DNA of 35,000 bases from NCBI GenBank assembly GCA_001602645.1, contig LUYE01000004.1, positions 1 to 35,000 of the forward strand, read 5' to 3'. This stretch comes from Methanosarcinales archaeon Methan_01 (lineage in GTDB: Archaea > Halobacteriota > Methanosarcinia > Methanotrichales > Methanotrichaceae). Below the pieces are notes generated by a model. The model was not told the origin of the DNA. It ran no database searches and saw only the letters and a list, made by a program, of their open reading frames with translations. Both the position numbers and the translations under genes were made by a program. Below are positions 1-35,000 of the stretch, piece by piece; the first letter of the stretch is position 1; the number at the start of each line of letters is the position of its first letter.

Positions 1-31
1 CCATTCGCATCTCATTGCCGTTCAATTCCAT
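1..31 (-). CDS. N-terminal fragment of an unidentified protein, cut by the window edge
   Basis: Only ten codons are visible, starting at an ATG read leftward from position 31 and giving MELNGNEMRM. A strong ribosome binding site (GGAGGTGG on the minus strand, positions 37-44) sits about six bases upstream, and a TATA-like box lies near 98-107. Together these make a real start likely. The product cannot be identified from ten residues. Confidence 0.5.
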   Translation of the reverse strand, partial: MELNGNEMRM

Positions 32-97
32 TATTCCACCTCCTCATATCCCCTCAGATTTCCCGCAAAACAAGACGATAACCTCGTCTGTGGCATT

Positions 98-107
98 CCT
101 TTATAGC
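98..107 (-). promoter_or_regulatory. TATA box for the gene leaving the left edge
   Basis: The minus strand reads GCTATAAAGG here. Transcription would start about 25 bases downstream, near 77, giving a leader of about 45 nt. A perfect 6-bp inverted repeat (AGACGA at 73-78, TCGTCT at 84-89) lies at the predicted transcript start and could be an operator or leader hairpin. Assignment rests on position and sequence only. Apart from this and the T-rich stretch near 236-247, I see nothing else between 32 and 247. Confidence 0.35.
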
Positions 108-235
108 ACTTTCCAGAAGAATAGCCGGGTCAGAAGCGGGAGGTTTAGTGCATAATCGCTGGTATTTGTGGATCGCTTGGATGAGACGATGATGGTAAAA
201 GATCTGCCAAAATAGCAAAATTCATTGAATATAAT

Positions 236-247
236 TTGTAAAAGAAG
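236..247 (-). terminator. T-rich terminator after tRNA-Ser
   Basis: Immediately after the tRNA-Ser 3' end the minus strand reads CTTCTTTTAC and then stays AT-rich. T-runs on the non-template strand are the usual archaeal termination signal, so this is the likely end of the long ribosomal protein transcript or of its tRNA-Ser tail. Confidence 0.4.
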
Positions 248-343
248 CGCCGAGGGGGAGATTCGAACTCCCGCGACCCTTGCGAATCACAAGCTTTCAG
301 TGCAGAATTCCAGGCTTGCGCCTTACCACTAGACTACCTCGGC
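248..343 (-). tRNA. tRNA-Ser(GGA) with a small intron
   Basis: The acceptor stem GCCGAGG/CCTCGGC, D-arm, T-arm (GGGAG-TTCGAAT-CTCCC) and discriminator G fit a serine tRNA. It has a class II variable arm, GATTC/GGGTC closed by a GCAA tetraloop. The anticodon stem CAAGC/GCTTG encloses 19 nt instead of 7. Removing 12 nt after the GGA anticodon (canonical position 37/38) leaves the standard loop CTGGAAA; exact intron ends are ambiguous by one base. CCA is not encoded. The gene lies only 15 nt after the cbf5 stop codon, on the same strand, so it may be part of that transcript. Confidence 0.88.
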
Positions 344-358
344 ACGATCTCGACGCGA

Positions 359-1357
359 TTACGGCCGTTTGGCCCACATCTTCGGATACGTCCCGGGGGC
401 CATGACGACCCGGAAGGTCTTGGCCACGATCCCGGCGGCCGACTTCATCATATCCTCGCTTCCCATGGCGGCCACGGCCACGGCAACAGCCTCTCCTTTC
501 AGGGTATAAATAACTACCTTATCCCCCTCCTCTATCCCCGACTCGAGCCGGAGGAGCCCCGGCGCCGCCAGGGGCGCTCCATGGCAGACGGCGTCGACGG
601 CTCCGTCGCTGATGACTAGGGCGGGCATGTGCGAGAGGGCCCGCTCCACCGGGAGGACGGCCCGACGCAAGGGGTTTTCATCACCGGTCTCCCGCCAGAC
701 CTCCTTCGCGTCCTTTAGGTCGTGGAGGGTCACCAGGGTCTCATCTTCGCGGAAGGGGCCGGACCTCGTCCTCCGCAGCTCCTCCATGTGGGCCCCGGAC
801 CCCAGGGCGAGGCCGATGTCGTGGCAGAGCTTCCGGATGTAGGTCCCCGCCTCGCAGCCGACCCGGAAGAGGACCCTCGGCCCCTCGATCTCCAGGACCT
901 CCAGGTAGTAGATCTCCCGGGTCCGAAGGGCCCTCTTTACGCTGGACTTGAGGGGTGGCCGCTGGTATATCACCCCCTCAAACTCACCGCAGACCTCCAT
1001 CACCCTCTTCCGGGGGAGGGTCGCATGAAGCCGCATCAGGCAGACGTACTCCTTCCCGGCGGCGAGGAGGGTCTCGACGACCCTCGTCGAGTCCCCGAGC
1101 ATCGTCGGGAGGATCCCCGTCACCTTGGGGTCGAGGGTGCCGCTGTGGCCTGCGCTCTCGATCTCCAGGATCCTCTTCACCCAGGCCACCACCTCGTGGC
1201 TGGTGGGCCCCGGCGGCTTGTCGAGGTTTATGCAGCCGAGGCGGATGTGGATGTCGAGGGGGCGTCCCTCCGGCGAGACACCGTACTTCGGGTCCGTCCT
1301 CCCCTCTCTCCGGACCAGGGTCTCCCGGGTCCTGTCAGCGGGCAGAGCTTTCGCCAT
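359..1357 (-). CDS. cbf5: Cbf5/TruB-type tRNA and rRNA pseudouridine synthase
   Basis: This is the archaeal Cbf5 pseudouridine synthase, catalytic subunit of H/ACA guide ribonucleoproteins, which can also modify U55 of tRNA. The TruB catalytic motif GHSGTLDPKVTG lies at residues 70-81 with the nucleophile Asp76, and the KPPGPTSH motif is at 47-54. A PUA RNA-binding domain fills roughly residues 235-315. Length (332 aa) is normal. I chose ATG 1357; a TTG two codons upstream (1363) is an alternative start. The gene overlaps the 3' end of cmk by 23 bases, the usual archaeal arrangement. A tRNA-Ser gene follows on the same strand. Confidence 0.95.
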   Translation of the reverse strand: MAKALPADRTRETLVRREGRTDPKYGVSPEGRPLDIHIRLGCINLDKPPGPTSHEVVAWVKRILEIESAGHSGTLDPKVTGILPTMLGDSTRVVETLLAAGKEYVCLMRLHATLPRKRVMEVCGEFEGVIYQRPPLKSSVKRALRTREIYYLEVLEIEGPRVLFRVGCEAGTYIRKLCHDIGLALGSGAHMEELRRTRSGPFREDETLVTLHDLKDAKEVWRETGDENPLRRAVLPVERALSHMPALVISDGAVDAVCHGAPLAAPGLLRLESGIEEGDKVVIYTLKGEAVAVAVAAMGSEDMMKSAAGIVAKTFRVVMAPGTYPKMWAKRP

Positions 1358-1874
1358 CCTCAAGGGACCTCACGGCAGCCAGGACGATGGCGGCGACACC
1401 CCGCTCGTCCCAGGTCTCGGTATCTATGACGAGGTCGTATACGGAGAAGTCGTTGACGTCGATGTTGTAGTACTTCTCGTACCTCCTCGCCTCGCACTCC
1501 TCCCGGACCCTCGACTCCTGGAGGGCGTCCTCCACGAGCTTCTTCTCCCGAGCCGCGATCCTCTCGGCCCGGACCCTCCGGTCCGCCTTGAGGAGGATCT
1601 TCAGGTCGGCATCGAGGACGTGCCCGGAGAGCCGCCCCTCGAAGATCCCCCCCGCCTCCGCCGCCATCGTCCTCTGGGCGTCGTCGATGAGGTAGTCGAT
1701 CTCGGGCCCCTCCTCCGCGATCCGGCCGAGCTCCCCCAGGGAGATGCCCCGGTCGCTGGCTATCTTCCGAAATAGCTCCCCCGAGTTGACCCACCGGAGG
1801 CCGAACTCCTTTGATAGGATGCGGGATAGGGTGCTGGTCCCCGTTCCGGGTGAGCCGCTGATGGTGATTATCAT
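1335..1874 (-). CDS. cmk: Cytidylate kinase (archaeal CMP kinase)
   Basis: The enzyme phosphorylates CMP and dCMP to the diphosphates using ATP. The P-loop GSPGTGTST occupies residues 7-15; the usual lysine is replaced by threonine, which is normal for the archaeal cytidylate kinase family. The protein is 179 aa. A long upstream extension in the same frame is not used, because the ATG at 1874 overlaps the TGA of the DUF106 gene (ATGA), indicating translational coupling. In many archaea eL34 and eL14 genes flank cmk; neither is present here. Confidence 0.93.
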   Translation of the reverse strand: MIITISGSPGTGTSTLSRILSKEFGLRWVNSGELFRKIASDRGISLGELGRIAEEGPEIDYLIDDAQRTMAAEAGGIFEGRLSGHVLDADLKILLKADRRVRAERIAAREKKLVEDALQESRVREECEARRYEKYYNIDVNDFSVYDLVIDTETWDERGVAAIVLAAVRSLEDGESSAR

Positions 1875-2479
1875 CCCATACCGCCGATGTCCAGGGCTTT
1901 TCTTATGATCTGAGATATCGGTATTGAGCAGATGAAGTACCAATAGAACCAGTAGAATATGGGGCCCATCACCGTATCGGAGATGGTATGGACCCCCCAG
2001 AAGGGGAAACTCAGGAGGATGGCGTGCTCCTCGATGTACAGGTAGGCCCACATGAAGAGGGGTATAGATACGATACCGATGTAGGCCATCGGCTTCAGCT
2101 GCATCTTCATCATCTTGCTCTGGTCGCCGAGCATCTCCCTCTGCTGGACCTGGAGCTGCTGCTGGCGGGCCTTATCCCCGGCGAGCTGAGCCGCCCGGAA
2201 CTCCTTCTGGAAGCTCCTCATCGTCTCTTGCTGCCGCTTCAGGTAATCCCAGTCCATGGTGTACTTCTGGATGAGGCTCGCATAAAGGCCGGTTATGGCG
2301 GCGAGGGCGAAGAGGACGATGTGGAAGGGGAGGATCTCGGGGAGCCATCCGAGGATCGCATCCATCACCACCCCCACGTTGTGCCTGAACTCCATGCTCA
2401 CCATGATCCCCAGCGTCAGGGCGGTTCCCACTCCCAGGAGGAGGGAGTCGATGGACCTGGTGAGGTTCCCGTTCTTCAT
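1871..2479 (-). CDS. DUF106 / EMC3-like membrane protein insertase
   Basis: This archaeal DUF106 protein belongs to the Oxa1/YidC/EMC3/GET1 superfamily, which inserts membrane proteins. It has an N-terminal membrane segment near residues 12-30 and a second near 48-68. A basic, glutamine-rich coiled-coil follows at about 75-125 (KRQQETMRSFQKEFRAAQ and similar), then two more hydrophobic segments near 130-150 and 165-190. Length 202 aa is typical for a three- to four-span DUF106 protein. It overlaps secY by ATGA and cmk by ATGA, so it is coupled to the translocon channel, in keeping with a shared role at the membrane. Confidence 0.9.
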   Translation of the reverse strand: MKNGNLTRSIDSLLLGVGTALTLGIMVSMEFRHNVGVVMDAILGWLPEILPFHIVLFALAAITGLYASLIQKYTMDWDYLKRQQETMRSFQKEFRAAQLAGDKARQQQLQVQQREMLGDQSKMMKMQLKPMAYIGIVSIPLFMWAYLYIEEHAILLSFPFWGVHTISDTVMGPIFYWFYWYFICSIPISQIIRKALDIGGMG

Positions 2480-4095
2480 GCCGCCTCACCGAAGAACTTG
2501 CGCATCATCGGGTACATCTCCTGGATCTGCTCGCTTGCTATCTGCTCGTAGAGCCGGTAGACGATGCTCACCGTCAGGAGGAGGCCGGTTCCGCCGGCGC
2601 CTCCCAGGGTTCCCATGAGGCTTGCGACGAGGGTGAGAAGGCCTATGATGACTCCGCCGATCACCGTCACCTTGGGGATGTACCTCAAAAGAAGCTTCTC
2701 GATGCTGACGGGATTTCTCCTGTGGCCGGGGACCTGGAGTCCCGAGGCGTGGATCTTGGCGGCGACGGACTTAGCTCCCATGCCGGTCGTCTCGATCCAG
2801 AACATGGCGAAGATGACCCCTCCTATTATCAGAACGGCGGCGTCGGTGAGGACGTGGAGCCAGATCTGCCAGCCCGCGATCGCTGGAAGGCCCAAAAGCT
2901 CCATCCCCGGGTTGCTGCTGGAGACGAGGCTGGGGATCCACTGGTGGGGGTCATTTATCGGCGAGAGGTAGTACATCAGGCCTGATATCGGCTGGGGCGA
3001 CGTGGCGCTCACCAGCTCATTGGTCACCATGTCGTATCTCGAGGTGGAGGTGAAGGTCCCGATGATGCTCGAATAGGCGGTATAGACGATGTTCACTCCG
3101 GAGGCGGTGTCGGTGGTGCTGGCGGTGGTGATCGTCCCGATCTTGCCGGCGAGGAGGGTTCCTATCATCTGGATGTTCGCCTGGAGGGCCCTCACCAGGA
3201 TCATGGGGAGGACGCTCGCGTAGACGAGCTTCACCGGGAACCTGCCCCTCGCGCCCCTGACGGCGCTGTGGGCCAGGGGTATCTCGATCCTGGTGCTCTC
3301 CACCAGGACGACGAAGAGGATGATCACTATCGTCGTGATGAGGGCGAGGATTCCGCCGTCGATGAAGACCCGCTCCAGGCCGGAGGTGGTGAAGACGTCT
3401 TCGAGGCCCAGAACGTCGTTGGTGAATATGAAGATCCATTTCGGGATTATCCCGATGGGCAGACCCTGGTCTCCGATCGTCCAGTTGAAGAGGCCGGTGA
3501 TCAGCGACTGGCTGACTCCGGCGACGATGAAGAGGCCGACGCCGGACCCGATCCCCCACTTGCTCACCACCTCGTCCATGAAGAGGACGAGGACGCCGCC
3601 GATGCAGATCTGGACGAATATGAGGAAGGATATGGCGCCCAGTGATACCCCGAGGGCTGAGGCCAGTCCCTGGTCGGGGAGGAGGTAGCCGCCCGTCACC
3701 TGGGGGAGGGCCTCTACGATGATCATGACGAAGACGAGAAGCTTTTGAGTTCCCTGGAAGACCGCCTGGTCCCGCGGATCTCTCAGGTTCAGCTTGATTA
3801 TATCAGCCCCCACCAGGAGCTGGAGGACGATGGAGGCGGTGACAATGGGGCCTATTCCCAGGAGCATCAGGGAGCCGAAGGACCCGGCTAAGAAGGCTCG
3901 ATACATCTCGAAGAGGTCTCGCGAAGCTGGGGAGAGGCCGAAGAGGGAGACGTTGGAGAGGGCGAAGTAGAGGATGAGGATGCCCACGGTCCAGCTGAGC
4001 TTCTTCTTGAAGTGGACGTGACCTTCGGGCCTCTCCACCGCCGGCAGCCTCCTCACGAAGGGCTCTATCGCGTAGAAGAAGCTGTGCTGATTCAT
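2476..4095 (-). CDS. secY: Preprotein translocase subunit SecY (Sec61 alpha)
   Basis: SecY forms the protein-conducting channel of the cell membrane. The 539-residue protein has about ten hydrophobic segments, and an N-terminal amphipathic stretch ([20 protein letters not shown]) is followed by the first membrane span near residues 35-50. The plug-domain region follows. The start ATG overlaps the uL15 stop (ATGA) and the stop overlaps the DUF106 start. It is somewhat longer than many archaeal SecY proteins, with extra loop sequence around residues 325-385. The adenylate kinase gene that often follows secY in archaea is absent. Confidence 0.97.
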
Positions 4096-4469
4096 GATAC
4101 CACTACTTCACCGCCAGCCTCTTCGATCTTCGCTCTGGCGGCAGCGGAGAAGGCTTTTGCCGTGACGGTGACGGGCCTCGAGAGCTTCCCTCTGCCCAGG
4201 ACCTTCATCATCCCGAGGTCGATCCGGCCGTCCTCGGACGCCATGGAATCCAGGTCGCCGACGTTTATGGCGTCCACTTCCTTGGCGTTATGCTTGAAGA
4301 ATCCGTGCTTTCCCATCACCCTGCCCCGCATCATGTCCAGAACGAAATGATGCTTGCATCCGCCCGCATTGCCGGTGCCGCCCCTCGACCCCGCGCCTCT
4401 GCGGTTTTTATGGGTGCCGCCTCCGCAGGTCCTGCTTCCCCGAAACTTCTTAACCTTGCTTTTAGGCAT
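4092..4469 (-). CDS. rpl15: 50S ribosomal protein uL15
   Basis: Archaeal uL15 is a large-subunit protein. Its glycine- and basic-rich N-terminus ([20 protein letters not shown] at residues 9-28) threads into rRNA, and a globular C-terminus follows. The protein is 125 aa, at the short end for archaea. The ATG at 4469 lies four bases after the uL30 stop. The stop overlaps the secY start (ATGA), the classic uL15-secY junction. Confidence 0.96.
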
Positions 4470-4473
4470 GGTC

Positions 4474-4935
4474 CTACCTCATCTTCCAGATAAGATCCGA
4501 GATCGACTCGTGGTAGCCGAGCTCTCCGCCCTCCCGGACGGTCTTTTTCGTTCCGCGGTGCCCCTTCCTGGGGGGATGAAGCCTGAAGACCGGCTTTATA
4601 CCGGCGTCCTTAAGGGTCGCACCACCCTGGGCGACCGCGGAGGCGAACTCCTTTATGGTCTTGAAGGAGGTGTTCTCCCGGATGAACTGGTCGGTCAGAC
4701 GTTTGTTCCCGTTCAACCTCCCCCGCATCTCCAGCATCGACGCCAGAGCCTCCTCGTCGATCTCGCCCCAGGCTACGTAGTCCTTCACCTTCTGGATCAT
4801 CCCTCGGTAGTGGGGGCTGTCGGGCACCACGACGCAGTGGTTGATCCTGTGAAGCCGGAGCATATCGAGGGTATCCTTGATATCGGGCTTGGTCTTGACG
4901 CTCCCCCGAAGTCGCACTATCGCATACATCGTCAT
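4474..4935 (-). CDS. rpl30: 50S ribosomal protein uL30
   Basis: This 153-aa archaeal uL30 begins [19 protein letters not shown], a typical uL30 N-terminus, and has the extended archaeal C-terminal region ([20 protein letters not shown]). Start 4935 overlaps the uS5 stop by ATGA. A second ATG two codons later (4929) has better spacing from the GAGGG ribosome binding site and cannot be ruled out. Confidence 0.95.
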
Positions 4936-5534
4936 ACCCTCATGGTGACGGTATTCCGCAGGGCGTTGTAGGTGGCCTTGGCAAAGTTGAGGGTGGTTCT
5001 GGTGTTCCCGGAGGACTTGGTCCAGACGTCCCGGATCCCGGCCATCTCCATCACCTTCTTGGCAGTTCCTCCCGCCGCGATCCCCAGGCCCCGAGGAGCC
5101 GGGATCAGGGTGATCGAGACGGACCCAGCCTTTCCCACGACCTCGAAGGGGACTGTATGACCTGCGCCGCAGCCGCACTCCCAGCTGCCACAACCGCGGT
5201 TTACCTTTATGATGTTCAGCTTGGCCACGTCGATCCCCTTCCTTATGGCGGGGCCGACCTGGTTGTCTCTACCCTGGCCGATGCCGACGTAACCGTCCTT
5301 GTTTCCGACGATGACCGTCGCCCTGAACTTGACCCGTCGTCCCGAGTCGGTCATCCTCTGGACCATGTTTATGTCCAGAACCTCGTCCTCCAGGCCAGGG
5401 AGCAGGGCGTCGACTATACCCGCCTCTTTGATCGGGAGCCTCGACTTGAGCGCCTCGTCGAAGGTGGTGATCTGCCCCTCGTAAACGAGCTTACCCAGCT
5501 TGGTCTTGGGGACCCATTCCTCTTTGTATTCCAT
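4932..5534 (-). CDS. rps5: 30S ribosomal protein uS5
   Basis: uS5 is a small-subunit protein at the mRNA entry and decoding side. The [10 protein letters not shown] start is typical of archaea. The N-terminal double-stranded RNA-binding fold includes [16 protein letters not shown] (about residues 75-90), and the C-terminal domain includes [16 protein letters not shown] chose ATG 5534 (200 aa) because GAGAGG lies six bases upstream of it; an ATG at 5540 directly abuts that site. Confidence 0.95.
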
Positions 5535-5544
5535 CCTCATCCTC

Positions 5545-6054
5545 TCACCCCATTATCTTCTCGCGGACGGCGTCAAACTGGGCCACAAACTCCACTCCCC
5601 GGTAAGCCTCTATCGTCTCGCCGCGGATCCTTCCGTCGTCGGGGAAGATCTCGGGGCTGTGGGGGACCGTTATCCCGGCGTCCACCACACCCTTCAGGGC
5701 TGAGTAAATCCTGTTGCCCCGGGTGTTGGCGTGGATCCCCATGTCCAGGATCGCCTCCTCCGCTCCCATCGCCTTCATCCTCTTGCCGAAGAGGAGTCCG
5801 GTGAGGTAAGATGCCGGGACGTTCCCGGTGTTCTGGTCATAGCCGAACTTCTTCAGCTCCTGGGAGCTGACCGTCAGGAGGGTCCGGTCTCCGGCCGGCT
5901 CTGCAACGATGAGCTGCAGATTGATGTTCTTGTTCCCCTTTCTGATCACAAGCCTCGGCTTTCGGGAAAGGATGAGCTTGTATCTGAAGTGATAATCCGT
6001 TCTGCCCTCTCTTCGCCTTCTGAAGGGCACTTTGTATCGCGGTCCGGTTGCCAT
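5545..6054 (-). CDS. rpl18: 50S ribosomal protein uL18
   Basis: uL18 binds 5S rRNA in the central protuberance. The 169-aa protein begins [21 protein letters not shown], the standard archaeal N-terminus, and contains [17 protein letters not shown] and the DGRIRGE segment near its C-terminus. Its ATG shares one base with the eL19 stop (TGATG), suggesting coupled translation. Confidence 0.96.
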
Positions 6055-6515
6055 CAGTCACTCCTCGTTAGACCTTTTGCCTTGATGTAAGCGTTGAGAT
6101 GGGCTGTGCTGCGGTACTCGCCGCCCTTGGCCTTCCGATAGAGCATCCTGTAGGTGTGGCGGTCGATATCGCCCTCTTCCCTCAGCTCTTTCAGGTTTCG
6201 GCGAAGTGCCCGGATCTTGGTCATCCAGACCTCTTTGCCTGGGGACCGGGAGCCCTTAGCGCCCTTTCTCCTCCCCTGACCCTTCTTGTGGCCGTAGGCC
6301 CTCTTGGCGGCTCTCACCCTGTATCTCGCGCGGCTGTTACCCTTCTTCGGCTTGGCCTTTATATTTCCCGCCTCGATCTGAGACCTGATGTCCTCTCTCG
6401 TTATCGCGTCGGCCAGCTCGCCGGCGACCTCTGGGTCGGGGTTGATCCAGATCCTGCTCTCGCCCACGTCTAGGACGGATGCCGCAAGCCTCTTCTGCGT
6501 CGAGTAGTTCGGCAA
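6054..6515 (-). CDS. rpl19e: 50S ribosomal protein eL19
   Basis: eL19 is an archaeal and eukaryotic large-subunit protein of helical, highly basic character. The TQKRLAASVLDVGESRIWIN opening and the KGQGRRKGAKGSR basic linker are diagnostic. It is 153 aa. The only plausible start is TTG at 6515, supported by a GGAGG eight bases upstream inside the end of eL32; no ATG exists before the middle of the gene. Confidence 0.95.
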   Translation of the reverse strand: MPNYSTQKRLAASVLDVGESRIWINPDPEVAGELADAITREDIRSQIEAGNIKAKPKKGNSRARYRVRAAKRAYGHKKGQGRRKGAKGSRSPGKEVWMTKIRALRRNLKELREEGDIDRHTYRMLYRKAKGGEYRSTAHLNAYIKAKGLTRSD

Positions 6516-6516
6516 C

Positions 6517-6912
6517 TCAGTCCCCTCCGGAGGTGGGGTTGAGGACCTTCAGGTTCATCTCCCGGGCCCTTGCCTCGATCTCGTCTCTCTTCTTCATGCC
6601 GACGGTCCCAGCGATCCGGACGGCGCAGCCCTCGGCCTCCAACAGGTCTCTCGGGTTCTTCACCAGGACCTCTCTCATGCCGCAGGGGTGATACCCCTTG
6701 ACGTCCTTGGGGCTGCCATATCCGGCCTTCACCAGTTTGCCTTTGGCGGCGATCTGCTGTCTCAGCTTGTTGTGCAGGCCCCGGGGCCGCCTCCAGCTGG
6801 GCGAGAGCTTCTTCTTCTTGTGGGAATCGCAACGGTTGAACTCGGGCTTCTTCTTCTTCTGCCTAGCCCGAACTTTCATCAACCTCTCTCTCTCGGAAGT
6901 CAACTCCGTCAC
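6517..6912 (-). CDS. rpl32e: 50S ribosomal protein eL32
   Basis: This is the short archaeal form of eL32 (131 aa), without the N-terminal helix-hairpin-helix extension found in some euryarchaea. The core KKPEFNRCDSHKKKKLSPSW followed by RRPRGLHNKLR is diagnostic. The GTG start at 6912 overlaps the uL6 stop (GTGA). An internal ATG at 6879 is a possible alternative, but the upstream residues look genuine. Confidence 0.94.
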   Translation of the reverse strand: MTELTSERERLMKVRARQKKKKPEFNRCDSHKKKKLSPSWRRPRGLHNKLRQQIAAKGKLVKAGYGSPKDVKGYHPCGMREVLVKNPRDLLEAEGCAVRIAGTVGMKKRDEIEARAREMNLKVLNPTSGGD

Positions 6913-7442
6913 CTCTTGTCCACCAGGTATATTCCATCCTGGAATACCCTGACGTCGAACCCTCTAACTTTGGTCGCCTGCTCGATGTTGGCCATCGTCT
7001 GGCCGACAAGCTCCTTGTCGATTCCGGTGACGATCACAGTGTCGCCCTTGACCTCCACCTGGGATCCGCCCATGATCCTGGCGGACCGGGCTTTCCTCTC
7101 GCCCAGGAAGTTGCTGATCAAAAGCTCTTCCTTGGTGGCCTTCAGCTGAATCGGGAAGTGGGAGTAGACGGCCTTCATCCTGTACTCGAAGCCGTCGGTG
7201 ACCCCTTTGATCATGTTGTTCAGGTGGGCGGCGGTGGTTCCTACCATGGAACGATGCCGCTTCCTGGTGATCTCGGCGTCCACGACCAGGCTGGATTCGT
7301 CTTTTCTGATCTCTATGCCGGGATACCAGAGCCGTCTTGAGACCGTCCCCAGGGGGCCGGTCACCTTCACCGTAGCGTCGTCGCCGATCTCCACGGCGAC
7401 GCCCTCTGGAATCTCAATAATTCGCGCCAACTCCTTGACCAT
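6909..7442 (-). CDS. rpl6: 50S ribosomal protein uL6
   Basis: uL6 sits near the sarcin-ricin loop and factor-binding site. The 177-aa protein has the two repeated uL6 folds, with NMIKGVTDGFEYRMKAVYSHFPI in the first and the signature MGGSQVEVKGDTVIVTGIDKE in the second. I chose ATG 7442 because AGGTG lies six bases upstream; a GTG at 7451 is an alternative. Confidence 0.95.
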   Translation of the reverse strand: MVKELARIIEIPEGVAVEIGDDATVKVTGPLGTVSRRLWYPGIEIRKDESSLVVDAEITRKRHRSMVGTTAAHLNNMIKGVTDGFEYRMKAVYSHFPIQLKATKEELLISNFLGERKARSARIMGGSQVEVKGDTVIVTGIDKELVGQTMANIEQATKVRGFDVRVFQDGIYLVDKR

Positions 7443-7451
7443 CGTGACCAC

Positions 7452-7844
7452 CTAATAGACGTAAGCCAGAAGCTGGCCGCCTATCCCGCGCTCTCTGGCG
7501 TCGACGTGAGATATGACTCCTTGGCTCGTGCTCATGATGAGCACCCCGAAGTTCCGGGAGGGGAGGTACCTCTTCTCCCACTTCTCCAGGTCGGCGACCT
7601 GGGTGGAGAATCGGGGCTTGATCACGCCGCATCGGTTGATCTTTCCCTGCAAGTCTACCTTGAACATCCCGGACTTGCCGTCGTCGACGAACTCGAAATC
7701 GCCGATGTATCCCAGGTCCGCCATGACCTTCAGGGTGTTGCCGATGAGCTTGGAAGCGGGCTGGATGATGCATTCTCCTTTGCCGACGTCCTCAGCGTTC
7801 TTTATGATGGACATGGCATCGGAAAGCGGATCTAACAGTACCAT
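7452..7844 (-). CDS. rps8: 30S ribosomal protein uS8
   Basis: uS8 binds helix 21 of 16S rRNA early in small-subunit assembly. The 130-aa protein begins [18 protein letters not shown] and ends with the conserved [29 protein letters not shown] 7844 follows AGGTGA at suitable spacing; the preceding TTG at 7847 is not needed. Confidence 0.96.
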
Positions 7845-7854
7845 CAATCATCAC

Positions 7855-8007
7855 CTACGAGTACTTCTCAAAACCCATCTCCGGGGCGATCTCTCTGAAA
7901 CACTGCCTGCAGAGATAGATTCCATATTTTCTGATGAGCCCCGGCTTTCTGCCGCACCTTTTACAGGCATTTGCGCCTCTTCCGAAGCTCTTGGTATCGC
8001 TCTTCAT
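7855..8007 (-). CDS. rps14: 30S ribosomal protein uS14, zinc-binding type
   Basis: This 50-aa protein is easily missed because of its size. It contains CKRCG (Cys15 and Cys18) and CRQCF (Cys35 and Cys38), the four zinc ligands of type Z uS14, within a basic sequence ending EMGFEKYS. It belongs to the small-subunit head. Its ATG overlaps the uL5 stop (ATGA), and its stop lies 10 bases before the uS8 start, exactly the conserved uL5-uS14-uS8 order. Confidence 0.96.
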
Positions 8008-8519
8008 GCCGCCTCCACGATGTCGACGCCGTATTTATTCTTGACGTATTCCATGGCGTCGTATCTCGTCACCCTGTGCTTTGAGGCCATCTTCGCCCTG
8101 GCGACCCTCCTCCGAGCCACCCGGTATCCCGGGCGCTTGAGGGCCACCGAGACGTCCATGCCGAAGATCCCGATCTCGGGCTCGTACTTCATCCCCGGAA
8201 AGTCGGTGTGCTCCTCGACCCCGAAGGAGAAGTTGCCGGTCTCGTCGAACGAGCCCTTCCGGAGGACGCCCCCCGCCACCTCCAGGGCAACTCTGAGGAA
8301 CTCCTCGGCGTCTTTGCCCCGGAGGGTCACCCTGCAGCCGATCGGCTCCTTCTTCTTTATGCCAAAGCCCGGGAGGGTCTTTTTGGCGACGGACCGAACG
8401 GGGGATCGGTTGGTGATCTCGCCGAGGATCGTCTCGGCGTTGACCAGCCTCTGGCCGCTCTCGCCGGTTCCTATGTGGACGGTCACTTTGTCGACCCGGG
8501 GCACCAACATGACGTTCAT
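8004..8519 (-). CDS. rpl5: 50S ribosomal protein uL5
   Basis: uL5 binds 5S rRNA and contacts the P-site tRNA. The 171-aa protein has [16 protein letters not shown] near the start, the [21 protein letters not shown] segment and [20 protein letters not shown], all typical of archaeal uL5. Start ATG 8519 overlaps the eS4 stop and its stop overlaps uS14, both ATGA. Confidence 0.97.
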
Positions 8520-9220
8520 ATCTCTGCCCCCAGCTTGATGGCGGGCTTATCCCTGCCGATCATGAAGACGTGGTCAACGGTCGTCTCGAACTCCTCTTTG
8601 CCGGAGATGATCACCTTGTTGGGCCGGGAGCTCTTGACAACCTCGATCTCCTTGATCGTCCCGACCTCGCCGGAGTGAGATCCTCCGACCACCATGGCGA
8701 GGTTACCCTCTTTGAACTCGATGACGTCGGCGATCTCTTTATCGGGTATCGATAGGATCACCGAGCTTCCCGTGCTGTAGTCCCCCTCGGCGAGGATGTT
8801 GGTTCCGTCGTTGAGGTTCAGCTGCGTTTTTCCGCCCTTGAGGATCGTCTTGTTCGCGATCTTGCAGAGCTTCCTCGCTTCGCCAGCCTCCAGCTCGTGG
8901 AGGTTGAACCTGCCTTTTGCGTCCGTAAGGAGCCTGAAATTCTTGCCCAGAGCCGGGACCGATATCACGTCGAAGATCCCGACGGGGAAGTTGATGTCCT
9001 TCCTCGCCTTCCCGTCGACGAGAATCCCGCCCTCGTGGAGGACCCGCTTCGCCTCTCTGGAGTTGTCGACGAGCCCTAAGAGATCCCTGATCACTATGAC
9101 GAGGGGGATGCTCCCCTTCTCAGAGTGGGGGCCCGGTTTGCTCTTGGCCACCCACGTGTGGATCTTCCTTGCGATCGGCCAGCTTCGTGGACTCGCAACC
9201 CTCTTCTGATGTCTGCTCAC
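8516..9220 (-). CDS. rps4e: 30S ribosomal protein eS4
   Basis: eS4 is an archaeal and eukaryotic small-subunit protein. The 234-aa sequence begins MSRHQKRVASPRSWPIARK, followed by an S4-type RNA-binding region (EAKRVLHEGGILVDGKARKD) and a KOW motif near the end (VVGGSHSGEVGTIKEIE). The start is GTG 9220, with a GGTGA site shortly upstream at the end of uL24. Confidence 0.96.
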   Translation of the reverse strand: MSRHQKRVASPRSWPIARKIHTWVAKSKPGPHSEKGSIPLVIVIRDLLGLVDNSREAKRVLHEGGILVDGKARKDINFPVGIFDVISVPALGKNFRLLTDAKGRFNLHELEAGEARKLCKIANKTILKGGKTQLNLNDGTNILAEGDYSTGSSVILSIPDKEIADVIEFKEGNLAMVVGGSHSGEVGTIKEIEVVKSSRPNKVIISGKEEFETTVDHVFMIGRDKPAIKLGAEI

Positions 9221-9225
9221 CTAAA

Positions 9226-9576
9226 TCACCTGGAAAAGATCTTCTTCCTTTCTTCGTCGTCCAACTCCATCTTGGTGATGACGACGTTGGAGGGCTGAAC
9301 TGGCCTCGGCACCTCGGTCCCGTCGGCCCGGAATACGCTCACCCCGGCGACGTGGATCGTGCCGCTCTTCAGGTCTGCCTTCTGGACCTCACCCTCGGTC
9401 CCCGCATGGTCGCCGCGCATCACCTTGACGGTATCGCCCTTCTTGACCTGAGCGCTGCGGGCCTTCATCTCCTCGCGAAGCTCTTTCGAGAGGGCGGCAT
9501 GCATGTACTTCTGCCTTTGGTGAAGGGGGGCGGAGAACCTCTCTTTTCGCTGTTTGCGTGGCTGTTTGCTCTTCAT
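9226..9576 (-). CDS. rpl24: 50S ribosomal protein uL24
   Basis: uL24 initiates large-subunit assembly near the exit tunnel. The 116-aa protein opens [20 protein letters not shown], the standard archaeal N-terminus, and has the KOW motif [20 protein letters not shown] in the middle. I preferred ATG 9576 because of that N-terminus. A GTG at 9585 overlapping the uL14 stop (GTGA) would add three residues. Confidence 0.95.
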
Positions 9577-9581
9577 GGTGA

Positions 9582-9980
9582 TCACACTATTATCGACGCA
9601 GCCGATGCGATCTTGCCGTACCGCTCGGCCACCTCTCTGGCCACTGGCCCTTTTATCTCCGATCCCTTGGGAATCCCGGCAATGTCGGTGATGACGGCGG
9701 CGTTGTCCTCGAACTTGACCCTCATCCCGTCGGGCCTCCGGAACTCCTTCTTCTGGCGAACGATCACCGCGGTCATGATCTGCTTTCTCATCTCAGGGGT
9801 GCCCTTCTTGACGGATACCACTATCATGTCGCCGACTCCGGCGCAAGGCATCCTGTTTTTTACGCCCCTGTACCTCTTCACCGATATGATCTCGAGCACC
9901 CTCGCGCCGGTGTTGTCGGCGCATTCGAGCCGTGCTCCTGCATTGATAGCCCTCGGTATACAGGCCTTCAGCCCCTTCAT
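9582..9980 (-). CDS. rpl14: 50S ribosomal protein uL14
   Basis: uL14 lies at the subunit interface. The 132-aa protein contains the uL14 signature region [20 protein letters not shown], and [22 protein letters not shown] 9980 overlaps the uS17 stop (ATGA); the frame remains open upstream but that part is within uS17 and is not used. Confidence 0.96.
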
Positions 9981-10297
9981 CGGACTACCTCCACCACGAC
10001 GAAGGACTTGGTCTTGCTGAGGGGCCTGCACTCGGCAACCTTGACGACGTCGCCGACCTTGGCCTTAAGGCAGGGGGGGTTGTGGGCGTGGAGCTTCGAC
10101 CTCCTCTTCTCATACCTGTCGTACTTCGTCATCTTCTTCTCGAACTCGCGCAGGACCACCACCGTATCGGTCATCTTGTCGCTGACCACCGTTCCGTCAA
10201 AGACTTGACCACGAACGGAAAGCTCTCCATGAAAGGGACATTTTGGATCGTCACAGGCCTTCTCAGGGGACTTGACGCCCAGTCCGACATCCCTCAT
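9977..10297 (-). CDS. rps17: 30S ribosomal protein uS17
   Basis: uS17 binds the lower part of 16S rRNA. The 106-aa protein begins [20 protein letters not shown], then [20 protein letters not shown], which matches archaeal uS17, and ends with the oligonucleotide-binding fold. GAGGTGG five bases upstream supports ATG 10297 rather than the GTG at 10306. The ATG overlaps the stop of the RNase P gene. Confidence 0.95.
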
Positions 10298-10584
10298 AAT
10301 TTCCACCTCGATCTCCGTATTTTCTTGTTAATCCTGTTTTCGGGTTGTGAGACTAAAACTGAGCCCTCTGCCTTCACCTTCAGGCCCTGGTACAGGGTAA
10401 AAATGAAGCAGTTGCAGGACTTGGGAACGCATCTAACTCCGCTCCTGGTCTCGATCAGAAGGGTGTTCCGGGTCTCATCGACGACCCGGCCGGATATTCC
10501 CACCAGGGTGGGGTTCGTCCCACTCGCGACCTCCACCGGCAGGCCTATCAGCTCATGTCTGACGAGATTCTCAGGAGTGATCAT
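10294..10584 (-). CDS. rnp1: RNase P protein component 1 (Rnp1/Pop4/Rpp29)
   Basis: This protein is a subunit of archaeal ribonuclease P, which trims tRNA 5' leaders; with Rpp21 it aids the RNA specificity domain. The 96-aa sequence has the Sm-like Rpp29 fold, with [19 protein letters not shown], then [18 protein letters not shown] and a basic C-terminus. It sits between uL29 and uS17, the standard archaeal location. Start ATG 10584 forms TGATG with the uL29 stop; GTG 10587 (GTGA overlap) is an alternative. Confidence 0.94.
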
Positions 10585-10787
10585 CACGTCGCTGCACGCT
10601 CCTTCTGAATCGTCTTGATCCTGGCTATGGACCTCTTTATCTCCTTTATCCTGCCGGGGTTCTCCGGGGCGCCGCCGGAGACGACGAGCCCCCGCTCCCG
10701 GACGAGCTCGCTATGGAGCTTCTCAAGCTCTTCTCCCAGCTCATCGGGGCTCATGTTCCTCAGTTCATCGACCCTGAATATCGCCAT
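10584..10787 (-). CDS. rpl29: 50S ribosomal protein uL29
   Basis: uL29 is a small helical protein near the tunnel exit. The 67-aa protein begins [20 protein letters not shown], and contains [20 protein letters not shown]. The GAGAGGG site seven bases upstream decides ATG 10787. A GTG at 10808 overlapping the uS3 stop would add an atypical seven residues. Confidence 0.95.
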
Positions 10788-10804
10788 CTCAAGTCCCTCT
10801 CGTC

Positions 10805-11707
10805 TCACCCTTCGCTCTTCGGCTCCTCAGCGACCGCTTCGGCGGGGGCCTCTTCAGAGGCCGGCTCTTCTGCGGCCGGCTCGATGAGGACCTCCTCTTC
10901 GGAGGCTGGGGCTTCCTCGGCTGCCTTCTCCTCGACGACCGGCTCAACGGTGGCGGTCTCTTCGATGGCAGGCTCTGCCGGAACCTCTTCCTCGGCGATC
11001 TCTATCTCCTCGACCGTCACCTCGACGGCGCTCTCGGCCCCGGACTCCAGGAGCTCCTCCAGCTCGTCTCTCTTCTCCTCTGTTGGAAGGGCTTCCTCAG
11101 CCGTATCCCTGGAGGGAGGAACGATCTCGAACCTGTCTGGGGGCACGGCGTCGGGGGGAACGATCCTCACCTGACATCCGATCGTCCCGAGCTTCTTCAC
11201 CGCCACGGCGTAGCCGTGGTCGACTATCTCCTGGGAGGGCTTCCCCGAATGCTTGACGTAGCCGGAGAGGAACTTCTCGACCCGGGATCGGGGTCCCGTC
11301 AGCTTGCCGCTGAGGATTATCTCGCAGCCGAGGGCTCCGCTATCCATCACCCTCCGCAAGGTGGTCTGGCCCGCCTTTCTGAAGTACCAGCCCCTCTCCA
11401 GGGAGCTGGCGAGCCTGTTCGCCACCACCTGGGCGTTCAGCTCGGCCTTTCCGACGTCTTGCACGTCTATCTGAGGGTTGTCCAGCCGGAAGTTCCGGTC
11501 CAGGTCTCGGGTGAGCTTTCTGATCAGTTTTCCGCCCTTTCCGATGACCATTCCAGGCTTTTCGGCATAGACGGTGATCTGGATCCCCATGGGGGTCCTG
11601 TTCATCGTCATGCCGCCGTACCCGGCCCGACTGAGCTCCTTGGAGAGATACTCGTGGACCAGGGCTTTGGTGAAGCCGTCCTCTACAAATTTCTTCTCTA
11701 CTCCCAA
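10805..11707 (-). CDS. rps3: 30S ribosomal protein uS3 with acidic tail
   Basis: uS3 lines the mRNA entry channel. Residues 1-190 are the conserved part, with a KH domain ([19 protein letters not shown] at 48-66) and the C-terminal uS3 domain ending near [12 protein letters not shown]. About 100 further residues form a low-complexity tail of Glu, Ala, Pro and Val. The total, 300 aa, exceeds the approximately 210 aa of short archaeal forms; acidic tails on uS3 are known in some euryarchaea. The start is TTG 11707 with GAGGTGA six bases upstream; no ATG lies near the expected N-terminus. Confidence 0.95.
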
Positions 11708-11708
11708 G

Positions 11709-12173
11709 TCAGCTCACCTCGGTCAATATCATCTCGATCGAAACGGTCTCCGTGTCCTTGGGGGTGGCTCTGCCCATGGCCCTCGGCATCCAGCCGCGGA
11801 GGGTCCTCCCCTGCTTGGTGGAGACGTGGGTTATCTTCATCCCGGCGGGGTCCAGCCCCTTGTACTCGGCGTTGCTGGTGGCGTTGACCAGGACGCTCAG
11901 GACGGCCCTCGCCGCCTTCTGGGGGTACTTGCCGGCGTCCCATCCCACGAGGCCGTGCCTGTGGGGGACCTTCTTGTTGTGATGCTTGAAGGGGACGGGC
12001 CTCTTTTTGGCGATCACTTCTTCCAGGTAAGCCTTCGCCGCCTCAGCCCGCATCCCCCGGATGGCGTTGCAGATCTCCAGAGCGTGCTTGGGCGAGATGT
12101 GATGTTCAGTGCCCATCGCCCTGGAGGACTTCTCCTTCTTTTCAGGGGTGATGGAATATTTTAATCGTCCCAA
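11709..12173 (-). CDS. rpl22: 50S ribosomal protein uL22
   Basis: uL22 lines the peptide exit tunnel with a long beta-hairpin. The 154-aa protein has [36 protein letters not shown] and the C-terminal [19 protein letters not shown], as in archaeal uL22. The TTG at 12173 is preceded by GAGGTG at seven bases and gives the expected N-terminus ([10 protein letters not shown]). Confidence 0.95.
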
Positions 12174-12183
12174 AATTCACACC

Positions 12184-12594
12184 TCACTTCAACGGCACGA
12201 ACTTGCTCGATCGGGTGGCGCCCACGCCGGCGCTGCCGTGAGTTACCCTTGCTCTCGTCAGGGAGTACTCGCCGAGGTAGTGGCCGACCATCTCCGGCAT
12301 GATCTCGACCCGGTTGAAGGCCTTGCCGTTATAAATCTCGATCGTCTTTCCCACCATCTCGGGAAGGATTATCATGTCCCGAAGATGGGTCCTCACCACT
12401 TCCCTGTCCTTGACCCTGGAGAGGAGCCTCTTGTGGTCCTTGGTCAGGCCTCTCTTCAGCCTTCTCCGCTGCCTGGAGGGCAGAAGCTCCATGAACTCGT
12501 CGGTGCTGAGCTTGTTCAGCTCCTCGGTCTTGAGGCCGCGGTATGTGAACTCCTCTTTCCTCTTCGGAAGCCTTGATCCTGATTTCCTCGCCAA
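12184..12594 (-). CDS. rps19: 30S ribosomal protein uS19
   Basis: uS19 sits in the small-subunit head. The 136-aa protein has an N-terminal archaeal extension with [15 protein letters not shown], then [19 protein letters not shown] and the uS19 signature [17 protein letters not shown]. The start is TTG 12594 with a GAGGG site upstream; there is no ATG at the expected position. Confidence 0.95.
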
Positions 12595-12606
12595 AACTAT
12601 CCCTCT

Positions 12607-13320
12607 TTAACGCTTTCCGGTCCTTCTGGCCGCAATGGACCCGACCTTACGACCGGGGGGTGTGTTCCTGCTGACGGTCTTGGGCCTTCCAGGATGCTGC
12701 CATCCGCCGCCACCGAAGGGGTGGTCCACCACGTTCATGGCCACGCCTCTTACCCTGGGATACTTGCCAGCCTTGGACTTCATCTTGTGATATTTCTTTC
12801 CCGCCTTTACGAAGGGCTTGTCCGTCCTGCCGCCGCCGGCGACGACGCCTATCGTCGCCATGCACTGGGGGTTCAGCCACTTCATCTCTCCGCTGGGGAG
12901 CTGGACTACGGTCTTTCCGACGTCGTGGGCGATGAGGATGCCGTAGACTCCGCTGGAGCGGGCGAACTGGCCACCGGCCCGGGGGCTCGACTCGATGTTG
13001 CAGATCGGTATGCCCTCGGGGATCTCCGCCAGGGGTAGGGAGTTTCCGGGCTTTATCTCGGCGGAGGCGCCGCAGGCGATCTCCTGGCCGACGTATACGC
13101 CCTCGGGTACCAATATGTACCTCTCCTCATCGTTGTCGAGGACCACCCTCGCCACCGGGGCGCACCGGGCCGGATCGTGGACTATCTCCTTGACGAGGCC
13201 CAGGACGGTCCTATCCTGGTCCACCTTCACGTGCTTCAGCTCCGCCCTGAACTTGTGAGAGGGCGCCCGGTAAGTCGGGGTTCCCCGACCTCGGTTCTGT
13301 TGTATTAATCTGTGCCCCAT
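12607..13320 (-). CDS. rpl2: 50S ribosomal protein uL2
   Basis: uL2 is needed for subunit association and peptidyl transfer. The 237-aa protein opens [20 protein letters not shown], and has the C-terminal signature [20 protein letters not shown] with the functionally important histidine within HPFGGG. ATG 13320 follows a GGTGAGG site. Confidence 0.97.
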
Positions 13321-13329
13321 AACCTCACC

Positions 13330-13578
13330 TCACAATAGTCCCAGGGTGGTGGCCAGCTCGTTGGCGCTGCCGTCGCCGGCCAGCTTCACGGCCGCTTTCT
13401 TCTCGCCCTTGGAGGTGATCATCGTCCTGATCGAGATAACTTCGACGTCGTAGAGCCTTTCCAGCTCCTCCTTGATCTCTTTCTTATTGGCGCCGATCCC
13501 CACCAGAAACTCCACGGTGTTCTCGGAGTCGATCATGTTCGTGACCTTCTCCGTGATGAACGGACTCTTAATGACCAT
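13330..13578 (-). CDS. rpl23: 50S ribosomal protein uL23
   Basis: uL23 is at the tunnel exit and is a docking point for the signal recognition particle. The 82-aa protein begins [20 protein letters not shown] and contains [19 protein letters not shown], the standard fold. ATG 13578 overlaps the end of uL4 by 11 bases and follows GGTGAG at four bases. A GTG at 13587 is a weaker alternative. Confidence 0.95.
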
Positions 13579-14329
13579 AGGTCTCACCCAGCCATTTCAG
13601 AGATGATTCGGTCCAGACGGTGAGCCTTCCGGCGTGGGTTCCGGGGGCCAAAAGCTCGACGTTCAGCCTCTCGACGGTGATGACGTCGACGCCCGGAAGG
13701 TTTCGCGAGGCCTTGATCAGTCCGTCCTTCCTGCCCGCCACTATCAGCAGGCTCTTAGGCTGCTTGTACTTTCTGCCCCGCATCTTCCCCCGGCCCGCCC
13801 TGACCTTTCTGCCGTCTTTTGCCCTCATGACGTCATCCCACCGGCCACAGGCTGCCAAGAACTTTCGGACTTCTGCCGTCTTCACGACTCCTTCCAGGTC
13901 GTCTTTGGCGACGACGATCGGCTCGCCTGAGAATAAATGGCCCCTCGCCCTGACGAGGTCGGCGTTCGCGGTGGCGGCTATCGCCGAGCGGATCGCCTTC
14001 CTCCGCTCCTTTGCGTTCACCTTCTCGGTCCTGTCCGTCTGGGGCTTCGGGGGGTGGGCTCTCCGGCCGCCCTTGGCCTGGGGGACCCGGGCAGCTCGCC
14101 TACCGTTCAGGATCCTCGGAACTCGGGAGACGCCGCGCCCCGTTCCCCAGGAGAGGGCAGAGGTCTTGAGGCCTGCGAGATCGCTCGGACCGTAGGGCTG
14201 GAGCCTGTTGGCCTGAGCCGCCAGCACCGCCCTCTTTATGAGGTCGGGCCGGAACTCCTCATCGAAGACCGATGGTAGGTCCATCTCGCCGACCTCACTT
14301 CCAGATAGATCGATAACTTTAGCCTTCAT
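13568..14329 (-). CDS. rpl4: 50S ribosomal protein uL4
   Basis: uL4 extends a loop into the exit tunnel. The 253-aa archaeal form has the tunnel-loop region [19 protein letters not shown], with [19 protein letters not shown] later. ATG 14329 shares its A with the uL3 stop (TGATG), indicating coupled translation. Confidence 0.96.
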
Positions 14330-15336
14330 CACAATCCCTGCTTGGAGTCTGTGCTGACGTAGAGGACCTGGGGCGTCTTCAGGTCGGCGTCCTTGGCTCT
14401 GACCGCGGACCTCATCCTGACCAGCCTCTTGCTGGGACCCGGCACGCTGCCGCTGACGATGACGTACTCGCTTCGGACGACCCCGTATCCTGGAAATCCG
14501 CCGTCGGGGGTGATGGCGCTGCCGTCGGTTCCGATCGCCAGAACCCTTTTATTGAACTCGGTCCTCTGGTGGTAGCCCATCTGACCCAGGAGGGGGACCG
14601 TCCACCTCACATGGTGGGGGTTCCAGGGGCCTAGGTTGCCTATGTGGCGGCGCTTGCCGCCCCGGGAGTGTTTCCTCTTCTGGAGATTTATCCCCCAGCG
14701 CTTGACGGGGCCCTGAACTCCCTTCCCCTTGGTGATGGCGGAGACGTCTAAGATCGATCCGGGGCCGAAGATGCTCGAGATCGAAACTTGTGAGCCGAGA
14801 AGCCCCTTTGCCATCTCAAACTGGTCCATTATGCTCCCACCGTTCACCTGGATCTCCATCAGGTCCGGGTTCTTCTTGGGGACTCCCGTAAGAAGCTTGG
14901 GATTGGTATGAGCGATCAATCGCAGCTCTTCCATATCTTCAATAATTGCCCCGATCTCGTCGAGGGCGGCGCCCCTCTTGTTCTTGGGGACGGTGATCGA
15001 CCGCGCCAGGTTCGGGTCCAGCTTATCGGACCAGGCCTCTCCTGCAGCCCTCACACCGCCGTTGTACTTCTCGTAAACGCGGAGAGCCGCTATGCTGAGG
15101 GGCGGCGTCTCCAGGATCGTCACCGGGACGCTGATCTCCATCCCCTCGGTGAGGCTGTTGGGCTTGTCGTCGATCATGATGATATGGGTCATGCCGGCCT
15201 TGTACCCGGCAAAACCGTCCATTCTGGCCTTCTCCTCGCCAGCTGCCCAGTATCTGGTCCTGGGGACCTGGCTCTTAGCCCGCTTTCGGGGGCTGAAGGC
15301 CAGCGAACCTCGCCTTGGTCGGTGTATGGTTGCCAT
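14329..15336 (-). CDS. rpl3: 50S ribosomal protein uL3
   Basis: uL3 supports the peptidyl-transferase centre. The 335-aa archaeal form opens [20 protein letters not shown] and contains [20 protein letters not shown] and the [20 protein letters not shown] segment, diagnostic of archaeal and eukaryotic uL3. GGAGG five bases before ATG 15336 gives a strong start, and the preceding gene ends at the base next to this ATG. Confidence 0.97.
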
Positions 15337-16176
15337 TTAGCCCTCCAGTGATCGCATCAGGTTGACCTGGGAGAGGGTGGCGACTATCGCCTCTTCGAGC
15401 CTCACCGTCTCGGTTCCCTGATGCGGAATGGTGTTAATCACGCAACATCCTTCCATCGTTTCGCTGCTCAAGAACGCATCAACGCCGCGAGCGGGCGAGC
15501 CGTAGACCAGTTCCAGACCTCTCCTTTGGCCCTGGCGGACCACCCGCGCGAGGAGGTCTGGGGTTGCTGACGTCCCCAATCTGGACGTGGCCACGACCAG
15601 CCGCTCGCTCGAGCGGACGTGCTCGTCCAGGTTCGGGATGACCTCGGTCTCGTAGCCCCAGTAGTGGGGTATCTCCGATCGGTCTACCGGCTCCGCGGCG
15701 AGGGGTTTCAGCGAAAAGATTCTGACGTTCAGACGCTGCCCAGTCTGAAACCGCAGAGCGGTTCTCAGGGGCAAAGGGCGCTCAACACCTATCTCCACCC
15801 ATGCGCCGTCGTCAGATCCCACTTCGTCGACTACTAAACCTACTCGATACTCGCCGACCTTGAGCGTTGAAACCTTTGAGCTTGTGGGATGATGAGGGGT
15901 GCGCAGCGGCGGCAGGATGCCGACGTACCTCAGGGCCCTCTCCCGAGGAAAGAGCCTCTTTCGGAGGTACTGGGGCGTCTCTGCGTACTGCAGGACCCGG
16001 GATATGAACCGGGAGTCGTCGAACTCCGCATCGCGGTATATGACAATCCGGTCCACCCGAAATACCGCAGCAGCCCTTGCGATCATGCCCACCTTGAGGG
16101 TGCGTATCCGCTCGTCCGCCGACTCCATCGTCGTGGAGGACGGGATCAAGATGGACGTCTCGCAGCCACCGATCAT
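15337..16176 (-). CDS. SPOUT-superfamily RNA methyltransferase (COG2106 family)
   Basis: This 279-aa protein resembles the archaeal COG2106 (MTH1-like) family, related to human SPOUT1, predicted to methylate RNA with S-adenosylmethionine through a trefoil-knot fold. Supporting features are the N-terminal SILIPSSTTMESADERIRTL stretch, VFRVDRIVIYRDAE, an inserted oligonucleotide-binding-like region (about residues 100-160), and a C-terminal region LELVYGSPARGVDAFLSS that would form the knot. It is the first gene of the ribosomal operon and directly precedes uL3, its usual archaeal position. The substrate is not known from the sequence. Confidence 0.85.
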   Translation of the reverse strand: MIGGCETSILIPSSTTMESADERIRTLKVGMIARAAAVFRVDRIVIYRDAEFDDSRFISRVLQYAETPQYLRKRLFPRERALRYVGILPPLRTPHHPTSSKVSTLKVGEYRVGLVVDEVGSDDGAWVEIGVERPLPLRTALRFQTGQRLNVRIFSLKPLAAEPVDRSEIPHYWGYETEVIPNLDEHVRSSERLVVATSRLGTSATPDLLARVVRQGQRRGLELVYGSPARGVDAFLSSETMEGCCVINTIPHQGTETVRLEEAIVATLSQVNLMRSLEG

Positions 16177-16203
16177 CGGATCTTACCCCCAAGACCTATT
16201 CCT

Positions 16204-16213
16204 GATATAAAAA
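16204..16213 (-). promoter_or_regulatory. TATA box of the ribosomal protein operon
   Basis: The minus strand reads TTTTTATATC, a near-consensus archaeal TATA box, with a purine-poor stretch upstream. The predicted start is near 16183, about seven bases before the ATG at 16176, so the first gene would be nearly leaderless. The G-run at 16185-16190 would lie at or before the transcript start and may not serve as a ribosome binding site. Confidence 0.55.
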
Positions 16214-16386
16214 GGTTTGGAGAGGAAAAAGAGGCCCCTTTCAGCGCCGGATCTCCCGGCCCATCCCCATATGATGACATAGAATTGTCCGCCTCGTCCC
16301 ATCCCCACGCCTCCACCCCTATATTATGTCTCTCACCGGAGGCGAGGACGTGGCCGAGGAAGGGGCGGGTCGAGGGCTGGGCAGGG

Positions 16387-16947
16387 TCAGGGGATGGGCT
16401 TGAAGGTCCGGGGGTCGAGGGTGAGGGCGTTCTCGCAGTAGGTGCAGATCGTGTCGAGGCCCGTCCCGGCCAGGACCGCCCTCTCCACCACCTCCGAGGG
16501 CGGGAGGTACTGGGTCATCTCCTCGCCGCAGAGGGGGCACTTTATCTTCAACCACTCAAGGGCCGTGAGGTCCCTCATATTTAGTATCACCTCGCCGAGG
16601 GCGTCGGAGTAGGCCTCGCGGGAGAACGGAATCGGCTTGAGGTGTCTGATGAGGGCCGGCATCTCCGCCCCCGTCTCCAGGAGGGGGATCACCAGCTGGT
16701 CGATCCCGGCGGCGAAGCCGATCTCCTGGTTGACCCTCGGCGAGACCACCCCGTCCAGGGTGAGGAGGGCGATGACGCAGTCAGAGTGGCGGATGGCAAA
16801 CCTCACCCTCTCTCCCGGCGCCACCCCTCGGGCGCGCCGATAGATGGCGACGAAGCTTTCGAGGCCGACCCGCCATAGGGCCTCGGCGAGCTCTCGGGCG
16901 AGGGGCTCGTCCTCTTCGGAGTGGGCGATGTAGACTTTTGTGATCAT
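16387..16947 (-). CDS. TIR-domain protein with C-terminal zinc ribbon
   Basis: The N-terminal 125 residues match a prokaryotic TIR domain: VYIAHSEEDEPLARELAEAL (strand A and helix A), SDCVIALLTLDG (strand C), then NQEIGFAAGI with Glu75 at the place of the catalytic glutamate of NAD-cleaving TIRs, and LVIPLLETG. Residues 137-171 carry CPLC and CTYC, a probable zinc ribbon. Bacterial TIR proteins of this kind often act in antiviral defence by consuming NAD or making cyclic nucleotide signals; activity here is inferred. The gene stands alone with a weak ribosome binding site, beside a palindromic element and an Xre-ImmA/PIN pair. It could instead be a non-catalytic scaffold. Confidence 0.75.
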   Translation of the reverse strand: MITKVYIAHSEEDEPLARELAEALWRVGLESFVAIYRRARGVAPGERVRFAIRHSDCVIALLTLDGVVSPRVNQEIGFAAGIDQLVIPLLETGAEMPALIRHLKPIPFSREAYSDALGEVILNMRDLTALEWLKIKCPLCGEEMTQYLPPSEVVERAVLAGTGLDTICTYCENALTLDPRTFKPIP

Positions 16948-17044
16948 GAGCTATGGACTCCAGAGGGGGGATGGTCGGCAGGGGTATTCACGGTTTCGGG
17001 TGAGTGAAGGTTTATTACTTAGGGAGCGCAGAGGGTCACGAATA

Positions 17045-17064
17045 CCCCGACCTTTAGGTTGGGG
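17045..17064. repeat. Hairpin resembling an IS200/IS605 end
   Basis: CCCCGACC, TTTA and GGTTGGGG form an eight-pair stem with one G-T wobble, followed by ATGAAGTGAAC. Such subterminal hairpins just past a tnpB stop codon are typical of IS200/IS605-group elements. No transposase gene remains nearby, so this is at most a relic or a non-autonomous copy. Confidence 0.4.
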
Positions 17065-17187
17065 ATGAAGTGAACCCTCGCCCGTTTTTCTGCTCGTTTA
17101 AATGGATAAAACATTGGTGACTGCTCAGGGGAAATCGAAAGCAGAGTTCTTCATGCATATCAGAGAATCGGGGCAACAACGACTCAA

Positions 17188-17286
17188 AGAGTTCTAAAAT
17201 CCGGAAAACCGGGCGTGCGGCCCCGAAGCATACCCCACCCTTTAGGGTGGGGTGGGCCGCACGCAATTTGATTTTTTGAGAACTCT
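17188..17286. repeat. Nested palindromic element
   Basis: Three nested perfect inverted repeats are present: AGAGTTCT (17188-17195) with AGAACTCT (17279-17286); GCGTGCGGCCC (17213-17223) with GGGCCGCACGC (17254-17264); and CCCCACCC with GGGTGGGG around a TTTA loop (17233-17252). A small CCGG-AAAA-CCGG hairpin lies at 17201-17212. The core resembles the hairpin at 17045. On the plus strand the stem is followed by T6, as in a terminator. It could be a miniature transposable element, a decayed IS200/IS605 end or a structured RNA. The rest of 16948-17379 holds no convincing gene. Confidence 0.6.
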
Positions 17287-17315
17287 CTTACTACAATGTC
17301 AAAGATCAAAGACCG

Positions 17316-17364
17316 AAACCCTTTTGGTTTACAAAATCAACATAATCCCAGACAAATGTAAACC
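17316..17364. promoter_or_regulatory. Putative operator of the Xre-ImmA gene
   Basis: GGTTTACA (17326-17333) and TGTAAACC (17357-17364) are a perfect 8-bp inverted repeat whose arms are 31 bases apart, about three helical turns. AAACC at 17316-17320 adds a second, overlapping dyad with GGTTT. The position 16 to 64 bases before the start codon suits autorepression by the encoded Xre protein. No clear TATA box is visible. Confidence 0.4.
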
Positions 17365-17379
17365 TGAGGCAATAGACCT

Positions 17380-18477
17380 ATGACCATAGGCGAGCGGATC
17401 AAGCAGGCGAGGAAGATTCGAGGCATGAGCCAGCGGCTCCTGGCGGAGCGGGCCGGGGTCAGCGCCCAGGCGATATCCAAGTACGAGCGGGACATGAACG
17501 CCCCCAGCTCCGGCGTCCTCCTCCGCCTCGCGAAGGCCCTGGGGGTGGGGGTCGAGTTCTTCGTCCGCCCTCGAAGCGTCCTATCTATTACTCCCGACTA
17601 TCGAAGGCGTCGGGCTTTCCCCAAGAAGAGGGAGGCAGCCCTAATCGCCGAGATCGCCGACTGGCTGGAGAGGTACATCGAGATCGAGCGGATTCTCCGC
17701 CCCGACTTGGGCGGGCTTTTGTTCAAGTTCCCGCCCGGATTTCCGAGGTCGGTCTCTTCGATGGAGGAGGTCGAGGCGGCGGCCCTCGACCTGCGCCGGG
17801 CGTGGGACCTGGGCTCAGACCCCATAGAGAACCTGGTCCACCTCCTGGAGGACCGCGGCATCAAGGTGGGGGTGATTGACCTCGCCGAAGGCGAGGGGTT
17901 CGACGCCTGCACCTTCTATGCCGGAGACGATGGCAGATCTCCAGTGGTGGTGGCGAAGTCGAAAATTCCCGGCGACCGGCAGCGGTTCAGCATCGCCCAC
18001 GAGCTGGGCCACCTGATGATCGAGCCCGGCGGCAACCTCGACGCCGAAAAGGCCGCCCACCGCTTCGCCGGAGCCTTCCTCGTCCCGGAGAAGGCGGCCC
18101 GCTTCGAGTTGGAGATGGCTGAAGGGAGGGTGAGGAGGCGAGACCTCAGCGACTTTGAGCTTCTCGCCCTCAAGCAGAAGTACGGCATGAGCATGCAGGC
18201 CTGGATCTATCGGGCGAAGGATCTCGGGATAATCTCCGAAGAGAGGGCGACGGCCCTCTTCAAGAGGTTCAGAGCCCTAGGGCGGCACAAGAGAGAGCCC
18301 GGCGCCCAGGTGCCGCAAGAGTGGCCGATGCGTTTTGAGCTTCTCGTAAACCTGGCCTTGGCCGAGGAGGCGATATCGAAGCGGAGGGCGGAGGAGCTAT
18401 TGAACAGGCCTGTTGAGGCGGCTCTGGGGAAGGCCACGGAGGACGATGGGATCAGGGCTGCAGCTGTATGTGACTGA
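17380..18477 (+). CDS. Xre-family regulator fused to an ImmA/IrrE zinc peptidase
   Basis: Residues 4-60 form an Xre helix-turn-helix (ERIKQARKIRGMSQRLLAER, then VSAQAISKYERD). Residues 145-245 form an ImmA/IrrE (COG2856) metallopeptidase with the zinc motif HELGH at 207-211 and a likely third ligand Glu223. The 365-aa protein may bind DNA and cleave a repressor or partner protein. The downstream PIN gene overlaps it by 32 bases, an arrangement recorded among toxin-antitoxin-like pairs, in which this gene would be the regulatory or antitoxin partner. A dyad just upstream suggests autoregulation. Domain calls are strong; the physiological role is inferred. Confidence 0.88.
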   Translation: MTIGERIKQARKIRGMSQRLLAERAGVSAQAISKYERDMNAPSSGVLLRLAKALGVGVEFFVRPRSVLSITPDYRRRRAFPKKREAALIAEIADWLERYIEIERILRPDLGGLLFKFPPGFPRSVSSMEEVEAAALDLRRAWDLGSDPIENLVHLLEDRGIKVGVIDLAEGEGFDACTFYAGDDGRSPVVVAKSKIPGDRQRFSIAHELGHLMIEPGGNLDAEKAAHRFAGAFLVPEKAARFELEMAEGRVRRRDLSDFELLALKQKYGMSMQAWIYRAKDLGIISEERATALFKRFRALGRHKREPGAQVPQEWPMRFELLVNLALAEEAISKRRAEELLNRPVEAALGKATEDDGIRAAAVCD

Positions 18478-18946
18478 CAGCAACGTCTGGGTCGACCTCC
18501 ATCTCGGTCGATTGGTGGAGAAGGCCTTCTTGATGCCAATCAGATTTGCGGCGCCCGACGTCATAATAGAGGAGCTGGTCCGGCCCTCGGGGGCGGACCT
18601 AGTCGCTTGCGGCCTTAGGGTAGAGGAGCTATCGGGCGAGCAGGTGCTGAATGTGGCGGATCTTGCGGCTCGCTATCTCCGACCGTCGCGTCAGGATCTC
18701 TTCGCCCTCGTCCTCGCGGAGACTTTGGGGGCGACGCTTCTTACGGGCGATGGAGCCTTGAGAGAAGCTGCTCGCGAGATGGGGGTGGAGGTACACGGGA
18801 CTATATGGTTATTAGACCAGATGATGGCTCACGGGATCATCGATGGGCAAAAGAGGGCTCAAGCCTTGAGGCTGATGATCGATTCTGGAAGCCGTCTCCC
18901 AAAAGATGAAGTGGAATCCAGGCTCGATGAAGATCGAAATTGGTGA
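18446..18946 (+). CDS. PIN-domain nuclease-like protein
   Basis: This 166-aa protein has the PIN fold seen in many RNase toxins. Candidate metal-binding acids are Asp11 (VTDSNVWVDL), Glu42/Glu43 (DVIIEELV), Asp84 (RQDLFALVLAE) and Asp102 (LLTGDGALREAA), spaced as in the family. It resembles the DUF3368/COG2405-like group. Start ATG 18446 follows GGAGG at three bases and lies within the upstream gene, so the two are translated together. It is the likely toxin, or a housekeeping RNase, of the Xre-ImmA/PIN pair. Confidence 0.8.
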   Translation: MGSGLQLYVTDSNVWVDLHLGRLVEKAFLMPIRFAAPDVIIEELVRPSGADLVACGLRVEELSGEQVLNVADLAARYLRPSRQDLFALVLAETLGATLLTGDGALREAAREMGVEVHGTIWLLDQMMAHGIIDGQKRAQALRLMIDSGSRLPKDEVESRLDEDRNW

Positions 18947-19035
18947 TGATATCTGAGACGCCATCTTCCCCAAAGATGATGCAGAAAAGCTAATAAGCGA
19001 TCCTCTCCCCGGGAGTGGAGCCTGGAGATGGATCG

Positions 19036-19526
19036 ATGGACTGCGAGCTTGAACCGATATCCTCTGATGATAGTGAGCAGATCGTCGAGATCTTCAACTT
19101 CTACGTCGAGAACAGCTTCGCCGCCTTTCCGGAGAATCGGGTCCCGACGGAGTTCTTCAATGTGCTGATGGAGGCCTCCGGGGCTATCCCGTCTTCGCCG
19201 CCAGGGGCCCCAGCGGGAGGGTCCTGGGATTTGGGCTTCTCCGCCCCCACCATCCGATGCCCGCCTTCTCCCGCGCCGCCGAGATCACCATCTTCATCCG
19301 TCCTGAATGCCAAGGGATGGGGATTGGCAGATCTTTGGCTCTCCGGCTCATCGATGAGGCTAAGGAGATGGGAATCACCTCGATCCTCGCCAGCATCTCC
19401 TCCCGAAACGATGGGTCCATCGCCTTCCACCGGCGGCTGGGTTTCCGAGAATGCGGCCGCTTCAAGGCGATCGGGAGAAAGTGGGGTGAAGACTTCGACG
19501 CCGTATGGATGCAGAAGATGCTTTAA
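19036..19526 (+). pseudogene. GNAT acetyltransferase broken by a frameshift
   Basis: The N-terminal part (MDCELEPISSDDSEQIVEIF to about residue 49) and the C-terminal part (RAAEITIFIRPECQGMGIGR and onward, with the acetyl-CoA motif QGMGIG) lie in different frames. One extra G in the G-run at 19180-19183 would join them into a phosphinothricin acetyltransferase-like protein of about 163 aa reading SGGYPVFAARGPSGRVLGFG across the junction. Either the gene is inactive or the sequence has a base-calling error. ATG 19036 follows GGAG; a weak TATA-like AATAAG lies near 18991. Confidence 0.75.
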
Positions 19527-19639
19527 GGTGGGTGCGGTTCACAGATTTCCTCCGTCGTTCGGGCAAATCTCTTGACGTCTTGGCGATGGGGCAGGTGATG
19601 GGGGTCGTTCTTCGAACTTCCCCTATTTGTGGCCAGGTG

Positions 19640-19654
19640 CGAAGGCTTAAATAG
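19640..19654 (+). promoter_or_regulatory. Promoter of the TRAM-domain gene
   Basis: CGAAGG followed by CTTAAATAG (19646-19654) is a good archaeal BRE plus TATA box. The predicted transcript start near 19676 leaves a leader of about 50 nt before the TTG start codon. Confidence 0.55.
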
Positions 19655-19725
19655 TTCGAGACCTTTTCACAGTCTTGCGTTAAGCTATTCTGTTTTATGG
19701 TTTTTCGCAAAGGATGGTGTAAAGT

Positions 19726-19956
19726 TTGTACGGTAATACTAGAGGCTCTTTTGGCGCCAGCGGGTTTGGTCCCTCTGCGCCGGTGGAGACCGGAAAGGAA
19801 TACGACGTTGAGATCGAGGACATATCAAAGCAGGGCGACGGCATAGCCAGGATCGAGGGTTTCGTCATCTTCGTTCCGGAGACCGGCGTTGGCGACAAGA
19901 CCAAAATCGTGGTCGATAAGGTCATGCAAAGGTTCGCTATCGCCCACAAGGTCTGA
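19726..19956 (+). CDS. TRAM-domain RNA-binding protein
   Basis: This 76-aa protein is a stand-alone TRAM domain: GKEYDVEIEDISKQGDGIAR, then EGFVIFVPETGVGDKTKI. Small single-TRAM proteins in methanogens act as RNA chaperones, in some cases cold-inducible. Residues 1-20 are a flexible Gly/Ser-rich leader. The start is TTG 19726, supported by the AAGGATGGTG site about six bases upstream; no ATG is available in frame. It is transcribed from its own promoter. Confidence 0.88.
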   Translation: MYGNTRGSFGASGFGPSAPVETGKEYDVEIEDISKQGDGIARIEGFVIFVPETGVGDKTKIVVDKVMQRFAIAHKV

Positions 19957-20048
19957 AGCAATCATAGATCTTCAAAGTCGTTGGCGGTCAGAGGAGCGGT
20001 CCCGCTGCCCTCGACCGCTTTACTACGATACAGTTTGTCTCTCTCGCC

Positions 20049-20075
20049 TTCGATCTCTTCGATCTCTTCGATTTC
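20049..20075. repeat. Short tandem repeat, three 9-bp units
   Basis: TTCGATCTC is repeated twice exactly and once with one change (TTCGATTTC). It lies in the 298-bp gap after the TRAM gene, for which I find no convincing coding sequence. Confidence 0.6.
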
Positions 20076-20226
20076 TCGGGATGGGGATCTTCTGTTGAGG
20101 GATCTCTGTCTTTCGTGGAACGACGGAAGGGGCGAAAAAGCGTGGGGTGAGTTTATCATCTCTCTAGGCTTTGACTTTCTCGCTCTTTCTGCGTGGAGGC
20201 CAATGGCCTTGCCGAGGCCGGTATGG

Positions 20227-20244
20227 TATAAAAAATATTTAAAA
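20227..20244 (+). promoter_or_regulatory. Strong AT-rich promoter of the two-gene unit
   Basis: TATAAAAAATATTTAAAA contains two overlapping TATA-like boxes. The first would start transcription near 20255, at the first ATG, and so predicts a leaderless or nearly leaderless message. Confidence 0.55.
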
Positions 20245-20260
20245 CTGGGGTGAGATGAAT

Positions 20261-20467
20261 ATGAATAAGGCATTAAACCAAAGATCAACGGCTGTGGGGA
20301 ATCTGGACGAGCCGCTCAAGGATGCTGCGGAAGGTTACGGAGATCTTATGGCCATATCGGTGGTCCACAAGGTGAGCATGAGAGATCTCCGATCTAGGTT
20401 GAAGGAATTGCAGATAGAACATGCGCGAGAACTTCAGCTTGAACGAGAGATTGTGCAAAAAAAGTGA
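20261..20467 (+). CDS. Small hypothetical protein with helical C-terminus
   Basis: I do not recognise this 68-aa protein. Residues 1-30 are polar and probably flexible; residues 35-68 (DLRSRLKELQIEHARELQLE onward) are charged and helical with a possible coiled coil. ATG 20261 follows GGTGAG at six bases; an ATG at 20255 would be used if the message is leaderless. It lies six bases before the next gene and shares its strong promoter. Confidence 0.6.
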   Translation: MNKALNQRSTAVGNLDEPLKDAAEGYGDLMAISVVHKVSMRDLRSRLKELQIEHARELQLEREIVQKK

Positions 20468-20473
20468 TCCGAC

Positions 20474-20875
20474 ATGAGTGATGAAATCAATGGAGACTTG
20501 ACGATCGATGGGAAGAGCATCGTAGCCGAAATCGCTGATAAGATTGAATGGACCGCCCAGGGGTGGCCCGTCGTGGAAGGGCGGGAGGGCGAACTCGCCC
20601 TTCAGAAGTGTTACTCCTGGCTGGCATGGCAGGATATGCCTCTTGCCATGGTCCCCAAGAACGACAGGGAGTTCGACGAGTTCGTCTCCTCGAACATATT
20701 CCTCGCGATCAGCTTCGAAGGTCGAGACCTCAACGATCTGGGCTTCGTCACCAGAGAGTACGCTGAAACTTTCGGTCGGAGATCGGATGTGGCCTTCGTT
20801 CCCGCTGCCTTTGGAGAGAAAAAAATGCTATCGCGGCTGAAGGCCGTCAAATTCTCTTGCATGCGGAGAATGTGA
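20474..20875 (+). CDS. Hypothetical protein
   Basis: I do not recognise this 133-aa protein. It is acidic and soluble, with several Trp residues (EWTAQGWPVV, SWLAWQDM) and a Lys/Arg-rich C-terminus (LSRLKAVKFSCMRRM) that may be truncated. No signal peptide or known motif is visible. It is the second gene after a strong promoter, six bases downstream of the small helical protein; its ribosome binding site is weak, so translation may be coupled. Confidence 0.6.
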   Translation: MSDEINGDLTIDGKSIVAEIADKIEWTAQGWPVVEGREGELALQKCYSWLAWQDMPLAMVPKNDREFDEFVSSNIFLAISFEGRDLNDLGFVTREYAETFGRRSDVAFVPAAFGEKKMLSRLKAVKFSCMRRM

Positions 20876-21013
20876 TCTCCGGATTCTACGCTCTGACCTC
20901 CAAAACCCTAGAGGACCTTTTTCCCGATACTTCCTGCCTCTTTTGCGTCGCGATCTTTCTGTCTTCGTATCTTGGCCCACCTCGCCCTCGTCAGATCGGA
21001 TCATAGGTGGGCG

Positions 21014-21433
21014 TCAGAGAAACGGCAGAGGGTCCCGTTTTCTGTAAACTAGGGCCTGGCAGATGGCGATGAGGTCGCCCCCAGCCGTATTGACCTGGAT
21101 GGTGTAGGTCGCAACCCTATTCGACCTGCTCACCTCCCGCGCCTCGGCCCGGAGGATCTCCCCCTTCTTGGGGGAGCTGACGTAGGTGACGCTCATGCTG
21201 AGGGCGACGGAGACGGTCCCGTGGGAGTTTGCGGCCACCTCAAAGGCCTCGTCGATGAGGGAGAATATGGCCCCTCCGTGGGCCATCCCGAAGATGTTCT
21301 CCATTCCATCGGCGAACCTCATCTCCACCAGGGAGTATCCTTCGGCCACTTCCAAAAGCTTGATCCCCATCTTTTCAGCGTAGGGCTCTTCTGCGACCCT
21401 TTTTCGGATCGCCTCGAATACCTCTTCTCCCAT
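21014..21433 (-). CDS. PaaI-type hotdog thioesterase
   Basis: This 139-aa protein belongs to the PaaI/hotdog-fold acyl-CoA thioesterase family. The motif FGMAHGGAIFSLIDEAFEVA (residues 49-68) has the characteristic HGG and the catalytic-position Asp61. It probably hydrolyses an aryl- or acyl-CoA, but the substrate cannot be read from the sequence. I chose ATG 21433, with GGGAG about ten bases upstream; ATG 21457 would add eight residues and lacks a binding site. Confidence 0.85.
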   Translation of the reverse strand: MGEEVFEAIRKRVAEEPYAEKMGIKLLEVAEGYSLVEMRFADGMENIFGMAHGGAIFSLIDEAFEVAANSHGTVSVALSMSVTYVSSPKKGEILRAEAREVSRSNRVATYTIQVNTAGGDLIAICQALVYRKRDPLPFL

Positions 21434-21500
21434 CGGTCCGCATCTCCCAACGATCATTTCTGCCGTCTAAATTTCTCTCATCGATCCTGATAACAACATC

Positions 21501-22034
21501 TCAGAGCTTGAGGTCGTACCTGACCTCGGTGACGACCCCGCCCCAGATATCGGAGGTCTTCTCCTCCGTCTCCTCAAAGCCTAGGGAGTGATAGAGGCCC
21601 TCCGCCGTCTCCAGAGCCCGGACGGTCCAGAGGAATATGGAGGAGTACCCGACGGACCGGGAGAACTCCACCGCCTCCTCCGCCAGCCTCCGGCCGAGGC
21701 CTAGCCCCCTCACCTCCGGGGCGAGGAGGAGCCACCGGAGCTGGGCCTCCCCCTCAGAGGCCTCGACGACGGCGGCTGACCCGACGATCCGCCTATCCGT
21801 CTCTCTTTCGGCTGATTCTGCCACCTCGACGATCCAGATCCGCTCGCGCTCCGAGCGGGAGGTGGCGAACTCCGCTAGAGGTGCCGCGACGTAGCCGTCG
21901 AAGGTCTCGTCCCACCCCTGCTCCTCGGCGTAGACGACCCCGTGGAGGTGGATCACCATCCCGATGTCGCCTGGCCTGAGATCCTTTCGGATCGAGATCG
22001 AATTTTTTTCCGTCTCTGGCCGCCTCGGCTTCAT
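21501..22034 (-). CDS. GNAT-family N-acetyltransferase
   Basis: This 177-aa acetyltransferase carries the acetyl-CoA-binding sequence LLLAPEVRGLGLGRRLAEEA around residues 102-121 and the C-terminal LYHSLGFEETEEK. The N-terminal IRKDLRPGDIGMVIHLHGVV stretch resembles the acetyltransferase half of MarR-GNAT fusion proteins; here that half stands alone, and a separate winged-helix gene is divergently placed beside it. The acceptor is unknown. Start ATG 22034, with AAGGTG just upstream. Confidence 0.85.
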   Translation of the reverse strand: MKPRRPETEKNSISIRKDLRPGDIGMVIHLHGVVYAEEQGWDETFDGYVAAPLAEFATSRSERERIWIVEVAESAERETDRRIVGSAAVVEASEGEAQLRWLLLAPEVRGLGLGRRLAEEAVEFSRSVGYSSIFLWTVRALETAEGLYHSLGFEETEEKTSDIWGGVVTEVRYDLKL

Positions 22035-22122
22035 CACCTTCCGCCTTTGATCCCTCGACGTATTTCAAAATTGCCTTCCTCTGCCGCCACCTTTTTGCCC
22101 TTTCCGATAGAGATGATCGTAG

Positions 22123-22488
22123 ATGGCCCCAGAAGATAGCTCCTCCGTGGATCTCGAGGTTGGGCCACCTGAGGGCGGCCCGACCGAGGGGGACGGGACG
22201 GAGCCTCGCTGGTGGGATTCTGCCGAAGGGCACAGGTTCGCCCTGGAAGTCCTCCAGCTGAGGGTGAGGAGATCCATCTTGAAGACGGTCGACGATGGCG
22301 TCGGCTCCCCGGAGGAGATCGCCGAGAAGCTGGGGATCGATGGGGGTCTTGCCTCCTTCCACCTTGCGATGCTGGAGAAGGCCCTGGTCGTCGAGGCTGT
22401 CGATGGCGTCTACAGGTCCACCCCCACCGGTCGCCTCTACCTCGAGAGGGTCGAAGCTCCTCCTACGGAAGGCCGGGGACGTTCCTGA
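22123..22488 (+). CDS. Winged-helix DNA-binding protein (ArsR-like)
   Basis: The 121-aa protein has a disordered acidic N-terminus (residues 1-30) and a winged helix-turn-helix (about 38-110): RRSILKTVDDGVGSPEEIAE, KLGIDGGLASFHLAMLEKAL, then the wing VDGVYRSTPTGRLYLER. It probably represses or activates a local gene; the divergent GNAT gene 88 bases away is the obvious candidate, with both promoters sharing that gap. The ribosome binding site is weak. Confidence 0.75.
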   Translation: MAPEDSSSVDLEVGPPEGGPTEGDGTEPRWWDSAEGHRFALEVLQLRVRRSILKTVDDGVGSPEEIAEKLGIDGGLASFHLAMLEKALVVEAVDGVYRSTPTGRLYLERVEAPPTEGRGRS

Positions 22489-22597
22489 GGTCGGCGGCAC
22501 CTTCCGTCGCCGGTGGGCAGAGATCCACTTCTCCCATCGGGGATGGCGTAAGGCCCAGACCTTCTCCCAGGGCATCGCCGGTAATGTAGCAACTTAA

Positions 22598-22614
22598 CCG
22601 AAAAGCTTAATACT
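22598..22614 (+). promoter_or_regulatory. Promoter before a non-coding stretch
   Basis: CGAAAA (BRE-like) followed by GCTTAATACT (22605-22614) is a good archaeal promoter. A transcript would begin near 22634, where no plus-strand gene follows. Confidence 0.5.
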
Positions 22615-22633
22615 AAATATGACTTCATCATCC

Positions 22634-22820
22634 CTTGCCGCGCGGAACGCGAGATCCTGACCTCCACCGCAGAAACGCCGTGCCAAAACTGTGCCCATTG
22701 GACAGAATGGGGCTTGGACGTTGAGCGACGTCTGGGCCCCCTCTCCCGCTATGGGTTTGGGGTGGGGCCGGAGGTCCACCGCTGGCAGAGACGCTCTCCG
22801 TCCAGAACGCATCAGACCGT
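22634..22820 (+). ncRNA. Candidate structured non-coding RNA
   Basis: Between a good promoter (22598-22614) and a T-rich terminator (22820-22835) lies a GC-rich stretch without a plausible gene. A 13-pair stem spans 22709-22740: GGGGCTTGGACGT pairs with ACGTCTGGGCCCC around the loop TGAGCG, with three consecutive G-U pairs that work only in plus-strand RNA. Further pairings are CCATT/AATGG near 22685-22700, and GACCTCC with GGAGGTC across about 115 nt. It does not match tRNA, 5S or signal recognition particle RNA that I recognise. A minus-strand 72-codon frame exists but has no family resemblance. Confidence 0.45.
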
Positions 22821-22835
22821 CTTTTTCTTCTTTTT
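22820..22835 (+). terminator. T-rich terminator
   Basis: Two T5 tracts with few interruptions on the plus strand, the usual archaeal termination signal, lie directly after the candidate RNA and before the convergent phosphatidyltransferase gene. Confidence 0.5.
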
Positions 22836-22847
22836 ATAAAACCTGGG

Positions 22848-23471
22848 TCAGCCCCCTTTGCCGTACTTCATCGCGAGGGCGATCCTCTGGACGGCGGTGA
22901 GGTTGGAGAGGAAGGCGGCGAGGACTATCGCCCCCAAAAGCCAGCCGTCGCCGAATAGAAGGGCCCCCATCATCCCGGCATAGATGAGGATCAGCCTCTC
23001 GCCCCTCTCCAGGAGCCCTCCCATATTCTTCGCCAGAACCTCCTGATCCTTGACGAGCCCCCGGTGGTCGGCGTAGGCCCGGACGAAGGAGGTCATCACC
23101 GCCCCGAAGATGAGGATCCCTGCCCAGGCGCCTATTGGGATGATGAACTCGGCCTCGGGGCCGATATAGAATAGAAGCCCCAGGATCAGGAGCGCCTCGA
23201 CGTACCTGTCGAGGACCCCGTCGAGGAAGGCGCCGGCCGCTGAGGTCTGGCCGGCAGTCCTCGCCACCGCGCCGTCGACCACGTCGAGGAAACCCGATAG
23301 GAGGAACAGTAGGAAGCCGAGGAGGAGCTGGCGGCCCACCAGGGCTAAGAAACCCCAGATGGCGACGGCCAGGGCGAGGGCGGTCCAGGAGTTGGGGGAT
23401 AGGCCGAGGCGGGCGAGGCCAGCCAGCAGCCTGTCGACCTTCCTTCCGTCCACCAGACGGGACTTGAGCAT
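22848..23471 (-). CDS. CDP-alcohol phosphatidyltransferase
   Basis: This membrane enzyme transfers a phosphatidyl- or archaetidyl group from a CDP-linked lipid to an alcohol such as an inositol, glycerol or serine derivative. The complete family motif is visible: Asp63, Asp66-Gly67, Ala70-Arg71, Gly80, Asp84 and Asp88. About six hydrophobic segments are present in 207 aa. It may be an archaetidylinositol phosphate synthase, but the alcohol is not certain. The minus-strand TATA box GTTTAATACC (23492-23501) lies about 25 bases before the ATG, so the message may be leaderless. Confidence 0.9.
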   Translation of the reverse strand: MLKSRLVDGRKVDRLLAGLARLGLSPNSWTALALAVAIWGFLALVGRQLLLGFLLFLLSGFLDVVDGAVARTAGQTSAAGAFLDGVLDRYVEALLILGLLFYIGPEAEFIIPIGAWAGILIFGAVMTSFVRAYADHRGLVKDQEVLAKNMGGLLERGERLILIYAGMMGALLFGDGWLLGAIVLAAFLSNLTAVQRIALAMKYGKGG

Positions 23472-23491
23472 CGAGGTCGAAACGGAAGGGG

Positions 23492-23501
23492 GGTATTAAA
23501 C
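23492..23501 (-). promoter_or_regulatory. TATA box of the phosphatidyltransferase gene
   Basis: GTTTAATACC on the minus strand, centred 25 bases upstream of ATG 23471, implies a leaderless or nearly leaderless transcript. Confidence 0.5.
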
Positions 23502-23518
23502 CCTTTTGAGCCCCTGGC

Positions 23519-24748
23519 TCATGCGCTCAGGTCCGCCAGGAACCGCTCGATCCTGTCCACCGCCTCCAGGATCTCCTCCCTGGAGGTGGCGTAAGAGCAG
23601 CGGAGGAAGCCCTCGCCGCTCTCGCCGAAGGCGTTTCCGGGGACGGCCGCTACCCTCTGCTCCTTCAAGAGCTGCTCGGCGAACTCCTCGGAGGTGAGCC
23701 CCGTCCCCTCGATGGAGGGGAAGGCGTAGAAGGCCCCCTTCGGCTCGAAGCAGGGGAGGCCGAGCCGTTCGAGCTCCGAGACGAAGAGCCTCCGCCGCCG
23801 GTCGTACTCCCGCTTCATCGCCTTCACCTCGGAGTCGCCCCGCTGGAAAGCCTCCACCGCCGCCACCTGGGCCATGGTGGGGGCGCAGAGCATAGTGTAC
23901 TGGTGGACCTTGGTCATCGCCCCGATGATGGCGGGGTCGCCGATGGCGTATCCTATCCTCCACCCGGTCATGGCGCAGGACTTGGAGAGGCCGTTGAGGA
24001 CGACCGTCCTCCCTCTCATCCCCTCCAGCTGGGCGAAGCTCGCGTGGTCGCCGTCGTAGGTGAGCTTTCCATAGACCTCGTCGGAGATCACCAGAAGGTC
24101 GTTCTCCACCACCAGGTCTGCGATCTCCTCCAGATCCTCCCGGGTCATGATCGCCCCGGTCGGGTTGTTGGGGTAGCTGAGGACGAGGGCCTTCGTCCTC
24201 TCGCCGATGGCGTCCCGAAAGTCCTCGGGGCGGAGCTTGAACTCCTCGGAGAGCCTCGTCGCGACGGGTTTTGGGACTCCCCCCGCCAGGAGGACGTCGG
24301 GGACGTAGGCTACGTAGCAGGGCTGGGGGACGATCACCTCGTCCCCCGGGTTCAGAGTCGCCCGAAAGGCCAGGTCGACGGCCTCGGAGACTCCGGTGGT
24401 GATCAGGATCTCCTCCTCGGGGTCGTAATCGAGGTCGAGTTCCTCCTTCGTCGACTCCGCCAGAATCTCCCTCAGCTCGATGAGCCCCTTGTTCGAGGTG
24501 TAGGAGGTGTGGCCGCACTCCAGGGAGTAGATGCACGCCTCCCGGATGTGCCAGGGGGTGGGAAAGTCCGGTTCCCCCACGCCGAGGCTGATGACGTCCT
24601 CCATCCCCACCACGATGTCGAAGAACTTCCTGATCCCCGAGGGGGGCATATCCCTCACCGTAGAGGAGAGGTGGAACTCGGGGCTCCAGAGGACGGGCTT
24701 CTCCATGGCCAGCTTCTTGTTCTTTGAGCCGGTCTCGCTCCTCGTCAT
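23519..24748 (-). CDS. Pyridoxal-phosphate aminotransferase, class I
   Basis: This 409-aa enzyme belongs to fold-type I, AspC-like aminotransferases. The pyridoxal-phosphate lysine is Lys256 in LNGLSKSCAMTGWRIGY; SYPNNPTGA (residues 191-199) and SDEVYGKL are the other cofactor-binding motifs. The substrate may be aspartate, alanine or an aromatic amino acid. The start ATG overlaps the stop of an Lrp/AsnC regulator (ATGA), so the regulator is made together with the enzyme and may respond to its amino acid. Confidence 0.93.
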   Translation of the reverse strand: MTRSETGSKNKKLAMEKPVLWSPEFHLSSTVRDMPPSGIRKFFDIVVGMEDVISLGVGEPDFPTPWHIREACIYSLECGHTSYTSNKGLIELREILAESTKEELDLDYDPEEEILITTGVSEAVDLAFRATLNPGDEVIVPQPCYVAYVPDVLLAGGVPKPVATRLSEEFKLRPEDFRDAIGERTKALVLSYPNNPTGAIMTREDLEEIADLVVENDLLVISDEVYGKLTYDGDHASFAQLEGMRGRTVVLNGLSKSCAMTGWRIGYAIGDPAIIGAMTKVHQYTMLCAPTMAQVAAVEAFQRGDSEVKAMKREYDRRRRLFVSELERLGLPCFEPKGAFYAFPSIEGTGLTSEEFAEQLLKEQRVAAVPGNAFGESGEGFLRCSYATSREEILEAVDRIERFLADLSA

Positions 24749-25236
24749 GCCGTGACCACCAGTCTCTTCGGCTGGACCCTGTCGTAGAGGATGACCCCGT
24801 GCTCCTTGTAGCTCTTGAGGACGAAGTGGGTGCAGGTCGCCTCGACCCCCTCCAGGGTTGCGATCTTCTCGGTGACGAAGAAGGCGACGTCCTTCATCGA
24901 CCTCCCCCGAACGGTGAAGGATATGTCGTGGTCGCCGGATATCAGCCTCACCGACTGGACCTCGGAGAAACGGGAGATCCTCTCGGCGATGGCGTCGTAC
25001 CCCTTGTCTCGGGAGAGAGAGACCTTAAGCTCGACGATAGCGTAGACGTAGCCGTCGTCGACCTTCTCCCAGTTGATCATCGTCATGTACTTCCTTATGA
25101 TCCCCGAGTCCTCCAGGCTCTTGATCTCGGCAGCCACCTCCCCCTCCGGGCGGCCGAGAAGGGTCGCGATCTCCCCCGATGTGGCCCTGGCGTTCTCCTC
25201 CAGCACCTCTAAGATATCCTTGGCGAAGTCCCTCAT
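24745..25236 (-). CDS. Lrp/AsnC-family transcriptional regulator
   Basis: The 163-aa protein has an N-terminal winged helix-turn-helix (DILEVLEENARATSGEIATL, then EDSGIIRKYMTMINWEKV) and a C-terminal amino-acid-sensing RAM domain (VQSVRLISGDHDISFTVRGR). Such proteins bind amino acids as octamers or dimers and control amino-acid genes. It is the first gene of a two-gene operon with the aminotransferase, with a TATA box at 25263-25272. Confidence 0.93.
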   Translation of the reverse strand: MRDFAKDILEVLEENARATSGEIATLLGRPEGEVAAEIKSLEDSGIIRKYMTMINWEKVDDGYVYAIVELKVSLSRDKGYDAIAERISRFSEVQSVRLISGDHDISFTVRGRSMKDVAFFVTEKIATLEGVEATCTHFVLKSYKEHGVILYDRVQPKRLVVTA

Positions 25237-25262
25237 AGATCATCCCGTTCCGACCTGAAATG

Positions 25263-25272
25263 GATTATAGTT
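25263..25272 (-). promoter_or_regulatory. TATA box of the lrp-aminotransferase operon
   Basis: The minus strand reads AACTATAATC, with the transcript start expected near 25243, a few bases before ATG 25236. Confidence 0.45.
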
Positions 25273-25286
25273 TTCCTTCGAAAAGC

Positions 25287-25616
25287 TCACCACCACTCCC
25301 GGAGGAGGGCGTCGAAGAAGGACTCGTTCCAGGTCGAATCGACTCCAAAGGCCTCCGGGAATATCGAAGCCGTGAGGTTCTTGAACTCGAGGAAGATGCT
25401 CTCGTTTCTCATCAGATGGAAGAAGGGCGGCTCCATCCCGGCGTTTGCCCCGCTCCGGCCTTCCTCCGCCGCCGTTCGGTTGATGGCACCGATATCCGCC
25501 CCGGCGAGGAGCGCCTCCAGCTCGTCCAAGTCTCCGGTGAAGTTGAGGGCGAGGGGGTCTACGGCGGCCGATGCCAGGGCCACCGTAGAGACGATCAGAA
25601 TCCACATGTGACGCAC
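25287..25616 (-). CDS. Small secreted hypothetical protein
   Basis: The 109-aa protein begins with an export signal (MWILIVSTVALASAAV, with a likely cleavage after ASA). The mature part is acidic, has several potential N-glycosylation sites (NFT, NRT, NES, NLT) and ends in LLREWW. I do not recognise a family. The GTG start at 25616 has GGAGGG five bases upstream; its TATA box abuts the tRNA-Thr 3' end. Confidence 0.7.
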   Translation of the reverse strand: MRHMWILIVSTVALASAAVDPLALNFTGDLDELEALLAGADIGAINRTAAEEGRSGANAGMEPPFFHLMRNESIFLEFKNLTASIFPEAFGVDSTWNESFFDALLREWW

Positions 25617-25635
25617 GTTCTCCCTCCAAAATATA

Positions 25636-25646
25636 GATTATTTAAG
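25636..25646 (-). promoter_or_regulatory. TATA box touching the tRNA-Thr 3' end
   Basis: The minus strand reads CTTAAATAATC; its first two bases are the last two of the tRNA-Thr gene. It would start the small secreted protein gene near 25617. Confidence 0.5.
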
Positions 25647-25718
25647 CCCCGGGCGTGATTCGAACACGCGACCTAGTGATTACAAGTCACTCGCTCTAGC
25701 CAGCTGAGCCACCGAGGC
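25645..25718 (-). tRNA. tRNA-Thr(TGT)
   Basis: The acceptor stem GCCTCGG/CCGGGGC, D-stem GCTC/GAGC, anticodon arm AGTGA-CTTGTAA-TCACT and T-arm GCGTG-TTCGAAT-CACGC are all present, with no intron. The discriminator is T, as in archaeal threonine tRNAs, and CCA is not encoded. Confidence 0.93.
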
Positions 25719-25743
25719 CCGCACCCTCCTCCGCCTCGAAGAT

Positions 25744-26661
25744 TTAAAGACTTTGCTCCGCCCGGATGCGGTCGAGGAGCCTGCAGGTGGCGCAGATCCC
25801 GTCGCTGGAGGGCTCGCCGCACCTGGTGCAGGCGACGACCTCGTAGGATCCCGGGGGCCCTTGGGCCAGGATCTTCTCGAAGCCCCTCATGATGGCGTAC
25901 TTGGTCCCCGGGTGCTCCGCCTCCAGGTCGTTCAGGAGGTCCTTCACCTCCTGCCTCATCGCCCTCGATATGTAGGGGCAGCCCGCCGTCTCGAAGGGTA
26001 TGGCGTGGGCTATGGCGTAGACCCCCATCTCCTTCTCCGGCACCCTCCGGAGCGGCTTTATCCTCGGGACCATCCCCGGGAGCGCCCTCTTCGGCCGGAG
26101 CCTGTAGAGCCGGTCCACGTCCCCCTTCAGGTAGTTGAGCATCACCGTCTGGGCCTCGTCGTCGAGGTTGTGGCCGGTGGCTACGGCGTCCGCCCCCAGG
26201 TCTCGGGCCGCCCTGTTGAGGAGCCCCTTCCGGAGGACGCCGCAGAAGGTGCAGGGGCCCTGGGGCTGGCCGGAGGAGGCGAGAAGGTCGGTGGTGACGC
26301 CGAACTCCTCCTCCAGGCTCTTTATGACGTGCTCGACCCCGAGCCGTCTTGCCACCGAGGCCGCGGCGGCGAGGGTCTTGGGCCTATAGCCGGCGATCCC
26401 CTCGTCGATGGAGACGGCGACGATCTCCACGTCCTCCCGGGAGGAGAAGAGGGAGTGGAGGATCGAGAGGAGGGAGTTGCTGTCTTTTCCGCCGGATACC
26501 GCCACTGCTATCCTGCATGGTCTGCCGAATATCCTGTACGTCCGGAGGACCTCCTTCACCTTCCGGTGGACGTCCTCCTCGAAGTGGCGGGGGCAGAGGT
26601 GGAGTCCTGAGTACCTCTGAAATATTGCCGCCCTCCCCGAGCACCGATCGCAGCGGATCAT
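25744..26661 (-). CDS. NcsA/TtuA-type tRNA 2-thiolation enzyme
   Basis: The 305-aa ATP pyrophosphatase of the TtuA/Ncs6 family adenylates a tRNA uridine for sulfur transfer. The P-loop-like motif SGGKDS lies at residues 56-61. Cys138 and Cys141 (GPCTFC) with Cys229 (AGCPY) are the expected iron-sulfur ligands. Zinc-binding CxxC motifs sit at both ends (CDRC near the start; CTRC and CATC at the end). ATG 26661 is chosen because it opens with the N-terminal zinc motif. A TATA box at 26683-26692 gives it its own promoter. Confidence 0.9.
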   Translation of the reverse strand: MIRCDRCSGRAAIFQRYSGLHLCPRHFEEDVHRKVKEVLRTYRIFGRPCRIAVAVSGGKDSNSLLSILHSLFSSREDVEIVAVSIDEGIAGYRPKTLAAAASVARRLGVEHVIKSLEEEFGVTTDLLASSGQPQGPCTFCGVLRKGLLNRAARDLGADAVATGHNLDDEAQTVMLNYLKGDVDRLYRLRPKRALPGMVPRIKPLRRVPEKEMGVYAIAHAIPFETAGCPYISRAMRQEVKDLLNDLEAEHPGTKYAIMRGFEKILAQGPPGSYEVVACTRCGEPSSDGICATCRLLDRIRAEQSL

Positions 26662-26682
26662 CCTTCCGACCCCCTCCAGCGG

Positions 26683-26692
26683 GATATATGAA
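26683..26692 (-). promoter_or_regulatory. TATA box of the tRNA thiolase gene
   Basis: TTCATATATC on the minus strand, in the 40-bp gap after pelota, centred about 26 bases before ATG 26661, predicts a short or absent leader. Confidence 0.5.
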
Positions 26693-26701
26693 CCTGTCCC
26701 G

Positions 26702-27748
26702 TCACCGGCCGATCTTGTACCGCGTGATCGCCGCGACGCCGCCCAGGGCCGAGAGCCTCTTTCCCGGCTCAAACTCCGAGCTGAAGATCACGACCCGGCC
26801 TCGGGCGTCGGAGACCGACCTCATCAGCCGATCCATCTCGGGACTTCGGACCAGCTCGTCGGAGACCATAAGGGTCTCGACCGCCCCCTGATCCGCCGCC
26901 CCCCGGACCTCGGCGGGGCCGTAGGCTGCCCTCCCGTCGGTGGCGATCTCCCGGAGGAGGTCCTCGATGAGGGTCGTCTCCAGGGCGAGCCTCGACTCCT
27001 CCAGGAGCCTGTCGACGGCCCCCCTCCGAAGGACCTCCTGGAACCCCGAGATCCCCACGGTCGAGGCGTCGTAAAGAACGATCCTGGGAACGAGTTCGGG
27101 GTAGGCGGCGTCGATCCTCTTCTTCAGGTCCTCCTTCGTGAACCCCGGCCCCGCCAGGATCACCTTCGAGTCGGAGGCGGCGACCCTGGCGATCTCCTTC
27201 GCCGCCTCGTCGAGGAAATCGGTCCTGCGGTCGCCACCCCGGCCTCCCATCCCCTTTCCGCCCCCCGCCCTGATCTCCGAGACGGTCTCGACCCCGAACT
27301 GCCGGAGGACCCCGATCGCCGCCTCCCCCTCCTCCACCAGGGCGATCACCACCTTCGGCCGCTTCGCCTCGGCGACCGCCTCCCGGATTCGGGCCATCTC
27401 GTCGGGGCGCCACCGTTTGACGATGGAGACGTCCGCCCCCGGCTCCAGGTTGAGGGTGTGGTAGGAGGAGACGTCCTGCCCCACCTCGATCACCCCGTGG
27501 ACCCGGAGCCAGCTCGAGGATGTGTGAAACTCCACCGACTCCACCCTGATCCCGAGCCGGACGGGCCTTCTCTCCAATTTTTCGGGCCGGAGCTTGTCGG
27601 CAGAGGCGGTAGCCTTCCGGTGGGTGAGGGCGAAGACGAGGTCGCCGGGGGCGATCAGATACTTGAGGTGCCAGAGGTCGTCGATCGACTCGGGCACCAG
27701 GGTGATCTCCCCATCATCGCCCCGGAGGCTCTTTTTAAGAACGCGCAT
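26702..27748 (-). CDS. pelA: Pelota (Dom34) mRNA surveillance protein
   Basis: aPelota works with aEF1A and ABCE1 to release stalled ribosomes. The 348-aa protein has an Sm-like N-terminal domain (ITLVPESIDDLWHLKYLIAP near residues 15-34), a central domain (VVIALVEEGEAAIGVLRQFG, then the loop GGGKGMGGRGGDRR), and a C-terminal eL30-like domain (TLMVSDELVRS onward). Start ATG 27748 lies about 26 bases from the TATA box shared with tRNA-Asn, so its mRNA may begin at the start codon. Confidence 0.95.
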   Translation of the reverse strand: MRVLKKSLRGDDGEITLVPESIDDLWHLKYLIAPGDLVFALTHRKATASADKLRPEKLERRPVRLGIRVESVEFHTSSSWLRVHGVIEVGQDVSSYHTLNLEPGADVSIVKRWRPDEMARIREAVAEAKRPKVVIALVEEGEAAIGVLRQFGVETVSEIRAGGGKGMGGRGGDRRTDFLDEAAKEIARVAASDSKVILAGPGFTKEDLKKRIDAAYPELVPRIVLYDASTVGISGFQEVLRRGAVDRLLEESRLALETTLIEDLLREIATDGRAAYGPAEVRGAADQGAVETLMVSDELVRSPEMDRLMRSVSDARGRVVIFSSEFEPGKRLSALGGVAAITRYKIGR

Positions 27749-27768
27749 GAGATCCCCTTCTGATCAAA

Positions 27769-27780
27769 AGGCTTAAATGG
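27769..27780. promoter_or_regulatory. Bidirectional TATA box for pelota and tRNA-Asn
   Basis: AGGCTTAAATGG reads as a TATA box on both strands (minus strand CCATTTAAGCCT). Rightward it would start transcription near 27801, four bases before tRNA-Asn; leftward near 27749, at the pelota ATG. No second candidate lies in the 56-bp gap. Confidence 0.5.
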
Positions 27781-27804
27781 ATTGCCCGAAAAGGCAGGGT
27801 TCGA

Positions 27805-27877
27805 GCCGCCATAACTCAGCTGGTAGAGTGTCTGGCTGTTAACCAGATCGTCACAGGTTCGAGCCCTGTTGGCGGCG
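27805..27877 (+). tRNA. tRNA-Asn(GTT)
   Basis: The acceptor stem GCCGCCA/TGGCGGC, a standard D-arm, the anticodon arm CTGG-CTGTTAA-CCAG and T-arm with TTCGAGC are present. The discriminator is G; CCA is not encoded and there is no intron. Confidence 0.94.
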
Positions 27878-27896
27878 TCTAAAAAATACGCTTCTT

Positions 27897-27971
27897 GGGC
27901 CTGTAGCTTAGTCCGGTTAGAGCGCTCGGCTCATAACCGAGTGGTCGCCGGTTCAAATCCGGCCAGGCCCA
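27897..27971 (+). tRNA. tRNA with CAT anticodon (Met elongator or Ile2)
   Basis: The acceptor stem GGGCCTG/CAGGCCC, a D-arm with GTCCGGTTAG, the anticodon arm CTCGG-CTCATAA-CCGAG and discriminator A are clear. It lacks the features of initiator tRNA. Its anticodon stem and G1 acceptor resemble archaeal isoleucine tRNAs, so it may be tRNA-Ile2 whose C34 is modified to agmatidine to read AUA; the alternative is elongator methionine. It follows tRNA-Asn by 19 bases, probably on one transcript. Confidence 0.9.
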
Positions 27972-27981
27972 TCCTCAATAA

Positions 27982-30198
27982 TCAGCAGCTTGAAGCCTCG
28001 TCGCCCATAGCCTTGGCGACGAGCTGCCACGAAGATATCTTCTTTTTGGCGAGGCCGGTCCTCTCGGCCAGATCCTCCACCTCGGCGCCGGCCAGGTCCA
28101 TGGCGGTCTTCACCCCGGCGGCCCCGAGCTTCTCCAGGGTCTTGGGTCCTATCCCGGGGATCTTGGCGAGGAGGTCGACCTCGGCCTTCTTCTTCGCCTC
28201 CTCGGCCTTCTTCGCCTGCCACTGGTCGAAGTTGCATTTGGGGCAGCCCAGATCCCAGGGGCGTTTCCCCTTGTTGATGATCCTTATATGCTGCATCCCG
28301 TGCTCTTCGCAGGCCTTGTCAGTGACGACGATCATCCCGAACTTCGGCAGGGGGAGGGTGAAGGTGCAGTCGGGGTAGCCGGCGCAACCGATGAACCTGC
28401 TGCCGCGCCGTCCCCTCCGGATGATCAGCTCGTGGCCGCAGTTGGGACACTTGCCCACGATCTTGTCGGTCCGGAGCCCCTCGCGGAGGGTTGTACCGAT
28501 CTCCTCCTGGTGGCTGAGGAGGTCGTCGAAGACGGCGTCGAGCATCGATCTCGACTCCTCGATCACCGCCTCCTCTCCGACGTGGCCGTTGGCGATCTTC
28601 GTCATGTCCTCCTCCAGGGTCCGGGTCATATCCGGCTTGGTGATGTTGGGGGAGTGGCGTTCGAGGGCCTCGATGACGGCGTAGGCGGTGTTCGTCGGCT
28701 TCATGGGGTTTCCCTGGACGTAGGCCCGGGCGTAGAGCTTGCTTATTATCTCGTGCCGCGTCGACTTCGTCCCCAGCCCCAGCTCGTCCATCAGCTTGAC
28801 GAGCCTCCCCTGGCCGTATCTCGAAGGCGGCTGGGTCTCCTTCTCCTCCAGCTCTTTTCCCAGGACCCGGAGCTTCTCCCCCTCGGAGAGCTCGGGGAGG
28901 ATCTCCTCGGCGGCCTTGCTGTATGGGTAGCACCCTCGCCACCCGGCCTCGATCTGCCGGGCGCCCGTCGCCCTGAAGGGCTGGCCCTCTATGTCCAGAT
29001 GGACGTTCATGACGATCCAGCGGGAGGGTCCGGAGAGGGTGGCCAGAAATCTTCGGACGACGAGCTCGTAGATCTTCCACTGGTCGGGCTTCATATCCGC
29101 CTTGGTGGCCGGAGCCGTCGGGTATATGGGGGGGTGGTCCGTCGAGAACCTCTTCCCTCGGGTCGGGACCATCGGCCCCAACAGGACCCGCTCCGCATCC
29201 TCCCGGAAGGGCCCCTTCTTGAAGATCGATACCAGATCCCGGAGGTCCAGGGTCTTCGGGTAGACGGTGTTCTCGGTTCTGGGGTAGCTGATGAACCCGC
29301 TGGTGTATAGCCACTCGGCGATCCTCATGGCATTGGCGGCCGAGAAGCCTATGCCGCTTGCGGCGCTGATGAAGGCGGTGGTGTCGAAGGGGGCGGGAGG
29401 CCTGTCGGTCCGGGTCTTCTTCCTTATGGAGACGACGGTGGCGACGTCTCCGAGCCCCTCGAATATCGACCTCGCCAGCTCGCCGTCCCAGAACCTCCCT
29501 TTCTCGTGCTTGACCTGGAGGTCCTTGTCGAGGCGTGCGCTGATCTCCCAGTAGGTCTGGGGCTTGAAGGCCTCGATCTCCTTCTCCCGGTCGACGATGA
29601 GGGCCAGGGTCGGAGACTGGACCCTCCCCACCGATAGGAAGCCCTTCCCCAGCCTCCCGGAGGTGATGGATATGAACCGGGTGAGGGCGGCGCCCCAGAT
29701 CAGGTCGACCACCTGCCTCGCCTCCCCGGAGGAGGCTAGGTCGAAGTCGACCATCCCGGGAGATTCGAAGGCGTCGAGGATCTCGCCCTTGGTGATGGCG
29801 CTGAACCTGACTCTGTCGGCTTTTATTGAGGGGTTTGCATCCTCAGCTATCCTCAGCGCCTCGACCCCGATCAGCTCCCCCTCCCGGTCGTAGTCGGTGG
29901 CGATGGTGATCCGGTCAGCATCCTTTCCGAGGTCGTGGAGGGCGGATACTATCTTCCCCTGGGTCGGCCTGGTCACTACCTGGGCGTGGATCAGGTCTCG
30001 GTAGTCCACCTTCTGCCAGTTGTTGTAGCCGGGGGGGTAGTCTACCCCGACTATGTGGCCGGAGAGGCCCATGACGACCTTATCGTCGAAATAAAAAGCC
30101 TCGATTCCGTGAACCCGTTTGGCCTTGGGCTTGGACCCGGAGAGCATCTGGGCGATCCTCTTGGCGACGTTGTGCTTTTCGGCGATGATGAGATGCAT
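27982..30198 (-). CDS. topA: DNA topoisomerase I (type IA)
   Basis: The 738-aa enzyme relaxes negative supercoils through a phosphotyrosine intermediate. The Toprim domain (MHLIIAEKHN to about residue 140) has the metal-binding TDYDREGE at 101-108; the domain with GRVQSPTL lies at 191-198; the catalytic Tyr305 sits in FISYPRTEN. A four-cysteine zinc finger (CPNCGHELII to CAGYPDC) and a helix-hairpin-helix motif (AKIPGIGPKTLEKLGAAGVK) form the tail. I chose ATG 30198 because it opens the Toprim domain; upstream in-frame residues are not conserved. It converges with the tRNA pair. Confidence 0.95.
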   Translation of the reverse strand: MHLIIAEKHNVAKRIAQMLSGSKPKAKRVHGIEAFYFDDKVVMGLSGHIVGVDYPPGYNNWQKVDYRDLIHAQVVTRPTQGKIVSALHDLGKDADRITIATDYDREGELIGVEALRIAEDANPSIKADRVRFSAITKGEILDAFESPGMVDFDLASSGEARQVVDLIWGAALTRFISITSGRLGKGFLSVGRVQSPTLALIVDREKEIEAFKPQTYWEISARLDKDLQVKHEKGRFWDGELARSIFEGLGDVATVVSIRKKTRTDRPPAPFDTTAFISAASGIGFSAANAMRIAEWLYTSGFISYPRTENTVYPKTLDLRDLVSIFKKGPFREDAERVLLGPMVPTRGKRFSTDHPPIYPTAPATKADMKPDQWKIYELVVRRFLATLSGPSRWIVMNVHLDIEGQPFRATGARQIEAGWRGCYPYSKAAEEILPELSEGEKLRVLGKELEEKETQPPSRYGQGRLVKLMDELGLGTKSTRHEIISKLYARAYVQGNPMKPTNTAYAVIEALERHSPNITKPDMTRTLEEDMTKIANGHVGEEAVIEESRSMLDAVFDDLLSHQEEIGTTLREGLRTDKIVGKCPNCGHELIIRRGRRGSRFIGCAGYPDCTFTLPLPKFGMIVVTDKACEEHGMQHIRIINKGKRPWDLGCPKCNFDQWQAKKAEEAKKKAEVDLLAKIPGIGPKTLEKLGAAGVKTAMDLAGAEVEDLAERTGLAKKKISSWQLVAKAMGDEASSC

Positions 30199-30222
30199 CC
30201 GAACCCCGCCAGTTTTGGAGAT

Positions 30223-30232
30223 GATATAAGTA
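30223..30232 (-). promoter_or_regulatory. TATA box of topA
   Basis: TACTTATATC on the minus strand, centred about 29 bases before ATG 30198, predicts a very short leader. The intergenic region 30234-30640 to its right is AT-rich; its only long frame (30261-30557) has no family resemblance and no ribosome binding site. Confidence 0.5.
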
Positions 30233-30646
30233 TTTATCGCAAGGCTCAAGCCGTCAGATCTTGATCGATCGGGGTGTAGAGGTTCAGCGATGCTGTTTTT
30301 CCTCCCGGAGGATCCTCCAGTCCGTTCATCGTCGCATCTTCGCGGCCACCATCGAACGTCCGATCACTGATGATACACATTATCCTCAAGCGATCGGAGA
30401 CTGTCCGTCAATTGTAACACAATCTTCCCGGTCAGGTATTCACCTTCAAATTTTTAACGTGATTTCCGATTCCCATTTCAGATACAACAAGATCAATCTG
30501 CTGATATTATCTGGACTAAAGATGGAATGTTATCGGATAATTGGCCCCATTATTTAGGTGAATTCTCTTTAATTATTGCGACACGTCTGCAAGACTATTA
30601 ATTTATCCATTTTTCACACTACAGGGCATATTTGTACACATTCGAA

Positions 30647-30670
30647 TAAATGTATTGTTATTAAATGTAT
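30647..30670 (+). repeat. Direct repeat upstream of the mcr promoter
   Basis: TAAATGTAT occurs at 30647-30655 and again at 30662-30670, 15 bases apart start to start. The second copy ends 11 bases before the putative TATA box, where an activator or repressor could bind. Confidence 0.5.
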
Positions 30671-30675
30671 CGCAC

Positions 30676-30690
30676 AAAAACTTTAAGTAG
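30676..30690 (+). promoter_or_regulatory. Promoter of the mcr operon
   Basis: AAAAA followed by CTTTAAGTA (30681-30689) fits an archaeal BRE and TATA box. Transcription would begin near 30712, leaving an untranslated leader of about 125 nt. Confidence 0.55.
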
Positions 30691-30744
30691 CGTTATGACC
30701 ATGATCTCTTCGGCGGGAGACTGTAGTAACGAGGATCATTGTCG

Positions 30745-30774
30745 GGTATGACAACTCTAGAAAATCGTCATACC
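30745..30774 (+). promoter_or_regulatory. Hairpin in the mcr leader
   Basis: GGTATGAC and GTCATACC form a perfect 8-bp stem around a 14-nt loop, 63 bases before the mcrB start. A ribosome binding site AAGGAGG lies at 30821-30827. The hairpin may stabilise the message or regulate it; no function is shown by the sequence. Confidence 0.5.
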
Positions 30775-30836
30775 GTTCGCTCCGGCAGCCCCGGTATATT
30801 CAGTTTCCTGCTAAAAGGTAAAGGAGGAAAAAGAAC

Positions 30837-32141
30837 GTGTCTGACAAAATAGACCTCTATAGTGACCGTGGCGTTCTTTTAAAGAGTGACGTTGACCTGA
30901 GCGCCGTCAGCCCACTCAAGAACGCAGCGATGAAGAAGCTGATCAACCTGACCAAGCGGACAGTGGCGGTCAACCTGGCAGGGATCGAGAACGCTCTGAA
31001 GACCGGAAAGGTCGGAGGGCAGGGCAGGCAGATAAAGGGCCGCGAGCTCAAATACGACGTCGTCGCCAACGCCGACTCCCTCGCTGCCGAGATCAAGAAG
31101 CTCCTCCAGGTCGAAGCCGGAGACGACACCGCAGTCAAGGTCCTGGGTGGAGGAAAGCAGCTCCTGGTCCAGGTGCCCACCGCCAGGGTCGACGCCGCCT
31201 CTGAGTTCGTCGTCGGCACTACCGCTACCGCAGCCGCTGCCTGTGAGGCGCTCGTCACGAAGTTCAAGGCCGGCATGTTTGAAGCCCCCATGATCCACGC
31301 AGCCGTCTGGGGCCAGTACCCGCAGACCGTCCCCATGGCTGGCGGAAACATCGCCTCTGTTCTCAACATCCCCCAGAATGATGAAGGTCTCGGCTTCGCT
31401 CTTCGAAACATCATGGCAAACCACATCGCAGCCATCACCAAGAGGAACGCCATGAACGCCGCTGCCCTCTCTTCCATCTACGAGCAGATCGGGAACTTTG
31501 AGATGGGCAACGCCATAGGCATCTTCGAGAGGTATCAGCTCCTCGGCCTCGCCTACCAGGGCCTCAACGCCAACAACATGGTCTACGACCTCGTCAAGTC
31601 CAACGGCAAGACCGGGACCATCGGGACCGTCGTCCACAGCGTCGTAGAGAGGGCCATCGAGGACAAGGTCATCAAGGCCGGCGAGAAGCTCCCCTCTGGG
31701 TTCGTCATGTACGAGGCAAACGACGTCCCCATGTGGAACGCATACTGTGCGGCAGGCACCCTAGCTGCCACCATGGTCAACTGCGGCGCTCTCCGAGGCG
31801 CTCAGGCCGTCTCCTCGACCCTGCTGTACTTCAACGACGTCATCGAGAAAGAGACCGCCCTGCCCGGCTGTGACTGGGGCAAGGTCATGGGAACTGCTGT
31901 CGGGTTCTCCTTCTTCAGCCACTCCATCTACGGCGGCGGCGGACCTGGCGTATTCAACGGCAACCACGTCGTGACGAGGCACTCTCGAGGATTCGCCATC
32001 CCCTGCGTGTCTGCAGCGGTTGCTCTTGACGCCGGCACTCAGATGTTCACTCCGGAGATGACTTCCGGACTGGTCGGAGCCGTTTACGGAGAGATCAAGG
32101 AGTTCCGCGAGCCTATCGTAGCAGTTGCGGAGGCTGTATAG
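30837..32141 (+). CDS. mcrB: Methyl-coenzyme M reductase beta subunit
   Basis: McrB is one of three subunits of the nickel-F430 enzyme that reduces methyl-coenzyme M with coenzyme B to methane and the heterodisulfide. The 434-aa protein has the active-site segment SIYGGGGPG (residues 363-371), then [17 protein letters not shown]. The GTG start at 30837 follows AAGGAGG at nine bases. It is the first gene of the operon and is 15 bases before mcrD. Confidence 0.98.
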
Positions 32142-32156
32142 ATAGGTTGAGTATGC

Positions 32157-32651
32157 ATGGTCACTAAATCAGACACGGAATCGGTCCAGATAGAGATCTT
32201 CCCTCAAAGATTTCTAAAGCCGGACACGGCCCAGCGCCTCCTGGAAGAGATATACAGCTCGGGAGGCATCCTGCGGATCATGATTCAAGGTCCCAACCTC
32301 CCGAAGTCGGTGCCCTATGGGCCCGGCAAAGGGATCCCCATCGAAGAGCACATGAACATGCTCCTGGAGTTGGGGGATTCGGCCCTGGAGCTGAGGGTGA
32401 AGGTGGGACGGATCTGGCTGGAGCTGGAGAGCGAGGAGAAGATTGAATGGGTCAAAGCGGCATGCGAGCGAGTGCTGCCCTGCACCTTCACCATCAAGAG
32501 AAAGCAACTATTTCACACCAAGCCCACCGTATCGGACTATGCGAAGTACGGTAGCGAGGTGGAGGATAAGAGGATCCTTGGACTGGTCGATCCGAAGGCC
32601 AAGAGGGAACGCGACCTGGCCATTTTGTCTGATACAGGCGGTGACACATAA
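32157..32651 (+). CDS. mcrD: Methyl-coenzyme M reductase operon protein D
   Basis: McrD is a small accessory protein found with methyl-coenzyme M reductase genes; it is thought to help maturation or cofactor insertion, not catalysis. The 164-aa protein contains PQRFLKPDTAQRLLEEIYS and GPNLPKSVPYGPGKGIPIEE, conserved in the family. ATG 32157 follows AGGTTGA at six bases. The mcrC gene, which lies between mcrD and mcrG in many methanogens, is absent. Confidence 0.95.
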   Translation: MVTKSDTESVQIEIFPQRFLKPDTAQRLLEEIYSSGGILRIMIQGPNLPKSVPYGPGKGIPIEEHMNMLLELGDSALELRVKVGRIWLELESEEKIEWVKAACERVLPCTFTIKRKQLFHTKPTVSDYAKYGSEVEDKRILGLVDPKAKRERDLAILSDTGGDT

Positions 32652-32675
32652 CATTTTCACAAGGAGGTTAAGGAT

Positions 32676-33449
32676 ATGGCATACAAACCCCAATATTATC
32701 CCGGCACCACGTCTGTCGGCAAGAACAGACGCAAGCACATGTCTGGCGATCTGGAGAAGCTGAGAGACATCTCCGACGCCGACGTTGTAACCATCATGGG
32801 CCACAGGGCCCCCGGTGCAGACTACCCCAGCACCCACCCGCCCCTGGCTGAGATGGGAGAGCCCGACTGTCCCATAAGGCAGATCGTCACGCCCACCCCC
32901 GGCGCCGCTGCTGGAGACAGGATCAGGTACTCCCAGTTCGCTGACTCCATGTACAACGCCCCCGCCATCCCCTACTTCAGGAGCTACTGGGCGGCCATCA
33001 ACTGCAGAGGCTCAGACCCCGGCACCCTCTCCGGCCGACAGATCGTCGAGGCCAGAGAGAGAGACATTGAGCAGTACACCAAGATCATGATGGACACCGA
33101 GATGTGCGATCCCGCTCTCGCCACCATGAGGGGCTGCACCGTCCACGGCCACTCCCTGAGGCTCGACGAGGACGGCATGATGTTCGACATGCTCGCCAGG
33201 ACTGAGCTCGGGTCCGACGGCAACGTATACTACGTCAAGGACCAGGTCGGCATCCCCCTGGACAGAAAGGTCAACGCCGGAAAGCCGATGAGCGAGGCAG
33301 AGGCGAAGAAGAGGACCACCATCTTCAGGTGCGACAACGTCTCCTTCGGTGGACCCTGCACCGCAGACAAGAGGACCCTCGACGAGGGTCTGGTCACCCT
33401 CCACCACATGTGGGAGCGGAGAAGCAAGTGGGGATTCAGGCCAGAGTAA
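32676..33449 (+). CDS. mcrG: Methyl-coenzyme M reductase gamma subunit
   Basis: McrG contributes to the active-site channel and the F430 pocket. The 257-aa protein begins MAYKPQYYPGTTSVGKNRRK and contains VTIMGHRAPGADYPSTHPPL and the GCTVHGHSLRLDEDGMMFDM segment, as in the family. AAGGAGGTTA precedes ATG 32676, and mcrA follows after 16 bases. Confidence 0.98.
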   Translation: MAYKPQYYPGTTSVGKNRRKHMSGDLEKLRDISDADVVTIMGHRAPGADYPSTHPPLAEMGEPDCPIRQIVTPTPGAAAGDRIRYSQFADSMYNAPAIPYFRSYWAAINCRGSDPGTLSGRQIVEARERDIEQYTKIMMDTEMCDPALATMRGCTVHGHSLRLDEDGMMFDMLARTELGSDGNVYYVKDQVGIPLDRKVNAGKPMSEAEAKKRTTIFRCDNVSFGGPCTADKRTLDEGLVTLHHMWERRSKWGFRPE

Positions 33450-33465
33450 ATGGTGGTGATTAAAG

Positions 33466-35000
33466 ATGGGAAAGATTCACACTAAAAAGCTGTTCGTAAA
33501 GGCTTTGAACAAGAAGTTCGGAAAGGACTTCGACCTCAGCGGGACGAAGACCGTCTACGAGAGGCTTGGTCCCGAGCAGAACGCCCGTAAGAGGGAGTTC
33601 ATGGAGGCCTCCAAGAAGCTGGAGGGCAAGCGTGGCATCTCCATGTACAACCCCTACCTCCACGCCGGCGGCGTGCCGCTGGGCCAGAGGCAGCTCGTCC
33701 CCTACAAGCTCTCCACCACGGAGTACATCGTAGAGGGTGACGACCTCCACTTCGTCAACAACCCCGCCATGCAGCAGATGTGGGACGACATCCGAAGGAC
33801 GATCGTCGTCGGTCTGGACATGGCCCACGAGGTGCTGGAGAAGCGTCTGGGTAAAGAGGTCACCCCCGAGACGATCAACAACTACCTCGAGATCCTCAAC
33901 CACGCCATGCCCGGCGCAGCCGTGGTCCAGGAGCACATGGTCGAGACCCACCCCGCCCTCGTCGACGACTGTAACGTCCGGATGTTCACCGGCGACGACG
34001 ACCTGGCGGACGAGATCGACGACCAGTACCTGATCGACATCAACAAGCTCTTCCCCGCCGAGCAGGCTGAGGAGATAAAGGCAGCCATGGGCAAGACCTC
34101 CTGGCAGGCCATCCACATCCCCACCATCGTCTCCAGGACCTGCGACGGCGGTACCACCTCCAGGTGGAGCGCCATGCAGCTCTCCATGACCTTCATCGAC
34201 GCCTACAACATGTGCGCCGGTGAGGCCGCTGTGGCTGACCTCGCCTTCGCCGCGAAGCACGCCGCCGTCATCCAGATGGCCGACATGCTCCCCGCGAGGA
34301 GGGCCCGAGGCCCCAACGAGCCCGGTGGACTATCCTTCGGCTTCCTCGCCGACATGGTCCAGACCTCCAGGGTCAAGGCCTTCGACCCGCCCCAGGTCTC
34401 CCTGAACGTCGTCGCCGCCGGCGCGATGCTCTACGACCAGATCTGGCTCGGCAGCTACATGTCCGGTGGTGTCGGGTTCACCCAGTACGCCACGGCCGCC
34501 TACACCAACGACGTCCTGGACGACTTCTCCTACTACGCCTGCGACTACGGCGTGGACAAGTTCGGCGACTGGGGCAAGGCTCCCGCCACCCTGGAGACCT
34601 CCAAGGACATCGCCACCGAGACGACCCTCTACGCCATGGAGCAGTACGAGTCCTTCCCGACCCTGCTGGAGGACCACTTCGGCGGTTCCCAGAGGTCCGC
34701 GGTCATGGCCGCCGCCAGCGCCATCGGCTCTGCCTGCCTGACCGGAAACAGCCAGTCCGGCCTCGCCGCCTGGTACCTCAGCCACCTGATCCACAAGGAC
34801 GGCTGGGGCAGGATGGGCTTCTTCGGATACGACCTGCAGGACCAGTGCGGTCCGACCAACGTCTTCAGCTACCAGGGCGACGAGGGGAGCCCCCTCGAGC
34901 TGAGAGGCGCGAACTATCCGAACTACGCCATGAACGTCGGCCACCAGGGCGAGTATGCAGGCATCTCCAGCGCCGCTCACGCGGGCCGCTTCGACGCCTA
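33466..35000 (+). CDS. mcrA: Methyl-coenzyme M reductase alpha subunit, 3' truncated by the window
   Basis: McrA holds the nickel-F430 site. The first 511 residues are present, about nine-tenths of the usual length. By alignment to the known enzyme, Gln155 ([10 protein letters not shown]) is the lower nickel ligand, His265 the methylhistidine (AFAAKHAAV), Arg279 the methylarginine ([10 protein letters not shown]) and Gln409 the methylglutamine position (FGGSQRSA). Gly454 ([10 protein letters not shown]) is the thioglycine, Asp459 the didehydroaspartate position and Cys461 the S-methylcysteine position. These assignments mark the expected sites; whether each modification occurs cannot be seen. 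The ATG has a GGTGGTG site about nine bases upstream. Confidence 0.98.

Follow-up and report, generated by a model that had tools for sequence, protein, structure and literature searches.

A predicted small RNA gene of the Methanothrix harundinacea/Methanocrinis group with a promoter box apparently common to other putative small RNAs and, in part, to nikR

In the window, meaning the whole stretch of 35,000 nucleotides that was analysed, a promoter-like element, a folded body and a T-rich end follow each other on the plus strand between two genes. The initial annotation proposed a new non-coding RNA gene at this site, which raises the question of whether the gene is real and, if so, what controls it and what it may act upon. 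The predicted RNA is here called RNA-A, and the features referred to below are the following.

22123-22488, plus strand: helix-turn-helix gene, 148 bases upstream of RNA-A, with HTH matches below the Pfam cut-offs
22586-22591, plus strand: GTAGCA, the left half-site of an operator proposed to read GTARYA-N16-TATTAC, present as GTARCA in the RNA-A promoters of 9/9 genomes
22599-22613, plus strand: BRE CGAAAAG (22599-22605) and TATA-like element CTTAATAC (22606-22613), the last six bases of which, TAATAC (22608-22613), are the proposed right half-site
22607-22624, plus strand: TTAATACTAAATATGACT, identical at 16 of 18 positions to TTATTACTATATATGACT in the promoter of this genome's nikR
about 22637-22836, plus strand: predicted small RNA, RNA-A
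22637-22750, plus strand: conserved core of RNA-A (model R1), 114 bases, in 9/9 genomes of the genus
22654-22671, plus strand: anti-Shine-Dalgarno-like motif AUCCUGACCUCCACCGCA, predicted to be mostly unpaired, conserved, with a GAACUCC variant in three genomes
22709-22740, plus strand: covarying hairpin with the invariant loop region GUUGAGCGAC at 22720-22729
22741-22750, plus strand: C-rich CUCUCCCGCU on the 3' side of the hairpin, conserved, altered in G006 and G007
22814-22836, plus strand: AGACCGUC and terminator-like T-rich end
22848-23471, minus strand: CDP-alcohol phosphatidyltransferase gene (PF01066), convergent with RNA-A

The start near 22637 was placed by the onset of conservation and by the expected distance of about 26 nt downstream of the TATA centre, and the 3' end was placed within the T-rich stretch by AGACCGTC and the T-run, with AGACCGT and a T-rich stretch present in 8/9 sequences. 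In G001, the 3' half of RNA-A is absent and a shortened end follows directly after the core. A DNA search with 22590-22850 gave matches in all nine genomes of the genus, which here is the Methanothrix harundinacea/Methanocrinis group and includes the genome of the window (G000, contig C21). The E-values range from 1e-133 to 7e-9, and the matches extend from the promoter into the RNA body. With strict filters, the core model R1 identified the same nine genomes and none of 41 genomes from ten other genera of the order. The convergent downstream gene was retained at all six genus loci whose DNA reached through it. The BRE/TATA box pointed out in the initial annotation proved to be nearly invariant in 9/9 genomes, and the T-rich end was found as described, with the sequence AGACCGTCTTTTTCTTCTTTTT at 22814-22835.

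The folding energy alone was not significant and could not carry the claim of an RNA gene: the minimum free energy of 22634-22835 was -79.5, compared with -73.4 +/- 4.2 for shuffled sequences (z -1.44), and 16/200 shuffles were equal or better. Compensatory changes in relatives, suggested beforehand as a check, were found. In the 120-column core alignment, 93.1% of the pair cells were formed as compared with 87.2 +/- 1.5 after shuffling, and the covariation score of 0.259 was reached by none of 500 shuffles (0.164 +/- 0.023), with slid controls at 0.04-0.10. All 500 shuffles were beaten by three of the five covariation measures, but not by the other two; neither the pairs with a double change (4, as compared with 2.5 in shuffles; 58/500) nor the further pair types (10, as compared with 9.1; 168/500) were significant. 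Beside the loop of the main hairpin, four genomes have a C-G pair where four others have G-C, and the loop itself, GUUGAGCGAC, is unchanged. The stem at 22709-22740 does contain the three consecutive G-U pairs from which a plus-strand RNA had been predicted. Consistently, G-U cells exceed A-C cells in the main hairpin by 8 to 2, or by 17 to 2 if the invariant closing pair is counted, and the plus strand is therefore favoured. We judge the gene to be real because it is conserved, not because of its folding energy, and 22637-22836 almost certainly encodes a conserved small RNA in plus-strand orientation. Its class had been left unrecognised, and a search with Rfam likewise gave no family above the gathering threshold at this locus or at the loci of the relatives; RNase P, tRNA and the Rfam families were rejected as identities. 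With a conserved promoter of its own, a terminator-like end and no conserved reading frame, RNA-A has the gene layout expected of a trans-acting small RNA.

What goes beyond the initial annotation is the promoter, which, as judged by sequence comparison, is a dedicated regulatory box common to other predicted small RNAs and, in its right half, to nikR. The box of RNA-A reads GTAGCA-N16-TAATAC and is laid over the TATA element, which would place a proposed operator with NikR geometry in the core promoter. A 34-35-base pattern of this region, with up to three mismatches, had 16 matches in the genus, all of them at RNA-type loci, and its reversed control had none in 50 genomes of the order. The matches comprise RNA-A in 9/9 genomes and one to two further places in six of the nine, at the conserved intergenic sequences RNA-B and RNA-C described below. 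A slightly looser pattern was found in 13/50 genomes, including all nine of the genus with further sites, again with no match to the control. Outside the genus, the looser pattern was followed by a small PUA gene in three genomes, and G049 contained three RNA-type loci, a term that in other genera denotes loci without a convincing gene start nearby. The 21-base core alone, with up to two mismatches, gave 79 matches in the 50 genomes as compared with 23 for its reversed control. In the stretches examined, which cover part of the 79 matches and were assigned to classes after inspection, nine of the core sites precede nikR, ten precede stand-alone PUA genes, three a NikA-like protein gene and three a response regulator gene, and others lie at RNA-type loci. 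The comparison of boxes was based on 63 sites and left out six with other genes or none (L112, L116, L121, L122, L125 and L141). The tRNA and RNase P promoters that were examined do not have the box. In G000, a 13-base form occurs five times (at RNA-A, RNA-B, nikR, a Fur-type regulator recognised by eye and one gene-less place), and this form is not enriched, since its reversed control occurs nine times. The recurrence of the RNA-A promoter box before other putative small RNAs, seen in these sequence searches, is the main novelty of this study.

NikR was found in 48/50 genomes of the order. In G000, a NikR_C match lies at C30:42737-42967, and the NCBIfam model for the nickel responsive regulator scores above its cut-off. 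Among the 68 NikR matches in the order, 40 nikR genes were examined, and 39 of these, including that of G000, have TTAWTACTA within 120 bases upstream; these promoters cannot be counted as independent where the species are related, and the weight of this observation rests on the sharing of the sequence with unrelated RNA genes. No TTAWTACTA was seen in 800,000 background bases, obtained by counting both strands in 20 arbitrary 20-kb stretches from two genomes. The nikR promoters contain the right half of the box alone and lack the left half-site; the right half is also found before the NikA-like genes. The spacing was counted at 27 distinct sites of other genera, which belong to RNA-type, PUA, solute-binding and response-regulator loci (nine nikR sites excluded). 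GTA is located exactly N16 upstream of the right half in 11 cases and RTA in 19, while other spacings from N8 to N28 gave at most three for GTA and at most nine for RTA. In E. coli, the operator bound by NikR reads GTATGA-N16-TCATAC (PMC7055735). The box has the same 6-16-6 geometry and the same GTA...TAC ends, but it differs in the inner bases of the half-sites (GTARYA/TATTAC) and in that it sits on the BRE/TATA. NikR is accordingly named as the best candidate for the protein that would bind the box.

Several of the other genes with the box are linked to nickel. The NikA-like gene encodes a solute-binding protein that scores best, at values below the cut-offs, against the NikA models of NCBIfam. 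A sister RNA in G015 adjoins a cluster of CbiM, CbiQ, ABC ATPase and DUF4198 genes, with nikR on the far side, and a further DUF4198-like gene, recognised by eye in a Methanothrix context, also has the box. The stand-alone PUA-domain genes under the box are about 63-72 codons long, and the one in G015 is divergent from genes for a periplasmic binding protein and a CobN-like protein. PUA mini-proteins were seen under the box at L101, L117, L123, L124, L132, L134, L138, L139, L142 and L192, and in one genome such a gene is divergent from an RNA-type locus. It is possible that these mini-proteins are RNA-binding partners of the small RNAs.

It is likely that RNA-A belongs to a nickel-linked regulon. 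The reading that we favour, with a probability of roughly 0.6, is that RNA-A is a small RNA that is repressed by nickel-NikR, is released when nickel falls and pairs to ribosome-binding sites. Nickel-loaded NikR would bind the box when nickel is plentiful and exclude TBP/TFB; such binding should block transcription because the right half of the box overlaps the TATA element. A drop in nickel would then permit transcription of RNA-A, if the direction of control is as we infer. RNA-A would act in trans, with the anti-Shine-Dalgarno motif UGACCUCC, predicted to be unpaired and located near +22, covering ribosome-binding sites, and nickel would be spared through a lower synthesis of nickel proteins.

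This reading must be weighed against others. RNA-A could be regulatory but respond to a different metal or stress regulator, one with control over nikR as well, for example of the Fur family. Many box sites resemble the palindrome TTACTWAGTAA, the nikR promoters lack the left half-site as described above, and in G000 the palindromic core TTATTACTTAATAA is placed right before the start of the gene at C58:96081, which by eye encodes a Fur-type regulator. However, the two half-sites at N16 have the geometry of NikR, and several genes under the box (the NikA-like gene, the neighbour of the CbiM cluster and the DUF4198-like gene) are linked to nickel, so that we consider control by another regulator unlikely.

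It is less likely still that RNA-A is a structured RNA made constitutively for housekeeping or for binding a protein, such as a guide RNA, an RNase P-like RNA or a scaffold. The invariant hairpin loop GUUGAGCGAC would suit such a role, and a GACAGAA stretch presumably recalls RNase P, but the RNase P RNA of G000 is encoded elsewhere, on C34 (204.5 bits), Rfam gives no match, RNA-A is confined to one genus at the sensitivity of the model, and the box is absent from the housekeeping promoters examined. The distance of just 148 bases from the end of the helix-turn-helix gene and the 69- and 72-codon frames that overlap RNA-A could indicate a 3' UTR, a leader or a small protein gene. This is very improbable, as RNA-A has its own conserved promoter, the downstream gene is convergent, and stops occur together with indels that are not multiples of three between the conserved blocks. 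In particular, the 72-codon minus-strand frame, whose conservation would have spoken against an RNA, contains stops in L003, L004, L006 and L009 and is frameshifted between relatives, and a minus-strand protein was rejected on these grounds.

Repression by nickel-NikR might also extend to other putative RNAs with the same box. RNA-B was identified in G000 (C76, about 58536, minus strand; L189), in G005 (C2:1726740) and in six more genomes. In G000, it faces a FecCD/FecE-type transporter in convergent orientation, and its end, CCCTTTTCTTCTGCC, is very conserved. In the alignment of eight genomes, its predicted fold shows little covariation, with a double change in 1/39 pairs, and since the covariation is scant, RNA-B rests on conservation. 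RNA-C was found under the box in seven genomes (G001:C93, G002:C23, G003:C1, G004:C42, G006:C30, G007:C1:1717810 and G008:C59), and G000:C78:33421 is probably also an RNA-C site. Beyond RNA-A, RNA-B and RNA-C, 12 of the 14 RNA-type loci that were found by their promoters alone contain RRCCTC in their early part, at about +12 to +26, as compared with 1.5 expected from shuffling; L102 and L103 lack it. At +23/+24, RNA-A reads GACCTC or GAACTC in 9/9 genomes, with a mean unpaired probability of 0.35-0.94 for GAMCUC, and RNA-B has a GACCTT-like form at +22/+23 in 8/8. The motif is absent from the early position of RNA-C (0/7). All of these positions assume a start two bases 5' of the conserved GCC of RNA-A. 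The GACCUCC-type motif resembles the 16S rRNA end and would therefore be able to pair with Shine-Dalgarno sequences; pairing of these RNAs to ribosome-binding sites is plausible.

The motif takes the form CCUCCUUUACC in 5/14 RNA-type loci of other genera. This is the exact complement of GGUAAAGGAGG, which is located just 5' of the mcrB start in six of the eight genomes searched (G000, G005, G009, G014, G015 and G024), and sister RNAs in Methanothrix match the mcrB ribosome-binding site over 11/11 nt. Each genome contains between 3 and 11 copies of the 11-mer GGUAAAGGAGG, and among the places read, mcrB was the sole recurring one near a gene start. Targets were ranked by contiguous pairing with accessibility against background leaders. 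Three RNAs with CCUCCUUUACC were ranked in G015: the mcrB leader came 3 and 10 of 161 for two of them and 4 for the third, another RNA with a hairpin, and cdhA ranked 15, 4 and 8. These data make mcrB a candidate target of the Methanothrix sister RNAs, and control of mcr is a lead that comes from them. RNA-A, tested in G005, showed no preference, with mcrB at rank 57 and cdhA at 58 and 106 of 142 leaders, and because these ranks are unsupportive, we claim no target for it. The mcrB and cdhA leaders were likewise not favoured by RNA-B (ranks 122, 45 and 93). The pattern of RNA-A complements was in modest excess, with 9 to 45 matches per strand and genome as compared with 10 to 33 for the control; no start-proximal complement stood out, and no conserved ribosome-binding site was seen among the examined places of the matches listed. 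GAACUCC replaces GACCUCC in three genomes with no matching change in any target examined.

Other leads on pairing were dropped. Full-length duplex energies without accessibility gave meaningless ranks, with mcrB between 84 and 105 for five RNAs and at 19 for a sixth, against 141 or 160 background leaders. Two pairings of RNA-A were noticed by eye: that of CUCUCCCGC with GCGGGAGA in the mcrB leader, where RNA-A is altered in G006 and G007 and the mcrB leader of G006 is not, and that of UGACCUCC with the second cdhA ribosome-binding site, where RNA-A differs in G003 and G006. The 3' end of RNA-C seemed by eye to be complementary to the first cdhA ribosome-binding site, a lead that was dropped.

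The closest precedent is found in Helicobacter pylori, where the small RNAs Nrr1, Nrr2 and IsoB/NikS are repressed at their promoters by nickel-NikR (PMC5385501, PMC9294342). The predicted logic is the same, but RNA-A has an archaeal promoter, its control by NikR is inferred, and each genome holds several sister RNAs with a common anti-Shine-Dalgarno-like motif. We know of no sequence relation between RNA-A and the H. pylori RNAs. RyhB is a Fur-controlled iron-sparing RNA, by which metal shortage leads to derepression and less synthesis of metal enzymes. The logic proposed here is alike, but it concerns nickel rather than iron, in Archaea, and no target of RNA-A is supported. In Methanosarcina mazei, sRNA162 is described as a small RNA that acts in trans on mRNAs (PMC3510493). 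Both are methanogen small RNAs, with trans action being a proposal in the case of RNA-A. No nickel box is known to us in the sRNA162 system.

Methanogens need much nickel, for MCR with F430 and for CODH/ACS, and to our knowledge little is known of how they ration it. A literature search without full texts gave no report of a nickel-responsive small RNA in Archaea. If the repression by NikR is true, there would be a class of nickel-responsive small RNAs in Archaea, as the counterpart of RyhB for iron, and the link between NikR and small RNAs would extend from one bacterium into a second domain. If mcrB is a target in Methanothrix, the availability of nickel would influence methane production through translation. 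A tentative and rather doubtful extension is that Methanotrichaceae have a nickel-sparing RNA class, several members of which would be released together by NikR, possibly with PUA partners; their motif would stop nickel enzymes from being translated, beginning with methyl-coenzyme M reductase, and nickel would set the rate of methanogenesis.

Some further observations were made on the way. Several genera have a further conserved element, a short hairpin whose loop contains CCUCCUUUACCC and whose promoter is of a different, TATATA type (L241, L258, L261, L237, L255, L248 on the reverse strand of a GGGTAAAGGAGG match, and G000:C83 near 96516); its sequence is complementary to the mcrB ribosome-binding site. 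The mcr operon itself begins in the window (30817-31388), 8 kb from RNA-A, and its mcrB leader contains GGTAAAGGAGG, followed by a GTG start. On the minus strand of the window, 15722-15815 matches, with 49.8 bits, the ribosomal protein leader that Rfam lists as L4-Archaeoglobi, here in a genome outside the Archaeoglobi, and 248-343 is a tRNA of 96 bases by Rfam with no ARAGORN match, which perhaps contains an intron.
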